64,000 nucleotides of DNA, taken from positions 367,832-431,831 of the forward strand of contig JANQRA010000002.1 of the NCBI GenBank assembly GCA_028284765.1, in the 5' to 3' direction. The translations under genes were made by a program, and so were the position numbers. Shown in pieces: positions 1 to 64,000 of this stretch. The DNA is from Acidimicrobiia bacterium (GTDB lineage: Bacteria > Actinomycetota > Acidimicrobiia > Spongiisociales > ZC4RG35). The number at the start of each line of letters is the position of its first letter. Position 1 is the stretch's first letter. The notes below the pieces were generated by a model. It was not told where the DNA came from. It saw only the letters and a list, made by a program, of their open reading frames with translations, and ran no database searches.

Positions 1-1
1 A

Positions 2-175
2 CCACTGGAGGAGCAGGAGTGGGTGGTTCGGTATCGGGCGCAGTTCGAGGTGTTCGAGGTTCACCCGTGCATGGTGCCGGGAACGTCCACTTCCTGCCCC
101 ACGACGACCACCACAACTATTCCCCCAACAACCACGACGGTCCCCCCGACGAGCTCGACTACCGACGGCGGCTAG
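2..175 (+). CDS. C-terminal end of an exported Thr-rich protein (5' truncated)
   Basis: An open frame enters from the left window edge without a start codon and stops with TAG at 173–175, giving 57 residues. It begins with a charged, folded-looking stretch (PLEEQEWVVRYRAQFEVFEV). It ends in a low-complexity tail of Thr, Pro and Ser after a Cys, the same composition as the linkers of the lipoproteins elsewhere in this window. The tail suggests that the protein is secreted or surface-anchored. The family cannot be told from this fragment. The gene is convergent with the minus-strand orphan gene that ends at 181. A longer ORF in another frame across this stretch looks like a shadow. Confidence 0.5.
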   Translation, partial: PLEEQEWVVRYRAQFEVFEVHPCMVPGTSTSCPTTTTTTIPPTTTTVPPTSSTTDGG

Positions 176-180
176 AGGGC

Positions 181-477
181 CTACTCCTCTTCGTCGTAGT
201 AACGCAAGAAGGTGTGAGTCACCTCGGTGACCGCACCCGCAGAGCCCTCATCCCATCCGCCCGGCCGACGGACGGTCACGGTGTTCTGGAGGACATGAAC
301 GTGGTCGATCCCCAGATCGAGCGCGAATAGACGATCGGCGAGATCTCCGGGAACACCCGAGGACTCGCCACCAGGCGTCATGGTATGACCGTCCTGTCCC
401 GTGAAGCTTCGATCGGTGTCGACGACCAGCACATCGCCAAGAGCGACGGTGTCTTTGATTTCTACGTTCTGACCCAT
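181..477 (-). CDS. 98-residue orphan protein downstream of pyk
   Basis: The start chosen is the ATG at 475–477, 16 nt after the pyruvate kinase stop. An in-frame upstream ATG at 531 would overlap pyk by 38 nt. The product has no signal peptide or membrane helix. It contains alternating hydrophobic strands (VALGDVLVVD, HVHVLQNTVTVRRP) and an acidic C-terminus (YYDEEE). I do not recognise the family. It is the last gene of the minus-strand run dapE–gatC–gatA–gatB–pyk and is probably co-transcribed with pyk. No Shine-Dalgarno sequence is evident, so the start is uncertain. It could be an unrelated small beta-rich protein or a spurious ORF, but its position directly after pyk and its normal composition favour a gene. 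Confidence 0.5.
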   Translation of the reverse strand: MGQNVEIKDTVALGDVLVVDTDRSFTGQDGHTMTPGGESSGVPGDLADRLFALDLGIDHVHVLQNTVTVRRPGGWDEGSAGAVTEVTHTFLRYYDEEE

Positions 478-493
478 ATCTGTGAGAGCGTAA

Positions 494-1918
494 CTAGCCG
501 CCAAGCCCACCGGAAAGCTCACCGATGACATGGACCTTGACCAAGTTGGTCGAAGCCTGGAAATTCGGGGGCACTCCGGCGACCATCACCACGGCTTCGC
601 CATGGGCGGCGACACCTTCTTTCGCCAGGATCCCACCGGCGGCCGCGATCTCATCGTCTGTGTATTCGCGCCGCTCGAACTCATGAGGTCTGATACCCCA
701 ATACAGCGCCATCTTCCGTTGTGAAACCGGGTTGGGAGTGAATGCGACCACACGCTGGTGAGGGCGGTACTTCGATAGCAGCCGCGCCGTAGACCCGGTC
801 TCGGTGAAGGCGACGATGGTCTTAGCCCCAACATTCTTGGCGATTTCGGTGGCGGCCTGCGCGACAGCAGAGGCCACATCGTTTTCACCGCCGACAAACG
901 GGACAGGCGTGTCCTCACGCAAGGTCCCTTCTTCCACCGTCTGACAGATCTTGGCCATCGTGGCCACCGTCTGCGCCGGATAGTCGCCGATCGCCGTTTC
1001 TCCCGAGAGCATGACGGCGTCGGTCCCGCCCATCACCGCGTTGGCGACGTCGGTCACTTCGGCGCGGGTTGGTCGCGGGTTGTAGGTCATCGACTCGAGC
1101 ATCTCCGTCGCGGTGACCGAGAGCCGGCCGGCGGCGTTGGCACGCTTGAGAACGTCAGCTTGCACCAAGGGAATCCGCTCAAGCGGAAGCTGAACCCCAA
1201 GGTCTCCCCGGGCAACCATGACTCCGGCAGCTGTGCCCAGAATCTGGTCGAGATTGTCCAACGCTTGCGCCAATTCGATCTTGGCGATGACCGGAGCATC
1301 GGCAATCGCCTCAACCGCTTCGACGTCAGCGGCCGACCTTACGAAGGAGGCAGCCACGTATTCAACGCCGAGTTCGCGACCCAGAGCCAGATCTGCGAGG
1401 TCTTTCTCGGTGACGTTGTCGACGCTGAGCCGGCTGTCGGGAAAGGCGACACCTTTGTTGTCGGTGAGAACCCCTCCGTTGACCACGCGAGCCAGGAGAC
1501 ACTCCCCTGTTGAATCGATGACCTCACAGGAGACGAGGCCATCGGCAAGGATCACCCGGTCTCCCGGGCTGACGTCGGACAGGAGTTTCGAGTAGCCGAT
1601 CGGAATTCTCTCGCTGTCACCCCGACCATCCTCGGGGAGCAGCTGAACTTCTGAGCCAGTGCCAAGGGTTATCCCACCGTTGGGAAACTCTCCAACCCGG
1701 AGCTTGGGGCCCTGAATGTCTTGCATGATCGCAACCGACTTGCCAGCGTCTTGCGAGGCTTGACGGATCCAGGCAAAAGCCTGGCGATGATCGTCATGGT
1801 CGCCATGAGAGAAGTTGAGCCTTGCGACATCCATACCGGCATCGATGAGGGACCTGATGCCATCCAGACTCGCCACCGAGGGGCCGATCGTGGCGATGAT
1901 CTTGGTCTGTCTATACAT
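494..1918 (-). CDS. pyk: pyruvate kinase
   Basis: Cytoplasmic glycolytic enzyme that converts phosphoenolpyruvate and ADP to pyruvate and ATP. The 474 residues match the usual bacterial length. The N-terminal TKIIATIGPS and RLNFSHG motifs, DIQGPK, the active-site region IAKIELAQALDNLDQI (catalytic Lys and metal-binding Glu), ARGDLGV and a TATEMLESM segment are all present, followed by a C-terminal allosteric-type domain from about residue 345. Two positions differ from the usual consensus: ATQMLES reads ATEMLES, and the residue after the KIE glutamate is Leu. The gene starts 39 bp after gatB on the same strand. A TAGAGT hexamer 9 nt before the ATG may give it its own promoter. The family assignment is secure. 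Confidence 0.95.
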   Translation of the reverse strand: MYRQTKIIATIGPSVASLDGIRSLIDAGMDVARLNFSHGDHDDHRQAFAWIRQASQDAGKSVAIMQDIQGPKLRVGEFPNGGITLGTGSEVQLLPEDGRGDSERIPIGYSKLLSDVSPGDRVILADGLVSCEVIDSTGECLLARVVNGGVLTDNKGVAFPDSRLSVDNVTEKDLADLALGRELGVEYVAASFVRSAADVEAVEAIADAPVIAKIELAQALDNLDQILGTAAGVMVARGDLGVQLPLERIPLVQADVLKRANAAGRLSVTATEMLESMTYNPRPTRAEVTDVANAVMGGTDAVMLSGETAIGDYPAQTVATMAKICQTVEEGTLREDTPVPFVGGENDVASAVAQAATEIAKNVGAKTIVAFTETGSTARLLSKYRPHQRVVAFTPNPVSQRKMALYWGIRPHEFERREYTDDEIAAAGGILAKEGVAAHGEAVVMVAGVPPNFQASTNLVKVHVIGELSGGLGG

Positions 1919-1927
1919 TGACGCCCA

Positions 1928-1933
1928 ACTCTA
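1928..1933 (-). promoter_or_regulatory. possible -10 element of pyk
   Basis: TAGAGT on the minus strand lies 9 nt before the pyk ATG, in the 39-bp gap after gatB. It fits the TANNNT pattern seen before many first genes in this window, but no -35 is clear. Confidence 0.3.
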
Positions 1934-1957
1934 AGACCCGACTCGGGGATCTTCGCG

Positions 1958-3406
1958 CTACGCCGAGAGTGCGGTACGCAACAGCTCGTTGACCATCTTG
2001 GGGTCGGCCTTCCCTTGGGTCGCACGCATGACCTGCCCGACGAGGAAACCGACAACCTTCTGCTCGCCAGATCGATAGCTCTCGACGGCCTCGGGATTGG
2101 AAGCCAACACGTCGGCGACCACCGATTCCAGAGCAGAAGTGTCGGAGATCTGCACCAGGTCCCGGCTCTCGGCCACTTCACGAGGGGACCCTTCTCCCTC
2201 GAGAACGCCTTCGAGAACCTCTTTCGCCGCCGAAGCTGAGACCACGCCCTCGTCAACGATGGCGATCAACTCGGCAAGGGTTGAACCATCGAGCTCCAGG
2301 CTGGAGGAGTCCTTCTCCTCCCTACGCAGCCACGCGGTGACCTCTCCCGTGAGCCACAACGCCGCGGGCTTGGGAGTTGCTCCAGCGGCTACGGACTCAT
2401 CGAAGATCTCCCTCAGCGCTACGTCGGCATCGGAAAGAACCCCTGCGAGATCGTCGTCGAGCCCCAAACCCACGTACCGTCGGCGACGTTCCGAAGGCAG
2501 CTCCGGGAGGGTGGAGCGCACCTGGTCGACCCAGTCGGCGCCCATGACCATCGGGACCAGGTCAGGCTCAGTGAAGTACCGGTAGTCCGACGAGCCTTCT
2601 TTGGTTCTCATGGAATGCGTCACGTCTGCTTCCTCATCCCAATGACGGGTCTCCTGAACGACCGTGCCGCCCGACTCCAATAAGTCGATCTGCCGCCTTA
2701 TCTCAAAGTCCACTGCCCGCTCCAAAGACCGAAAGGAGTTCATGTTCTTGACTTCCACCTTGGTTCCGAACTCCTCGGCGCCGGTCGGCCGGACCGACAC
2801 ATTGGCGTCGAACCGAATGGAGCCCTCTTCGAGTCTTGCGTCGGAGACTCCAAGCTCAGCAACGATTGACCGTAAGGACTGGGCATAGGCCCGTGACTCC
2901 GCAGCAGATCGGATGTCGGGCTTGGAGACGATCTCAACCAGTGGAACACCTGACCGGTTGAAGTCGAGGAGCGTTGTCTCGGCGGAGTGGATACGACCGC
3001 CTTCGCCGATGTGCGTCGACTTGCCGGTGTCCTCTTCCATATGAGCGCGCTCGATCCCGATCCGCCGGGTCTCACCGTCGACCACGACGTCGAGGTATCC
3101 GTCATGGCACACCGGAATGTCGAATTGGCTGATCTGGTAGTTCTTCGGCAGGTCGGCGTAGAAGTAATTCTTGCGATGAAAGACCGACCGGCTGGAAACC
3201 TCACAGTTGAAAGCCAGGCCAATAGCCATGATCGACTCGATCGCCCTGCGGTTGGCCACAGGCAATGCCCCAGGGAGGCCCAGGCACACTGGACAGACGT
3301 TGGTGTTTGGTGGCGAACCAAAGGAGACATCACACCCGCAGAACATCTTCGATTCGGTGGCTAGCTCGACGTGGACCTCGATCCCGATGACCGGCTCGTA
3401 GCTCAT
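1958..3406 (-). CDS. gatB: Asp-tRNA(Asn)/Glu-tRNA(Gln) amidotransferase subunit B
   Basis: GatB is the tRNA-binding kinase subunit of GatCAB, which converts misacylated Glu-tRNA(Gln) or Asp-tRNA(Asn) to the amidated form using ammonia from GatA. The 482 residues start with YEPVIGIEVHVEL, followed by a zinc site (CGC then CPVCLG) and the conserved RKNYFYADLPKNYQISQFD block. The C-terminal YqeY-like helical domain ends KMVNELLRTAL. The ATG overlaps the gatA stop by 4 nt (ATGA), so translation is coupled. Having the complex implies the indirect route to Gln-tRNA and/or Asn-tRNA, the norm in actinobacteria. Confidence 0.96.
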   Translation of the reverse strand: MSYEPVIGIEVHVELATESKMFCGCDVSFGSPPNTNVCPVCLGLPGALPVANRRAIESIMAIGLAFNCEVSSRSVFHRKNYFYADLPKNYQISQFDIPVCHDGYLDVVVDGETRRIGIERAHMEEDTGKSTHIGEGGRIHSAETTLLDFNRSGVPLVEIVSKPDIRSAAESRAYAQSLRSIVAELGVSDARLEEGSIRFDANVSVRPTGAEEFGTKVEVKNMNSFRSLERAVDFEIRRQIDLLESGGTVVQETRHWDEEADVTHSMRTKEGSSDYRYFTEPDLVPMVMGADWVDQVRSTLPELPSERRRRYVGLGLDDDLAGVLSDADVALREIFDESVAAGATPKPAALWLTGEVTAWLRREEKDSSSLELDGSTLAELIAIVDEGVVSASAAKEVLEGVLEGEGSPREVAESRDLVQISDTSALESVVADVLASNPEAVESYRSGEQKVVGFLVGQVMRATQGKADPKMVNELLRTALSA

Positions 3407-4878
3407 CCGACCACCTCAGCGATTTGTGCCCGTGCCTCGAATGAAGCAATTCGCTCAACTTCGGCGGCCACCCTGAACATCGTCGACTCACCCAAAGCAG
3501 GGGCCATCACCTGGAATCCGATCGGCAGCTGACGTTCGTCCAGACCGATCGGGACCGATACCGCCGGGTGGCCCGCAAGGTTGGAGGGGATGGTGCAGAT
3601 GTCAGAGAGATACATCGCCATTGGGTCATCCACGCGGTCGCCAGCCTTGAACGCAACGGTCGGAGAGGTGGGAGAAACAAGGGCGTCAACCAGTGAATAC
3701 GCCCGAGCAAAGTCTTCTTGGATCCCGGCACGGACTTTTTGTGCCTGGCCATAGAAGGCGTCGTAGTAGCCAGCAGAGAGAGCGTACGTGCCGAGAAGGA
3801 TCCGCCTAATCACCTCGGGGCCGAAACCCTGGGCCCTGGTTGCGGCCATCAACTCCTCAGTGGTGGCACCTTCGGCTCGAAGCCCGTACCGAATCCCGTC
3901 AAACCGGGCCAAGTTGGCCGAGCATTCCGCCGGAGCTATCAAGTAGTAGGCAGAGAGGGCGATTTCGAAGGTCGGAAGCGACAACTCGACAATCTCGGCC
4001 CCTGCCCCTTCCAGACGCTCGACCATCTCCGAGACTGCTGACTCGACGGCTGGCTCGTAACCCTCTCCGGTGAGCTCGGAGACGACACCGATCTTCATGC
4101 CGTCGACCCCACGATCCAGGTCCGTTGAGGGGTCCGGATACTCACCCGAATAGGAAGTCGCATCGAGAGGGTCGTGACCCCAAACCGTCTCGAGCATCAA
4201 AGCCGCGTCCTCGACCGTTTGAGTGAGGGGCCCGATCTGATCCAAGGAAGATGCAAAGGCAATCAGCCCGTAGCGGCTGACCGTCCCATAAGTTGGCTTC
4301 AGGCCGACGATTCCCGTGAGCGCTGCAGGCTGGCGAATCGACCCGCCAGTGTCGGACCCGAGGGCACCGAGGCCCGAACCGGCGGCAACGGCGGCGGCCG
4401 ATCCTCCCGACGACCCTCCCGGCACTCTCGTGATGTCCCATGGGTTGAACGACATGCCATACCCCGAGTTCTCGGTGGAGGAACCCATCGCGAACTCATC
4501 GAGGTTGGTCTTGCCGACGATCACGGCACCGGCGTCTCGAAGCTTGGTGACGACCGTTGCGTCGTATGGCGGCACATAGCCGGCCAGGATCTGCGACGAG
4601 GCGGTTGTCTCCAACCCCCGTGTAGTCATGTTGTCCTTGAGGGCCACCGGGATGCCGTGGAGAGGGCCCCGGTCCTTGCCCTTGGCCAGATCGTCATCTG
4701 CGGAGGCTGCGGCCTCGCGCGCTCCCTCAGAGTCGAGTGTAAGGAACGCGTGCAGCTGAGCTTCGGTCAGATGTGCCCTTTTGATGACGGCCTCGACCAA
4801 ATCAGACGACGCGACTTCACCGGATCGGAGTTTCTCACCAGCCTCGGCAATGCTGAGATCGTGAAGGGGTTTGTTCAC
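3403..4878 (-). CDS. gatA: Asp-tRNA(Asn)/Glu-tRNA(Gln) amidotransferase subunit A
   Basis: GatA is the glutaminase subunit and an amidase-signature enzyme. The Ser–cis-Ser–Lys machinery is visible: the Lys in PVALKDNM (near residue 80), GGSSGGSAAAVAAG, and GSDTGGSIRQPA. The GTG at 4876–4878 is preferred over an ATG at 4956, because the upstream extension only translates an intercistronic repeat and has no homology to GatA. A GGAG lies 8 nt before this GTG. The GTG overlaps the stop of a 35-codon bridging mini-ORF (GTGA). The stop overlaps gatB. The product is 491 residues, typical for GatA. Confidence 0.95.
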   Translation of the reverse strand: MNKPLHDLSIAEAGEKLRSGEVASSDLVEAVIKRAHLTEAQLHAFLTLDSEGAREAAASADDDLAKGKDRGPLHGIPVALKDNMTTRGLETTASSQILAGYVPPYDATVVTKLRDAGAVIVGKTNLDEFAMGSSTENSGYGMSFNPWDITRVPGGSSGGSAAAVAAGSGLGALGSDTGGSIRQPAALTGIVGLKPTYGTVSRYGLIAFASSLDQIGPLTQTVEDAALMLETVWGHDPLDATSYSGEYPDPSTDLDRGVDGMKIGVVSELTGEGYEPAVESAVSEMVERLEGAGAEIVELSLPTFEIALSAYYLIAPAECSANLARFDGIRYGLRAEGATTEELMAATRAQGFGPEVIRRILLGTYALSAGYYDAFYGQAQKVRAGIQEDFARAYSLVDALVSPTSPTVAFKAGDRVDDPMAMYLSDICTIPSNLAGHPAVSVPIGLDERQLPIGFQVMAPALGESTMFRVAAEVERIASFEARAQIAEVVG

Positions 4879-4982
4879 TCTCCTGACTCCAGAGCGGTCA
4901 TGACATGAGGGGGGACGACCCCCCTCAAACCCCCCGCTCGCCTGAACGACTCGCACCGGCAGCTAGTCGTGTCGACCTTCAT
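4875..4982 (-). CDS. 35-residue bridging mini-ORF between gatC and gatA
   Basis: This ORF was read directly from the sequence. Its ATG (4980–4982) overlaps the gatC stop as ATGA, and its TGA (4875–4877) overlaps the gatA GTG as GTGA, so it fills the gatC–gatA gap exactly. The middle encodes GGLRGVVPP from the 29-bp G/C-tract repeat. The last residues, ALESGE, repeat the last residues of GatC, because the DNA around the gatC stop is duplicated here. Its likely role is to keep ribosomes moving from gatC to gatA. A second mini-ORF with the same GGLRGVVPP in the same frame sits between the two aldehyde dehydrogenase genes. Whether the peptide is stable or functional is unknown. Confidence 0.5.
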   Translation of the reverse strand: MKVDTTSCRCESFRRAGGLRGVVPPHVMTALESGE

Positions 4983-5001
4983 TCTCCTGACTCCAGAGCG
5001 G
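4876..5001. repeat. direct repeat flanking the gatC–gatA insertion
   Basis: A 22-bp segment at 4876–4897 recurs at 4980–5001 with one mismatch. The shared 19-bp core runs 4879–4897 and 4983–5001. One copy is the 3' end of gatC, and the other carries the gatA ribosome binding site. The 104-bp offset encloses the G/C-tract repeat, so the layout looks like an insertion flanked by a target duplication. Confidence 0.7.
4908..4936. repeat. 29-bp G/C-tract repeat, copy 1
   Basis: On the plus strand this reads A–G6–ACGA–C6–TCAAA–C6–G. It is identical over 29 bp to 37583–37611. The G6 tract can pair with either of two C6 tracts, giving alternative hairpins. The copy lies between gatC and gatA and is translated as GGLRGVVPP within the bridging mini-ORF. 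No other full copy was seen in the window. Confidence 0.85.
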
Positions 5002-5272
5002 GGGGTACTACGAAGTAGCCGTCTCTGGCCTCGGGTGCCTGCGACAGCACTTCATCACGATCGAGTGACGGCCGCTTTTTGTCTTCCCGGTAGACATTCT
5101 CCAGACCCAGCGGGTGTGCCGACTCGACCTGAGGCTCGCCTTCCAGCGATTGGACTTTCGCCGCGTGGTCGAGGATTACTCCGAGCTGCTCGCGGTATGT
5201 CTCGAGGTCCTGATCGTCCAGCTTGAGTCGTGCGAGACGAGCGACGTGGGCAATATCGATTTCAACAGGCAT
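4979..5272 (-). CDS. gatC: Asp-tRNA(Asn)/Glu-tRNA(Gln) amidotransferase subunit C
   Basis: GatC is the small subunit that wraps around GatA and stabilises GatCAB. The 97-residue product has the expected N-terminal helix VEIDIAHVARLARLKL, a central helix (YREQLGVILDHAAKV) and the C-terminal motif SLDRDEVLSQAPEARDGYFVVPP. The ATG at 5270–5272 is chosen because GatC proteins begin just before this helix. An in-frame TTG at 5299 with an upstream GAAGGGG is the alternative and would add nine residues. The gene lies 56 bp downstream of dapE on the same strand. Its terminal codons (ALESGE) are duplicated 104 bp downstream, at the end of the bridging mini-ORF. Confidence 0.93.
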   Translation of the reverse strand: MPVEIDIAHVARLARLKLDDQDLETYREQLGVILDHAAKVQSLEGEPQVESAHPLGLENVYREDKKRPSLDRDEVLSQAPEARDGYFVVPPALESGE

Positions 5273-5328
5273 GGAAGCGGGCAGTGTATTGGCTGACAAG
5301 CCGTAGACCCCTTCGAATTCCGGCGTAA

Positions 5329-6351
5329 TCAGAGGAGGGTTCGTGCCAGTGAGTCGTATGCCCAGTCGAGGTCAGTGAGATCCACGGACTCACCCGGTTT
5401 GTGGGCAAGTGACGTCTCGCCCGGCCCGAAGTTGATGGCCGGTACGCCACGCGCAGCCAGCTGCGCCACATCGGTCCAACCCTGTTTCGACTTCACGACT
5501 CCACCAGAGTTCCGAATCAGCGACTCGAAGATCGAGTGGTCAACAGATGGCAAAGCCGCCGGAGCCGCATCAGCGACATCGAACTCGTCGGCGTCCAAAC
5601 ACACCGCTTCCAGGTGAGCGACGGCTTCTGGGATCGACCGGTCGGGCGAGAAGCGATAGTTGACGTTCATTGAGAAGGCTGACGGAATGACGTTGTTAGC
5701 AACACCACCGTTGGCCCTGGTCACGGAGATGACCTCTTTGAATTCGAGACCCTCGACGACTCGAGGTTCAGGCGCTCTGCCGTGCATCGCATTCAAGAAC
5801 CCACCCGCCTTGGAAATTGCGTTCTCTCCCAACCACGGCCGCGCTGAATGTGCCGCTTCACCAACGAAAGACACCGTCGCATTGACGGACCCCTGGCAAC
5901 CTGCGTGAACCTCGCGGTTGGTTGGTTCCATCACAACACCTGCGTCAGACGCGAGAAGGCCAGGGATCTCGTCCAACATCGGCCCGAGATCGTTGCCTGA
6001 CATCGGCCCTTCTTCCCCCGCGTAGAAGACCCCAACGAGTCGATCGGTTCCATGGTCTTCAAGAAGATGAACCATCACAGCCAGCCCGCCCTTCATATCG
6101 GTGGCGCCAAGACCGTGAAGACGTCCCCCTTCGACGCGGGCACCAACATGACCCTGGAGTGGAACGGTGTCGGTATGACCCACGAGTAAGACCTTCCCGG
6201 GCCCCGGTTCACCAACGATTAGCGACTTCGAGATCCGGGTCAGCGGTGCTCCTGCCAGCCGATCTGCGATGGCCTCCCGGATAGCGGTTTCGTTGCCGGT
6301 CTCGGAGGGGATATCGACGAGCCAGGCGAGGGTTTCGGTCATCGTTGGCAC
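5329..6351 (-). CDS. dapE: succinyl-diaminopimelate desuccinylase
   Basis: M20-family metallopeptidase of lysine and diaminopimelate synthesis. It hydrolyses N-succinyl-LL-DAP to LL-DAP and succinate. The metal and catalytic motifs are present: VGHTDTVP, ATDMKGG, the catalytic pair in YAGEEGP, and the distal His in GPGETSLAHKPGE. The gene is divergent from dapD, which makes the succinylated precursor two steps earlier, so the two pathway genes share one short control region. The start is a GTG at 6351, 7 nt after a TACCTT hexamer (leaderless pattern), or the ATG at 6342. The difference is three residues. The length of about 340 residues is normal for the actinobacterial form. Confidence 0.92.
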   Translation of the reverse strand: MPTMTETLAWLVDIPSETGNETAIREAIADRLAGAPLTRISKSLIVGEPGPGKVLLVGHTDTVPLQGHVGARVEGGRLHGLGATDMKGGLAVMVHLLEDHGTDRLVGVFYAGEEGPMSGNDLGPMLDEIPGLLASDAGVVMEPTNREVHAGCQGSVNATVSFVGEAAHSARPWLGENAISKAGGFLNAMHGRAPEPRVVEGLEFKEVISVTRANGGVANNVIPSAFSMNVNYRFSPDRSIPEAVAHLEAVCLDADEFDVADAAPAALPSVDHSIFESLIRNSGGVVKSKQGWTDVAQLAARGVPAINFGPGETSLAHKPGESVDLTDLDWAYDSLARTLL

Positions 6352-6358
6352 TTTCAGC

Positions 6359-6382
6359 AAGGTAACAGGCCACCACTACGCT
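6359..6382. promoter_or_regulatory. divergent dapE/dapD promoter region
   Basis: On the plus strand TACGCT (6377–6382) lies 8 nt before the dapD GTG. On the minus strand TACCTT (6359–6364) lies 7 nt before the dapE GTG. Both fit a -10 element of a leaderless transcript. The two start codons are about 40 bp apart, so the promoters must overlap and may be controlled together. Confidence 0.45.
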
Positions 6383-6390
6383 CAATCGAC

Positions 6391-7295
6391 GTGACGATCA
6401 CGAAAGCTGCTGCCGTGGGAATTGCCACCAGGCACAACGGGAAGATCCTGGACGTCTGGTACCCCGACCCTGCGGACACCACAACAGACCTTTCCGATCT
6501 GGAGAGTGAAGACCCGCTTCGCGGTGTCACCAAGGAGGTCGTGAAGACCGAGATCGAAGATCTCGCCGCTGCACCGACCAACGCAGCCGACGCATACCTT
6601 CGGCTTCACCTCCTGTCGCACCGATTCGTCCGCCCCCATGACATCAATGTCGACGGGATGTTCTCGACACTCAACAATGTGGTTTGGACAAATCACGGGC
6701 CATGCGCTGTCGATGGCTTCGAGGAAACGAGATCTCGACTGGCGGCTGCTGGCAAGGTCGTCTCTGTCTCTTCGGTCGACAAGTTCCCCCGCATGACCGA
6801 CTACGTCGTGCCAAGCGGTATTCGAATTGCTGACGCCGACCGGGTGCGTCTCGGCGCCTATCTCGGTGAGGGGACGACGGTGATGCACGAGGGCTTCGTC
6901 AACTTCAATGCCGGCACTCTTGGAACGTCGATGGTTGAGGGTCGCATCTCGAGTGGCGTGGTGGTCGGGCACGGTTCGGACGTTGGAGGAGGCGCCTCCA
7001 TCATGGGGACATTGTCGGGAGGCGGGACAGCGATCATCTCCGTGGGAGAACGCTGCCTACTTGGCGCCAACTCCGGGATCGGAATCTCTCTTGGCGACGA
7101 CTGCGTCGTCGAAGCTGGCTTGTACGTGACTTCCGGAACGGTCGTGACACTCCCCGACGGGTCGACAGTCAAAGGTCTCGAGCTGTCAGGCATCGACAAC
7201 GCACTCTTCCGGCGTAACTCGGTCTCCGGAGCTGTTGAACTGCTTCAGCGGACAGGCTCTTGGGGAGGCCTCAACCAGGCCTTGCACCACAACTG

Positions 7296-7296
<1 letters not shown>
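6391..7296 (+). CDS. dapD: tetrahydrodipicolinate N-succinyltransferase, actinobacterial type
   Basis: Transfers succinyl from succinyl-CoA to tetrahydrodipicolinate in the DAP/lysine pathway. The 301-residue product has an N-terminal domain followed by a left-handed beta-helix of hexapeptide repeats (for example GAYLGEGTTVMHEGFVNFNAGTL, given here in part, and the GGGASIMGTL region) around residues 145–250. The long form with YVVPSGIRIADADRVRLGAY is characteristic of the actinobacterial DapD family. It starts with GTG at 6391 directly behind a TACGCT hexamer. The stop overlaps the next gene by one nucleotide (TGATG). Confidence 0.93.
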
Positions 7297-10480
<3,184 letters not shown>

Positions 10481-10484
<4 letters not shown>

Positions 10485-11527
10485 GTTGCGGCAGCGATGA
10501 GCGCACCGCCCAAAACGATGTCGCCGTCATAGAAGGCAATCGTCTGTCCAGGAGCGATGGCTACCTGCGGCTCTACGAAGATCAACTCGTCACCGGAGAT
10601 CCAAGCCGCAACCGCCTCTCCATGGGCACGATATTGAGCGGCGACCGGGCCGTCCGCGCCAGACCCGGCGACCCACGTCAGCTTTTCCAATTGAACTGCC
10701 TTGACCTCCAACTCGTCTTTACCCCCAACGACGATGGTCGAGGAGCTGGAGTCGATCTTGATCACAAAACGCGGCTCACCGACGGCTACGCCTAGACCGC
10801 GACGTTGGCCGACGGTGTAGCCAACGATCCCGTCGTGGGTCGCCACCTCCCTGCCTTCACTGTCGACAACGACACCTGATTCGAAGACCTCCGGGGCGTT
10901 CTCCTTGAGGAATCCTCGATAGTCACGCTGACCAACGAAACAGATGTCCATTGACTCCGGCTTGTTGGCGGTGCGCATACCCATCCCGGCGGCCACTGTC
11001 CGGACCTCTTTCTTTGTCAGTTCGCCGACCGGGAATCGTGTCCGCTCCAGCTCTCTCTGAGTGAGCATCGACAAGACGTACGACTGGTCCTTGGCTTGAT
11101 CCTCACCGCGCAGGAGCTCCCAGCGATCACCAATCCGACGACTTCGGGCGTGGTGACCGGTGACCAAGACGTCGCATTCGAAGTCGTCAAGCCTCGCCAG
11201 GAGCCGATCGAACTTGACCGTCCGATTGCACTCGATACAAGGATTGGGAGTTCGCCCGGTGGCGTAGTCGTGGACGAAGTTGTCGACCACACCGTCTTTG
11301 AAGTCATCGGTGTGGTCGAGGACGTAGTACGGGATGTCCAACTGAGCGGCGACCCGGCGGGCGTCCTCAGCATCGGAAACGGTGCAACATCCCGAAGTCG
11401 GAGCCACCCCTCCCGGCCCGGACCACAATTTGAGGGTGGCGCCCATCACCTCGTGACCGGCGTCCTTCATGAGAGCGGCAGCCACTGAGGAATCGACTCC
11501 CCCGGACATTGCTACGAGGACTCTCAA
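10481..11527 (-). CDS. mnmA: tRNA-specific 2-thiouridylase
   Basis: Makes 2-thiouridine at wobble position 34 of Lys, Glu and Gln tRNAs, using sulfur passed from a cysteine desulfurase and ATP. The PP-loop motif SGGVDSS is at residues 8–14. The two catalytic cysteines lie in TPNPCIECN and MDICFVGQRDYR. The conserved TGHHAR and the C-terminal beta-barrel (VGYTVGQRRGLG) follow. The gene overlaps the upstream cysteine desulfurase by 4 nt, which fits direct sulfur supply. The 348-residue length is standard. Confidence 0.95.
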
Positions 11528-12657
11528 CGAAGCCGGCTCACCAGATCGATGATGATGTCCGCGGCGTCATCCGCTTCCTGCAGTGTCGACGTCCAGCCGA
11601 AGGTGAACCGAACACACTCACGCGCCTCGTCAGGGCTCATTCCCATCGCCTCGAGAACGTGCGAGACCTCAGCTGCACCGGACTGGCATGCCGAGCCGGC
11701 CGACGCGGCAACACCTGACTGATCCAACAGCATGAGCAGTGTCTCGTTACGGACCTCAGGGAATCGAACGTTGAGATGGTGACTGGAGCGACCCTGGTTC
11801 GGGGTGTTTATGACTGTGTCCTCGAAGGCATCAGTGAGACGAGCCTCGAGACGGTCCCGACACTTGGCGATCTCGGACTCGAACCGGTCTCGATCGGCCA
11901 TCGCCAACTCCGCTGCTGTGGCGATGCCAACAGCCGCCGCCACATCGTGGGTTCCCGATCTGCGGCCGAGTTCCTGTCCGCCACCGTGGATCACAGGCTC
12001 CAGGGCGGTGCCATCGCGGACGTAGAGGATCCCAGAACCTTTCGGTCCTCCGAACTTGTGAGCAGAGATCGTCATCAAGTCCAGACCCAAGTCATCGACG
12101 TTGATGGACTCACACCCAAAGGCCTGGACGGCGTCGGTGTGCATCAAAACCTCCGGGCCCTTTGCCTTCACTGCCTCTGAGATATTGGCTATCGGCTCGA
12201 TGGTCCCGGTCTCATTGTTGACCATCATTACCGAGACGATTGCGGTCTCGTCGTTGACCGCAGCGGCCACTTCCTCAGGATCGACCCGAGCTTCTGAATC
12301 TACGCCCACAATCGCCGTCGGGAAATCGAGACGCTTGAGAAAGTCGGCAGTCTCGAGAAGTGCTTCGTGCTCGATCGCGGATGTGACCATGCCTCGACGA
12401 GACGTACGACTCAGGACCGAGCCTTTCACGGCGAGGTTGTCGGACTCTGTACCACCGGAGGTGAACACGATCTCAAGAGGTTCGGCGCCGATCAGGGCGG
12501 CCAACTTCTCCCGGGACTCCTCGAGAGCGTTCTTGGCGGTTCGCGACACTCCGTGAACCCCTGATGGGTTCCCGAAGGAGTCAGCGGCAAAGGGGGCCAT
12601 GGCCTCCCAAACGCCAGGCCGCATCGGTGTCGTGGCGGCATGATCCAGGTAAATCAT
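11524..12657 (-). CDS. cysteine desulfurase (IscS/NifS-like)
   Basis: PLP-dependent enzyme that removes sulfur from cysteine for tRNA thiolation and Fe–S clusters. The 377-residue product starts MIYLDHAATTP at the ATG at 12655–12657; a longer upstream ORF has no homology to the family. The PLP lysine is K201 in SAHKFGGPKG. The persulfide cysteine lies in the loop GSACQSG near residue 318. The next gene, mnmA, overlaps by 4 nt, so its main partner is probably MnmA. Iron–sulfur scaffold genes are not nearby. The start codon is only 28 bp from the divergent SRPBCC gene, so the promoters overlap. Confidence 0.93.
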   Translation of the reverse strand: MIYLDHAATTPMRPGVWEAMAPFAADSFGNPSGVHGVSRTAKNALEESREKLAALIGAEPLEIVFTSGGTESDNLAVKGSVLSRTSRRGMVTSAIEHEALLETADFLKRLDFPTAIVGVDSEARVDPEEVAAAVNDETAIVSVMMVNNETGTIEPIANISEAVKAKGPEVLMHTDAVQAFGCESINVDDLGLDLMTISAHKFGGPKGSGILYVRDGTALEPVIHGGGQELGRRSGTHDVAAAVGIATAAELAMADRDRFESEIAKCRDRLEARLTDAFEDTVINTPNQGRSSHHLNVRFPEVRNETLLMLLDQSGVAASAGSACQSGAAEVSHVLEAMGMSPDEARECVRFTFGWTSTLQEADDAADIIIDLVSRLR

Positions 12658-12685
12658 GAGGCATCTATTCTCGCACGAACTCCTC
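12658..12685. promoter_or_regulatory. 28-bp divergent promoter between cysteine desulfurase and SRPBCC gene
   Basis: The two start codons are separated by 28 bp. TATTCT on the plus strand (12666–12671) and TAGATG on the minus strand (revcomp of 12662–12667) are overlapping candidate -10 hexamers. There is no room for separate promoters, so at least one transcript must start within or close to the opposite gene. Confidence 0.3.
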
Positions 12686-13126
12686 ATGACACGCATTGCC
12701 GTTTCCAGAATTTCCAGCAACGAGGTGAGCCAGCTTTGGCAGCGGCTGGCCGACCTCTCGACCCATGCCGACTGGATGAAGGACGCTGAGTCGATTGAAT
12801 TCGTTGGTGATCAGAGACGTGGCGTCGGAACCAAGATGCTGGTCAAGACGGTTGTAGGCCCTCTTCGCACACTCGACGAGATGGAAGTGGTGGCGTGGGA
12901 GGAGGGCCGTTACATCGACGTCAAGCACACTGGGCTGGTGACGGGAACCGGTCGGCTCGAGGTGACAACCAAGAGCGCAAACGAGTCGCTCATCTCTTGG
13001 GAGGAAGAACTGACCTTCCCCTGGTGGCTTGGCGGGCCAATCACCGGCTTCTTCGCTCGCCCGGTGCTGGGCCGGATCTGGGCGAAGAATCTCGAGCGTC
13101 TGGACGGGTTGACTAGCGGCCTTTGA
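12686..13126 (+). CDS. SRPBCC family protein (polyketide cyclase/START-like)
   Basis: A 146-residue single-domain protein starting MTRIAVSRISSNEVSQLWQR in the first 20 residues. It shows the helix-grip layout: an N-terminal strand, two short helices (WQRLADLSTHADWM), then strands with GVGTKMLVKT, RTLDEMEVVAWEEGRYIDV and a C-terminal long helix (RIWAKNLERLDGL). Such proteins bind hydrophobic ligands in a deep cavity. The ligand here is unknown. An in-frame ATG at 12656 would add ten residues and overlap the divergent start region, so 12686 is preferred. Its 3' end overlaps the convergent enoyl-CoA hydratase by 14 nt. Confidence 0.75.
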   Translation: MTRIAVSRISSNEVSQLWQRLADLSTHADWMKDAESIEFVGDQRRGVGTKMLVKTVVGPLRTLDEMEVVAWEEGRYIDVKHTGLVTGTGRLEVTTKSANESLISWEEELTFPWWLGGPITGFFARPVLGRIWAKNLERLDGLTSGL

Positions 13127-13880
13127 ATTCTGCCTTGCGCTTGGAAACGAAGGCGTCGACACCCTCCACGGCATCCTCGGTTGCGAAGGTGGTGTGAAAT
13201 CCCTCGTGCTCAACCTGTAGACCTTCATCGAGGGTTCCGTCCCACCCCGCAGCCAAAGCCCTCTTTGCCGCCGCCAGTGCGACGGTTGCCATGGAGGCAT
13301 AGGACCGGGCGTCCTCCATCGCGGTTTCTAGAACTTCATCGGTAGGCAGCACTTTGTCGGCATAACCGATGGCGAGCGCCTCTTCGGCACCCACTTGTCG
13401 GCCGGTGTAGGTGATGTCCTTCGCCTTTTGGAAACCGACCACTCGCTGCAGTCGCTGCGTGCCCCCGGCACCTGGAATAAGACCCAGGAGAATCTCAGGC
13501 TGGCCGATCTTGGCGTCGGTCGCCATGTATCTGAAGTCGCAGCCGAGTGAAAGCTCACACCCTCCGCCAAGGGCGAAGCCATGGACGGCGGCAATAGTGG
13601 GCTTCTCGAGGTTGTCGAGCACCCGTACCGCGTCCAGCAGTGCCGTTGCCGACATCTCCTTGCTGCCGGAGTCGAGGACTTCTTTGAAGGCCTTGATATC
13701 GGCACCGGCGGCGAAATGCGGCTGCCCGGTCACCACGACGGCACGAATGGAAGGGTCCTCACAAGCCTTGAACGCTTCGAGAAGCTCGGCTGAGACCTCG
13801 CTGGAAAGGGCGTTGACGGGGGGCCGATCGAGTCGGACGAGTGCGACAGCACCATCTTGGGTTAGTTCGACGAATTCCAT
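13113..13880 (-). CDS. enoyl-CoA hydratase/isomerase family protein
   Basis: Crotonase-fold enzyme of 255 residues, probably hydrating a 2-enoyl-CoA in fatty-acid or aromatic-acid breakdown. The oxyanion-hole segments HFAAGADIKAF and HGFALGGGCELSLGCD are present. The two catalytic glutamates are at GCELSLG and QPEILLGLIPGAGGTQRL, as in true hydratases. The gene starts 9 bp after the acetyltransferase-like gene stop on the same strand, so the two may be co-transcribed. Phenylacetate breakdown also needs hydratases, but the paa operon lies 45 kb away and no link is shown. The exact substrate is not determinable. Confidence 0.9.
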   Translation of the reverse strand: MEFVELTQDGAVALVRLDRPPVNALSSEVSAELLEAFKACEDPSIRAVVVTGQPHFAAGADIKAFKEVLDSGSKEMSATALLDAVRVLDNLEKPTIAAVHGFALGGGCELSLGCDFRYMATDAKIGQPEILLGLIPGAGGTQRLQRVVGFQKAKDITYTGRQVGAEEALAIGYADKVLPTDEVLETAMEDARSYASMATVALAAAKRALAAGWDGTLDEGLQVEHEGFHTTFATEDAVEGVDAFVSKRKAEFKGR

Positions 13881-13889
13881 CCGACGACC

Positions 13890-16637
13890 TTATACCGGTG
13901 GGTTTGAGGTGACTCCGGGCAGATCTCTCATGATCGGTTGGTTCTCCGGAGCGACGGGTGCAACCCGGATACGCGCATCGACCACACATACTCCATGACC
14001 GGGCTCGAGCACTTTCACGGGATTGAGGTCCATTTCAACCATTTCCGGAACAGCATCGATCAGGCCCGATACTTGCTGCAGCGCCTTTTCCAAGGCCGGC
14101 ACGTCGCCAGCCGGGGTGTTGCGATAGCCCTCCAGAAGCTTGTAGCTCTTCGTCTCCCGGATCATCTCTGGAGCGTCGACATCTGTGATGGGGTGCAGTC
14201 GAAACGAGACGTCCTGAAGCAGTTCCACATAGACGCCACCCAACCCAAACACCACAAGCGGCCCGAAGTTGGGGTCATGCGCCATACCGACGAGAACTTC
14301 ATGACCGCCGGGAACGAACTCTTGGATCATGACGCCGTCGGGATCGGAGACGGCCGATGTGACCTGTTCGTAGGCCGCCCGAACTTCGGTTTCACCGTTG
14401 ACGTCCAGGGCGACGCCACCAACGTCGGACTTGTGGAGTGCATCCTCGCTGATCACCTTCAACACAACCGGGCCCCCGATGTTCTTGGAAGCGCCCAGGG
14501 CTGACTCGACATCTTCGACAACCATGGTTTCCGGGATCCGCAAGCCGGCGGCTTCCAAGAGCCCGTCCACTTCTTCAGGATCGAGCCAGCCCCCCTCGGG
14601 ACCCAGCGTCTGGAGCGCTCCCTCGACGATCTCTCGGATAGCCTGCCTGGCGTCAGGGTCGAGGATGAACTCAGTGCCGACCTCACGCTCCCTCCACTCT
14701 CCATGGCGCACTGCGCGCGCCAGGGCGTGGGCAGCAGCCTCAGGAAACAGATATGTCGGGATGACTCGACTGCCCTGACCGAGCACTCGTCCCGCGCCCT
14801 CCGAACCCATGAACACCGAAAGAAGGGTCACGGGACCGTCGTAGTCAGACTGCGCATCGGACAACGCCTGAGCAACCCCTTCCGCACCCTCCTGCGACGT
14901 CGGGACATAGATGGCTATGACTGCATCGAGTTCCCCCGACTCGAGCAACAGGTCCGTTACGACCTTGAACTCGGCGGGCCCTCCGGATGCAATCAGGTCC
15001 ACGGGGTTGCGAGTCGAAGCTTCTGCCGGGACGTGTTGATGAATCTGGCTTTGGAGAGTCTCGGACAGCTCGGGGAGGACCAACCCCCTGGCCTCCAGGG
15101 CATCAGCTGCCAATATCCCCGGCCCTCCGGCATTCGTGACGATCCCAACTCTCTTCCCCTTCGGAATGGGCTGGTTGGCAAGGAGACTGGCGGTCTCGAA
15201 TAGTTCCTCGATTGTGTCGACCCGCACCACGCCTGCCTGCCGGAACAGGGCGTTCACCGCCTGATCGGACGAAGCAAGAGCACCCGTGTGTGATGACGCC
15301 GCGCGACTTCCGGCTCCGGTTCGACCTGACTTGACCGCGACGATGGGTTTTGACTTCCCGATCCTTCGTGCGATTCGGGAGAACTTGGTCGGACTGCCAA
15401 ACGACTCGACGTAGAGAGTGATCACGTCGGTCTCCGGGTCGTCCTCCCAGGCGAGGATCAGGTCGTTCGCGCTGACGTCGGCTTTGTTCCCCACCGAGAC
15501 AAACTGCGAGATCCCAATGTTGTTCTGAGTCGCATAGTCGAGGATCGCGATACCCAGGGCTCCGGATTGTGACGACATCGCCACGTTCCCTCGAGGGGGA
15601 TAAACCGGTGCAAATGTGCCGTTGAGCCTGACCGATGGCGCGGTGTTGAGGAGACCCATGCAGTTCGGTCCGACCATCCTCATCCCCGAGTTGCGGACGA
15701 TCGCTAGCAACTCCTCTTCGTCTTTTGCCCCCTGGCCTCCCACTTCTGAGAACCCTGCCGAGATGACCACGAGGGCCCGGACTCCTGCCTCAGCACATTC
15801 TCGTGCCACGTCGAGGACGAACCGCTGCGGCACAACCACGTAGGCGAGATCGACCTTGTCTGGAACTTCTCCGATGGAGGGGTAGGCCTTGACTGACCTG
15901 ACGACCTTGGCGTTCGGATTGACCGGATACAGCGGTCCCTCGAACCCCTCGAACAAGATGTTGTTGAAGAGTTTCCCGCCGATGGAGTCGGGGTCGTTGG
16001 ACGCACCGATCACCGCGATGGACCTGGGGACGAACAGCGGCCCCAAAGATGCGGCGATCGACCTCTTCTCGTGTTCGGCCTGCGCCGCCCGGGATTCGTC
16101 CGATTCCTCAACGGGGAAATCAACTGTGAACACTCCGGAGTCAATCGTTCGGGTGAGCTCGTAGCCGGAATTCTTGAACAGTCTCAGCATCTGCCGGTTC
16201 TCTCCGAGTACGTAGGCACGGAAAGAGCTCACATCGTTGGACCGGGCATAGGTCGTAAGCAAGCCGAGGAGTCGCGTACCGAGTCCCCGCCCCTGGTGTG
16301 CGTCCTCCACCGCAAACGCCACCTCGGCGACAGCGGGTTGATCGCGATCACGGTCATACCTACCGACTGCGATCATCTCATCGTCGACGAGAACGATGAA
16401 GGCCATCCGGTCCCGATAGTCGACTGTGGTGAAGTGCCGAACCTCGGCCTCCTCGAGCGTGTTCTTGACCCTGAAGAATCGGTTGTAGCGAGACTCGGGG
16501 CCCAGACGTTCGAAGAACGCTCTGACGTGGGCAGCGTCATCAGGCCTTATGGGACGGACCCGCGCCCCGCCTCCGTCCCGGAGGACAACGTCCAGCTCAT
16601 ACTCACTCGGATATCCGGGAGGCAACTGTTGGTCCAT
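13890..16637 (-). CDS. GNAT / NDP-forming acyl-CoA synthetase-like fusion (protein acetyltransferase Pat-like)
   Basis: A 915-residue protein. Residues about 25–175 form a GNAT acetyltransferase (VRPIRPDDAAHVRAFFERL, EDAHQGRGLGTRLL for acetyl-CoA binding). Then come a CoA-binding Rossmann domain (PRSIAVIGASNDPDSIGGKL), a succinyl-CoA-ligase-like domain (GPNCMGLLNT, SSHTGALASSDQAV) and a C-terminal ATP-grasp domain (KVISEDALHKSDVGGV). This GNAT-first order is that of actinobacterial 'type II' lysine acetyltransferases, which acetylate acyl-CoA synthetases; enterobacterial Pat has the GNAT last. The ATG at 16637 is chosen because it lies 9 nt after TACCGT and the upstream extension is low-quality coding. 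It could instead retain acetate–CoA ligase (ADP-forming) activity. Confidence 0.9.
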   Translation of the reverse strand: MDQQLPPGYPSEYELDVVLRDGGGARVRPIRPDDAAHVRAFFERLGPESRYNRFFRVKNTLEEAEVRHFTTVDYRDRMAFIVLVDDEMIAVGRYDRDRDQPAVAEVAFAVEDAHQGRGLGTRLLGLLTTYARSNDVSSFRAYVLGENRQMLRLFKNSGYELTRTIDSGVFTVDFPVEESDESRAAQAEHEKRSIAASLGPLFVPRSIAVIGASNDPDSIGGKLFNNILFEGFEGPLYPVNPNAKVVRSVKAYPSIGEVPDKVDLAYVVVPQRFVLDVARECAEAGVRALVVISAGFSEVGGQGAKDEEELLAIVRNSGMRMVGPNCMGLLNTAPSVRLNGTFAPVYPPRGNVAMSSQSGALGIAILDYATQNNIGISQFVSVGNKADVSANDLILAWEDDPETDVITLYVESFGSPTKFSRIARRIGKSKPIVAVKSGRTGAGSRAASSHTGALASSDQAVNALFRQAGVVRVDTIEELFETASLLANQPIPKGKRVGIVTNAGGPGILAADALEARGLVLPELSETLQSQIHQHVPAEASTRNPVDLIASGGPAEFKVVTDLLLESGELDAVIAIYVPTSQEGAEGVAQALSDAQSDYDGPVTLLSVFMGSEGAGRVLGQGSRVIPTYLFPEAAAHALARAVRHGEWREREVGTEFILDPDARQAIREIVEGALQTLGPEGGWLDPEEVDGLLEAAGLRIPETMVVEDVESALGASKNIGGPVVLKVISEDALHKSDVGGVALDVNGETEVRAAYEQVTSAVSDPDGVMIQEFVPGGHEVLVGMAHDPNFGPLVVFGLGGVYVELLQDVSFRLHPITDVDAPEMIRETKSYKLLEGYRNTPAGDVPALEKALQQVSGLIDAVPEMVEMDLNPVKVLEPGHGVCVVDARIRVAPVAPENQPIMRDLPGVTSNPPV

Positions 16638-16981
16638 CGCCCAACGACGGTAATGGCCGCCCGGGCTGTAGGAACCGCTTCGGCTTAGTTCAGTCGATAG
16701 ACCGGTAAGATTGGGGCTGGAGGGGGAAATGTCTTCACAGCACCACCAACCAGCCAGGCAGTAGTCGACGCGTCTTCGTGGGACTCGGGCTCGGTTCCTC
16801 TCCCCTCCCCCACCCACCGGCCCGGGTCCCGCGACCTTATGAATGTCACGGCAAGGACCGTCCGCTCAAGAGTCGCACGTGTCTTTTTGGACGGTTGCCG
16901 GAGATTTCTTACCAAGCCATCACTGCTCCGCGGCTCTCCAAGCCCTCGGAACGGACCTCCACCGGGTCCCGAAGTCCTGAC
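16638..16981. other. 344-bp intergenic region between kinase-like gene and acetyltransferase
   Basis: No convincing gene is present. The only open frames are a TTG-initiated minus-strand ORF (16685–16915) and plus-strand shadows without family features. The region holds a hairpin just after the kinase stop, a C/G-rich stretch with the decamer CCGGGTCCCG occurring twice, and TACCGT (16647–16652, minus strand) as the likely -10 of the acetyltransferase gene. Confidence 0.5.
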
Positions 16982-17003
16982 CTACTGGTCGGCTCCTAGG
17001 ACT
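16973..17003 (-). terminator. hairpin over the kinase stop codon
   Basis: Outer arms AGTCCT/AGGACT enclose an inner GACC–AGTA–GGTC stem-loop, read on the minus strand. The structure overlaps the kinase stop codon. There is no U tract, so it may be a terminator or only an RNA-stability structure. Confidence 0.35.
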
Positions 17004-17575
17004 ACATCCGCGAACTCGACTGGTCGATGGTCACGAATGTAGGCCTCCTCTTCACGCCACCATCTCTCCCATTGATCGCGCATCGCTTCTCCGTCGCGAG
17101 CAACGCCACGTGCGATACAGACGTCCTTGGGCGCCTCAACCCAGATGGCATAGGCGAGGTAGGGCCTGAACTCTCGACGTGACGCTGTGACCCCCTCGAG
17201 AATCATCGTCGACGAGACTTGCTGGTTGGCCACCGGCTCTGGTGCGTGATCGGGACCCCAGTTGCTTCGTTCGTAGCTGATTCCATGTGCGCCTCGAGCA
17301 ATGGGCTCCAACGCCTGCGCAATGAGCCTTGTCCACCAATGAGTAGGGTCATCCGGCGAAGCGAAGTCATCGGTATGGATGATCTCGGCTTCAAGCAACT
17401 CTGCCAACTCCAAGGCGAGAGTTGTCTTGCCTGCACCTCCATGACCGTCCACGGCTACCACCTTGACCGGCATGCCGATTGGCGAGTCCGATCGCCGCAC
17501 TGCCTCTGCGATACCGAGGATCGTCTGAGGCCGACCAGCAAACGGCGTGCCGGGACCATTGGGTGGGTGTGCCAT
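16982..17575 (-). CDS. uridine-kinase-like P-loop NTPase
   Basis: A 197-residue protein with a Walker A motif, VDGHGGAGKTTLA (about residues 42–54), and a following acidic pair, IIHTDDFASPDDP. This arrangement is typical of nucleoside/uridine kinase-like P-loop enzymes, where the Asp contacts the nucleoside. The later segments MILEGVTASRREF and CIARGVARDG correspond to the P-loop kinase core and LID region. The substrate is not established. The start at 17575 is uncertain, and an in-frame Met closer to the P-loop also exists. The gene lies downstream of tRNA-Leu on the same strand and is followed by a hairpin. Confidence 0.8.
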   Translation of the reverse strand: MAHPPNGPGTPFAGRPQTILGIAEAVRRSDSPIGMPVKVVAVDGHGGAGKTTLALELAELLEAEIIHTDDFASPDDPTHWWTRLIAQALEPIARGAHGISYERSNWGPDHAPEPVANQQVSSTMILEGVTASRREFRPYLAYAIWVEAPKDVCIARGVARDGEAMRDQWERWWREEEAYIRDHRPVEFADVVLGADQ

Positions 17576-17754
17576 CGGTCCAGAATCGTATGGATGACCT
17601 GCTCGTCTCGCCAGCGCAGATCAAAAAGTTCTGTCGTGAAACCGCCCACGTCGCCAACCCGCCCGAGATCGGTATGACCCGGGTGAGCTTGACCTGACAG
17701 AATCCGGCGTAGGGACACCGCAACTCCTGTGTGGTCGTCCCCTCATCAACAGAG

Positions 17755-17841
17755 TGCCCGGGGTGGGTTTCGAACCCACACGGGCCGTTTCCGGCCCAAG
17801 GGGGTTTAAGCCCCTCGCGTCTACCGTTCCGCCACCCGGGC
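17755..17841 (-). tRNA. tRNA-Leu (anticodon TAA)
   Basis: An 87-nt class II tRNA. The 7-bp acceptor stem is GCCCGGG/CCCGGGC with an A discriminator. The anticodon stem AGGGG/CCCCT has loop CTTAAAC, so the anticodon is TAA and it reads UUA. A long variable arm (GGGCC–GGAAAC–GGCCC) marks leucine. The T arm GTGGG/CCCAC has loop TTCGAAA. CCA is not encoded. It sits directly downstream of ppx, at the end of the mfd–eno–ppx block. Confidence 0.96.
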
Positions 17842-17852
17842 AGGCGTTGATG

Positions 17853-18731
17853 TCAGGCTAAAGCCAGAAGCCGACGGGCGAGGCCATCAAGTGTGTCACG
17901 CCCGGAGATCATCGCCGATGGAACGTCGAGATGGCTCATGACTCCGCTTGCGATAACGGCTCCGGCCAAGATGACATCCGATCTCGCTGGGTTCATCGCA
18001 GGGAATCGGGCGATCGTCTCTTCCACCGTCAGGGTGGACATCTCCTCGATCAAGTCCTCGAGGGTGTCCCGGTTGATCTCCTTGTGGTGAACGCCTCCGG
18101 GCTCATCGTCATCGGCACCGGTGACGATCGCCGCCAGCGTGGTCCAGGTGCCGGCGACACCAAGCAACCTCTGTGTGGGATCGAAAGCGATTGGCGAGAA
18201 AAGGTCGGCAACAACATCAAACGCTTTCGTCAACTGATCCTTCGACGGAGGTCGGTCGCTGAGTACACGATCAGTCAATCGAATCGAACCTATGTCGATC
18301 GAATCCGAGTCATTGGCATCAACGAATTCAGTGCTCCCCCCACCGATGTCGCACACCAGCCAGCGGTCGCCATCCATATCCGATACCGCCCCCTCGAAGG
18401 CAAGCCGACCCTCGAACGAACCGTCGATAACCTCGGGCTCCACACCGAGCGCATCCGTCGCCCGCAGGATGAACTGCTCCCGGTTGGAGGAGTCGCGCGT
18501 CGCTGATGTCGCAACTGCGGCCCGTTGCTGCACCCCGGCAGCGTTCATGGCCTCCCCAAAGCCAACTAGAGCACGGACCGACGCGTCCATCTCGGAATCG
18601 CCGAGCCTGCCCGTTTCATCCACCCCGCGACCCAGCCCGGTGACTACAGCCTCTCGCTTCAGGTCTGCCTCGCCGTCGGTGATGAGGAGGCGCATGGAGT
18701 TGGTCCCAATGTCGACCACGCCGACCCTCAC
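17853..18731 (-). CDS. ppx: Ppx/GppA family exopolyphosphatase
   Basis: Cleaves terminal phosphate from polyphosphate and/or removes the gamma phosphate of pppGpp. The ASKHA-fold motifs are clear: VGVVDIGTNSMRLLI at the N-terminus, ATSATRDSSNREQF, the phosphate loop CDIGGGSTEF and VAGTWTTLAAI. The GTG at 18729–18731 is chosen because the family starts right before V-GVVDIGTNS and because it overlaps the DUF501 stop as GTGA. The longer ORF to 18875 only reads through DUF501. The length of 292 residues matches the short actinobacterial Ppx form. Confidence 0.92.
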   Translation of the reverse strand: MRVGVVDIGTNSMRLLITDGEADLKREAVVTGLGRGVDETGRLGDSEMDASVRALVGFGEAMNAAGVQQRAAVATSATRDSSNREQFILRATDALGVEPEVIDGSFEGRLAFEGAVSDMDGDRWLVCDIGGGSTEFVDANDSDSIDIGSIRLTDRVLSDRPPSKDQLTKAFDVVADLFSPIAFDPTQRLLGVAGTWTTLAAIVTGADDDEPGGVHHKEINRDTLEDLIEEMSTLTVEETIARFPAMNPARSDVILAGAVIASGVMSHLDVPSAMISGRDTLDGLARRLLALA

Positions 18732-19240
18732 GGCTTGTTGACCCACTCCGGGTTGATGGATCCTGACTTCACGCACGGCTCGTTGCAGTCGAGCGGCTCG
18801 ATCCAGCCCGCTACCAATTGACCGACCGGATTCGATCCAGTCGCCACCTCGTGTGCGTAGTGAGCGTGCAGGCATTTGACGCCGGCCCTCGCTCCCCCCA
18901 CTCCTCCCGAAGGCTGCGGACCGTCAGACTGAGAGAGTCGCTGGCTCCTGAGGTCTTCGTAGCTCGAATGTGCCTCTTCGAGCGCCGACCTGAAGACATC
19001 ATCAGCCTCGGCTTTGGCTTCCATTCGCTTGACACCGCCCGAGCCCTCCAGTCGCCCAATCCGTGAAATCGCTAGAGGGCAGGTGAGCCAGAACAGCGTT
19101 GGGAACGGTGTGCCATCGTCGAGATGTGGCGGGACCTCGACGACCACCGGGAGGCCGAGATGACATCTCTGAACGACCGTCGATTCAGCGCGAAGGGGTC
19201 GCCCGATTTGGACGCCGACAGCCTGACGATCATCAATCAC
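18728..19240 (-). CDS. DUF501 family protein
   Basis: A 170-residue protein of the actinobacterial DUF501 family, of unknown function. Recognisable segments are VQIGRPLRAEST, the middle HLDDGTPFPTLFWLTCPLAISRIGRLEGSG and a C-terminal part with His and Cys (CLHAHYAHEVATGSNPVG, then DCNEPC). The start is a GTG at 19238–19240, one nucleotide after the FtsB stop. The longer ORF to 19456 is a shadow of ftsB. It sits between ftsB and ppx, the invariable position of this family in actinobacteria, and is co-translated with both. Confidence 0.88.
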   Translation of the reverse strand: MIDDRQAVGVQIGRPLRAESTVVQRCHLGLPVVVEVPPHLDDGTPFPTLFWLTCPLAISRIGRLEGSGGVKRMEAKAEADDVFRSALEEAHSSYEDLRSQRLSQSDGPQPSGGVGGARAGVKCLHAHYAHEVATGSNPVGQLVAGWIEPLDCNEPCVKSGSINPEWVNKP

Positions 19241-19241
19241 T

Positions 19242-20926
<1,685 letters not shown>

Positions 20927-20957
20927 TCAAGCTACCACCGGTCGCTTGTTGTACGGC

Positions 20958-22370
20958 TCATCTCGACTCGGCCGTTTTGGCCCGGCGCCAGCGCTCTTCG
21001 AGGTCTTCGAGGCTCAATCCTTGAAGGGGTCCCTCCCTCTCCATGGAACGGAATCTGGCCTCGAACTTCTCAGTTGCGGCACGGAGCGAGAGCTCGGTGT
21101 CGACGCCCAGATGCCTGGAGAGATTCACCACGGCAAACAGCAGATCCCCCAGCTCCAGGGCGACATCGCCATTGCCGCCGACCGCCCCCTGCAACTCCGC
21201 CAGTTCTTCTTCGATTTTCGGGAACACATCTTCCGCCTGCTCCCAGTCGAACCCCAACTTGGCTGCCCGGTTCTGGATCTTCGACGCACGATGAAGAGCC
21301 GGCATTGCGGAGGGGACCCCGTCCAGGGCGGAACTGTCACCCGAGGCTGTCTTCTCAGAGGCCTTGATTCGGTCCCAATTGGCCTTCACAGCTTCAGATG
21401 TGTCGGCAACCGTGTTCCCAAAAACGTGCGGATGACGTCGCACCAGTTTCTGGACCAGAACGGAACCGATGCCATCGATGTCGAATGCTCCGGACTCAGC
21501 TCCGATCGCGGCGTGGAAGAGCACTTGCAACAGAACGTCGCCCAACTCCTCCTCGAGAGCGGACAGGGCCACCCAGTCTTCGGGGCCTTGAACTGCGCCG
21601 ATCGCCTCCACCAGTTCGTATGTCTCCTCAACGAGATTCTTGACCAGGCTCTCGTGGGTCTGCTCACGGTCCCATGGGCATTCCCGCCGAAGTCGGTTCA
21701 TCACATGGACGGCACCGACGAGACCGGAAGGCTCGGGGTCGAGGAACAGTGAAGTCCTGAAACCGGCGAGGTCGGGATCCACATCGTGTGACGACACGGT
21801 CACAACCGCCTCCTCTGGTGCGCCAGCGCCTGAGACCACGGTCATGGGCTGATCTTCTCGGACCACACGCGCTACAGCGTCAACTGCATCTGCGAGGATC
21901 TCCGGCCTGTCGACGTGGGCGATGATGGTTGGTTTGTCGAGGACGAGTGGACTCGGCAGCTCGTGACCGTTCAAGATCTGGAGACCACGATCGAGCGGGT
22001 CGTACCCCACGACAGCGAGGATCGCATCCACAAATGACTCGGCGGGTATGACCTCTGTGGCTGCTCCCGACTCGAGAAGTCGACGCACGGCGAATTCGCC
22101 GATCGAGGGGCTACCTGGCACCGCATAGACGACAGATCCGTCGAAGCCGACTAGACGACTGACGATTGCGTCGTAGACATCGTCGAAGGTCGAGTGGGCC
22201 TCATAGAGATCATCGCAGGCAACGACTTCCCGAAGGTCCGCAAGTTCAGCTGCCGCCGGATGCTCAAGAGTCCGCACCACCACTGTGCGGGTGTCGTCCA
22301 GGAGGAGTTCTCGGATGGGGCCTGGGACCCTCGAAAGGGAACCCGGACCGAGACCGAGAACTGTGATCAT
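20958..22370 (-). CDS. mazG: MazG nucleotide pyrophosphohydrolase with N-terminal tetrapyrrole-methylase-like domain
   Basis: 470 residues. The N-terminal half (MITVLGLGPG, VYAVPGSPSIGE) is a tetrapyrrole methylase-like domain as in Bacillus YabN. The C-terminal half is a MazG NTP pyrophosphohydrolase with two repeats: the first carries WDREQTHESLVKNLVEETYE and the metal site EEELGDVLLQVLFHA, and the second EEELAELQGA and ELGDLLFAVVNLSR. MazG clears non-canonical or excess NTPs. The ATG at 22368–22370 overlaps the PPIase stop by one nucleotide. The longer ORF to 22502 reads through that gene and is rejected. Confidence 0.92.
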   Translation of the reverse strand: MITVLGLGPGSLSRVPGPIRELLLDDTRTVVVRTLEHPAAAELADLREVVACDDLYEAHSTFDDVYDAIVSRLVGFDGSVVYAVPGSPSIGEFAVRRLLESGAATEVIPAESFVDAILAVVGYDPLDRGLQILNGHELPSPLVLDKPTIIAHVDRPEILADAVDAVARVVREDQPMTVVSGAGAPEEAVVTVSSHDVDPDLAGFRTSLFLDPEPSGLVGAVHVMNRLRRECPWDREQTHESLVKNLVEETYELVEAIGAVQGPEDWVALSALEEELGDVLLQVLFHAAIGAESGAFDIDGIGSVLVQKLVRRHPHVFGNTVADTSEAVKANWDRIKASEKTASGDSSALDGVPSAMPALHRASKIQNRAAKLGFDWEQAEDVFPKIEEELAELQGAVGGNGDVALELGDLLFAVVNLSRHLGVDTELSLRAATEKFEARFRSMEREGPLQGLSLEDLEERWRRAKTAESR

Positions 22371-23317
22371 CAGCCTTGCGGCGGGATGATCGTCGGGCCG
22401 CTGGTGCTGATCGGCTCCCAGGTGCCGTATTCGGGATCGACGGTCACGTCTGCCGCCACCATCACACCGTCGAACCAGGTGCGAAGCTCGGTAGCGACCC
22501 ATTGCGCCTTGATGTCGTCGATCAGGATCTGGTCCTCGGGTAGATCACCGTCGTTGGGGTCCTGCCGGTCCGTGACAGTGATGACGTGGAAACCGAAGGT
22601 CGATTCAACAGTCTCCGAGTAGATCTCGCCTACCGGCGCCACCATGACCGCGTCCCTGAACTCGGGAACGTAGGTGTCAGCGGTGGTACAAGGCAGAATC
22701 CCATTGTTCGCCCCGCTCCCGGTATCGGTTGAGACCTCTTGAGCGATCACACCGAACTCCTCGCCGGAGTCGAGGCGATCACGGACATCCTGAGCTTCAT
22801 CGGCGGTGCCGACGAGGATATGTGATGCACAAACCGTCGTCACCGAAGCGCGGGCGGCGTTTCGAGCGTTTTCCAACTCCTCGTCTGTTGGTTCCGGAGC
22901 GTCGGCTTCGAGTTGTTCGCGGATGAACACATCGGTCAAGGCCTGCCGTCCGATGTTTTGCAGGAACAGCTCGGTGATTCCGCGCTCTTGCAGGAACTCC
23001 TCGCGGGTCTGATCTTCGGGTCGATCTGGCACCGCTTCAAACAGGCTGTCGGCTTCGTCCATCACTTCCTCGTCGGAAGGGGCAAATCCGTAGTCAGCCT
23101 CCACTGCATCGGCGAGAATGGCCCACTGGATCTGGAACGCCAGGAACTGAGCGAACTGGGCCTTCTCGATGGAACCGGAGTCCGTGAAGATCAAGTCTTC
23201 GACCTGGCCAACAGTGATTTCTGTGCCATCGACGGTCGCGGCCACCGCACTGCTGCCCGAACCACAGGCGGCGAGTATCAGCGCGCCCACGACGACGATG
23301 GATGACAGTTTTTTCAC
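22370..23317 (-). CDS. parvulin-type peptidyl-prolyl isomerase lipoprotein
   Basis: A 315-residue exported lipoprotein starting at GTG 23315–23317, with AAGGA 9 nt upstream. The signal peptide VKKLSSIVVVGALILAACGS has the lipobox LAAC, so the mature protein is anchored at its Cys. It then shows a SurA/PrsA-like N-terminal helical region and a parvulin (rotamase) domain, CASHILVGTADEAQDVRDRL with the SGANNGIL and FGFHVITV motifs (about residues 190–280). It is probably a foldase for exported proteins. The position between mfd and mazG matches the lipoprotein gene of the actinobacterial block. The longer ORF to 23476 overlaps mfd and is rejected. Confidence 0.88.
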   Translation of the reverse strand: MKKLSSIVVVGALILAACGSGSSAVAATVDGTEITVGQVEDLIFTDSGSIEKAQFAQFLAFQIQWAILADAVEADYGFAPSDEEVMDEADSLFEAVPDRPEDQTREEFLQERGITELFLQNIGRQALTDVFIREQLEADAPEPTDEELENARNAARASVTTVCASHILVGTADEAQDVRDRLDSGEEFGVIAQEVSTDTGSGANNGILPCTTADTYVPEFRDAVMVAPVGEIYSETVESTFGFHVITVTDRQDPNDGDLPEDQILIDDIKAQWVATELRTWFDGVMVAADVTVDPEYGTWEPISTSGPTIIPPQG

Positions 23318-23375
23318 AGGGAAAGTCCTTCTGGAGGGAAAGAGTGAGTGGTCAATGCTAGATGCCCCGTGTGCG

Positions 23376-26300
23376 CTAATTGAGATCTCGGTCGGGCCAC
23401 ATCTTCGAAATGAAGCCGATGAGGTCGGAGACGAGGGGTTCTCGTGCCGGGATGAACACCACCCCTTCCGACGCACGCAGCACCGAACCCGGCCTGAGTC
23501 GTTCTAGCCGGACTTCTTGGGATGGTTTCAGGTCGACGGGACCGATCCGTATCTCGTTGCGGAGTTTGACGATGTCCTCGAGGCCGACGCTTATTGCGGC
23601 AACCCGCAGTCGCGACAGCCCGATCAACGACTCCGCTTCGGCTGGAAGGGGCCCAAAGCGGTCCTCCCATTCCTCCACCACGTCATCCACGCCTGGGTCG
23701 GTGATCGTCGACGCAAGACGGCGATATGCCTCGAGCCGGAGCTCCTGGTCTTCGATGTAGGTGTCGGGGATGTGGGCATCGACAGGCAGGTCGATCCGCA
23801 CATCGGGAGGGCTCTCGGTTTGCGTGGGCCCTCCTTCCATCTCGCTAACAGCCTCCGCGACCAACTCGGCGTATAGGTCGAAGCCGACGGCTGCGATGTG
23901 ACCGGACTGAACCTCGCCGAGGATGGACCCCGCTCCCCTTATCTCCAGGTCGCGGACTGCCAACTGGAATCCCGAGCCGAGATCGGTGGCTTCGCCTATC
24001 GCCTCCAGCCTCCTGTGTGCATCCTCCGAGAGCGTTTGGTCGGTCGGGTGGAACAGGTAGGCATAGGCACGTTGATCAGACCTACCCACCCGACCTCTGA
24101 GCTGATACAGCTGCGCAAGACCCAACAGGTCAGCCCGTTCAACGATGAGGGTGTTGACTTTTGGCAGATCCAACCCGGATTCGATGATGGTCGTGGCGAC
24201 CAGCACGTCATACTCGTGATTCCAGAAGTCGATCATGACCTGCTCAAGCTGACCTTCGGACATCTGACCGTGCGCAACTACGTACCTGGCGTCCGGGACG
24301 AGCTGTTGTAGACGGGCGACGGCCCTGTCGATCGACTGAACCCGGTTGTGGACGTAGAACACCTGGCCCTCGCGTAACAACTCCCTCCTGATCGCGGCGG
24401 AAACTGCCTGGCCGTCGTATGGCCCGACGTAGGTCAGGATCGGATGACGATCTTCGGGAGCGGTCCGGATGTGGGACACATCGCGGATCCCGGTCAACGC
24501 CATCTCGAGGGTCCTCGGAATTGGGGTGGCAGTGAGCGTCAGCACATCAACACCGACGCGGAGCCGTTTGATCGCATCTTTGGCACCGACGCCAAATCTC
24601 TGTTCTTCGTCGATCACGAGGAGTCCAAGGTTCTTGAACACGACGTCCTCCGATAAGAGACGATGCGTTCCGACGACCACATCGACTTCACCGGTGGCAA
24701 GTGCTGCGATCACCTTCTTGGCCTGGCCCTGGGTCAAGAAGCGTGACAGCACCTCGACACGTACTGGATAGGGGGCGAATCGTTCGCCAAAGACCTGATG
24801 ATGCTGCTGTGCGAGCAGAGTCGTCGGGCAGAGAACTGCCACCTGCTTTCCGTTTTGCACCGCCTTGAACGCGGCGCGGATGGCGACTTCGGTCTTCCCG
24901 AACCCAACGTCGCCGAAGACCAGCCGGTCCATCGGCGTGGTCTCCTCCATGTCGCGCTTGACGTCCTCGATTGCCTGCAGCTGGTCATGGGTCTCCTCGA
25001 ATGGGAACGACATCTCGAGCTCTCGCTGCCACGGGGAATCGGGCTCGTAGGCATGGCCCTCCGCTGTTGCACGTTGCCGATGCAACTCCACGACCTGGGC
25101 CGCGACGGCGGCGACCTCCCTTCGGACGCGAGACTTCTGCTCCGACCAGTCCTTTCCGCCCATGCGTGACAGCCTGGGTGTCTCACCGCCCGTATACCGC
25201 TTGACGGCTGCCAATTGCTCGACCGGCACATAGAGCCGATCCGAACCGGCGTACGCAACGACCAGGTAGTCCCGCTCCACGCCAACCATCGTCCGGGATT
25301 CGAGCCCCTCAAAGCGACCGATGCCGTGCTGATAGTGAACGACGTAGTCGCCCTCGGTGAGATCCCGATACTGCTGAGGGGACTGCGAGCGGCTCCTCGA
25401 GGCCTTGCGATGCGCTCGGCGCCGGCCCGCGATCTCCTGCTCCCCGAGAACGGCCACACCCAGCTCGCTGGCAACAAACCCGCGGTGGATGCCGGCGGGG
25501 ATGATCGCCGACCGCCGGTTCGTCAATGTCTCCAGCCGTTCGAGAGCGAGACCCTGTTCTGCCAACGTCCGGGCAACTCTGTCGGCCGCGGCCTTTCCAT
25601 CCATGGCCACCACCGTGACGACATCCCTGGACAGCAAGCCCAACAGACCTTTCGCAACTGATTCGGGGTCGCCGGGCTGTGCGTCCAACCCCGAAACCGC
25701 CAGACGGAGATCGGCTGGGCCCGCCGGCGAGGAGGGCATAGCAAGATATGGAACACCTTCCAGCGAAGACTCGAGGTCGAGATAGAGCGGCGGGTGACTG
25801 CCGGCTTCTGGCGCCGACTCTCCCCACGTAGGGGCGAGGGCGGCCGCAAGCTCGGCCTCCTCTTTGATCAGGTCCCGACTCCGATCAAAGGCACGCGACG
25901 GTTCGACCAACACAACCTCTGCCAAAGTCTCCTGAACCAGCGACCGCTCGTCAGCGACCCACGGCAACCAGGACTCCATACCTGGGAACACTTGCCCTTC
26001 CCGGAGACGATCCCACGTTGATGCGGCCCACGGCTCCGACCTGAGGAGCTCGTCGGCGCGTTCACCGACCTCAGCATCCGGTCGAAGCTCTCGGGCCGGG
26101 AACACCCGCACGGAGTCAGCCGGATCGAGAGACCTCTGACTCGCAACCGAGAAGACGCGTGCCTCGGTTAGCTCATCTCCCCAGAAATCGAGTCGCAGCG
26201 GCTCGTCCTCCTGAGCTGGGAAAACGTCAACTATCCCGCCACGAACGGCGAATTCTCCACGGGCCTCGACGCGTTCGGTCCGGGCATAACCCAGATTCGC

Positions 26301-26735
26301 AAGCTCTCTGGCCAGCTCAACCGGGTCGAACTCTTGGCCGACCTCGAGGGCTAGCGGACGCACAGAGCTGGGCGCCAACCGCTGAACTGCAGACCGAACC
26401 GACGCGACGACGAGTGTGGGCTCCGAGGATGTCAGGGCATAACGCGCCATCGCGCGCCGTCCCATGGTCGACAGATTGGGCGAGACGTGCTCGAACGGCA
26501 GCGTCTCCCAGGCCGGTGCGAGATAGACATCGGAGACGAAGAGACTCAGGTCGTCCACCAGTTCCTCGGCATCGTTCTCGCCGGGAACAACGACCAGCAG
26601 TGTTCGCTCTATCGCCGAGAAGAGACCCGCCATGGCGTAGGCACGCCCGGGGCCTGGAACTGCCCACCGGTTGCCGAAATCGGGCAACGGTGCCGGCCTC
26701 CATGCGGCAAGAAGTGGGGCAAGGGGTGGTGACAT
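23376..26735 (-). CDS. mfd: transcription-repair coupling factor
   Basis: Superfamily 2 translocase that removes RNA polymerase stalled at lesions and recruits UvrA. The 1119 residues contain the UvrB-like N-terminal part (PAWETLPFEHVSPN, GEFAVRGGIVDVFPA), the RNA polymerase interaction domain (GDYVVHYQHGIGRFEGLE), the translocase with Walker A GDVGFGKTEVAIRA and DEEQ box VIDEEQRFGV, TATPIPRTLEMAL, the TRG-like HGQMSEGQLE region and the C-terminal regulatory domain. It is divergent from the ion-channel gene. Its start codon is about 60 bp from the likely channel GTG. Confidence 0.96.
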   Translation of the reverse strand: MSPPLAPLLAAWRPAPLPDFGNRWAVPGPGRAYAMAGLFSAIERTLLVVVPGENDAEELVDDLSLFVSDVYLAPAWETLPFEHVSPNLSTMGRRAMARYALTSSEPTLVVASVRSAVQRLAPSSVRPLALEVGQEFDPVELARELANLGYARTERVEARGEFAVRGGIVDVFPAQEDEPLRLDFWGDELTEARVFSVASQRSLDPADSVRVFPARELRPDAEVGERADELLRSEPWAASTWDRLREGQVFPGMESWLPWVADERSLVQETLAEVVLVEPSRAFDRSRDLIKEEAELAAALAPTWGESAPEAGSHPPLYLDLESSLEGVPYLAMPSSPAGPADLRLAVSGLDAQPGDPESVAKGLLGLLSRDVVTVVAMDGKAAADRVARTLAEQGLALERLETLTNRRSAIIPAGIHRGFVASELGVAVLGEQEIAGRRRAHRKASRSRSQSPQQYRDLTEGDYVVHYQHGIGRFEGLESRTMVGVERDYLVVAYAGSDRLYVPVEQLAAVKRYTGGETPRLSRMGGKDWSEQKSRVRREVAAVAAQVVELHRQRATAEGHAYEPDSPWQRELEMSFPFEETHDQLQAIEDVKRDMEETTPMDRLVFGDVGFGKTEVAIRAAFKAVQNGKQVAVLCPTTLLAQQHHQVFGERFAPYPVRVEVLSRFLTQGQAKKVIAALATGEVDVVVGTHRLLSEDVVFKNLGLLVIDEEQRFGVGAKDAIKRLRVGVDVLTLTATPIPRTLEMALTGIRDVSHIRTAPEDRHPILTYVGPYDGQAVSAAIRRELLREGQVFYVHNRVQSIDRAVARLQQLVPDARYVVAHGQMSEGQLEQVMIDFWNHEYDVLVATTIIESGLDLPKVNTLIVERADLLGLAQLYQLRGRVGRSDQRAYAYLFHPTDQTLSEDAHRRLEAIGEATDLGSGFQLAVRDLEIRGAGSILGEVQSGHIAAVGFDLYAELVAEAVSEMEGGPTQTESPPDVRIDLPVDAHIPDTYIEDQELRLEAYRRLASTITDPGVDDVVEEWEDRFGPLPAEAESLIGLSRLRVAAISVGLEDIVKLRNEIRIGPVDLKPSQEVRLERLRPGSVLRASEGVVFIPAREPLVSDLIGFISKMWPDRDLN

Positions 26736-26780
26736 ACGAATCGGCGAGCGTACCTACACAGAACTCGAAGGCACAGACCG

Positions 26781-26786
26781 TAGGAT
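26781..26786 (+). promoter_or_regulatory. -10 element for a leaderless ion-channel mRNA
   Basis: TAGGAT lies 8 nt before the GTG at 26795. This spacing would put the transcription start at or next to the start codon. Confidence 0.4.
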
Positions 26787-26794
26787 CGCGCCTC

Positions 26795-27520
26795 GTGACC
26801 AACGAAGGACGAAGCAAGCGAACGCCGTTGTTCGACGACAAGTCGAGCTACGTCGACCGGTTCGGCCTGCTCCTCATAGTCACGGTTTTTGCCGTCATCA
26901 CCCTGTCGCTCGTGGACCTAAGGACGACGCAAAACGACCTCCGAGCCGAAATCGGCCAGATTGTCGTTTCGGTGTTCGTCGGAGCGACGCTTCTCCTCGC
27001 ACTCCGATCTTCTGGTGTTGGGCGCCGCTTCCAGATGGTTGCCGACATCGTCATCGTTGTCGGAATCGTCCTGACAATCGTCTACGTGGCGTTCACCGAG
27101 TTCTCAGGCTCGCCAGCACCCGCGAGCAGGACCCCGTCAGCAGTCTGGGTTCTCCTGTCATTGCTGGCTCCGGTTGTTGTGGTCCGAAGGCTTGTTCACC
27201 ATGAGCGAGCCACTGCTCAGACGCTCGCCGGAGCTGTGTCGGCTTACCTTCTGATCGCCCTTGCATTCAACTTCGCCTTCCTCACCGTTGATGCTTTCGC
27301 CAACACCCCATTCTTTGGTTCGGAGGAGCCGACCACCAGCTTCATGTACTTCAGTTTGGTGACCATCACCACGCTGGGATACGGGGATCTCTCGGCAGTC
27401 GAGCCATTTGGTCGACTACTGACAACGATGGAGGCCGTGGTCGGCCAGGTCTACCTCGTCACCTTCGTCGGAATGATCGTCGGGCTGCTAGTCAGTCAAC
27501 GGGAATCCTCAACCAGCTGA
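26795..27520 (+). CDS. two-pore-type potassium ion channel (Ion_trans_2)
   Basis: A 241-residue membrane protein. Helices are seen at YVDRFGLLLIVTVFAVITLSL (first), VVSVFVGATLLLALRSS, MVADIVIVVGIVLTIVYVAF and AVWVLLSLLAPVVVV, followed by the pore module: helix LAGAVSAYLLIALAFNFAFL, selectivity filter TITTLGYGD and last helix TTMEAVVGQVYLVTFVGMIV. TLGYGD is a K+ channel filter. The N-terminal helices carry few arginines, so voltage sensing is doubtful. The GTG at 26795 is chosen for the TAGGAT just upstream. A GTG at 26729 overlaps the mfd start and is the alternative. Confidence 0.85.
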   Translation: MTNEGRSKRTPLFDDKSSYVDRFGLLLIVTVFAVITLSLVDLRTTQNDLRAEIGQIVVSVFVGATLLLALRSSGVGRRFQMVADIVIVVGIVLTIVYVAFTEFSGSPAPASRTPSAVWVLLSLLAPVVVVRRLVHHERATAQTLAGAVSAYLLIALAFNFAFLTVDAFANTPFFGSEEPTTSFMYFSLVTITTLGYGDLSAVEPFGRLLTTMEAVVGQVYLVTFVGMIVGLLVSQRESSTS

Positions 27521-27593
27521 CTCAGCCCTCGTCCCCAGCCATGAGAGAACTCGGCACTGAAAGCTCAGGAAGATGTGGTGTCACGGCGAGAAT

Positions 27594-28553
27594 CTACGCG
27601 AGCAGGCCCTCTGAACGGAACCACCCCACGGTTCTGGTGAGGGTCTCCTCGAGTGAGGCATATGGCATGGTCAGTTCGTTGACGGAGCGCTCATTGGAAT
27701 AGCTGTGCCCTTCGAGCAGAACTCGCAGGCTCTCCTCGCAAACACCCAACTCCGAAGGCAGGAGTTCGAGCAACGGAGCCACTGTTTGGATGGCGGCAGG
27801 TCGAAGGAACAGCGGCCTTCGATTGTGACCGGCCACTCGTCCGACGATCCGCGTGATTTCTCGTACCGATGCAGTTGGCCCACTGAGCACATAACGCTCA
27901 CCCGGGATGCCCCTCTCCGCCGCCAGCAGATGCCCCGCCGCACAGTCATCGATGTCGACGATCGAGACCGTCGTGTCGACAGCGAACTTGGCGGTGCCCT
28001 TGGCGACAGCCAAGATCAATCTCCCCGTGCCGGTGGCGCGGCCGGGGCCCTGGACAGAAGACGGGTTGACGGCAACAACCTCCACATCGCCAGCGTGCCG
28101 GAACACCAGACGCTCGCCGATTGTTTTGGTCCGCTCATATTCGGATATGAAGTGACCCCGGTGTTTCGACCATTCGTCTGCAACGTCGGAGCCACCAGCC
28201 CCGAGAGTCACGACCGATGAGGTTTGGATAAGCCGTTTCACGCTCGCACGGTTCGCCGCCTGGAGTAGAAGCATGGGACCTTCGACGTTGGCGTTCCACA
28301 TATTCTTGGGGTCGGCTGAGCAGAGCTCATTGACCCCGGCGACGTTGAACACCCAATCGGTGCCGTTGACCAACCCGATCAGCGAGTCGACGTCACGCAG
28401 GTCACCGACGTGAGGACGTGCGCCGGCTGCCGCTATTGCCACTCCACCCTTGTCAGATCGAACGAGAGCTTTCACCTCGTGGCCGGCGGCGACCAGATGG
28501 CGCAGCACCGCCGAGCCAACAACTCCGGTGCCACCAGTCAGCGCAACCTTCAC
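27594..28553 (-). CDS. NAD(P)-dependent epimerase/dehydratase
   Basis: An extended short-chain dehydrogenase of 319 residues. The Rossmann nucleotide-binding motif GGTGVVGSAVLRHL is at the N-terminus (TGxxGxxG), Asp at GDLRDVDSL follows, and the catalytic Tyr-x-x-x-Lys is in SEYERTKTIGE with an upstream Ser in QTSSVVTLG. The relatives are dihydroflavonol-4-reductase-like/HpnA-type enzymes. The substrate is unknown. The ATG overlaps pgsA by 4 nt, so it belongs to the operon rplY–pth–glpK–pgsA. A lipid-linked or sugar substrate would suit that setting but is not shown. Confidence 0.85.
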   Translation of the reverse strand: MKVALTGGTGVVGSAVLRHLVAAGHEVKALVRSDKGGVAIAAAGARPHVGDLRDVDSLIGLVNGTDWVFNVAGVNELCSADPKNMWNANVEGPMLLLQAANRASVKRLIQTSSVVTLGAGGSDVADEWSKHRGHFISEYERTKTIGERLVFRHAGDVEVVAVNPSSVQGPGRATGTGRLILAVAKGTAKFAVDTTVSIVDIDDCAAGHLLAAERGIPGERYVLSGPTASVREITRIVGRVAGHNRRPLFLRPAAIQTVAPLLELLPSELGVCEESLRVLLEGHSYSNERSVNELTMPYASLEETLTRTVGWFRSEGLLA

Positions 28554-29113
28554 TGAGAAACGTCAGCCGGATCGGTATCGGCCACTTTCCAAAAGGCGGT
28601 GATGTAACCCCACGCCGAGCCGATCGTCGCCACAACAGCGATGAGCATCAGGTACTGATCGAAGTACCACGGGCCCCATGGCTCGGCGAAGCGCAGGAAG
28701 GCCCAGAAGATGGCTGCATACTGGGTAAAGGCCTTGATCTTTCCCCAGGTGGACGGTGCGATGATCCCACCCCGTTGCGCTACGACACCACGGAGGGCCA
28801 TCACCGCGAACTCACGGAAGATGATGATCGCAGCCGGCCATATCGAGACGCGATCGACCGACACCAAGGCCAGGAGGACTCCGGTGACCATGATCTTGTC
28901 CGCGGTTGTGTCGAGGAAAGCCCCGAGCACGGTCCCACCGGTGGTTCGACGCGCCCAGTAGCCATCGAGGAAGTCTGTAAATGAGGCGACAAGGAAAAGG
29001 ATTGCCGCGATGACAAAGTGACCCTCGATCTGGTCGGCCCGGGTGAAGGCCATGATCGGGATAACCATGACGATGCGGAAGAGGGCCAGCGCGTTTGGGA
29101 AGTTCATCGTCAT
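28550..29113 (-). CDS. pgsA: CDP-diacylglycerol–glycerol-3-phosphate 3-phosphatidyltransferase
   Basis: Integral membrane CDP-alcohol phosphatidyltransferase of 187 residues that makes phosphatidylglycerophosphate. The family signature DG–x2–AR–x8–G–x3–D–x3–D is complete in the segment FLDGYWARRTTGGTVLGAFL followed by DTTADK. The N-terminal FPNALALFRIVMVIPIMAF and four further hydrophobic segments fit the family topology. It lies 22 nt after glpK, whose product supplies glycerol-3-phosphate, a substrate of PgsA. Other CDP-alcohol transferases share the motif, but the N-terminal NALALFRI block favours PgsA. Confidence 0.88.
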   Translation of the reverse strand: MTMNFPNALALFRIVMVIPIMAFTRADQIEGHFVIAAILFLVASFTDFLDGYWARRTTGGTVLGAFLDTTADKIMVTGVLLALVSVDRVSIWPAAIIIFREFAVMALRGVVAQRGGIIAPSTWGKIKAFTQYAAIFWAFLRFAEPWGPWYFDQYLMLIAVVATIGSAWGYITAFWKVADTDPADVSQ

Positions 29114-29135
29114 GTGCGACTACCGAGGATAAGGC

Positions 29136-30611
29136 TCAGACCCAGCCGAACGAGCGTTGCACGGCTTGCGCCCAACGGTCGTATAGACGGTTGGCCTCTC
29201 CACCGTCCATTTCTGGCTGCCATCGTTTGTCTTCTTCCCATAGCTCCGTGAGCGAATCGAAGTCTGACCACACACCTGCGGCCAGGCCTGCGCCGAAGGC
29301 GGCGCCAAGGACCGTTGTCTCAGTAATCATCGGTCGGACGACCTCCGAACCCAACAGATCCGCCTGGAATTGCATGAGAAGCTCGCTGGCGGCCATTCCA
29401 CCGTCGACCTTGAGCACGGTGAGCTCCTTTCCAGAGTCGGCTTCCATGGCTCCGACCACATCGCGGGTTTGATACGCGGCAGCCTCCAGAGCGGCACGAG
29501 CGATGTGCGACTTGTTTGCGTATCGCGTGAGGCCCGTGAGAACACCTCTGGCGTCCTGACGCCAGTAGGGAGCAAACAGGCCTGAGAAGGCCGGGACGAA
29601 GTAGACATCCCCGTTGTCATCGACTTGGGACGCAAGTTGGTTGACATCAGCCGCCTCTTCGATGATCCCGAGATTGTCCCGAAGCCATTGAATGAGAGAT
29701 CCGGTGACAGCAATCGAGCCTTCGAGCGCGTATCGGGGGGCTTCATCACCGATTTTGTAGGCAACTGTTGTGAGCAAACCACTTTTCGACATGACGGGAT
29801 CGGTACCCACGTTCATCAGGATGAAATTTCCCGTGCCGTAAGTGTTCTTCACGTCACCGACGCCGAAACATGTCTGGCCAAACAAGGCCGCCTGTTGGTC
29901 TCCCAGAATGCACATAAGAGGGACACCGTCGAGGACGCCACTACAAACGCCGATCTCGCCAATTGAGGAGACGATTTCCGGAAGCATCGACGTCGGCACT
30001 CCCATTTCCATCGCCAGGTCAGAATCCCAGGTCGTCGTAGCCAGGTCCATGAGAAGCGTCCGTGACGCGTTGGTCACATCGGTCACATGCTTCCCAGTCA
30101 GTTTCCAGGTAAGCCACGAGTCCATGGTCCCGAACGCCAGCTCCCCACGTTGAGCCCGCTCGTGCAGGTCTAGTTCGTCGAGCATCCACTTGATTTTTGG
30201 CCCAGAGAAGTAGGTCGCAATCGGCAAGCCCGTCTTTGCCTTGAAGCGGTCATTCCCTTGGTCGCCTGCCAGCTCGGAACAGAGATCAGCAGTTCTGGTG
30301 TCCTGCCAAACGATTGCATTTGAAACCGGCTCACCGCTCGACCGGTCCCAAATCGCGGTGGTCTCTCGCTGGTTAGTGATTCCCACTGCGGTCAGATCGC
30401 TGGCCTCGAGTCCGGCATCGCTCAGCGCTTGGCCGATCACCTCTTCGGTGTTGTCCCAGACCTCGTTGAGGTCGTGCTCCACCCATCCTGGTTGGGGAAA
30501 GATCTGAGCATGTTCCTTCTGGGCGCGGGCGACTATCTCCCCCGACTGGTTGAACACCATGAACCGGGTCGAGCTGGTGCCCTGGTCGATGGCACCTATC
30601 AGCTCAGACAT
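29136..30611 (-). CDS. glpK: glycerol kinase
   Basis: FGGY-family kinase that makes glycerol-3-phosphate from glycerol and ATP. The 491 residues start GAIDQGTSSTRFMVF, with PGWVEHDLNEVWDN, the substrate loop TNQRETTAIWDR, GDQQAALFGQ, YGTGNFILMN, and the ATP-site signature VDGGMAASELLMQFQADLLG. The length and motifs are those of GlpK. The start overlaps the pth stop by 8 nt. Placement directly before pgsA suggests a supply of glycerol-3-phosphate for phospholipid synthesis. No facilitator or dehydrogenase gene is nearby. Confidence 0.96.
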   Translation of the reverse strand: MSELIGAIDQGTSSTRFMVFNQSGEIVARAQKEHAQIFPQPGWVEHDLNEVWDNTEEVIGQALSDAGLEASDLTAVGITNQRETTAIWDRSSGEPVSNAIVWQDTRTADLCSELAGDQGNDRFKAKTGLPIATYFSGPKIKWMLDELDLHERAQRGELAFGTMDSWLTWKLTGKHVTDVTNASRTLLMDLATTTWDSDLAMEMGVPTSMLPEIVSSIGEIGVCSGVLDGVPLMCILGDQQAALFGQTCFGVGDVKNTYGTGNFILMNVGTDPVMSKSGLLTTVAYKIGDEAPRYALEGSIAVTGSLIQWLRDNLGIIEEAADVNQLASQVDDNGDVYFVPAFSGLFAPYWRQDARGVLTGLTRYANKSHIARAALEAAAYQTRDVVGAMEADSGKELTVLKVDGGMAASELLMQFQADLLGSEVVRPMITETTVLGAAFGAGLAAGVWSDFDSLTELWEEDKRWQPEMDGGEANRLYDRWAQAVQRSFGWV

Positions 30612-31245
30612 CCCGACCCCTGTGGGCTGCGTTCTCCTGGGCGCGAGTCGGGTCGGACAGCCAGGCTTCCACGACGTCGGCGGCGTCTTGAACCATCAGA
30701 TCAACCTCGGAGCGTTCTGACTTCGAGAACCTGCGAAGGACGAAATCGGCAGGGTCTTGGGAGCCAGGCGGGCGTCCAACGCCAATCTTCAGACGCCAGA
30801 AGCCGTTGGTACCCAACGAAGACTCCAGCGAACGTATCCCGTTGTGGCCACCGCTGCCCCGACCCTCCTGAAGCTTGAGTCGGCCGAAGGGCAGATCGAT
30901 GTCGTCGTGCACGACGAGCATCGAACCCAGAGGCATCTTGTAGTAGCGCAATGCCGCGCTCACCGGGCCTCCCGACTGGTTCATGAAGGTGTTGGGCAGC
31001 AGATAGAAGACTCTTTGATCACCGATGCCGACCGTAGCCAGCTCCCCGCGCACCTGACGTGGAGCGCGGCCGAAGTCCACGTGGTTGCGTTCAGCAAGAA
31101 CGCTCAGGACTTCACTGCCGACGTTGTGCCTTGTGCCCTCGTAGTCGCGTCCCGGATTTCGGAGACCGACGACGAGCTGCAGATCGCTACTCGCCTGACT
31201 CGTCCTCGTCTTCTGTGGCCTCAGCCTCGTCAGCAGCCTCTTCAC
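30604..31245 (-). CDS. pth: peptidyl-tRNA hydrolase
   Basis: Releases peptides from peptidyl-tRNA dropped by the ribosome. The core begins LQLVVGLRNPGRDYEGTRHNVG with the catalytic His, given here in parts, then LLPNTFMNQSG, VHDDIDLPFG and GGHNGIRS, with a C-terminal helix. The usual Met just before LVVGL is absent. The in-frame starts (GTG 31245 or 31254, ATG 31272) all lie within the 3' end of rplY, giving a basic N-terminal extension of about 20–30 residues encoded opposite the acidic L25 tail. GTG 31245 is chosen because an AAGG lies 8 nt upstream. The stop overlaps glpK. The start is uncertain. Confidence 0.9.
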   Translation of the reverse strand: MKRLLTRLRPQKTRTSQASSDLQLVVGLRNPGRDYEGTRHNVGSEVLSVLAERNHVDFGRAPRQVRGELATVGIGDQRVFYLLPNTFMNQSGGPVSAALRYYKMPLGSMLVVHDDIDLPFGRLKLQEGRGSGGHNGIRSLESSLGTNGFWRLKIGVGRPPGSQDPADFVLRRFSKSERSEVDLMVQDAADVVEAWLSDPTRAQENAAHRGRDV

Positions 31246-31882
31246 CCTCTTCACCTTCGACAGGCTCGCCATCCTCACCGAGGAGCTCCTCGCCCTCGAC
31301 TGCGACCGGTTCTTCGATCTCGGCGGCCGGGACTGTCACCGACATGACGACGGCGTCTGGTTCCTCGAGATATGTGATGTTCTCGAGCTCGGGAAGGTCT
31401 TCGATGCGAAGAGAGCCACCAATCTCGACCGAAGAAACGTCCAGATCGATAAATGATGGAATCTCAGTGGGCAGAACCTCGATCTGCACGTGCGTGCGGC
31501 GGGGCGAGAACACGCCACCTTCTTTCACACCCTCGGGTGTGCCCTCGAAGTTGAGGGCGACTTCTGCAGTCACCTTTTGGGAGAGATCGACGGTCACGAA
31601 ATCGATGTGTCGATACTCGTTGCGGAACGGGTGCCTTTCGATCACCCGAGCCATGGTGGTGAGAGCCTGGCCGTCTTCGATTTCGAGGTTGATGATGGCG
31701 TTGGAGCCAGCCTCGGTGTGAAGCGCAGTTTGCAGGTCGTGAGCATTCACGGTGACCGAGATTGGCTCTTTGACCTCGGCGCCATAGACGATCGCCGGGA
31801 TCTGGCCTTGGCGACGGATACGACGGGACTCGCGCGAGCCTGGCTTACGTCCGGCCTGGGCGCGCAGGCTTACTTGGTCCAT
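31187..31882 (-). CDS. rplY: 50S ribosomal protein L25/general stress protein Ctc
   Basis: bL25 of the CTC type binds 5S rRNA. The 231-residue product has the N-terminal L25 domain (SRRIRRQGQIPAIVYGAEV, IERHPFRNEYRHIDFVTVDL in the second block) and the C-terminal TL5-like domain (VLPTEIPSFIDLDVSSVEIG). It ends with a strongly acidic tail from about residue 195 rich in Glu, Asp and Ala. A strong AAGGAG lies 9 nt before the ATG. It is the first gene of the pth–glpK–pgsA run, and pth starts inside its tail. Confidence 0.95.
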   Translation of the reverse strand: MDQVSLRAQAGRKPGSRESRRIRRQGQIPAIVYGAEVKEPISVTVNAHDLQTALHTEAGSNAIINLEIEDGQALTTMARVIERHPFRNEYRHIDFVTVDLSQKVTAEVALNFEGTPEGVKEGGVFSPRRTHVQIEVLPTEIPSFIDLDVSSVEIGGSLRIEDLPELENITYLEEPDAVVMSVTVPAAEIEEPVAVEGEELLGEDGEPVEGEEGEEAADEAEATEDEDESGE

Positions 31883-31917
31883 TTGAAAGACTCCTTGGAA
31901 AGAAGGGGAGCGCCCAA

Positions 31918-32577
31918 TTATGCCGTTCTTGGCGGCGTTGCGCCAGACGAAACAGTGTCCACCCAGCCGACCGTGACTGTCGCGTAGCGATCTGCCATCG
32001 CTTCAGCGTCCCATTTGCCTCGAGCACCATGCCCGGCACCCTCGAGTAACGCTGTCGTGGCGTTGGGTAGAGGTGCGATGTGCTCTTCGAACAGCTCCAT
32101 CTTCGACAAAGCATCTTTGGTCCCTTGGAGGAACAGCATGGGCACCGAGATGGCAGGAAACTGATCGATGCGAAGCTTCTCTGGTTTCCCGGCTGGATGC
32201 AGCGGGTAGGCGTACAGGATCAGACCATCGACTGCATAACCTTCAGCAGCCAGATACGTGCCGATTCGCCCGCCCATGGAGCGACCAGCCAAGAAGAGCG
32301 AACCGCTCACCATTGGGGCGAGGACATCGGCTGCTGCTCGGTGACAGGCGAGCAGCTTCTCAGGCCGGTCCGGGCTCTTTGCACCACGCTCTTTGTAGGG
32401 ATAGTTGAAGGTCATCACCCTCAAACCGCCTGCGACCAGCTTCTCCCTGAGCAAGACCATTGACGGATGCATCTGATCGGTACCTGCCCCATGGGCGAGC
32501 AGAATTCCGTTGTCACCGTCTCCATCGACGAACCCAGTGACCCTCTGGTCATCCCAACTGATCTCAACTTCGGTCAC
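31918..32577 (-). CDS. alpha/beta-fold hydrolase (dienelactone hydrolase/KANL3-Tex30-like)
   Basis: A 219-residue soluble hydrolase. The oxyanion segment is LLAHGAGTDQMHP, the nucleophile elbow is AGRSMGG (GxSxG), the acid lies near LQGTKDALS and the His in EGAGHGARGK. This small single-domain layout with HGAG matches the KANL3/Tex30-like alpha/beta hydrolases, whose substrates are mostly unknown. The start GTG (32575–32577) lies 7 nt after TAACCT on the minus strand. It is divergent from pgl across 37 bp. The family call is firm, but the function is not known. Confidence 0.85.
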   Translation of the reverse strand: MTEVEISWDDQRVTGFVDGDGDNGILLAHGAGTDQMHPSMVLLREKLVAGGLRVMTFNYPYKERGAKSPDRPEKLLACHRAAADVLAPMVSGSLFLAGRSMGGRIGTYLAAEGYAVDGLILYAYPLHPAGKPEKLRIDQFPAISVPMLFLQGTKDALSKMELFEEHIAPLPNATTALLEGAGHGARGKWDAEAMADRYATVTVGWVDTVSSGATPPRTA

Positions 32578-32584
32578 ATCTCAC

Positions 32585-32606
32585 AGGTTAGGACCGCGGT
32601 TACCGT
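32585..32606. promoter_or_regulatory. divergent promoter for alpha/beta hydrolase and pgl
   Basis: TAACCT on the minus strand (32585–32590) lies 7 nt before the hydrolase GTG. TACCGT on the plus strand (32601–32606) lies 8 nt before the pgl ATG. The two candidate -10 elements sit back to back and both predict leaderless transcripts. Confidence 0.4.
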
Positions 32607-32614
32607 CGTCACCC

Positions 32615-33280
32615 ATGAAAGCGATTGTGTCCGAGGACCCTGCCAAAGCAGCCGCAATGCAAGTGGCGGAGATGATCGCCGGTGCAGATGGCAGATTCTC
32701 GCTGGGGTTGGCTGGCGGTTCGACCCCTGCTGCGATGTACCGGGTTCTGCGATATGCCGAGATCGACTGGTCGCGCGTTGACTTCTGGCTTTCCGATGAA
32801 CGATGGGTGGCGTGGGACGACGAGCGGTCCAACGGCAACATGGCCATGACCGAGCTCGTAGACCACGTGGGTGGGAAGTTCCATCGACCGACGTTCGACG
32901 GGACGACACCGGAGGTCTCAGCTGCGGCCTACGAGGAGAGCCTGCGGTCTGTATTCGAAGACCGGCGCCCTGATCTGGTTCTTCTAGGGGTGGGCGAGGA
33001 CGGACATACTGCATCTCTCTTTCCTGGGAGCCGCGCCCTCAAAGAACGGAGTCGCTGCTTTGTATCGAACGTGATCCCCGAAACCGGGGAACATCGCTTG
33101 ACGGCGACCTATCCCCTGCTGTGGTCGGCAAGTCACCTGCTCGTGCTCGCAGTGGGAGAAAACAAAGCAATCGCGGTGGCCGATTCTTTTGCTGGCGTCA
33201 CGCCGGCCGGCAAGATCGCGGAGGGTGAAGCGGTGGTGGAATGGCATCTGGATCAAGGCGCAGCCTCACAACTCTCGTAG
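32615..33280 (+). CDS. pgl: 6-phosphogluconolactonase
   Basis: Hydrolyses 6-phosphogluconolactone in the oxidative pentose phosphate pathway. The 221-residue product carries LGLAGGSTPAAMYRVL, FWLSDERWV and the signature LLGVGEDGHTASLFPGS, all typical of the glucosamine-6-phosphate isomerase-like Pgl family. The ATG at 32615 starts MKAIVSEDPAKAAAM; the longer ORF from 32510 lies in the divergent gene and is rejected. Neither zwf nor gnd is adjacent. Its last 40 nt overlap the start of the following lipoprotein gene. Confidence 0.93.
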   Translation: MKAIVSEDPAKAAAMQVAEMIAGADGRFSLGLAGGSTPAAMYRVLRYAEIDWSRVDFWLSDERWVAWDDERSNGNMAMTELVDHVGGKFHRPTFDGTTPEVSAAAYEESLRSVFEDRRPDLVLLGVGEDGHTASLFPGSRALKERSRCFVSNVIPETGEHRLTATYPLLWSASHLLVLAVGENKAIAVADSFAGVTPAGKIAEGEAVVEWHLDQGAASQLS

Positions 33281-34137
33281 CACTTGGCCTGATCGTCGCC
33301 GCGTGCTCAGGTGGCTCGGCTGAGTCGACGACGACGTCTACACCGGAAGCCTCGACCAGCACTACCGCACCAGCTCCGACCACCACCACCTCCACGACGT
33401 CAACTCTGCCGACAACGACAACAACCGTCGGTGAGCTGCCCGAGCTCGATGCTCGGGTCAAGATCCCAGAGGGGGATGGCCCGTTCCCGGCGGTGGTCCT
33501 GGTCCATGGTGGCGGATGGGTTGTTGGTGACCCGAGCGCGGTCCAACCTCTTGCAGACCTCCTGACGGACGAGGGATTCCTCACGGTGAACACTGCGTAC
33601 CAACTGTCGTCGTTCGACGCGGCAGGTTTCCCTGCCGCAGTGGACGATGTCGCTTGTGCAGTCAGGTTCGCCAGAGCGCACCCAGATTCAGACGGATCCG
33701 TGGTGGTCATCGGCCACTCCGCTGGCGCCCACCTGGGAGCCTTGGTCGCGCTCGCTGGAGACGATTTCGGTGAAGACTGCGGAGTTGGTGGAAGCGCGGT
33801 CCCGGATCGGCTGATCGGCCTGGCCGGCCCGTACGACACCGACCGGTTGGGCATAGCCGTCCTGCTGTTCTTCGGAGCTGGCCCGGACTTGATCCCGGAA
33901 GCATGGGCGGCGGGCAACCCTCAGTTGCAAACCGACCGCAACCCTGGTCTCGATTCGCTCATCATGTACGGCGAGCTCGACGGTCTCGTCGAGTCCTCGT
34001 TTGCGATCAACTTCCACGATGCGCTCGTCGAGTCCGGATCGACGTCGCTGCTGGAGCTCGTCGAGGGAGCCCGCCACAGCGACATGGACGACCCGGAATG
34101 GGTCGGTGACCTGATCCTCGCCTGGCTGTCTCGTTAG
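33241..34137 (+). CDS. exported lipoprotein alpha/beta hydrolase (BD-FAE/carboxylesterase-like)
   Basis: A 298-residue protein. The signal peptide ends in a lipobox, LIVAACSG, followed by a Thr/Ser/Pro linker of about 40 residues and then a hydrolase domain. The oxyanion motif is VHGGGWVVGD, the nucleophile elbow is IGHSAGAHLG, with a probable Asp in GELDGLVE and a His in ARHSDMDD. This is the layout of HGGG-type esterases acting on esters or acylated sugars outside the cell. Its ATG overlaps the pgl end by 40 nt. The substrate is unknown. Confidence 0.85.
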   Translation: MASGSRRSLTTLVALGLIVAACSGGSAESTTTSTPEASTSTTAPAPTTTTSTTSTLPTTTTTVGELPELDARVKIPEGDGPFPAVVLVHGGGWVVGDPSAVQPLADLLTDEGFLTVNTAYQLSSFDAAGFPAAVDDVACAVRFARAHPDSDGSVVVIGHSAGAHLGALVALAGDDFGEDCGVGGSAVPDRLIGLAGPYDTDRLGIAVLLFFGAGPDLIPEAWAAGNPQLQTDRNPGLDSLIMYGELDGLVESSFAINFHDALVESGSTSLLELVEGARHSDMDDPEWVGDLILAWLSR

Positions 34138-34140
34138 GGT
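34135..34140 (+). promoter_or_regulatory. -10 element overlapping the upstream stop codon
   Basis: TAGGGT includes the TAG stop of the lipoprotein hydrolase and lies 6 nt before the next GTG. It predicts a leaderless transcript for the small membrane protein. Confidence 0.35.
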
Positions 34141-34146
34141 CGAGCC

Positions 34147-34518
34147 GTGGACCTACTGCTGTGGATGGGCAAGATGTACGCCCGGTTCGTTGCAATAGCC
34201 ATTGCGCTGATCGGGGTCCGTCTCCTTGCGGTGAACATCCCGGCACGCGAGTTCGACTGGTGGGTCTGGATCTGGATACTGGCTGCCGGAGCGGCTGGAA
34301 TCATCGGAGGGGTCCTTTATCTCTTCAGCCTTGACGGGCCTATGAAATACCGCACCAAGGGGGCACGAGGCCTGGGGTGGGTGCTGATGCTGTTCTCGGC
34401 GGCGTTGCCGTCGTCTCTGACTCTGATGACCGTGCCTTTGGTGGCGGTCCTAATCCCGGGGCTCTTCAAAGGTCCGTGGAACAAGGCAGGCGACGGATCC
34501 GAGGTCACATTCTCGTGA
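34147..34518 (+). CDS. small integral membrane protein
   Basis: A 123-residue protein with three predicted helices: YARFVAIAIALIGVRLLAV, WVWIWILAAGAAGIIGGVLYLF (in two parts of one hydrophobic segment) and WVLMLFSAALPSSLTLMTVPLVAVLIPG. I do not recognise a family. The GTG start at 34147 lies 9 nt after the preceding stop, behind a TAGGGT hexamer. Its 3' end overlaps the convergent DNA glycosylase by 14 nt. The N-terminal half and the conserved-looking LIPGLFKGPWNKAG tail would be the best search handles. Confidence 0.65.
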   Translation: MDLLLWMGKMYARFVAIAIALIGVRLLAVNIPAREFDWWVWIWILAAGAAGIIGGVLYLFSLDGPMKYRTKGARGLGWVLMLFSAALPSSLTLMTVPLVAVLIPGLFKGPWNKAGDGSEVTFS

Positions 34519-35380
34519 TGTTGCGCGGTGCGAGCCGTGGACCGAACTTCGGCTCGTGACCAAGTAGGTGCAGGAGACGCACCGCCCTCCCCCGCTGCGG
34601 TCGATATGGCTCCAACAGTTCCAGCATCTCTTCATCGGTGCCACGGTCCTTCCCGGTGAGGTGGTGGACGACCGTGTGTTTGATGTGAAAGTCGCCTACC
34701 GCGACTTGGTCCGGGTCACCGTGGGAGACGTCGAGAGTGCTTGCCGACGTCCATACCGAGATGCCGCGGAACAACTCCAGGGTTTTCGTGGCTTCTTTCG
34801 GATCGCGCTCGGCTAGTCCATTGATCAGCTCGCTCTTGGCAGCGACCGCACGCAGAACCTCGGCCCGGCGCTTTTCCAGATGGAGTGGGTGGTACTCGTA
34901 GTAAGGGGCCGCAGCCATCCGTTCGGGATCGGGTGGGAGACGAAGTCGCTCATTCGGCCCGGGTGCCGGGTCTCCGAATGCTCGGGTGAGCCCGCGGATG
35001 GCCCTCGCCGCCTCGGTACCTGTGACTTTCTGCCCGCAGATGGCAACGACGAGGGAGTCGAATACGAGATCGGTCCTCCCGAAACGGCGCCCTGGATTTC
35101 GACGATGGAGCTCAGCGACAACGCCCTCCGGCGGATCGAAGGTCGTGGGATCGTCATCCAAACCTGCGATTGCCGCCAAGCGTTCGAGAAGCCACACCGC
35201 ACCTTCACCCCAAGCCTCACCGATCACGTTCTCTCGGGTTCGTTTGATTCGAAGCGATCCCGGACCGTCTGGGGTCCGTGCGGGGAGCCACCAGCCGTCG
35301 TCGGCGAATCGCCCATGAAGGGGGCGGAGCGTTGCTCGAAGGTCGAGTGCCCCTTCGATCTCGATGACTCTTCGCTCCAT
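34505..35380 (-). CDS. HhH-GPD superfamily DNA glycosylase (3-methyladenine type)
   Basis: A 291-residue base-excision repair enzyme related to AlkA. It has an N-terminal AlkA_N-like region (LDLRATLRPLHGRFADDGWW), the helical core with VVAICGQKVTGTEAARAI, where Q is the conserved glutamine of the IxxQQ motif, and FRGISVWTSASTLDV at the helix-hairpin-helix position. The catalytic Asp is expected in VAVGDFHIKH. The start ATG (35378–35380) lies 6 nt behind CATAAT. It is one of two AlkA-like genes in this window; the other is fused to a SodX-like protease domain. Confidence 0.85.
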   Translation of the reverse strand: MERRVIEIEGALDLRATLRPLHGRFADDGWWLPARTPDGPGSLRIKRTRENVIGEAWGEGAVWLLERLAAIAGLDDDPTTFDPPEGVVAELHRRNPGRRFGRTDLVFDSLVVAICGQKVTGTEAARAIRGLTRAFGDPAPGPNERLRLPPDPERMAAAPYYEYHPLHLEKRRAEVLRAVAAKSELINGLAERDPKEATKTLELFRGISVWTSASTLDVSHGDPDQVAVGDFHIKHTVVHHLTGKDRGTDEEMLELLEPYRPQRGRAVRLLHLLGHEPKFGPRLAPRNITRM

Positions 35381-35386
35381 TCCGGG

Positions 35387-35392
35387 ATTATG
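35387..35392 (-). promoter_or_regulatory. -10 element of the DNA glycosylase gene
   Basis: CATAAT on the minus strand is the hexamer closest to the TATAAT consensus in this window. It lies 6 nt before the ATG, again a leaderless arrangement. Confidence 0.4.
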
Positions 35393-35439
35393 GGGCTCCG
35401 GGGCGACGTTGGCACGATCAACTCAGAAGGAGGACTCTA

Positions 35440-35988
35440 TTGGCAAGTGTGACCATCGTCGGAGACGGCCCCGGAGGGCTTTCGGCGGCTCTCTTCCTGG
35501 CCAAGGGTGGACACGAGGTGTCTGTGTTCGGTCAGGACAAGACGGCCATGAACTTTGCGTACTTGTACAACTATCTGGGGATTCCAGAGATCCACGGGAC
35601 CGAGTTTCAGAAAGTGGCACGGGCCCAGGCAGCCGAGCAGGGCGCAACACTGATCGACGAAGAAGTCACTTCTGCGGTCATCAACGATGTATTCACGGTC
35701 GCCACGGAGTCTGGTTCGTATGAGTCCGATTACCTGATCCTCACCGAAGGCAAGGCACCTCAGCTAGCAACATCCCTGGGTGTCGAAGTCGATGACGACG
35801 GCGCAATCGTGGTCGATGCGGACAATCGTTCCTCGATCGACAAGGTCTACGTCGTTGGGCGGTCGGTCCGGCCCAACCGGAGCCAGGCGATCATCTCAGC
35901 GGGCGCCGGAGCCGTGGCAGCACTGGACATCATGTCGCGAGAAGCGGGCAAAGACGTCCAAGACTGGGACACCCCACCGAAGGACTGA
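35440..35988 (+). CDS. half-size FAD/NAD(P)-binding oxidoreductase, thioredoxin-reductase-like
   Basis: A 182-residue protein with an N-terminal dinucleotide fold, VTIVGDGPGGLSAALFLAK (GxGxxG). Later come DYLILTEGKAPQLATSLGVEV and the C-terminal FAD-contact motif KVYVVGRSVRPNRSQAIISAGAGAVAAL (in parts). This corresponds to the FAD-binding half of thioredoxin reductases. The NADPH-binding insert and the redox CxxC are missing, so it cannot be a classical reductase. The TTG start is supported by AGAAGGAGG 6 nt upstream. It may work with a partner oxidoreductase; none is adjacent. Confidence 0.8.
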   Translation: MASVTIVGDGPGGLSAALFLAKGGHEVSVFGQDKTAMNFAYLYNYLGIPEIHGTEFQKVARAQAAEQGATLIDEEVTSAVINDVFTVATESGSYESDYLILTEGKAPQLATSLGVEVDDDGAIVVDADNRSSIDKVYVVGRSVRPNRSQAIISAGAGAVAALDIMSREAGKDVQDWDTPPKD

Positions 35989-36014
35989 AACTCTTCGAGA
36001 TTTCTTTCTAGATC

Positions 36015-36040
36015 GGGCAGATTTCGGCCAAATCTGTCCC
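36015..36040. repeat. inverted repeat upstream of the DUF222 remnant
   Basis: GGGCAGATTT and AAATCTGTCCC form a 10-bp stem with one bulged T around a CGGCC loop. It lies 27 nt after the flavoprotein stop and 11 nt before TACGTT, the likely -10 of the DUF222 remnant. It could be a terminator or an operator. Confidence 0.4.
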
Positions 36041-36062
36041 AGTCGATCCGTACGTTCTCACT

Positions 36063-36719
36063 ATGGATCTGGGGAGAGTTCCAACTGACGGTCTCGAGCA
36101 ACAGTTGCTCGAGGACGAGCAACTCATCGGTCGCCTGCCGGCGCGACAGATGGCCATTTTGTCCGAGCTGGATACGCGCCAGATTGCTACGGCCGATGGC
36201 TCACGATCACTCTCGGAGTGGGCGGCGGGCCGGCTGGACGTGGGCATCGAGTCGGCGAGAACTCTGGTCCGGACGACAAGACTTCAAGACCGCCCCGATC
36301 TCCACGCAGAGTTGGCAGAGGGAAGCCTCAGCTTCGATCGGGTCGAAGCTCTTTCTCGCCTCCCGGAGAACATCGGTCACATGGAGTGGGCCGATGTTGG
36401 TGGCGTGCGACGTGAAGCTGCCAAACGGGCCAAGGTGAGCGCGAAGCCGAGACTCGGAGTGCATCCGACCGGTTTCTGGTGATGCAGCCCTCGCTGGACG
36501 AGTCCTGGTGGAAGGGCTGGTTTGGTTTCGATGGACCCACCGGGGCTCTCTTCAACAAAGTGTTGGAGAAAAAGGCTGATGAGCTCCCTGAGATCGAAGG
36601 GTTCTCACCCTCGAACCCGTGGAAGAAGGCGACGGCGCTGGCCGAGCTAGCAGTGTCGGATGAGGCACCACCGGCCCAGGTCACGGTGTTTGTAGACGCA
36701 GCCGAGGCTCGGGCTGAGG
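36063..36719 (+). pseudogene. DUF222 (13E12-type) gene remnant, frameshifted and truncated
   Basis: The first frame (from 36063) encodes the start of a DUF222 domain, including MAILSELDTRQIATADGSRS, a typical HNH-associated family feature, up to about 36440. It then runs into a stop at 36480–36482. Continuing homology appears in another frame: ASDRFLVMQPSLDESWWKG followed by VFVDAAEARAEV. One small indel near 36440–36450 would join them. The domain then ends at the 3' end of the convergent aldehyde dehydrogenase gene, and the usual C-terminal HNH nuclease is absent. TACGTT lies 6 nt before the ATG. Two separate small genes are a less likely reading. Confidence 0.75.
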
Positions 36720-37568
36720 TCACACGCCTTTCGGGTGCCAGACGGTCTTGGTCTCAGTGAAAGCAGCTATCCGATACGGAGACTGTTCGGCAACACCCTG
36801 ACCAGGCAACAAAACGCGTTTCACGTTGTGGACCGCACCTTCCTGGACCCGTTGCGCCTGCTCTGAGCTCGCACCACCCGCATCGATCGCATTCACATCC
36901 ATATGATCGGCCAAGAACGGGATCAGTTCGTCCTTGAATCCAGTCAGAACGTTGACCACACCACCCGGCACGTCCGATGTGTCCAACACTTCGGTGAAGG
37001 TAATGGCAGGCATCGGATTCGACTCCGAGGCCAGCAACACGACAGTGTTTCCCGGCACCAAGACCGGAGCCAATCGCGAAACAAGGCCAAGCAGCCCTGG
37101 TTGCTCAGGAGCAATCACCCCAACCACCCCAGTCGCTTCGGGCGAGGAGATGTTGAAGAAGGGCCCAGCCACCGGGTTCAAGTTGCCGTAGATCTGAGCG
37201 AACTTGTCCGGCCACCCGGCGTACCAGACCATGCGGTCGATGGCGGCCGCGACCTCATCTGTCGCCTGCTTCTTGGTTGACCCTGTGGCCATCAGCTGCT
37301 CAACAAAAGTGCCCGACCGGTCCTCGAGTGTCTCGGCGATCCGATAGAGAATCTGGCCTCGGTTGTAACCGGTCCTCCCCGCCCAGGAGCTCTGAGCGCC
37401 ACGGGCAATTCGCACGGCATCTCTGAGGTCTTTTCGGGATCCCTGGGCGACCCTCGCCAGGACCTCACCGTCTTTATCCAGCGCCGGATACGAACGTCCC
37501 GACTCAGACCGGGGGAACTTCCCCCCGATGTAGAGCTTGTAGGTCTTCCGAACGTCCAACCTGCTCAT
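36720..37568 (-). CDS. half-length aldehyde dehydrogenase-like protein lacking the catalytic Cys
   Basis: A 282-residue protein homologous to the NAD-binding half of aldehyde dehydrogenases: YKLYIGGKFPRSESGRSYPA, GYNRGQILYRIAETLEDR, GVVGVIAPEQPGLLGLVSRL, PGNTVVLLASESNPMP and VPGGVVNVLTGF. It ends in the conserved-looking FTETKTVWHP. There is no GQxC motif, so no catalytic Cys. It lies downstream of a full ALDH and deoC. Together the two ALDH proteins (493 + 282 residues) resemble the two-domain layout of ALDH16. A non-catalytic partner or structural subunit is likely. The start is overlapped by a bridging mini-ORF (ATGA). Confidence 0.85.
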   Translation of the reverse strand: MSRLDVRKTYKLYIGGKFPRSESGRSYPALDKDGEVLARVAQGSRKDLRDAVRIARGAQSSWAGRTGYNRGQILYRIAETLEDRSGTFVEQLMATGSTKKQATDEVAAAIDRMVWYAGWPDKFAQIYGNLNPVAGPFFNISSPEATGVVGVIAPEQPGLLGLVSRLAPVLVPGNTVVLLASESNPMPAITFTEVLDTSDVPGGVVNVLTGFKDELIPFLADHMDVNAIDAGGASSEQAQRVQEGAVHNVKRVLLPGQGVAEQSPYRIAAFTETKTVWHPKGV

Positions 37569-37663
37569 CCTGCTTCTCCCTTAGGGGGGACGACCCCCCT
37601 CAAACCCCCCGACGCGGCCAGGGTGCGATGCTCGATCATTGAACTCGCCTCCGCACGGCTCAT
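37565..37663 (-). CDS. 32-residue bridging mini-ORF between the two aldehyde dehydrogenase genes
   Basis: Read directly from the sequence. The ATG (37661–37663) overlaps the full-length ALDH stop as ATGA, and the TGA (37565–37567) overlaps the ATG of the half-length ALDH as ATGA. The interior encodes GGLRGVVPP from the 29-bp repeat, in the same frame as the gatC–gatA mini-ORF, although the rest of the two peptides is unrelated. A GGGAGAAG stretch lies before the downstream start. It presumably keeps translation coupled across the inserted DNA. No other evidence of function. Confidence 0.5.
   Translation of the reverse strand: MSRAEASSMIEHRTLAASGGLRGVVPPKGEAG
37583..37611. repeat. 29-bp G/C-tract repeat, copy 2
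   Basis: Identical to 4908–4936: A–G6–ACGA–C6–TCAAA–C6–G on the plus strand, and in the same orientation relative to transcription. A 9-bp direct repeat, GCTCATCCT, flanks it at 37563–37571 and 37658–37666, 95 bp apart. These ends are the stop/start junctions of the two flanking genes. Confidence 0.85.
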
Positions 37664-39141
37664 CCTTCGTCCCAGTCCATGTATGCGAGCAATCCGTGAC
37701 GTCCGCCCTCACGTCCGAAACCAGACTCCTTGTATCCGCCAAACGGTGAGGTTGGGTCGAACTTGTTGAATGTATTGGCCCAAACGACCCCCGCCTTGAG
37801 GCGGTCGGCCATCCAGAGAATCCGAGATCCCTTCGTTGTCCAGATCCCGGCAGACAGTCCATATGGGGTGTTGTTTGCCTTCTCGACCGCCTCGTCTGGA
37901 GTGCGGAACGAGAGAATGGAGAGAACCGGCCCGAAGATCTCTTCCTGAGCGATGCGGTGCGACTGTGACACTCCGGTGAACAAAGTCGGCCTGAAATAGA
38001 AACCCTTCTGGGGAAGCTCACAGTCCGGCTGGAATATCTCCGCTCCCTCTGACTGGCCGGCGTCGACGAGTTCGTTGATCTTGTCGAGCTGCTCCTTGGA
38101 GTTGATGGCACCGATGTCGGTGTTCTTGTCCATCGGATCTCCAACCCGCAGAGTGTCGAGACGTCGCTTCAGCTTGTCGACGAAACGATCGTGGATCGAC
38201 TCCTCGACGAACAAACGCGAACCGGCGCAGCAAACATGGCCCTGGTTGAAGAAGATGCCGTTGATCACGCCCTCGACTGCCTGGTCTAGTGGAGCGTCTT
38301 CGAAGATCACGTGGGCCCCTTTGCCGCCCAGCTCCAAGGTGAGCTTCTTCGAGGTCCCGGCCAGCTGGCTTTGGATCAGCTTGCCAACAGCGGTCGATCC
38401 GGTGAACGCAACTTTGTCGACGTCGTCGTGCGACACCACCGCCGCGCCTGTCTTGCCGGCACCAGTGACGACGTTGAGCACGCCTGGTGGAAGACCAGCC
38501 TCCTGGGTCAGCTCGGCAAACAAGAGGGCAGTCAAAGGTGTTGTCTCGGCAGGCTTCAAGACAACGGTGTTGCCGGCTGCCAGGGCGGGAGCAACCTTCC
38601 AGGCGAGCATCAGCATCGGGAAGTTCCACGGGATCACCTGACCCGCCACGCCCAAAGGCTTCGGCTTGATTCCGGGGAATGCGTAATCCAGCTTGTCGGC
38701 CCAACCCGCGTAATAGAAGAAGTGACCGGCGACTAAGGGCAGGTCGATATCTCTCGACTCCTTGATCGGCTTTCCACCATCCAGAGTCTCGAGCACCGCC
38801 AACTCCCTCGACCGCTCTTGGATCATGCGTGCGATGCGGAAGATGTATTTGGCGCGCTCGGCGCCAGACATCGGCCCCCACACGTTCTCGTATGCGGCAC
38901 GTGCGGCCGAGACCGCATCGTCGACGTCTGCCGGACCGGCCTCGGAGACCTTTGCCAAGACGTCTTCGTTGGCCGGATTCACCGTGGTGAACGAATTCCT
39001 CGACTTTGGCTTTCGGAACTCTCCGTCGATGTACAGCCCGTAGCTGTCGTCCAAGGAGACGATGTCCGTCGACTCTCTCGACTCGGCGTACTCCCAGAGA
39101 AGCGGCTCGTGGGTCGTGCTCGGTATTCGTGTGATCGCCAA
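37660..39141 (-). CDS. aldehyde dehydrogenase (NAD(P)-dependent)
   Basis: A complete 493-residue ALDH. It has the N-terminal YIDGEFRKPKSRNSF, the coenzyme site GQVIPWNFPMLMLAWK and KPAETTPLTAL, FTGSTAVGK, the catalytic Glu in LELGGKGAHV and the catalytic Cys in FFNQGHVCCAGSRLF, then EEIFGPVLSI and the C-terminal GFGREGGRHGL. The TTG start at 39139–39141 is chosen, with AAAGGAC just upstream, at the deoC stop. The longer ORF to 39195 lies in deoC. With deoC, it probably oxidises the acetaldehyde (or another aldehyde) released by deoxyribose-phosphate cleavage. Confidence 0.94.
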   Translation of the reverse strand: MAITRIPSTTHEPLLWEYAESRESTDIVSLDDSYGLYIDGEFRKPKSRNSFTTVNPANEDVLAKVSEAGPADVDDAVSAARAAYENVWGPMSGAERAKYIFRIARMIQERSRELAVLETLDGGKPIKESRDIDLPLVAGHFFYYAGWADKLDYAFPGIKPKPLGVAGQVIPWNFPMLMLAWKVAPALAAGNTVVLKPAETTPLTALLFAELTQEAGLPPGVLNVVTGAGKTGAAVVSHDDVDKVAFTGSTAVGKLIQSQLAGTSKKLTLELGGKGAHVIFEDAPLDQAVEGVINGIFFNQGHVCCAGSRLFVEESIHDRFVDKLKRRLDTLRVGDPMDKNTDIGAINSKEQLDKINELVDAGQSEGAEIFQPDCELPQKGFYFRPTLFTGVSQSHRIAQEEIFGPVLSILSFRTPDEAVEKANNTPYGLSAGIWTTKGSRILWMADRLKAGVVWANTFNKFDPTSPFGGYKESGFGREGGRHGLLAYMDWDEG

Positions 39142-39143
39142 GT

Positions 39144-40097
39144 TCAGTCCTTTGTGAAGTAGTCGGGTGATGCGTAGCGCCCGGTTTCGAGCCATCGGAT
39201 CTGCATGAGAACGTCATTTAGCAACGATGACGCGCCGAAGCGGAACCAATCGGGGGTCATCCATCCTTCACCGAGTGTCTCGTTCAGCACCAGCAGATAC
39301 TTCATCGCGTCTTTCGAGGTCCTGACCCCGCCGGCGGGTTTCATACCGACCTTCACGCCCGTGGCGTCATGAAAATCTCTGATGGCCTCGAGCATCACCA
39401 GCGTGACATCCAACTTCGCAGCCGGACTCACCTTGCCGGTGGAGGTTTTGATGAAGTCGGCGCCAGCGGCCATGGCCAGCATCGAAGCTCTTCGAACGTT
39501 GTCGAGCGTCTCCAGTTCGCCCGTCTCCAGGATCACCTTCAAGTGCGCGTCGCCCGCAGCCTCTTTGGTGCGACGCACCTCGTCGAACACCTTGAAATAC
39601 TCACCAGACAGAAACGCGCCTCGGTCGATGACCATGTCGACTTCGTCGGCGCCGGCAGCCACCACATCTCGGGTCTCCTGAACCTTCAACTTGGTGTCGA
39701 CTTGGCCGGAGGGGAAGTAGGTGGCAACGGAAGCGACGTGGATACCGGTTCCCTCGGTGGCTTGGACCACGTACGGGACCATCGCCGGGTACACACATAC
39801 GGCGGCAACCGAAGGAATTGTCGGATCAGTTGGGTCCGGCCGCACAGCCTTAGCCGAAAGCTGAATCACCTTGCCTGGCGTGTCCTTACCCTCGAGCGTC
39901 GTCAGGTCCATCATCCGAATGATGAGGTCGAGCGCCGCCCGTTTGGACTCGCGTTTGATTGAGCGCTTGGAGAGAGCGGCGACCCGCTCCGCAGCACCGA
40001 CCTCGTCGACCGACGTCACACCCCGGATGAATGTCCGCAGAGTGGGCGTCGTGATCCGATCGGGCAGGATCGAAGTTCGGGCGGGGGCGAGTGTCAC
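39144..40097 (-). CDS. deoC: deoxyribose-phosphate aldolase
   Basis: Class I aldolase that splits 2-deoxyribose-5-phosphate into glyceraldehyde-3-phosphate and acetaldehyde. The 317 residues include AAVCVYPAMVPYV, ADEVDMVIDRGAFLSGEY, KVILETGELE, the Schiff-base Lys in ADFIKTSTGKVSPAA, and GVKVGMKPAGGVRT. The N-terminal extension of about 60 residues is typical of the longer DeoC subgroup. The GTG start lies 9 nt after TAGCAT. It leads the deoC–ALDH–ALDH-like operon for deoxynucleoside sugar use. Confidence 0.95.
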   Translation of the reverse strand: MTLAPARTSILPDRITTPTLRTFIRGVTSVDEVGAAERVAALSKRSIKRESKRAALDLIIRMMDLTTLEGKDTPGKVIQLSAKAVRPDPTDPTIPSVAAVCVYPAMVPYVVQATEGTGIHVASVATYFPSGQVDTKLKVQETRDVVAAGADEVDMVIDRGAFLSGEYFKVFDEVRRTKEAAGDAHLKVILETGELETLDNVRRASMLAMAAGADFIKTSTGKVSPAAKLDVTLVMLEAIRDFHDATGVKVGMKPAGGVRTSKDAMKYLLVLNETLGEGWMTPDWFRFGASSLLNDVLMQIRWLETGRYASPDYFTKD

Positions 40098-40106
40098 AGC
40101 CCCGTA

Positions 40107-40112
40107 ATGCTA
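40107..40112 (-). promoter_or_regulatory. -10 element of the deoC operon
   Basis: TAGCAT on the minus strand lies 9 nt before the deoC GTG, in the 27-bp gap to the upstream lipoprotein gene. Confidence 0.35.
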
Positions 40113-40124
40113 CGCAGGTTCAGC

Positions 40125-41243
40125 TCAGGCGCTACTTGCTTCGATCAGCCGGTAGACGATCGACTGGTCGAGGTCCATGGAGAGCGCAAACTCAATGACC
40201 TCACCGGTCTCTTCGTCCGGCATCGCGATGTCGAAGATCATGTTCAGACCGAGGTCGACCTCAGCCATCCGTGAGAGACCTGCTTCGGCATCGAACCAAG
40301 TAGTCATTTCGACGTTGGTCTCATCGAATCCGAATGCAAACTTCATCTGTTCGGCGATCAGATCCGCCTCGGCGCGCTCTTCGTCAGTCGCGTCGTCCGG
40401 GATGAAAGCAAGCATGAATCCGATTAGAAGCTCGGCCAGGTCGAATTCGAACGCAGACGTCGTCGACGTCGTCTCGATGACAAAAACTTCATTTCCTTCA
40501 ACAGTGTCGGTGCCAACGACCTCGGAATCGATTTGGGTCACGATCGGATCGCTGTCGGGCAGGAATGGGACTTCGATCGTCTCCGACCAAGAGTCGCCAA
40601 CCGTCACCGGCTCGTCGCCAAATGGGGGCCCAACAAACTGTCCGGCACCCGAATTCGCACCGAAAGCCGAGGGATCGAGGAAGGACCTGGACTCAGAGCC
40701 GCCAAGAGCTCCGAATAGGTCGAAGTCTCCAAACTCGTCCGACTGAATCGGGTTGCCGTTCTCATCAACGATGATGGTCACGTCGACAGGCTCGAGAGTT
40801 CCAAGATCAGGAATCTCGGCCTCGTCGACAGGCTCACCGTCGATGGTCCCGGTGAATTCGAGGTCGGAGAAGTCTCCAGTGATATGAACCTCAAAGGTGC
40901 CAGGTTCGGGACCGTCTGAGATGTCATGTGTGAAAACGCTGGTGCCCTTCACCTGGATAGACATGTTCTCAGGGAACTCCTCGCCGCCCTCTTCCCCGCT
41001 CAGCGCGGCCGCATCGCCAGTGGTCGTCAAGTTGATCGACTGATCCATGTCGACCTCGTAGGTGTACGAAGCCCCTGCTTGAAGCGCATAGCTCAGCTCT
41101 ACAGCCTCGGGAGCGGGAGGTGCTTCGGTCGTTGTGGTGGCGGGTTCTGAAGTTGTGGTGGTTTCGGCGGCGTCCTCTCCAGGGCTGCAGGCAGCAGCGA
41201 GGAGACCAAAGACGGCGGCGATGATGACTGTGCGGGATCGCAT
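40125..41243 (-). CDS. exported lipoprotein of unknown function
   Basis: A 372-residue lipoprotein. The signal peptide RSRTVIIAAVFGLLAAACSP contains the lipobox LAAAC, followed by a Thr/Glu/Pro linker (TTTTSEPATTTTEAPPAP) and a large acidic beta-rich domain. Repeated strand-like segments (SYTYEVDMDQSINLTT, VTVGDSWSETIEVPFLP, FDIAMPDEETGEVIEFALSM) resemble DUF6263-like lipoproteins, which contain related 'sodium-binding-like' beta layouts; that link is tentative. The start ATG lies 6 nt behind TACCCT. It is divergent from the EamA transporter. Confidence 0.75.
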   Translation of the reverse strand: MRSRTVIIAAVFGLLAAACSPGEDAAETTTTSEPATTTTEAPPAPEAVELSYALQAGASYTYEVDMDQSINLTTTGDAAALSGEEGGEEFPENMSIQVKGTSVFTHDISDGPEPGTFEVHITGDFSDLEFTGTIDGEPVDEAEIPDLGTLEPVDVTIIVDENGNPIQSDEFGDFDLFGALGGSESRSFLDPSAFGANSGAGQFVGPPFGDEPVTVGDSWSETIEVPFLPDSDPIVTQIDSEVVGTDTVEGNEVFVIETTSTTSAFEFDLAELLIGFMLAFIPDDATDEERAEADLIAEQMKFAFGFDETNVEMTTWFDAEAGLSRMAEVDLGLNMIFDIAMPDEETGEVIEFALSMDLDQSIVYRLIEASSA

Positions 41244-41249
41244 GACACA

Positions 41250-41307
41250 AGGGTATCGGCAATCCGGAGCTTTACATTGACCTCAATCTCGTAGTGGCGG
41301 CTACTTT
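41250..41307. promoter_or_regulatory. divergent promoter region, lipoprotein/EamA
   Basis: TACCCT on the minus strand (41250–41255) lies 6 nt before the lipoprotein ATG. TACTTT on the plus strand (41302–41307) lies 7 nt before the ATG at 41315. The plus-strand element decides the EamA start, since it would fall inside the coding region if the GTG at 41294 were used. Confidence 0.4.
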
Positions 41308-41314
41308 GCTCCCG

Positions 41315-42223
41315 ATGAATCCATGGACACCGCTCGTCGCCGCCACCATCGGGTGGGCGGCGTCAGCAGTACTCACTAGAGCGGTGATCGTTCGTGGCGT
41401 CGACACCTGGACGATGATCCCGATACGCATGGTCTTCGCCCTTCTGACCCTTCTGGTGGTGATGATCTTCTACCGAAGGTTCTGGACAACTAATCCGAGG
41501 GCGTGGCGAATCGGCCTGTTGCTGGGGACAGTGGCGATGGCCTTTCCGATGATCCTCATGACCCTGGCCCTCGAGGATCTTCCGGTGAGTCTGGGCAGTC
41601 TCCTGATCGCCCTGATCCCGCTCGCGACCATAGGTGCCGCACACTTCTTGGTCGACGGGGAGGAATTCAACGCCGGTTCGCTTCCGGGTTTGCTTATCGC
41701 TCTCCTCGGTTCCGGATTGCTCGTGGGTATCGGCGGCGACACGATCGAGGGGGTGGACAACCTGTGGCGTGGCGTCCTCTTCGTCACGGCTGGTGTGATC
41801 CTGGCCGGGATCGGCGGAGCCCTGAGTAGGAAGTATGCACTTGAGCTTTCGAGCGAGGAACTGGTCCTACCGCAGTTCACGGTGAACACGTTCGTTGTCG
41901 CAGCCATACTTCCTTGGCTGTTTCCGATGGACATATCCACGGTCGACGGCCCAAGCATGCTGATGATTTTCCTGATCGGAGCTGTTGGCACCACTTTCGC
42001 ATTTGGCGCGTTTCTCATCGCTGCAGGGATCAACCCGGCCTCGCGGCTGGCCCTCACCGGATACAGCGTCCCCGTGCTTGCCGTGGCCATGGCAGTTGTG
42101 TTCCTCGGGGAGGAACTAACCCTTCCAATCATCGCCGGAGCCACCCTGATCATCATCGGGGTCGTCCTCGCTGAGAGGTCTACAGCACACGTTCCGGAGC
42201 CTGGGGTGGCGACTTCGCGTTGA
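41315..42223 (+). CDS. EamA/DMT family transporter
   Basis: A 302-residue membrane protein of the drug/metabolite transporter superfamily with about ten helices arranged as two EamA repeats. The first starts WTPLVAATIGWAASAVLTRA and has the typical PVSLGSLLIALIPLATIGA end. The second starts LWRGVLFVTAGVILAGIGGA and ends VPVLAVAMAVVFLGEEL. Such proteins export amino acids, nucleosides or metabolites; the substrate cannot be read here. The ATG at 41315 follows TACTTT. It is followed by metG after 22 bp, but metG has its own TACTCT promoter element. Confidence 0.88.
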   Translation: MNPWTPLVAATIGWAASAVLTRAVIVRGVDTWTMIPIRMVFALLTLLVVMIFYRRFWTTNPRAWRIGLLLGTVAMAFPMILMTLALEDLPVSLGSLLIALIPLATIGAAHFLVDGEEFNAGSLPGLLIALLGSGLLVGIGGDTIEGVDNLWRGVLFVTAGVILAGIGGALSRKYALELSSEELVLPQFTVNTFVVAAILPWLFPMDISTVDGPSMLMIFLIGAVGTTFAFGAFLIAAGINPASRLALTGYSVPVLAVAMAVVFLGEELTLPIIAGATLIIIGVVLAERSTAHVPEPGVATSR

Positions 42224-42231
42224 GAGACCCA

Positions 42232-42237
42232 TACTCT
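42232..42237 (+). promoter_or_regulatory. -10 element of metG
   Basis: TACTCT lies 8 nt before the metG ATG, directly after the EamA stop. It predicts a leaderless transcript. Confidence 0.4.
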
Positions 42238-42245
42238 CCGGTCTC

Positions 42246-43883
42246 ATGAGTCGTCGAATCCTCGTCGCGGTCGCCTGGCCCTACGCATCCGGCTCGCGTC
42301 ACCTGGGCCATTTCGCGGGTGCGTACCTACCGCCTGACATTTTCGCTCGCTACCACCGACTCGTCGGCAACGACGTCCTGATGGTCTCTGGCTCCGACGC
42401 CAACGGCACTCCGATAACCGTGCGCGCCGATGAGGAGGGCGTCACACCACAGGAAATCGTCGACCGGTACCACCCCGAGTTTCTGGAGTACTGGGACAAA
42501 CTCGGTATCAGCTTCGATCTCTTCACATCCACGATGACCGAGAACCACCATCGGGTGACGCAGGACTTCTTCTCAACCCTCCTCAACAACGGATACATCG
42601 AGAAGGGAAGCTCGAACCAGTTCTTCGATCCCGAGGCTGAACGATTTCTGCCTGACCGGTACGTCGAGGGAACCTGTCCCCATTGTGGATACGAGGATGC
42701 TCGGGGCGACCAATGCGACAACTGCGGGCGGACACTGGATCCGACAGACTTGATCAAACCGCGATCCAAGATCAGTGGTGCGACCCCGGTCGAGCGCGAG
42801 ACCGAGCACTACTTCCTCGACCTTCCGGCCTTGGCCCCCCAGTTGCGCGAGTGGCTCGAAACCAAGACCGATTGGCGCAAACACGTCAGGAACTTCGCAA
42901 TTGGAATGACCGAGGACATGCCAAAACGTTCGATTACCCGTGACCTCGAATGGGGAGTCGACCTACCGAACGACGAGCTCGGGCCGGGCAAGAAGATCTA
43001 CGTCTGGTTCGACGCAGTAATCGGGTATCTATCGGCGTCGATCGAGTGGGCATCAAATACCGACGATCCGGACGCATGGGAGAAATGGTGGAAAGACCCC
43101 GAGGCCGAGTCGTACTACTTCGTGGGCAAGGACAACGTGCCCTTCCATGCCGTCATCTGGCCCGCAATGCTGATCGGTCACGGCGGTCTGAATCTGCCAT
43201 CCGAGCTTCCGGCCAACCAATATCTCACTTTCAAGGGAGAAAAGGCATCAGCCAGTAGGGGTGTGGGGCGCTCTATCGCCTGGTACGCCGACAGGATCCA
43301 GCCGGATGCAATTCGCTATGCCATAGGCTCGGTACTTCCAGAGCAGAACGACACGGATTTCAGCGACGCCGAGCTGATGCGACGGGTCAACGAGGAGCTC
43401 GTTGCCACGTGGGGCAATCTCGTGAATCGAGTGCTATCGATGAGTGATAGGAACTTCGACGGCAGAGTGCCCGAGCCGGGAGCATTGACTGCTGAGGACC
43501 AGGCGATTGTCGATCTCGGTCAGAAGACTCTTGACGCCGTCGCCAAACGTATCGAAGCCACTGAGCTCAAGGCGGGTTTGCGGGCCGGGATGGAAGCAGC
43601 TGGCGAGGTCAACGCTTATCTCAACGCGACAGAGCCCTGGAAGGCCGTCAAGCAAGACCCGGAACGGGGCGGAACGATCCTCTGGGCCGCGATTCAAGCG
43701 ATCGCGGCCATTCGAGTGGCCCTCTACCCCTATCTGCCCTTCTCGGCAGCAGAAATTGGTCAGATGCTGGGGGTCGGCCCGGCCGTTGAAAGCTGGGCGG
43801 CGCCACACATCGAGGGTGGAACTCAACTTGGAGACGTACGCCCGGTCTTTACCAAACTCGAGGACGACTCCCTGGCCGACTGA
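42246..43883 (+). CDS. metG: methionine–tRNA ligase
   Basis: Charges tRNA(Met) and initiator tRNA. The 545-residue class I synthetase has VAWPYASGSRHLGHFAGAYL, whose HLGH at 19–22 is the HIGH motif, a four-Cys zinc knuckle (CPHCGYEDARGDQCDNCGRT, residues 144–161), WFDAVIGYLSA, KDNVPFHAVIWPAML and an anticodon-binding domain (LVNRVLSMSDRN, NATEPWKAVKQD). The KMSKS motif reads KASAS (333–337), so the second Lys is Ala. Without a C-terminal tRNA-binding domain, the length fits the shorter MetRS. The overall assignment is secure despite the motif change. Confidence 0.95.
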   Translation: MSRRILVAVAWPYASGSRHLGHFAGAYLPPDIFARYHRLVGNDVLMVSGSDANGTPITVRADEEGVTPQEIVDRYHPEFLEYWDKLGISFDLFTSTMTENHHRVTQDFFSTLLNNGYIEKGSSNQFFDPEAERFLPDRYVEGTCPHCGYEDARGDQCDNCGRTLDPTDLIKPRSKISGATPVERETEHYFLDLPALAPQLREWLETKTDWRKHVRNFAIGMTEDMPKRSITRDLEWGVDLPNDELGPGKKIYVWFDAVIGYLSASIEWASNTDDPDAWEKWWKDPEAESYYFVGKDNVPFHAVIWPAMLIGHGGLNLPSELPANQYLTFKGEKASASRGVGRSIAWYADRIQPDAIRYAIGSVLPEQNDTDFSDAELMRRVNEELVATWGNLVNRVLSMSDRNFDGRVPEPGALTAEDQAIVDLGQKTLDAVAKRIEATELKAGLRAGMEAAGEVNAYLNATEPWKAVKQDPERGGTILWAAIQAIAAIRVALYPYLPFSAAEIGQMLGVGPAVESWAAPHIEGGTQLGDVRPVFTKLEDDSLAD

Positions 43884-43917
43884 AACCGTTATGTCCCATC
43901 GAGTGGTCTAATCCACC

Positions 43918-44160
43918 ATGGGCCGAACGACACGAATCGCCTCAGGGACCGGACTGGTGATACTTGGAATTGTCTTGCTTCCCTTGCCCGGACCCGGATG
44001 GGTGACCATCGGGGCTGGTCTCGCAGTCCTCAGCCGAGACGTCGAGTGGGCAGGACGCACCCTCGATTGGCTCAAGGCGCGCCTGCCTTCTCAACTTGTT
44101 GAACCAGAAAGCCCAACCGCTGACCACGTCGAAGACGAAGCGGATCGAGCCGGGGGCTAG
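43918..44160 (+). CDS. PGPGW-motif small membrane protein (TIGR02611-like)
   Basis: An 80-residue protein with one or two hydrophobic segments: SGTGLVILGIVLLPLPGPGW and VTIGAGLAVLSRDVEWAGRT. The PLPGPGW motif and the following LAVLSRDVEWA are the signature of a conserved actinobacterial family of small membrane proteins of unknown role. The C-terminus is acidic and probably cytoplasmic. The ATG is preceded by a TCTAAT hexamer 5 nt upstream. Its stop overlaps the convergent sodN stop by 4 nt. Confidence 0.82.
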   Translation: MGRTTRIASGTGLVILGIVLLPLPGPGWVTIGAGLAVLSRDVEWAGRTLDWLKARLPSQLVEPESPTADHVEDEADRAGG

Positions 44161-44564
44161 GCGGGCGGGTAGACCCCCATGCCCTTGGCCTTCTCCGTCT
44201 GCCAGAAGATGTCCGCGATCTCGTCGATCAGGTCGCACAGCTTCTGACCTTCTGCAGGGTCAGCTGACTTCTTGGCGTCACCAGCCTGGTGGATTGCTCG
44301 CCAGAAGAGATCGTCGAGGTTGGCGAATTCCTTGCGATGATCTGCAGTGAAGAAGTCTGCCCAGAGCACCATTAGATGATGCTTCACCAACTCGGCTTGC
44401 TGCTCTTTCAGGCCGACGGCCCGGGCCTTGAAATGCTCGTCGTCTGATTCCTGCGCCTTCTGTGCGATCTTCATGACCGAAATGGCTTCGATCTTCGCCT
44501 GAGCGGGGTCATAGACGCCGCAGTAGAGATCGCAGTGAGCGTGTGCAACCGTTACCTGTCGCAT
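44157..44564 (-). CDS. sodN: nickel superoxide dismutase with altered Ni hook
   Basis: Disproportionates superoxide using a Ni centre bound by the N-terminal hook. The 135-residue precursor has a nine-residue propeptide (MRQVTVAHA) before HCDLYCGVYDPAQAKIEA, followed by the four-helix body (KEQQAELVKHHLMVLWADFF, IADIFWQTEKAKG). Ligands His1, Cys2 and Cys6 are kept, and Tyr9 too. The hook Pro of HCDLPCG is replaced by Tyr (codon TAC at 44523–44525), which needs two base changes from CCN. AAAGGAG lies 6 nt before the ATG. It is divergent from the protease-like gene that probably removes the propeptide. Confidence 0.94.
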   Translation of the reverse strand: MRQVTVAHAHCDLYCGVYDPAQAKIEAISVMKIAQKAQESDDEHFKARAVGLKEQQAELVKHHLMVLWADFFTADHRKEFANLDDLFWRAIHQAGDAKKSADPAEGQKLCDLIDEIADIFWQTEKAKGMGVYPPA

Positions 44565-44615
44565 GGGGTTCTCCTTTAAGTCTTTGCCTTGCCACGACCA
44601 TACTGACCCCTGCCG

Positions 44616-45521
44616 ATGTCAATGAAACGCTTCGCGGTCGCCGGCCATTCGATGACACCGGCCCTCCAACCCGGTCAAGAACTGGTGGCGTCTAACTCAC
44701 TTCGACCCGAGGTGGGTGACATCGTTGCTTTTCCTGACCCTGGCCGATCGGACCGGTGGCTCATCAAGCGCCTGATCACAGAAGATGGCTCGGTGGGCTC
44801 CGACAACCAGGCCGACTCCTCGAGAGATTCGAGGGAGTTCGGCCCCATCGATCTCACAACTGTCTTCACCGAAGTGAAACGGCTCGACGCGGCCCGGTTC
44901 GTCGAGGCTGCATCGCTGCTGGCCGAAGAGGACGAAGCGATCACCGCCATCATCGACAAATGGGGGATGCCGGACTTCTGGGCACGTCGTCCAGGCTTTG
45001 AGACTCTGGTCCTGCTGATTCTCGAACAGCAGGTGTCCCTCGAATCTGGGGCCGCCATGTATCGGAGGCTCAAGACTCTCCTTGGATCGGTAGATCCCCG
45101 GGCTGTTCTCAGGGTGGGCGAGGCGCGAATGCGGTCGATAGGAGTCACCCGGCAGAAATCCCGCTACTTGACGCGACTCTCGGAGGCAGTTGTTGGGGGT
45201 GATCTCGATCTAGGGGCGCTAGAGGACGCTTCGGTAGAAGTTGCTCGAGAGACCCTCACATCGCTCAAGGGAATTGGAGCGTGGACAGCAGACGCCTACC
45301 TCTTGACGGCCTCGCGGAGACCCGATATGTGGCCAATCGGCGATCGCGCACTGCAAGTCGGGGCTGGAGAAGCCGTGGGCATGGACCGACCCGCGACTGA
45401 AGACGAGCTGACGATTCTCGGCGAGCCCTGGCGACCGGTCCGGGCAGTTGCGGCCCGCTTGATTTGGCACAACTACCTCTGTGAGCGAGCACGAATCGAG
45501 CCTGCCGACCCGACCCTCTGA
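44616..45521 (+). CDS. fusion of a SodX-like S26 maturation protease and an AlkA-type DNA glycosylase
   Basis: A single 301-residue frame. Residues 1–85 are an S26-type nickel-SOD maturation protease domain: RFAVAGHSMTPALQPGQEL with nucleophile Ser12, general base Lys51 in WLIKRLI, and VGSDNQADSSRDSREFGPID. From about residue 93 an HhH-GPD DNA glycosylase follows: GFETLVLLILEQQVSLESG with the IxxQQ motif, helix-hairpin-helix LKGIGAWTADAYLL and the catalytic Asp243 in WPIGDRALQ. Both domains keep their catalytic residues. It is divergent from sodN by 51 bp, the normal place of sodX. The start may be Met1 or Met3. No frame break is visible at the junction. Confidence 0.88.
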   Translation: MSMKRFAVAGHSMTPALQPGQELVASNSLRPEVGDIVAFPDPGRSDRWLIKRLITEDGSVGSDNQADSSRDSREFGPIDLTTVFTEVKRLDAARFVEAASLLAEEDEAITAIIDKWGMPDFWARRPGFETLVLLILEQQVSLESGAAMYRRLKTLLGSVDPRAVLRVGEARMRSIGVTRQKSRYLTRLSEAVVGGDLDLGALEDASVEVARETLTSLKGIGAWTADAYLLTASRRPDMWPIGDRALQVGAGEAVGMDRPATEDELTILGEPWRPVRAVAARLIWHNYLCERARIEPADPTL

Positions 45522-45551
45522 CACCGGACCCCCGGCGCGCGTAGGGTTCTC

Positions 45552-45959
45552 GTGACCATGACCGAATTCATCGTCGACATGGAGAACCGACCGGGCCGAC
45601 TGGCTGCCCTCACTGAGACCCTGGCCAGCTTCGGGGTCAACATCGAGGCACTCGCTGCATTCGGATCCAATGGCGACGGATCCGTTCGACTGATCACCAA
45701 CGACGCGCCCACGACCCGTCGCGTTCTGGGTGAGGCTTCACTTCAGCACGAGGAACGTTCTGTGCTCACCGTTCAACTTCCTCATCGACCTGGTGAACTG
45801 GCGAGGTTGACCCGGATGATCGCCGACGTCGGAGTCAACATCGAAGCGATCTACATCCTCAGATCCAGCGCAGACGGAGTCGAGTTTGCGATCTCCCTCG
45901 ACCAACCGGAGACCGCTCTTCCGCACCTGGAAGTCATGGGCGGGGTTCTCTCCGCATAA
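45552..45959 (+). CDS. tandem ACT-domain protein
   Basis: A 135-residue protein of two ACT domains: TEFIVDMENRPGRLAALTETLASFGVNIEALAAFG and SVLTVQLPHRPGELARLTRMIADVGVNIEAIYILR, each given here in its key part. NRPGRLA and HRPGELA with a following GVNIEA are the ligand-binding loops, usually for amino acids. It has no catalytic domain, so it is a stand-alone sensor. The GTG at 45552 or the ATG at 45558 may be the start. TAGGGT (45542–45547) lies just before them. It is an independent unit between the protease–glycosylase gene and the DUF3048 gene. Confidence 0.85.
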   Translation: MTMTEFIVDMENRPGRLAALTETLASFGVNIEALAAFGSNGDGSVRLITNDAPTTRRVLGEASLQHEERSVLTVQLPHRPGELARLTRMIADVGVNIEAIYILRSSADGVEFAISLDQPETALPHLEVMGGVLSA

Positions 45960-45984
45960 TTCCCAATAGCGGCACCCTGGTTCG

Positions 45985-45990
45985 TACACT
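45985..45990 (+). promoter_or_regulatory. -10 element of the DUF3048 gene
   Basis: TACACT lies 7 nt before the ATG at 45998. It is one of the clearest leaderless arrangements in the window. Confidence 0.4.
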
Positions 45991-45997
45991 CGCCCCA

Positions 45998-47080
45998 ATG
46001 CGGACCAAAGTCGCCAGGCTGGTCATGCTCGGATTGCTCATCAGTGCGTGTAGCGGAGCCACTGAAGAGCCTGCTGACTCCACCACAACGTCGGCCCCTG
46101 CAACCACCACATCCACGTCGTCAACCACGTCCACAAGCTCGACGTCCACCACTTCAACAACCGTCGTCCCGGCTGAGACCTCACTAGTCAATGGACTCCC
46201 CGTGGGCGACCCCGAGCTGCTCAACCGGCGAATCCTCGCCGTCAAGATCGACAACCACCCGAGGGCGACACCGCAGTCAGGCATCGATCAGGCCGACATG
46301 ATGATCGAGCTAAACGTCGAGGGGATCACCAGGTTCATCTCGATCTGGCACGAGAGCGACGTTGACTACCTCGGGCCAGAACGGTCCGGCCGGCCGACCG
46401 ACGCCGAGCTCCTCGCTGCCTTCAACGAGCCTTCGTTTGGGATTTCTGGTGCCCAGGCATGGGTTCAGAATCTGATACTCAGCAAAGACATCAACCTCAT
46501 CAAAGATCTGTCAGACGGCGCCTTCCGCATCTCGGGCCGAAGTGCACCCCACAACCTCTACGTCAACACGTTCACTTTCAGGGAGACGGCTGACGCCCGG
46601 GGATATGCCGACAACCCGCCGGAGGGACCACTTTGGGACTTCGGGCCGATCCCCGACGGTTCGCGACCGGCGGCCAGGGTCGACATCGAGTTCGGCCCCA
46701 ACAACCGCGTGTTCTGGGATTGGGATGCTGAGAGCGGACTGTGGCTGAGAACCGCGTACGGCAATGAAGAGAGCATGTACAGGAACCAAGATGGCTCCGA
46801 GGGTCGCGTCGGCGTTCCTGTTCTCGTCGCGATCTACTCAGATCCCTACACAGCATTTCCGCCGGGCGAGGGGAAGGGCCTCCCTGCTTCGAGAACCACA
46901 GGTGAGGGAAGGGCGTTCGTCTTTGCCGACGGCATGGTGTCCGAAGGAACCTGGGAGCGACCGACCGAAGACGAGTGGTTCACTCTGACCACGTTGGAAG
47001 GCGAATCAATGGTGGTGCCCCCAGGCAAGTCCTGGGTTTCGATCGTCCCTTCCAACCGCGGCCTGTCCATCACCGAATAG
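45998..47080 (+). CDS. DUF3048 (YerB-like) lipoprotein
   Basis: A 360-residue exported lipoprotein. The signal peptide RTKVARLVMLGLLISACSGA has the lipobox ISAC, followed by a Thr/Ser linker of about 45 residues (TTTSTSSTTSTSSTSTTSTT) and a DUF3048 domain. Its landmarks are LAVKIDNHPRATPQSGIDQADMMIE with ARP-like strand, RFISIWHESDVDYLGPERS, and the later SAPHNLYVNTFTFRE and NNRVFWDWDAESG. The function of DUF3048/YerB is unknown; homologues are cell-surface proteins in Gram-positive bacteria. The ATG is preceded by TACACT. Confidence 0.88.
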   Translation: MRTKVARLVMLGLLISACSGATEEPADSTTTSAPATTTSTSSTTSTSSTSTTSTTVVPAETSLVNGLPVGDPELLNRRILAVKIDNHPRATPQSGIDQADMMIELNVEGITRFISIWHESDVDYLGPERSGRPTDAELLAAFNEPSFGISGAQAWVQNLILSKDINLIKDLSDGAFRISGRSAPHNLYVNTFTFRETADARGYADNPPEGPLWDFGPIPDGSRPAARVDIEFGPNNRVFWDWDAESGLWLRTAYGNEESMYRNQDGSEGRVGVPVLVAIYSDPYTAFPPGEGKGLPASRTTGEGRAFVFADGMVSEGTWERPTEDEWFTLTTLEGESMVVPPGKSWVSIVPSNRGLSITE

Positions 47081-47081
47081 C

Positions 47082-47087
47082 TAGGTT
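47082..47087 (+). promoter_or_regulatory. -10 element of the amidase gene
   Basis: TAGGTT lies 6 nt before the GTG at 47094, right after the DUF3048 stop. Confidence 0.35.
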
Positions 47088-47093
47088 CGCCTC

Positions 47094-48359
47094 GTGAGCG
47101 GGGCCACAGCTGTCGTACGAGTCACTCAAGCACTTGAGCGCGCACACGCGACGAAAGAAACAGTCAATGCCTTCACTTCCCTCGATGACGATCGAGCTCT
47201 CTCCCGTGCAGAAGCAATCGATCGAGGCGAGATCGGTGGTCGCCTGGCAGGCGTCCCCATAGCGCTGAAAGACCTCATCGACCACGAGGGTCGGGTGACG
47301 ACGTGCGGTTCACATTTCTACAAAGAAACAGCTGACAAGACGGCGGAGTGCGTCAAAGGCCTCGAGGACGAAGGAGCCGTGATCATCGGGCGGGCGAACC
47401 TCCATGAGTGGGCATTCGGGTTCAACTCCGAGAACGAGGCCTGGGGTCCGGTACGCAACCCGCGAGACCTGAACACTTCTGCAGGAGGCTCATCCGGAGG
47501 TTCGGGCGCGGCGGTTGCGGCTGGGATCACGCCAATTGCTATCGGCACTGACACCGGAGGTTCGGTGCGCGTTCCGGCGGCACTGTGTGGCACTTACGGG
47601 CTCAAGGTCACCCACGGAGCAATCAGTCTCGACGGCGTCTTCCCGCTTGTGCCCTCTCTGGACACTGTCGGACCGCTGGCTGACTCGATGACGAACATCG
47701 ACCTTGCGTACCGGGCCATGTCAGGCGATTCAACGGAGGGCCAGCCCAACGGACGGTTCCGCATCGGGATTCCGCAGCCCTGGTTCGACGATGCCCCGAT
47801 GGAAGAAGACGTGGCCAGGTCGTTCGCTGGCACAGTCGAGCAGCTAATCGAGTTGGGCCACCAGGTACATCCAATCCAAATGCCAGACGTGAAGCCAAGC
47901 CGTCTCATCACCGCGGCCTTCGAAGAGGTTGCAACGGTGCACAAGGAGTTCCGGACGCAAGGCAAGCGCTACTCCAAAGTCGTGGAGGATCGAATCATTG
48001 CCGTCGAGAACGCGACACAGGAAGAAGTACGTGCGGCTCGAGAGTGGCAGGCGATGATCCGCTCGCGTTTCGAGGACGCTTTCTCCACGGTCGATTTCTT
48101 GATCACCCCGACAACTCCTGCTGTGAAGAAAGTGATTGGAGACGAGATGATCGGCGAGAAACACCACCGCTCTGTTCTGTCCTACTTCTCTGCCATCGTT
48201 AACCACGCCCTACGACCTGCTTTGGCCATCCCAACAACCCGTCCTGGAGGCACCCACACCTCACTCCAGGTCATCGGAGATCTCAATTCAGAGCCCGAGC
48301 TGATTGCGTTGGGCACCAACCTCGAAGGCGCCGAAATTGGGTCGTTCGAACCTTCCTAG
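47094..48359 (+). CDS. amidase-signature family hydrolase
   Basis: A 421-residue soluble amidase. The catalytic Lys is in GVPIALKDLID, the central signature is TSAGGSSGGSGAAVAAGITP, and the cis-Ser/Ser pair lies in GTDTGGSVRVPAALCG. The product is shorter than GatA and lacks the tRNA-site features; a true GatA lies at the other end of the window. It probably hydrolyses a small amide. The C-terminal half (HRSVLSYFSAIVNHALRPALAIP) fits the family. It starts with GTG behind TAGGTT. Confidence 0.88.
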   Translation: MSGATAVVRVTQALERAHATKETVNAFTSLDDDRALSRAEAIDRGEIGGRLAGVPIALKDLIDHEGRVTTCGSHFYKETADKTAECVKGLEDEGAVIIGRANLHEWAFGFNSENEAWGPVRNPRDLNTSAGGSSGGSGAAVAAGITPIAIGTDTGGSVRVPAALCGTYGLKVTHGAISLDGVFPLVPSLDTVGPLADSMTNIDLAYRAMSGDSTEGQPNGRFRIGIPQPWFDDAPMEEDVARSFAGTVEQLIELGHQVHPIQMPDVKPSRLITAAFEEVATVHKEFRTQGKRYSKVVEDRIIAVENATQEEVRAAREWQAMIRSRFEDAFSTVDFLITPTTPAVKKVIGDEMIGEKHHRSVLSYFSAIVNHALRPALAIPTTRPGGTHTSLQVIGDLNSEPELIALGTNLEGAEIGSFEPS

Positions 48360-48386
48360 GCGAATTCACCTACCCCGCCCGTTGGA

Positions 48387-48392
48387 TAGACT
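48387..48392 (+). promoter_or_regulatory. possible -10 element upstream of korA
   Basis: TAGACT lies about 90 nt before the korA start, in the 125-bp gap after the amidase gene. Unlike most units here, korA has a clear Shine-Dalgarno sequence (AGGAAG, 8 nt before the GTG at 48485), so a leadered transcript is plausible. Confidence 0.3.
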
Positions 48393-48484
48393 TGGATACA
48401 TACCGACAACCAGAGTGCCGACCGGTGGAGGAGACCAAAAACCCCTGTCAGCACCAGCCCAAACACCCTTAGGAAGTGATTCCA

Positions 48485-50362
48485 GTGGCCGATGAAATCG
48501 CCACCGCAGACCCCACATCTACCCCAACCGAAGAGCTCGAGAAGCTCGTAATCCGGTTCGCCGGCGACTCGGGCGACGGCATGCAGCTCGCAGGATCGAG
48601 ATTCACCGATGCGTCTGCACTCTTCGGCAACGACCTTGCGACGCTTCCCAGCTTCCCGGCTGAGATCAGAGCACCGGCCGGAACACTCCCCGGTGTCTCG
48701 AGTTTCCAGGTCCAGATTGCGGACTTCGACATTCTCACGGCGGGCGATGCTCCCGACTGCCTGGTTGCGATGAACCCCGCTGCCTTGATGAAGAACCTCA
48801 AAGACTTGAGACAGGGCGGAACCCTGATCATCAACACCGACACCTTCGAGGAGCGCAACCTGGCCAAAGCCGGATACGAGTCGAATCCGCTCGACGAGGA
48901 CTCAGACCTATTGAAGGGATACCGGGTCATCAAGGTGCCAATGGACGAGCTCACCAAGGAGGCCGTCAAAGGCAGCGGTGTGAGCGGACGAAACGTCCTT
49001 CGGTCGAAGAACTTCTTTGCACTCGGGCTCATGGCTTGGCTCTTCCATCGCCCGACCGAACCAACACTCGAATGGGTGGACAAGAAGTTCGCCAAGCTGC
49101 CTGAAGTCGCCGAGGCAAACAAGTCTGCTTTCCAGGCGGGCTACACCTTCGGTGTCGCCACCGAGGCAACGAAAAACACGTTCGCGGTCAAGCCGGCGGC
49201 TCTGAGGGACGGCACCTATACCAACGTCAACGGAAACACAGCCCTTGCGTGGGGTCTCATCGCTGCCGCCCGCAAGGCCGACCTCCCACTGTTCTACGGA
49301 ACCTACCCGATCACTCCGGCTTCGGATGTGCTCCACGAGCTGAGCCGACATAAGAACTTCGGAGTGCGCACGTTCCAGGCCGAGGACGAAATCGCAGGGG
49401 TTGGCACGACCATCGGGGCCGCGTTTGCCGGGAACCTCGCGGTCACCGGATCGTCGGGGCCGGGGATAGCCCTCAAATCGGAGGCGATCTCGTTGGCGTT
49501 CATGCTCGAGCTGCCGATGATCGTCATAAACGTTCAGCGAGGAGGCCCTTCGACCGGCCTACCGACCAAGCCCGAACAGTCTGATCTCTTGTTTTCGCTC
49601 TACGGTCGCCACGGCGAAGCGCCGCTGCCTGTTCTGGCCATCCCGTCTCCGTCGGCCGCATTTGAAATGGCGATCGAAGCAGCACGCGTCGCGATCAAGT
49701 ACATGACCCCCGTCATCCTGCTCAGCGACAACTACGTTGCCAACGGCTCTGAGCCCTGGTTGCTGCCGGACGTCGACTCCATACCTGAGATCGAAGTCGA
49801 ATTCGCCACAAAGCCAAATGGACCAGACGGCAGCTTCCTTCCATACATGAGGAACATCGACACCTTCGCGCGACCTTGGGCTGTTCCAGGGACACCGGGC
49901 CTCGAGCACCGAGTGGGCGGGTTGGAGAAGGAGTCGATCTCAGGAAACGTGTCATACGATCCGGCGAACCATCAGCTGATGACCGATACCCGGGCATGGA
50001 AGGTGGCCAACATCGCCAATGACATTCCTCCACTGGAGGTCGATGGCGACGAAGACGCAGAGATCCTTGTTTTGGGCTGGGGCTCCACATTTGGGTCGGT
50101 GAGGGCAGCTGCTCGCCGCGCCCGAAACGATGGCGTCAAGGTCGCAACGGCCAACCTCCGCTACCTCCATCCCATGCCCCGCAACGTTGATGAGGTTTTG
50201 CGTTCGTACGACAAGATCCTCATCCCGGAGCTCAACACCGGTCAGCTGTTGAAGCTGATTAGAGCCGAGTTCCTAATCGATGCCGTCGGCCTGAACAAAG
50301 TCGCAGGTGAGCCTTTCAAAGTCACCGAAATCTCAGAAAAGATCATGGAGATGGTCAAGTGA
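48485..50362 (+). CDS. korA: 2-oxoglutarate:ferredoxin oxidoreductase, fused gamma-alpha subunit
   Basis: Part of the CoA-dependent oxidative decarboxylation of 2-oxoacids (usually 2-oxoglutarate) with ferredoxin as electron acceptor. The 625-residue protein has the gamma domain first (VIRFAGDSGDGMQLAG to about residue 190) and then the alpha domain with pyrimidine-binding GTYPITPASDVLHELSRH, GVGTTIGAAFAGN and VNVQRGGPSTGLPTKPEQSD. This GDSGDGM–gamma/alpha fusion is the KorA form of actinobacteria. The GTG at 48485 has AGGAAG 8 nt upstream. The stop overlaps korB (GTGA). It replaces or supplements the classical oxoglutarate dehydrogenase. Confidence 0.93.
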   Translation: MADEIATADPTSTPTEELEKLVIRFAGDSGDGMQLAGSRFTDASALFGNDLATLPSFPAEIRAPAGTLPGVSSFQVQIADFDILTAGDAPDCLVAMNPAALMKNLKDLRQGGTLIINTDTFEERNLAKAGYESNPLDEDSDLLKGYRVIKVPMDELTKEAVKGSGVSGRNVLRSKNFFALGLMAWLFHRPTEPTLEWVDKKFAKLPEVAEANKSAFQAGYTFGVATEATKNTFAVKPAALRDGTYTNVNGNTALAWGLIAAARKADLPLFYGTYPITPASDVLHELSRHKNFGVRTFQAEDEIAGVGTTIGAAFAGNLAVTGSSGPGIALKSEAISLAFMLELPMIVINVQRGGPSTGLPTKPEQSDLLFSLYGRHGEAPLPVLAIPSPSAAFEMAIEAARVAIKYMTPVILLSDNYVANGSEPWLLPDVDSIPEIEVEFATKPNGPDGSFLPYMRNIDTFARPWAVPGTPGLEHRVGGLEKESISGNVSYDPANHQLMTDTRAWKVANIANDIPPLEVDGDEDAEILVLGWGSTFGSVRAAARRARNDGVKVATANLRYLHPMPRNVDEVLRSYDKILIPELNTGQLLKLIRAEFLIDAVGLNKVAGEPFKVTEISEKIMEMVK

Positions 50363-51387
50363 CAAGTGTTGATTACACAAGAGCAGATTTCCAGACGGAC
50401 CAAGAGGTTCGCTGGTGCCCGGGGTGCGGCGACTACACAATCCTCGCCTCGGTACAGATGTTCCTCGCCGGACTGGGCCGACCACGCGAGGAGTTCGTGT
50501 TCGTCTCCGGTATCGGATGCGCAGCTCGATTCCCCTATTACGTGAACACCTACGGCATGCACTCGATCCATGGCAGGGCCCCGGCCATTGCCAGCGGGAT
50601 TGCGACCACTCGACCGGACCTCTCAACGTGGGTGATCACCGGGGACGGCGATGCATTGTCGATCGGCGGGAACCACTTGATCCATGCCCTTCGGCGCAAC
50701 GTCAACTTGAAGATCATCCTGTTCAATAACCAGATCTACGGTCTGACCAAAGGCCAGTACTCACCAACTTCCGAAGTGGGGAAGACCACCAAGTCCACCC
50801 CCTTTGGTTCTGTCGACTATCCGTTCAATCCGGTGTCGCTGGCGCTGGGCGCAGAGGCGACATTTGTCGCCCGAACTCTCGACATGGATCGCAATCACAC
50901 CCAGGAGATGCTGCAGAAGGCCTACGAGCACCAAGGAGCAGCGTTCATCGAGATCTACCAGAACTGCAACGTCTTCAACGACAAGGCCTTTATCCAACTC
51001 ACCGGCAAAGAAGAGCGGACCCACAACCGCATCGACCTCCAGCACGGAAAGCCGATCGTCTTCGACGGTGGAGCCAAGGCCGTAGTTATGAGGAACGGTG
51101 AGGCTGAGATCGTCGACTCCTCGTCAGTCGATCCAGGCGCCATCCTCGTTCATGACGAGACTCGCCCGGATCCCTCGATCGCATTCGCCCTTAGCCGACT
51201 GTCACACGGGCCGTACGGGCCGACACCGCTTGGGGTCTTCAGAAACGTCGAGCGACCGACGTACGACCTGGAAGTCAACAAGCAGGTAGACGCAGCCAAG
51301 GAGAGGCTCGGCTCCGGGGACCTGAACAAACTGATTCGCTCCCACGGGACCTGGACGGTCGACGCCAACTCCAACGGCAGCGCCTAG
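50359..51387 (+). CDS. korB: 2-oxoglutarate:ferredoxin oxidoreductase subunit beta
   Basis: The 342-residue catalytic beta subunit carries thiamine diphosphate and one 4Fe-4S cluster. Cluster cysteines lie in RWCPGCGDYTILA, SGIGCAARFPYYV and QNCNVFNDKAF. The ThDP-binding motif is ITGDGDALSIGGNHLIHALRRN, ending in the NNQIYGLTKGQYSPTS loop. The GTG start overlaps the korA stop by 4 nt. The gene ends with a 4-nt overlap with the convergent argH. No ferredoxin gene lies next to it. Confidence 0.94.
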   Translation: MTSVDYTRADFQTDQEVRWCPGCGDYTILASVQMFLAGLGRPREEFVFVSGIGCAARFPYYVNTYGMHSIHGRAPAIASGIATTRPDLSTWVITGDGDALSIGGNHLIHALRRNVNLKIILFNNQIYGLTKGQYSPTSEVGKTTKSTPFGSVDYPFNPVSLALGAEATFVARTLDMDRNHTQEMLQKAYEHQGAAFIEIYQNCNVFNDKAFIQLTGKEERTHNRIDLQHGKPIVFDGGAKAVVMRNGEAEIVDSSSVDPGAILVHDETRPDPSIAFALSRLSHGPYGPTPLGVFRNVERPTYDLEVNKQVDAAKERLGSGDLNKLIRSHGTWTVDANSNGSA

Positions 51388-52688
51388 AAGTCTTCCCTCC
51401 ACCGGCGCAACGCCGCAATCTGACCTGAGATGTCGGGGACCGGCGCGTCGATAGGGAGGTCGTCTTCCTCAAAGCGTGCGTCGTGAGCGGTCAGCTCCTC
51501 GGGCGTGACCTGGTCGATCGACCTGCCTTGAGACTCCAGGGTGAGGATCAGGGCTCCGACGACTTCATGGGATTCACGAAACGCCACGCCGCGATGCACC
51601 AGCTTCTCCGCGAGCGGTAGCGCCATTGTTCCCGCATCAGGGGCTCCCGACTTGAACTCAACGTTCCGAATCAGATGGCTCAGTGCGCGCAACGAGCCGT
51701 GGGCATCATCGTGGGCCCGAAACACGATCTGTTTGTCTTCCTGGAGATCGCGGTTGTACGTCAGCGGCAGGCCCTTTTGCAGAGCAAGCAGACTCGCAAC
51801 GTCGCCGACGGTCGTTGAAGCCCGTCCACGAACCAGCTCGGCGATGTCCGGGTTGCGCTTGTGAGGCAGTGCCGACGACCCGGTGCTCACCTGATCTCCG
51901 AGAGCAACGATCCCGAACTCAGAGGACGACCAGAGGATCAACTCCTCAGCCAGCCGAGACATGTGAATCATCGTCTGGGCACAGCAGAAGACATATTCGG
52001 CAGCAAAGTCGCGTGAACCGACAGCATCGAGGGTGTTCTCCATCGGTGGGCCCAGGCCAAGCAGCTCGGCGGTCCGAGCCCTATCGATCGGCAACGTGGT
52101 GCCAGCGGACGCACCGGCACCGAGCGGAGAGGCCGCGAGCCGGTCTGCGCATGCCTTGAAACGCTCAGCATCTCTGACGGCCATCCATGCGTACGCCAGG
52201 AGATGGTTCCCCACACTCGTGATCTGGGCCTGTTGGAGATGGGTGTAGGTGGGAATGATTTCGCCCTGGTGCGATTCCGCAACATCGATGAGCGAGTCGA
52301 TCCACTCCGACAGAGCGAGTAGCTGACTCTTGGCGCCTTCCACCAGGAAGAGCCTGAGGTCGAGTGCGACCTGATCATTCCGTGAGCGGCCGGTGTGGAG
52401 TTTGCCGGCGACTTCCCCAACAAGCTCTCCGAGACGGCGTTCGACCGCACTGTGCACATCTTCATCGCCGTCGTGGAATTCGAGTCCTTCAGAGAGGATG
52501 GTTTCCAGGCCGCTGACCAGCTGGTCTGCTTCTTCACCAGCAATGATCCCCGATTCGCCAAGCATGGTGGCGTGGGCGATCGAACCGCGAAGATCGAACT
52601 CGAGGAGCCGACGGTCGGATTCGTCGGTCGTGTAGTCCCGGGTGATTTCGGACATGCCTTCCTCGAACCGTCCGCCCCACATACTCAT
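51384..52688 (-). CDS. argH: argininosuccinate lyase
   Basis: Last step of arginine synthesis, splitting argininosuccinate to arginine and fumarate. The 434-residue fumarase-superfamily protein contains [69 protein letters not shown] and the signature [20 protein letters not shown], where the catalytic Ser loop reads [11 protein letters not shown]. The length is slightly under the usual 455–470, and the N-terminus starts directly at MSMWGGRF. The start overlaps argG by 4 nt (ATGA). Confidence 0.95.
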
Positions 52689-53869
52689 TCGCTTAAGCCG
52701 TGCCCTCGGATCCTCAGGGCATTTAGGCGAATGAAGCCTTCGGCATCATGTTGGTCGAACACCTCGTCTGCCTCGAAGGTCGCGACCTGTGGGTCATAGC
52801 TGCTGTTTGGGGACCGTCGACCAAGGACGGTCATACTCCCCTTATACAACTTGAGTCGGGCTTCACCGGTCACTGGTCCTTGAATCTCGTCCATCATCGA
52901 CTGGAGCGTCTCGCGCTCCGGCGAGAACCAGAAGCCGTTGTAGACGGCGCGGGCATAGTCCTCGGCGATCCGATTCCGCATGTGGAGGACCTCCCGATCG
53001 AGCACGATGGATTCGACAGCCCGTCGGGCAGCTTGGAGAACCGTTCCACCGGGGGTTTCGTAGACCCCTCGACTCTTGATCCCGACAAACCTGTTTTCGA
53101 CGATGTCAACACGCCCCACTCCGTGTCGCCCGGCGATCTGGTTCAGCTTGGTCAATAGCTCCACGCCTCCCAGTGCCTCCCCGTCGAGCGAGACTGGTGT
53201 CCCATGTTCGAGGCCGACGATGACCTCTTCAGGTTCGTTTGGGGCGTCCTCAGGATCGGTGGTCATGCGAAACATGTCTGCGGGTGGAGATGTCCAGGGG
53301 TCCTCCAGGACTCCGCCCTCGTAAGAGATATGAAACAGATTGGCGTCCATCGAATAGGGCGCCTTTGGTGTCACCGGAACCGGAATCCCACGGGCCTCGG
53401 CGTAGGCAACCAAGTCGGCTCTTCCGTTCAGCTTCCATTCACGCCAGGGGGCGACCGTGGCGAGGTCAGGGGCCAGGGCTGCAGTGGATAGCTCGAAGCG
53501 GACCTGATCATTGCCTTTGCCCGTTGCACCGTGGGCAATCGCATCAGCGTTGTGCAGACGTGCGGTCTTAACCAGCCCTTTGGTGATGATCGGTCGCGCC
53601 AGCGAAGTTCCTAGCAAGTACTCGGACTCGTAAACGGCTGCCGCTCGGAGTGCAGGGAAGACAGCGTCGTTCACAAACTCGTCACGAAGATCATCGACGA
53701 CCGCCTCCACAGCGCCGGTTGCAAGCGCCTTGGCCTCGGCCTCCGCTACTTCCTCACCCTGGCCGACGTCCGCGGTGTAGGCAACGACTTCGGCGTCATA
53801 CTCTTCGCGGAGCCACGCCAGGATCACCGACGTGTCGAGACCACCCGAATATGCAAGAACGACCCTCAT
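52685..53869 (-). CDS. argG: argininosuccinate synthase
   Basis: Condenses citrulline and aspartate using ATP. The 394-residue product has [18 protein letters not shown] (PP-loop SGGLDT), [15 protein letters not shown] with the ATP-contact Gly-rich loop, and [21 protein letters not shown]. It is the first gene of the argG–argH operon, with a TAGCCT hexamer 7 nt before the ATG. No other arg genes lie nearby and no ArgR-like site was recognised. Confidence 0.96.
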
Positions 53870-53876
53870 GGGCGAG

Positions 53877-53882
53877 AGGCTA
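53877..53882 (-). promoter_or_regulatory. -10 element of argG
   Basis: TAGCCT on the minus strand lies 7 nt before the argG ATG. It is 6 bp from the stop of the sigma-fusion gene upstream. The same hexamer and spacing occur before the MFS transporter gene. Confidence 0.4.
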
Positions 53883-53888
53883 AATCCC

Positions 53889-55517
53889 TCAGGTGCACGG
53901 AGTCACATCGATGGTGGTGGCGGCACCACCAGCATTGCCCAAGTCATCGAAGGCAACGATGCGCACCGTCTCCTGACCCACGGTCAGAAACGGACCAACA
54001 ACGCCCTCCCACATGTCATTTCCAGTGTCGATCATGGGGGTTTCCTGCCCGCCCCAACGAACGACTACGGAGTCGAGAGGCGATGCGTCGCGAACGCGTA
54101 CGGTCACCGTGGCTTGAGTGGGGCGACAGAATGTCCCCGCGTTCTCCACCACGCTCTCAGGAGAAACCTGCGGGACACTGAGGATGGGGTTGGCATTGGT
54201 ATCGGCGGTCATCGTGACGTCGATCGTTCCCCCGTCCCAGACCACCTCCATCGTTTCTTCGATATCACCCTCGTCGGCTTCCAATCGATCGATCGTCACT
54301 TCGATCGTCACCGACGCCTCCGGAGCGAGCTCGCCGGAGCCCGAAGAGACGCTGACCCAAGAAGCACCGGGAGAGATGTCCCATGAGCTGGCGATGCCTC
54401 CGTTGTTCGTCAAGACAAACGACCGCACCGAGTCGCTATCGCCAAAATCGAGAGCGGTGTCGTCCACAACCAAAAGGGCATCATCCGGTGGGAGAGTTGT
54501 CGACGTGGCAGTTGACGACTCGGTGGTCGACGTCTCGGACGGCAGGACCGTGGTGGTAGTGACTCCGAGTGGAGCGGTTGTCGAAGTATCGGCTGCGATC
54601 GGAATCGTCGGCGGTGTGTCGAGTGGCTCGAATTGCGCAGAGACCGCAAAACCGATCACTCCCATCAGCAGCGCAACTGCCGCGAATGCCAGGCCCTTCA
54701 CCCAGGACTGGTCCAACGCACCCGCCGGTACCAACGGTTTGGGTTCGATTGCGCCGAGAACACGGTCCCTCAGGGCTGCCGGAGCGGGCACCAGGAGAAT
54801 GCCAGGGAGAACATTGGCCGGCGCGAGCAGAAACGCCCGCCTTTCCTGACACACCTCACAGCTTTCGATGTGGCGGGTCACCTTGGAACGGACGGCCATG
54901 TCGAATGTGCCGTCCCAGCCTTGGAGCACGTCAGCCAGCTCGTCGCATTCGTCGCTACCGAGCCTGGCGATGAGCAGTGCGCCCATTGCACGTTCCACCC
55001 GATCTTTCATCCGGGAGACGAGCACGTGGACGTGGCCGGTCTCGACACCCATCGCTTCTGCGAGATCGTCACCCTCCAGCCCTTCAACCAAATGGAACGC
55101 CATGAGGTCTCGATCACGCTCACCGAGCCCGCCCGCGGCCGCCCATACCAGTTGACGAAGTTCGGCCTGCTTCACCGCCATTGCCATGTCCGGCTCCTCG
55201 ACTAGAGCCTCAGAAAGGTCCTCATTAGGTGTGACTCGAGCGCGCTGTCGACCTTGACCATGAGCTTCGTTCCGCGCGATCGAGAAGAGCCAGGGTCGGA
55301 GCTTGTCCGGATTATCCAACTGTTCCATCCGGGTCGCCGCCTTGACGAAAGCATCGTGGGCGGCGTCCGCCGCATCTTCGCGGTTGCGAAGCATCGTCAA
55401 GCAATAGGAGTAGATACGGTCCGCATATCGGTCGTAGATCTCCCCGAGTGCAGCCTGGTCTCCGGCGAGAAAGCTCGCTACGAGTTGAGCATCGGTTGTG
55501 TTTGCCATCTCGGCCAT
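53889..55517 (-). CDS. membrane-anchored ECF sigma factor fused to anti-sigma zinc finger and external Ig-like domains
   Basis: A 542-residue single frame. Residues 8–75 are sigma region 2 ([20 protein letters not shown]) and about 115–180 region 4 ([20 protein letters not shown]). H216-x3-C220-x2-C223 (RHIESCEVC) is a zinc-binding anti-sigma motif. A membrane helix follows at about 275–295 ([20 protein letters not shown]), then a Thr/Ser linker, a BACON-like domain (about 347–437, [20 protein letters not shown]) and a C-terminal Ig-like domain with two Cys. A sigma factor, its probable inhibitor and an exterior sensor are thus one protein. It lies 33 nt downstream of the MFS gene. Its target promoters are unknown. 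Confidence 0.88.
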
Positions 55518-55523
55518 ACATGT

Positions 55524-55541
55524 AGGACAGACGCGCGTCCG
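55524..55541. repeat. imperfect inverted repeat before the sigma-fusion gene
   Basis: GACAGACGC and GCGTCCGAC arms (7 of 9 pairs) lie in the 33-bp gap between the MFS stop and the sigma-fusion start. This could be a weak terminator or a regulatory site for the sigma gene. Confidence 0.3.
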
Positions 55542-55550
55542 ACAGAATCC

Positions 55551-56741
55551 TTACACCCCACGACCACTATCCAAAGGTTCTTGAACCCCTCGGGGAAATG
55601 GACCAAACAATCCAATGAGAACCAAGAGGACGGCAATCAGTGATCCCCATAGGAAGGTAGACGCCGTCCCGAACAGCCCGATCGATAGCCCGGCGAGCAA
55701 CGGGCCAACGGTCTGCCCGACTCGAGCCGATCCCACCCACGTCGCAATGATGACTGCCCTGTGCTCGTCTGGAGCGTCCGAGACGGTTAGGTCTTGCATC
55801 ATCGGAATGAAGAAACCCTCAGCCGATCCGTAGATCAGGACCGCGAACACGGCCACGAACAAGGTTGTGGTCAGCCCGAGGACTGCAAAGGCGACTAAGA
55901 GCGACAACGCCGAGAAGATCACAACCTGCCGGGCGCTGACCCTTGCACGGACCTTCCCCAAATTGAAGGAGGCGAGGGTTGCCGTGAACGCGGGCAGGGC
56001 AATGATGAGGCCGCGGGCGCCCGCTTCCATGCCAAAGACTTGTGCCAGGTGCACCGGAAGCACGGTGAGGAACAGGCCGAAAATCACAACGAAGATCAGG
56101 AAACCCGTGACGATCGATGTTCTGAGAATGGGCCGGCGGAGAGCGTCGAGCACGCCAGAAAACTGCGCCCGAACGCTCGGAGCATGGAGACGCCGACCGT
56201 CGTCAAGAAGGAGCCACGCGGCCCCCGCCGTGACCAGAGCAGCTGCATAGACGCCAAAGGTGACCCGCCAACCCGCCCACTGGGTGATCACGCCTGAAAG
56301 GAGTGGCACTGCTGCGAGACCGATCGTCAGGACGGCGGCATTGCGCCCAATGAGACGGGTCCGCTCAGCACCAGTCCAATAGTCCCCTATGAGAACGATG
56401 GCCAGATTCACGAGGCTCCCCGACCCGGCACCCTGAATCAGCCGAGCCAGGATGAGGATCTCGAAGGTCGGGGCAAATGCAGCCACCACTCCGAACAGGC
56501 CGAATATGGCTAGCGCAACCGTGAGAATCAGTCTTCGGCCATATCGATCGGCGAGAAATCCCCCTACGGGAGCCACCGCGATCCCGGCCACGGAACCAGC
56601 AGCCACAAGCACGCCTGCCATCTCGTCAGGTCGGTTGAAGTCGCCGAGAATGTCCGGTATCGCCGGCGTGAGCAGGGTGTTGTTGAGGATCCCCGTCATG
56701 GTCACCGTGAAGATGAATACGAGCGGGGGTCTTCGGGACAT
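55551..56741 (-). CDS. MFS transporter
   Basis: A 396-residue membrane protein with twelve predicted helices. The N-terminal half has TGILNNTLLTPAIPDILGD, the A-like motif GGFLADRYGRRLI between helices 2 and 3, and LARLIQGAGSGSLVNLAIV. The second half repeats the pattern with AEGFFIPMMQDLTVSDAP. It looks like an efflux-type drug:H+ antiporter, but the substrate is unknown. The ATG at 56739–56741 is chosen because TAGCCT lies 7 nt upstream; earlier ATGs in the longer ORF extend into the divergent gene. The next gene on the strand is the sigma fusion. Confidence 0.9.
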   Translation of the reverse strand: MSRRPPLVFIFTVTMTGILNNTLLTPAIPDILGDFNRPDEMAGVLVAAGSVAGIAVAPVGGFLADRYGRRLILTVALAIFGLFGVVAAFAPTFEILILARLIQGAGSGSLVNLAIVLIGDYWTGAERTRLIGRNAAVLTIGLAAVPLLSGVITQWAGWRVTFGVYAAALVTAGAAWLLLDDGRRLHAPSVRAQFSGVLDALRRPILRTSIVTGFLIFVVIFGLFLTVLPVHLAQVFGMEAGARGLIIALPAFTATLASFNLGKVRARVSARQVVIFSALSLLVAFAVLGLTTTLFVAVFAVLIYGSAEGFFIPMMQDLTVSDAPDEHRAVIIATWVGSARVGQTVGPLLAGLSIGLFGTASTFLWGSLIAVLLVLIGLFGPFPRGVQEPLDSGRGV

Positions 56742-56748
56742 CCGGGGC

Positions 56749-56754
56749 AGGCTA
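56749..56754 (-). promoter_or_regulatory. -10 element of the MFS gene
   Basis: TAGCCT on the minus strand lies 7 nt before the MFS ATG, the same spacing as before argG. It supports the shorter start. Confidence 0.4.
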
Positions 56755-56855
56755 GAGGTGGCTCCAAAGAATTCTTCGAATGGGGTGTAAGTCGACACCG
56801 ACCAACGCATCTCTCTTGTGTCCGGAAACACCGGGCACGCACAGAGGAGATGCAA

Positions 56856-57761
56856 ATGACCCGCTCAGAAACCACAACCGAGAACCGCAACTGGTTCAAA
56901 GTCGCAGCACTTGCTTTGCTGCCGACCCTCATTGCCGGACTTGTCTTCATACTGATGAATTCAGGCGAGGCCACCGAACTGGCAGTCGAGGAAACGACAA
57001 CAACTGTCGCCGAAGAGCCGACCACAACCGTTGAACAGAGTGACTGGCAGGAGCCGGAGTCGGTACCTGTTGATCTGCCTGACTACGAGCCCGAAGCTCT
57101 CGAGGAAAATGAAGAAGCCGAACCGATGGAAGAGGAAGAGGCCGAGGAGCCGGCACCTGCCCTCCCAACCCCTGCGGAACTTGCAGTTTCCGAGTCAGTA
57201 GGCGTTGACGCCGACGGCCATGGGGTCATTGAGATCTCCAACCTCGGCGAAAGCACACTTGAGATCTTCACGGTTGATGTGAACGGCAACCCGATCCAGA
57301 TGGGTGAAGGCGCCAGTGAGATGGCCGGCGGAACTACTCAGGAAGTCGAGTTCATCGTCGATACGTCCGAACTCCCCATCGGCGAGTGGGAGATGACCGT
57401 CTCCTTCTACACCAACGGCGGCGAAGGCCACGTCACGATCTCTGGCCACAAGTGGTTCGTGGTGCACCTGATTCCACCGAGCCTCGATATCTCTAGCGCG
57501 TACATCGTCCCACACCAGACCAACGCTCTGAACGTGACGATCGTCAACAACCAGAACTACAACGTGACCGTGGCACTGAGCACCGAGGACTCCCGGCTGA
57601 CCCTGCCCGAGCAGGTCGAGTTGCAGCCAGGTGAAAACCAGGTGTTCGTCGGAATCGCAGCCCTTGCAGTCCCCCACAACGTGATCGACGTCCTCGAGTT
57701 CGACGTGAACTGGGGTGAAACCACACTGGGAACGGTCACCATCACGAAGCACGGTTCCTGA
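56856..57761 (+). CDS. membrane-anchored acidic protein with external beta domains
   Basis: A 301-residue protein with a GGAG 6 nt before the ATG at 56856. An N-terminal membrane helix (WFKVAALALLPTLIAGLVFI) is followed by a Thr-rich linker, a Glu-rich stretch (about residues 75–100, EPMEEEEAEEPAPALPTP in part), and two Ig-like/fibronectin-like beta units (EISNLGESTLEIFTVDVNG, LNVTIVNNQNYNVTVALS). NxT-type sites occur, but bacterial glycosylation is only a possibility. I cannot assign a family. It ends 20 bp before a strong hairpin shared with the convergent gene. Confidence 0.75.
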   Translation: MTRSETTTENRNWFKVAALALLPTLIAGLVFILMNSGEATELAVEETTTTVAEEPTTTVEQSDWQEPESVPVDLPDYEPEALEENEEAEPMEEEEAEEPAPALPTPAELAVSESVGVDADGHGVIEISNLGESTLEIFTVDVNGNPIQMGEGASEMAGGTTQEVEFIVDTSELPIGEWEMTVSFYTNGGEGHVTISGHKWFVVHLIPPSLDISSAYIVPHQTNALNVTIVNNQNYNVTVALSTEDSRLTLPEQVELQPGENQVFVGIAALAVPHNVIDVLEFDVNWGETTLGTVTITKHGS

Positions 57762-57780
57762 CCAACCGAACGCCTATTTC

Positions 57781-57827
57781 ACTGAAGTGCATTGACCGTT
57801 GCTTGGCAACGGTCAATGCACTTCAGT
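57781..57827. terminator. bidirectional hairpin with a perfect 22-bp stem
   Basis: The left arm is 57781–57802 and the right arm 57806–57827, its exact reverse complement (arm ends ACTGAAGTGC/GCACTTCAGT), with a 3-nt TTG loop. It lies between the convergent genes ending at 57761 and 57823 and includes the stop codon of the minus-strand gene. There is no U tract on either side, so termination may need Rho or the stem alone. Confidence 0.75.
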
Positions 57828-58692
57828 CGCGAACCGGGGTTCTTGACGATCCGATATCAGGGTCCAGGACGGAATACACAACGGATGGAAAGGCTTGGGC
57901 GATAGTCCAACGGTGGCCTTCGGGATCCTCCAATTCGAAGGCGCGATATCCGTGATGAAAGATCGGTCCAACGGGCCCGAGATTCGCCGCCGAGATGCGC
58001 TCATGCTGGGCGTCGACGTCGTCGACAAAGATCCAAGGCATGTGGGTCGGCGACTGCGGGCCGGGGCTGCCTTCTTCACGTTGGAGGACTACGAGCATCC
58101 CGTCGCCTACCCGGAATTCGATCCAGGGCTCGCCCGCGTCCTCACCGGGTAGAGGCAGTGTCGGATCAGTGCCGAGGACTTGGCTGATCCAGCGTGCGCC
58201 TGCCACGGGTTTGTCGTAATACACGGTCAAGCCAAGTCGGCCGAGCATCGGCTGCCCCTGGACGACCCGTTCACGCCGAAGAAACCAGGCTTCGAACCAG
58301 GTCGGGGCCACTCTGACCCAAGCTGACCCGCCTTCGTCGCGGCCTCCTTCCGGCACACGAGCTTCGACAACCACTTTGGTGCCACCAGGCGCCGCCAGGA
58401 AACGAACAGTGGTTTCGACATCGTCGATGGAGCTTTGCCAGACGAGGAGGTCACCCGGCTCCCAGATCGTGATTCGGCCAAGCTCCAAGCCCTCGCCTGT
58501 TTCGTCGTAGACCTCGATGAGGCGGCCGCCAACTCCAGACTCACAACGCATCTCGATTGCCCGCGTCGAGTCCCAGAAGTTGATTGGGCCGGGCAGCCAC
58601 CACTCGCCCATTTCTTCGGTGAACGCTTGGAAAGCACTCACTGGATCGACGGAGACATCGACCTCGGCTGTGATCGATGGTTTGCTCATCAT
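57823..58692 (-). CDS. SRPBCC (AHSA1-like) – VOC/glyoxalase fusion protein
   Basis: A 289-residue two-domain protein. Residues about 5–150 form an AHSA1-type SRPBCC domain (VDVSVDPVSAFQAFTEEMGEWW, then GGRLIEVYDETGEGLELG and LLVWQSSIDDVETTVRFLA, each in part). Residues about 165–285 form a VOC/glyoxalase-like domain (VYYDKPVAGARWISQVLGTD, ending FHHGYRAFELEDPEGHRWTIAQA). The ATG at 58690–58692 follows AAGGAGGAG. It overlaps the ArsR stop by 4 nt. ArsR-AHSA1 pairs are common, but the fused VOC domain is a less usual addition. The ligand is unknown. Its 3' end contains part of the terminator hairpin. Confidence 0.85.
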   Translation of the reverse strand: MMSKPSITAEVDVSVDPVSAFQAFTEEMGEWWLPGPINFWDSTRAIEMRCESGVGGRLIEVYDETGEGLELGRITIWEPGDLLVWQSSIDDVETTVRFLAAPGGTKVVVEARVPEGGRDEGGSAWVRVAPTWFEAWFLRRERVVQGQPMLGRLGLTVYYDKPVAGARWISQVLGTDPTLPLPGEDAGEPWIEFRVGDGMLVVLQREEGSPGPQSPTHMPWIFVDDVDAQHERISAANLGPVGPIFHHGYRAFELEDPEGHRWTIAQAFPSVVYSVLDPDIGSSRTPVRD

Positions 58693-59039
58693 GTCTCCTC
58701 CTTGGCCTCGACGTGCCGTTTGAACCCCTCGAGCCGGTCTTCCCACTGGAGCTGGAGCTGATCGAGCCAACCGCGCAATGGCATCAACGATTCGGGCTGG
58801 AGGCGAAACTCTCGGACCCGAGCGTCTTCGGCGAGTCGCTGATCGTCGACGACTCCAGCCTCGAGAAGGGTTCGGAGATGTCTGCTCATCGCTGATGGGC
58901 TGACGCCGGACGCTTCCGCTAGATCACCAGCGCGACGAGGGCCATCGCCCAATATCGCTATCACCTCTCGCCTGGTCGGATCAGCCAGCACGTTGAACAG
59001 CACTCTCAAATCCTCGGGTGCGTCCATTATTGTCGCCAT
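58689..59039 (-). CDS. ArsR-family transcriptional regulator
   Basis: A 116-residue winged-helix repressor: VLFNVLADPTRREVIAIL, the recognition helix region AEASGVSPSAMSRHLRTLLEAG and wing VVDDQRLAEDARVREFRL. The ELCV-type metal-binding Cys motif is absent, so this is the metal-independent subtype that usually regulates an adjacent SRPBCC gene. It overlaps that gene by 4 nt. A TATTG–N11–CAATA inverted repeat sits over its start codon and is the likely operator. The next minus-strand gene upstream (tetR) ends at 59160. Confidence 0.9.
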   Translation of the reverse strand: MATIMDAPEDLRVLFNVLADPTRREVIAILGDGPRRAGDLAEASGVSPSAMSRHLRTLLEAGVVDDQRLAEDARVREFRLQPESLMPLRGWLDQLQLQWEDRLEGFKRHVEAKEET

Positions 59040-59048
59040 ATCGCAATA
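59028..59048. promoter_or_regulatory. candidate ArsR operator
   Basis: An inverted repeat TATTG–N11–CAATA covers the arsR start codon, and ATATCGCAATATT is A/T-rich within a GC-rich genome. It suggests autoregulation. The hexamer before the ATG (TAAATA, minus strand) would be the -10. No gene lies in the 120 bp between arsR and tetR. Confidence 0.4.
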
Positions 59049-59159
59049 TTTAACGATCAGCGCAACTAAATGTCAAGGGCTAGGTCGCCATGTGCTTGAG
59101 TTCTCAGGGCCCGATTGTGTTGAACTCCGCGAATACTGGGTGCTGAGAGACTTCGCTCC

Positions 59160-59735
59160 TTAGGACAACGCCGAGGCAGCAAACATCGACAACTCGTCAA
59201 CGAGAGCATCGCGGTCGAGCGGGCCGTCAGGCCGATACCAGCGTTCCAACGCGTTCAACACCGACAGCACGAATATCGAAGACGTCTTCGGATCGATGTC
59301 TTCGCGGAAGTATCCCTCGCTCACGCCCTGTGCAATGACCGTGCGGAATGCACCCTCATATGCGTCGCGAGCCGCAACAACACGGGACCTGTGCTCGTGA
59401 TCGAGCATCCGAGCTTCGTTGAGGAACGTTCGGGCAACATCGATGTTGTCGATCACGACGTCAACGTGTCCCGAGATCAGTGCCCGAAACCGATCACCCG
59501 GGGTCCCCTCCACAGCGAGAGCGTTCTGTGCCGAAGCCTCGAACAGGCGTGCGCCCTCCTCGACTACATCGACTAAGAGATCTTGCTTGGAGGAAACGTG
59601 GGCGTACAGGGACGAGCCGAGGAGGCCCAGTTCACTTCCGAGGTCCCTCATCGAGGTCCCGTGGTAGCCACGTTCGGCGAACAGCCGACCGGCTGCCTGG
59701 ACGACGTCGTCTCTGGTGTTCCGGGTCGTGACCAT
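59160..59735 (-). CDS. TetR-family regulator of the paa operon (PaaR-like)
   Basis: A 191-residue TetR-type repressor. The N-terminal HTH has TRDDVVQAAGRLFAERGYHGTSMRDLGSEL and SSLYAHVSSKQDLLVDVV (each in part), and the helical ligand domain follows. It is the last gene of the paa operon; its ATG overlaps the paaE stop by one nucleotide. By position it is probably the repressor of the operon, acting at the perfect 20-bp palindrome before paaA, with phenylacetyl-CoA as the likely inducer, as known for PaaR of other actinobacteria. The sequence alone does not prove this. Confidence 0.88.
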   Translation of the reverse strand: MVTTRNTRDDVVQAAGRLFAERGYHGTSMRDLGSELGLLGSSLYAHVSSKQDLLVDVVEEGARLFEASAQNALAVEGTPGDRFRALISGHVDVVIDNIDVARTFLNEARMLDHEHRSRVVAARDAYEGAFRTVIAQGVSEGYFREDIDPKTSSIFVLSVLNALERWYRPDGPLDRDALVDELSMFAASALS

Positions 59736-60808
59736 CAGCGGTGGTCGTAGCGGACTACGACCTTTTCCGACACGGGATGCGCCTGACACGTGAGGACAAA
59801 TCCAGCCTCCACCTCGGAGTCGACCAGTGCATAGTTCTTGGTCATCTCGACTTCGCCTTCCTCGATCCGACCTTTACAGGTGGCACACATTCCGCCCTTG
59901 CATGAGAACGGAAGCTCCGTCCGGACCCGGAGCGCTGCGTCGAGAATGGATGTCTCCGGTGTCATTCGCGTGTCTACGGCCCGACCGTCGAGGATCACCG
60001 TCAAGTCCACGCTTCCCTCGCCAGGTGGCGGTTCGGGTGGAAGCATCGACTCGTCCACAGGACCTGCGAAGAACAACTCGTCATGGATCCTGTCTTCGGT
60101 AACGCCCAGCGCACCAAGGGTTTCCCGTGCGGTCATCACCATGTCATACGGCCCACACAGATACCAGCCATCGACCGGCCGAGTTCCTAGAAGATGATTG
60201 TGGATCGTTCGGATCTTCTCAGCGTCGATGCGCCCGGAGAGCAATGGGACATCCGAGCCCTCGCGACTCAAGATATGGAACATCTGAAAACGCGGGTGAT
60301 ACCGATCTTTCAGACCTTCCAGTTCGTCGAGAAACATCACTGAATTCGCGGTCCGATTCCCGTAGATCAACGTCCATGAGGCCTCGGGTTCGAGTTCGAG
60401 CGACGAAGCAATAAGTGACAGTGCAGGAGTGATTCCTGACCCGGCAACAATTGCCACTGCTTTGCGTTGTGACTGGGGGTCGATGTCGATGGTGAATTCA
60501 CCGACCGGCGGCATCACATCGAGAGTGTCACCTGCCGTGAGTTGGCTGGTGGCGTAGGTGCTGAAGGCACCTCCCGGGAGTCTCTTGATTCCAACGCGTA
60601 GCTTGCCCGACTTCGAAGATGCACAAATCGAATACGAGCGCCTGATGTCTTCGCCCTCAATCGTCTGCCTGACCGTCACATGCTGACCTGGGATGTAGGA
60701 GAAGGTCTCGCGGAGGTCGGCGGGGACGTCCAACGTGACTGCAACCGAATCGTCGGTGAGCGGGCTGACCTCTGTAACTCTGAGTGGGTGGAATTCGAGT
60801 TCAGCCAT
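59735..60808 (-). CDS. paaE: phenylacetyl-CoA epoxidase reductase subunit PaaE
   Basis: Flavin/iron–sulfur reductase that passes electrons from NADPH to the PaaAC oxygenase. The 357-residue product has the FAD domain (FSYIPGQHVTVRQTIEGEDI, RRSYSICASSKSGKLRVGIKR), the NAD(P) domain (AIVAGSGITPALSLIAS, GWYLCGPYDMV) and a C-terminal plant-type 2Fe-2S ferredoxin with CKGGMCATC and a fourth Cys in FVLTCQAHP. The ATG at 60806–60808 overlaps the paaD stop by one nucleotide; the longer ORF is rejected. All cofactor sites look intact. Confidence 0.95.
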   Translation of the reverse strand: MAELEFHPLRVTEVSPLTDDSVAVTLDVPADLRETFSYIPGQHVTVRQTIEGEDIRRSYSICASSKSGKLRVGIKRLPGGAFSTYATSQLTAGDTLDVMPPVGEFTIDIDPQSQRKAVAIVAGSGITPALSLIASSLELEPEASWTLIYGNRTANSVMFLDELEGLKDRYHPRFQMFHILSREGSDVPLLSGRIDAEKIRTIHNHLLGTRPVDGWYLCGPYDMVMTARETLGALGVTEDRIHDELFFAGPVDESMLPPEPPPGEGSVDLTVILDGRAVDTRMTPETSILDAALRVRTELPFSCKGGMCATCKGRIEEGEVEMTKNYALVDSEVEAGFVLTCQAHPVSEKVVVRYDHR

Positions 60809-61257
60809 CAGTACTGCTTGAAGTGGTCGAAAGGCTCGCCACATGACGAGCACACCATCAGGGCTTTACATGCAGTCGAACCAAACCGTGCGACGAGCCT
60901 CGGATGGTCGGCCTGACAACGAGGACAAACGACTTCATCCGTTGGTGGCGCGATGCCGAACTCTGCGAGCTTGCGACGAGCTTCTTCACCCATCCAGTCC
61001 GTGGTCCAGGCCGGTGACTGCTGGACGATGATCTCAAAGTCACTGAACCCGGCCCTCCGCAGGGCCGCCGCAATGTCGGCTTCTATCTGACGCATGGCCG
61101 GGCATCCGGAGTAGGTGGGAGTGATGGTCACGGTCACTCCATCTTGGGTCTCGGCAACATCCCGGAGAATCCCAAGGTCCTCAATGGTCAGCACCGGGAT
61201 CTCCGGATCCACGACTGAAGCTACGACTGCGCGGACGTCGGTAGCGACACTCACCAT
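60808..61257 (-). CDS. paaD: PaaD, phenylacetyl-CoA epoxidase assembly factor
   Basis: A MIP18-like (DUF59) protein thought to assist Fe–S cluster or metal assembly of the epoxidase. The 149 residues have the N-terminal VVASVVDPEIPVLTIEDLGI and the Cys-containing TYSGCPAMRQIE. At the C-terminus is a zinc-ribbon-like CPRCQ and CSSCG set, as usual for PaaD. The ATG at 61257 (7-nt overlap with paaC) or the GTG at 61254 (4-nt overlap, GTGA) may be the start. The longer ORF to 61287 is in the paaC frame shadow. Confidence 0.93.
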   Translation of the reverse strand: MVSVATDVRAVVASVVDPEIPVLTIEDLGILRDVAETQDGVTVTITPTYSGCPAMRQIEADIAAALRRAGFSDFEIIVQQSPAWTTDWMGEEARRKLAEFGIAPPTDEVVCPRCQADHPRLVARFGSTACKALMVCSSCGEPFDHFKQY

Positions 61258-61988
61258 TCCAGCCCCGGGTATGCCCGATCCATCCATTGCATCTCCGCGA
61301 GCAGAAAGCCCAGATGCTCGGTGTGGTAGCCGTCTCTTCCTCCAACTCGCTGATACGGATCGTCGGGAATCGCCAGACCTGCCGTCTCAAAGACCGAGGA
61401 CACCCTGGCGAGCCATTCATCAGACGCAATCTCAGCCGTGAACCGCCACAGAGCATCTACAGCAGCTTGAGCGCGCCGGTGTGATTCTTCGGTGCCGTCG
61501 CCCAGCCGAATCAACCAACTGGAAGAGAATTCGAAGTGATAGGCGGCCTCTTTGACCGCCCTGCCTGCGATACCCGCACCTGTGTTGTCGTCGCCGTCGG
61601 CCAGACCGGACCAGAGGATCTGGGAGTAGACATCAAAGAAGAACTGCCGGACGATCGTGTGCGCAAAGTCGCCATTGGGCTGTTCGACAAGGAGAACATT
61701 GCGGAACTCACGCTCGGTGCGACGCATGGCAAAGTCGTCTTCGGTGCGGCCTTCGCCCTCGACCTCACCTGCGTATGTGTAGAGCGCACGGGCCACACCG
61801 AGATGATCGAGAGCGATGTTCCCGAGGGCGATGTCGATCTCGAGCTCCGGTGCGTTGGAGATCCACTCGCCGAGTCGTTGAGCGAGAACGAGGTTGTCGT
61901 CGCCATAGGAGACCAGCTCTGCGATCTCCGGAGACAGCGCTTTCGCTGCCATGCCCTGGGGACCACTGGCAATCACCTGCTCGCTCAC
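61251..61988 (-). CDS. paaC: phenylacetyl-CoA epoxidase structural subunit PaaC
   Basis: A ferritin-like helical protein that pairs with PaaA and lacks its own iron site. The 245 residues include SYGDDNLVLAQRLGEWISNAPELEIDIALGNIALDHLG (in part) and RAVKEAAYHFEFSSSWLIRLGDGTEESHRRAQ. The family signature WLIRLGDGTEESH is clear. The GTG start overlaps the paaB stop as GTGA. It is third in the operon paaABCDE. Confidence 0.95.
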   Translation of the reverse strand: MSEQVIASGPQGMAAKALSPEIAELVSYGDDNLVLAQRLGEWISNAPELEIDIALGNIALDHLGVARALYTYAGEVEGEGRTEDDFAMRRTEREFRNVLLVEQPNGDFAHTIVRQFFFDVYSQILWSGLADGDDNTGAGIAGRAVKEAAYHFEFSSSWLIRLGDGTEESHRRAQAAVDALWRFTAEIASDEWLARVSSVFETAGLAIPDDPYQRVGGRDGYHTEHLGFLLAEMQWMDRAYPGLEW

Positions 61989-62329
61989 ATCTGCCCCACT
62001 TCTTCAGGAATCTCGTAGGTGGTTGCCAAGCGATAGACCTTCTCGTTGGCGTCGACATACTCGGCGGCTGCCTCGGGTTCGAAGGCCGAGACCTCGCTGC
62101 TGGGAACGACCCAGACGCTCACGCCTTCTCCCCTTCGCGTGTATACGTCACGCGCATTCTGCAAGGCGGTTCTTGCGTCGGGGGCGTGCAGAGACCCGAT
62201 GTGAACGTGTGAGATCCCACGACGAGCCCTCACGAAGACCTCCCACATCGGCCAGCCCTCTGACGAACCTTCCACCCGTTCTTCCAGCTCAGCTTTCTCT
62301 CCGGGTGCCACCGGAACGTCGTATGTCAC
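61985..62329 (-). CDS. paaB: phenylacetyl-CoA epoxidase subunit PaaB
   Basis: Small bridging subunit of the epoxidase complex. The 114-residue product contains [52 protein letters not shown] (key parts [17 protein letters not shown]-like and YTRRGEG), the PaaB signature. The GTG at 62327–62329 overlaps the paaA stop (GTGA). The longer ORF to 62398 lies inside paaA and is rejected. The N-terminal stretch before WPMWEVF is longer than in Proteobacteria. Confidence 0.93.
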
Positions 62330-63303
62330 GCTGCCCTCCTCTGCTGCTTTGCGGCGTGTGCGCTGGCTGCCTCCCGCACCCACGTGCCTTCGTCCCACGC
62401 CCGCTTCTTGTGCTCAACGCGGTCTCGGTTCATCGGACCACTGCCCCTGACGACCCTCCAAAACTCTTCCCAATCGATCGGACCGAAGTCGTAGTGACCG
62501 CGTTCCTCGTTCCACTTGAGATCTGGGTCGGGGATCCTCAAACCGAGATAGTCGGCCTGAGGCACGGTCATGTCGACGAACTGTTGGCGCAGATCGTCAT
62601 TCGTGACTCGCTTGATCTTCCAGGCCATCGACTGCTCGGTATGGGGCGAGTCCGAGTCGTTTGGGCCGAACATCATCAGCGACGGCCACCACCAGCGATC
62701 GATTGCATCCTGCGCCATTGCCTTCTGCTCTTCGGAGCCCTGGCAAAGTCTGATCAGAAGCTCATATCCCTGTCGCTGGTGGAACGACTCTTCCTTGCAT
62801 ATACGGACCATGGCCCGCGAGTAGGGGCCGTAAGAGCAACGGGTCAACATAACCTGGTTGGTGATGGCTGCCCCATCAACGAGCCAACCGATGGTACCCA
62901 TATCAGCCCAGCTGAGGGTGGGGTAGTTGAAGATCGACGAGTACTTGTGCTTGCCCTGATGGAGAAGCTCCTGAAGGTCATTGCGTTTGACTCCGAGAGT
63001 CTCCGCAGCCGAATAGAGGTAGAGGCCGTGTCCGGCTTCGTCCTGAACCTTGGCCATGAGGATGGCCTTTCGATGAAGGCTCGGAGCCCTTGTGATCCAA
63101 TTGCCCTCCGGCTGCATTCCGATGACCTCGGAATGCGCATGTTGGGCTATCTGACGGATGAGAGTCTTGCGATAACCCTCTGGCATCCAATCTGACGGTT
63201 CGATCTTCGATTCTGAGTCGATGATCTCCTGAAAACGCGCGGGCGGCGCCATTTGGTCCCTTCCGTGTCGATCGTTGGAGGAATTTCGATTTGTGTCTGA
63301 CAC
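62326..63303 (-). CDS. paaA: phenylacetyl-CoA epoxidase catalytic subunit PaaA
   Basis: Diiron oxygenase that epoxidises phenylacetyl-CoA. The 325-residue product has [40 protein letters not shown] and the iron ligands in [18 protein letters not shown] and [16 protein letters not shown]. The start is a GTG at 63303, 7 nt behind TACGGT. An ATG at 63252 with GGAAGGGA upstream begins MAPPARFQE, which aligns with the shorter proteobacterial N-terminus and is a strong alternative. It heads the operon paaABCDE–tetR, directly after a perfect palindrome. Confidence 0.95.
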
Positions 63304-63310
63304 GGAAGGA

Positions 63311-63336
63311 ACCGTAACAAACGAACGTTCGTTTGT
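63311..63336 (-). promoter_or_regulatory. paa promoter and operator
   Basis: ACAAACGAACGTTCGTTTGT (63317–63336) is a perfect 20-bp palindrome of the kind bound by TetR dimers. It abuts TACGGT (63311–63316, minus strand), the likely -10 of paaA, so a bound repressor would cover the -10/-35 spacer. The tetR gene at the end of the operon is the obvious partner. Confidence 0.75.
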
Positions 63337-63353
63337 CTATGGCGTTTGCGCTC

Positions 63354-64000
63354 TCACGCTGCGAGTCGGCTCATGAGTCGAGCCAATCCATCGTGGGTGA
63401 GAGACTGTGGCCCATCGCTGAGCGCTTGATCAGGGTCCGGATGCACTTCGACCATCAGGCCATGCGCGCCGGCGCCCACAGCTGCCATGGCAAGTGGATG
63501 TACCAGATCCCGATCACCAGCCGCATGCGACGGGTCGACGATCACTGGAAGATGTGAGCGTCGCTGAAGAACTGGGACCGCGGTTACATCGAGCGTGTTG
63601 CGAGCAGCCGTTTCGAAGGTCCGAATCCCACGCTCACACAAGATCACCCGCTGATTTCCGCCGGCCAGGATGTATTCCGCAGCCTGTAGAAGCTCGTCGA
63701 TCGATGCGCTGAGCCCGCGTTTCAGCAACACGGGCTTGTTCACCAATCCCACCTCGGACAGAAGCGCGAAGTTCTGCATGTTTCGGGCACCAATCTGGAG
63801 GACGTCGACCATGTCGGCCATTCGCTCCACATGTTCCGGTGCCCCCACCTCGGTAACCACAGGTAGGTCGTAAATACGGCCGGCCTCCGCCAGAAGCTCC
63901 ACGCCTTCCCACCCCAGACCTTGAAAGCTGTACGGACTGGTCCGTGGTTTGAAACAGCCACCCCTCAGCACATTTGCCCCCGATTCTTTGACTACTCGGG
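63354..64000 (-). CDS. 3-deoxy-7-phosphoheptulonate synthase (5' end beyond window)
   Basis: First enzyme of the shikimate pathway, condensing phosphoenolpyruvate and erythrose-4-phosphate. The C-terminal 215 or so residues are present, and the frame stays open to the right edge ([19 protein letters not shown]). The motifs are [76 protein letters not shown] and [20 protein letters not shown], those of the AroF/AroA(beta)-type DAHP synthase. The end lies 18 bp from the paa palindrome. A shared regulator is not suggested by this. Confidence 0.93.

Follow-up and report, generated by a model that had tools for sequence, protein, structure and literature searches.

Does a single gene of an Acidimicrobiia bacterium join the protease that matures nickel superoxide dismutase (NiSOD) to a DNA glycosylase? 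If so, how did the two come together, and does each half still do its work? The gene lies at positions 44616..45521 (+ strand) of a 64,000-nucleotide stretch of DNA, here called the window. It starts with ATG and runs in one frame for 301 codons to a TGA stop; an earlier note on this DNA had described an uninterrupted frame here, and the open reading frame is exactly as it said.

A fused gene in one family

Within this one frame, a Pfam search places both Peptidase_S26 (PF10502) and HhH-GPD (PF00730) above their cut-offs. The SodX-like protease domain covers residues 1-90 (44616..44885, +) and the glycosylase domain residues 91-301 (44886..45518, +). The two meet without a linker at residues 89-91, R-L-D (about 44880..44888, +), inside the range of 44870-44895 in which the junction had been predicted. 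Looking for the same domain order elsewhere, as the earlier note had proposed, we found the fusion in 15 of the 34 sampled genomes of the family, spread over nine genera (the window's own genome counted). The window protein is 50-59% identical to the copies of other genera. In one genome (G024) the fused gene is cut by a contig end and its remainder lies on another contig; the full-length alignment holds 14 copies. All 14 share one junction, in which Leu90-Asp91 is invariant. Also invariant in the protease half are S12, K51, S62-D63 and D71-S72, and in the glycosylase half E137-Q138-Q139, G219, G221 and D243, along with many other positions. The catalytic residues are therefore conserved across the aligned fused copies, in agreement with the claim that both active sites look intact.

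Could the frame be an artefact of assembly or sequencing that joins two genes? The window's assembly is in 23 contigs, and relatives with unfused versions exist, a circumstance that the earlier note had linked to an assembly error. Such relatives are real, but the conclusion does not follow: 14 other independent assemblies carry the same fusion and form one clade, and the junction is invariant, with purifying selection across it. A fusion common to 15 genomes of a single clade excludes chance, a frameshift or an assembly error, and we give the artefact a negligible probability. The fusion is genuine. A separate glycosylase translated from an internal start was considered and rejected as well: near the junction, no in-frame start codon is conserved throughout the clade and none has a consistent Shine-Dalgarno sequence.

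How widespread is the fusion? When 395 genomes of the class were scanned with a profile of the fused protein, full-length matches came from the window's family only; among 396 genomes of the phylum there was no full-length match outside that family. Both scans are samples, and rare independent fusions elsewhere are possible. A search of contigs with the single fusion protein returned no matches, while a search with the alignment recovered the fused loci, mostly from metagenome-assembled genomes of Acidimicrobiia/Actinobacteria. Other members of the family have sodX beside sodN, the NiSOD gene; their glycosylase gene lies on a different contig, or they lack a close glycosylase homologue. A search of the 396 phylum genomes with TIGR02754, the SodX equivalog model, yielded 30 loci; sodN stands beside sodX in all of them, and a related glycosylase near sodX in none. 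The claim that sodX encodes only the protease in known NiSOD loci thus agrees with the other NiSOD loci that we examined, in which it is a stand-alone gene, unlike the window copy, which continues in frame into an HhH-GPD domain at its C-terminus. In the open-licence literature we found no paper describing the fusion, only a dipeptidyl peptidase III (DPP III)-AlkD analogue (see below), and neither that literature nor the sampled genomes held a SodX or AlkA-type enzyme with a comparable second catalytic domain. As far as these searches reach, the domain architecture is a previously undescribed variant of SodX.

The protease half and its NiSOD neighbour

The sodN gene (44157..44564, - strand) is well recognized (PF09055, E-value 4e-36; TIGR02753, 122 bits against a cut-off of 90). 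Its product has a nine-residue leader, MRQVTVAHA, before the HCDLYCGVYDP hook. The start codons of sodN and the fusion are separated by a spacer of 51 bp (44565..44615). As had been claimed, the protease domain occupies the normal position of sodX: sodN is the divergent neighbour in the window and in all 15 fused genomes, and the same placement is seen at the 30 SodX loci of the phylum.

As a side observation, the sodN genes of the window's order (loci L001-L061) encode a hook of the form HCDL(Y/F/M)CG as opposed to HCDLPCG, and an aromatic residue or Met stands in place of Pro5 in every one examined. Elsewhere in the phylum, 20 of 30 sodN loci keep the Pro (17 HCDLPCG, 3 HCDIPCG) and 10 have Met.

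Is the N-terminal half a SodX? PF10502 matches residues 4-55 with 37.8 bits (cut-off 22.9, E-value 2e-9). The predicted nucleophile Ser12 (codon 44649..44651, +) lies in the motif hSM-P-L-PG and the predicted general base Lys51 (44766..44768, +) in W-(L/M)-(V/I)-K-R. Both had been placed correctly by the earlier note and neither varies in the 14 fused homologues. A stretch resembling S26 box E, SDN...DSR, follows at residues 62-74 (44799..44837, +), and contains the invariant pairs at 62-63 and 71-72. Matches to a full-length structural model in the PDB were taken up by the glycosylase half, and the protease half was therefore modelled and searched alone. This AF2 model (pLDDT 92.9) has signal peptidases as its best structural matches (4n31 and 3s04, Z 10.9; Z about 10-11 over 84-89 residues for signal peptidase structures in general), consistent with a Ser/Lys dyad in an S26 fold. 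TIGR02754 aligns to residues 8-85, nearly the whole of its 90 positions. The score of 32.2 bits is about half the curated cut-off of 63.25, which is an annotation threshold and not a biological feature; the other fused domains (40-49 bits) and the unfused, sodN-linked relatives of the family (39-44 bits) all fall below it too.

The N-terminal half might instead be another S26/S24 protease of the LexA/UmuD kind, and the whole protein a protease-glycosylase under DNA-damage control. The low TIGR02754 score would fit such a protein, as would the slightly higher score of the signal peptidase I model (TIGR02227), the partnership with a DNA-repair enzyme, and the presence of lambda repressor, UmuD' and LexA C-terminal domains among the fold matches (Z about 9). 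These S24 domains rank below the signal peptidases, though the differences in Z are small, and PF00717 stays under its cut-off on the window protein. Above all, sodN is the divergent neighbour in every fused genome, just where sodX usually stands throughout the phylum, and the window's genome has no other SodX candidate. A LexA/UmuD-like protease is accordingly improbable. The fold, the nearest models and the conserved position divergent from sodN agree with the SodX-like half that had been proposed.

Like SodX as defined by TIGR02754, this half has the dyad and fold, the divergent sodN, a length close to the 90-position model and no membrane helix; it differs in that its C-terminus is joined to a DNA glycosylase and that its score lies below the curated cut-off. 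A Kyte-Doolittle window of 19 residues predicts no helix in the 15 fused proteins (highest mean 0.83 in the first 90 residues, 1.46 overall), which speaks against membrane anchoring of the fusion protein. The absence of a helix had been claimed and taken to suit a DNA enzyme. The first part stands; the second is weak, because in unfused SodX relatives, too, only a few residues precede the catalytic Ser, and the missing helix is therefore not a consequence of the fusion or a special adaptation to it.

Does the cell need this protease? A Pfam search that detected Fe/Mn-SOD in 12 of 14 control genomes found none in the 18 genomes tested with fused or adjacent genes; CuZn-SOD was not found in the window's genome. 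NiSOD thus appears to be the only SOD of these genomes. SodX is needed for active NiSOD (PMC3919588, PMC8346466), and the only SodX-like protein in the window's genome is the fusion itself. The protease half must therefore probably work, and judged by sequence we consider it very likely that it does. Within the fused set, the SodX domain of the window has diverged furthest (a long branch in the SodX+SodN tree) and has a deletion of about 10 residues before the SDN motif in the 14-copy alignment, and could for this reason be degenerating in the window's lineage. Degeneration of either half throughout the clade is excluded by the invariant active sites and low dN/dS.

The spacer between the two genes contains a conserved element, GACCATACT (44596..44604, +), whose only exact copy within the window is this one. 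Variants of it (GACCATACT/GACCATACC/GACAATACT) are present in all 15 fused loci and in several unfused relatives. It resembles a promoter and could serve as a -10 element in one direction or the other. If such a divergent promoter is indeed shared, the NiSOD locus would control the repair domain as well, and this would be the most economical reason for the persistence of the fusion.

The glycosylase half

The C-terminal half belongs to the AlkA/Mag-type HhH-GPD glycosylases, in line with the AlkA-like domain first reported. PF00730 matches residues 134-274 (43.5 bits, cut-off 26.2, E-value 5e-11), and profile searches of the PDB find 2h56 (E-value 2e-31) and 2yg8, which is DR2584 (1e-24). The closest folds are Mag2 and Mag1 of S. 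pombe (Z 23.5 and 21.7), DR2584 of D. radiodurans (21.1) and 2h56 of B. halodurans (19.8), and the best sequence matches are monofunctional 3-methyladenine glycosylases. Gln138-Gln139 of the EQQ motif (45027..45032, +) and Asp243 (45342..45344, +) are invariant in fused and unfused homologues alike, and the helix-hairpin-helix turn, G219-I-G221 (45270..45278, +), keeps both glycines. In the profile alignments Asp243 falls on the catalytic Asp of both 2h56 and 2yg8, in keeping with its earlier designation as the catalytic residue. The fold of 2h56, DR2584 and Mag1/Mag2 extends over residues of about 90-292 (198-203 residues aligned), and these proteins also share the EQQ motif, the HhH turn, the catalytic Asp and the lack of an AlkA N-terminal domain. 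Unlike them, the fusion has a protease domain in place of their short N-terminal extension. In the best AF2 model of the whole protein, built on an alignment of 14 rows, the pLDDT is 89.9 and the pTM 0.83. Across the five models the pLDDT varies between 61.7 and 89.9, and the relative placement of the two domains is therefore tentative.

Is this half still an enzyme? A related case invites caution. The DPP III of Porphyromonas gingivalis combines an M49 peptidase and an AlkD-like ARM domain in one chain; the glycosylase-like domain did not complement and showed no alkylation-repair activity, and the fusion arose from neighbouring genes that are still adjacent and separate in sister genera (PMC5708649). 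The two proteins have much in common: an N-terminal peptidase, a C-terminal DNA-glycosylase-like domain, restriction to one lineage and separate neighbouring genes in sister lineages. They differ in that the peptidase and glycosylase folds are unrelated and that DPP III has no SOD context. By this precedent, the protease half of the window protein would work while the glycosylase half had become a non-catalytic module binding DNA or a partner. Its best fold match, Mag2, is described as a glycosylase homologue and not as a proven glycosylase, and the fused copies have acidic residues of their own (E97, E105, E143). The cell may also have little need of the activity, since most of the fused and related genomes, the window's included, have TagI and MPG homologues that cover alkylation repair, and need, with a second AlkA-like protein present as well, is no argument for catalysis. 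On the other side stand Asp243, Q138/Q139 and the HhH glycines, all unchanged, and a dN/dS like that of an ordinary constrained enzyme. The fused domains retain 35 of the 39 columns conserved in unfused homologues, which argues for catalysis. Going by this conservation, the glycosylase half is likely catalytic, and its conversion into a binding module unlikely.

The second AlkA-like HhH glycosylase homologue is encoded about 10 kb from the fusion (34505-35380, - strand; 291 amino acids) and scores 36.6 bits against the DNA-3-methyladenine glycosylase 2 model, below the cut-off.

Origin of the fusion and its possible benefit

How did the two genes become one? In three relatives (G007, G009 and G021) sodX and the glycosylase gene are adjacent but unfused (loci L018, L021 and L017, respectively), and the stop codon of sodX overlaps the start codon of the glycosylase gene as ATGA, in different frames. 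These pairs resemble the fusion in their orthologous domains, equal order and orientation and divergence from sodN; they differ in having two overlapping frames and a SodX that is about 25-35 residues longer (fused halves have about 90-107 residues, unfused relatives 123-132). At the junction, 'RLDxxTF' of the fused copies lines up with 'SLDTTSF' of the unfused L018 glycosylase, which stands a few residues from that protein's N-terminus; this indicates that a few residues were lost from each partner's end and that no linker was added.

Phylogenetic trees support a single event. In the glycosylase tree the fused domains group together in a single clade (ultrafast bootstrap 100, SH-aLRT 99), with the adjacent pairs closest to it and the separate genes outside, some inner branches being weak. 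The fused sequences also form one clade in the tree of linked SodX and SodN (support 100/97), in which the adjacent-pair genomes group with G003/G019. Support for the fused clade from SodX alone is 64/90, from a sequence too short to decide. An ATGA-overlapping adjacent pair is the likely precursor state, and a series from separate to overlapping to fused genes is the simplest reading of the origin. Between close relatives the SodX half has a pairwise dN/dS of 0.08-0.20 and the glycosylase half one of 0.13-0.27, and both domains are thus under purifying selection (about 0.1-0.3). With 15 genomes of nine genera in a single clade and low dN/dS, the fusion is old, single in origin and maintained.

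Separately, the glycosylases of Auraticoccus, a Nitriliruptorales bacterium and Salsipaludibacter (L078, L082, L105) branch within the family clade, beside the fused and the adjacent forms; this placement suggests transfer of the glycosylase between actinobacterial lineages.

What, then, is the fusion for? We think it probable that it is a bifunctional protein, a SodX maturase and an AlkA/Mag-type glycosylase, that arose once from the overlapping pair; from sequence, the dual function is well supported. The N-terminal domain would be the cell's NiSOD maturation protease, a soluble S26-type peptidase with Ser12/Lys51 that removes the short leader of SodN and leaves a hook, beginning with His1-Cys, able to bind nickel. 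The C-terminal domain would be a monofunctional glycosylase that flips out damaged, probably alkylated, bases and excises them through Asp243. The overlapping pair, divergent from sodN, would have been joined once, losing the stop codon of sodX and a few residues from each partner. The two domains probably have separate substrates, and the likeliest benefit would be that one promoter in the sodN spacer yields a SOD maturase and a repair enzyme at a fixed ratio of 1:1. The two activities, the substrate, the co-regulation with sodN and the adaptive reason are what we infer for this protein.

Does the union need a benefit at all? The stop codon of an overlapping pair may simply have been lost, leaving two enzymes in one chain with no functional link. 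A single small change of frame would turn the ATGA pair of the sister genomes into a fusion, the glycosylase gene is not near sodX at the loci examined outside the family, and the fused copies have neither a linker nor a specific accessory domain. Against neutrality, the fusion has been kept over nine divergent genera, and no reversal to two genes was seen within the fused clade. We give the neutral account a little less than an even chance. It is compatible with dual activity and overlaps with our preferred explanation, removing only the adaptive coupling.

It is tempting to go further. The glycosylase half might tether the maturase to DNA, so that NiSOD activation takes place next to the nucleoid, or the protease might be modulated when lesions are bound. 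We regard such coupling as unlikely; if true, the fusion would be a device coupling superoxide defence to base excision repair and not two enzymes sharing a chain. For the bifunctional protein that we favor, we as yet only infer that NiSOD maturation is physically linked to DNA repair; superoxide defence may be tied mechanistically to DNA repair, as the earlier note had suggested for alkylated or oxidised bases.

As the fusion gene may be named from either half, its annotation calls for care. Separate, overlapping and fused stages all survive in living relatives. Together with the conservation of the fusion and with NiSOD as the sole SOD detected, these surviving intermediates make it directly testable whether base excision repair is linked to the maturation of an antioxidant enzyme.
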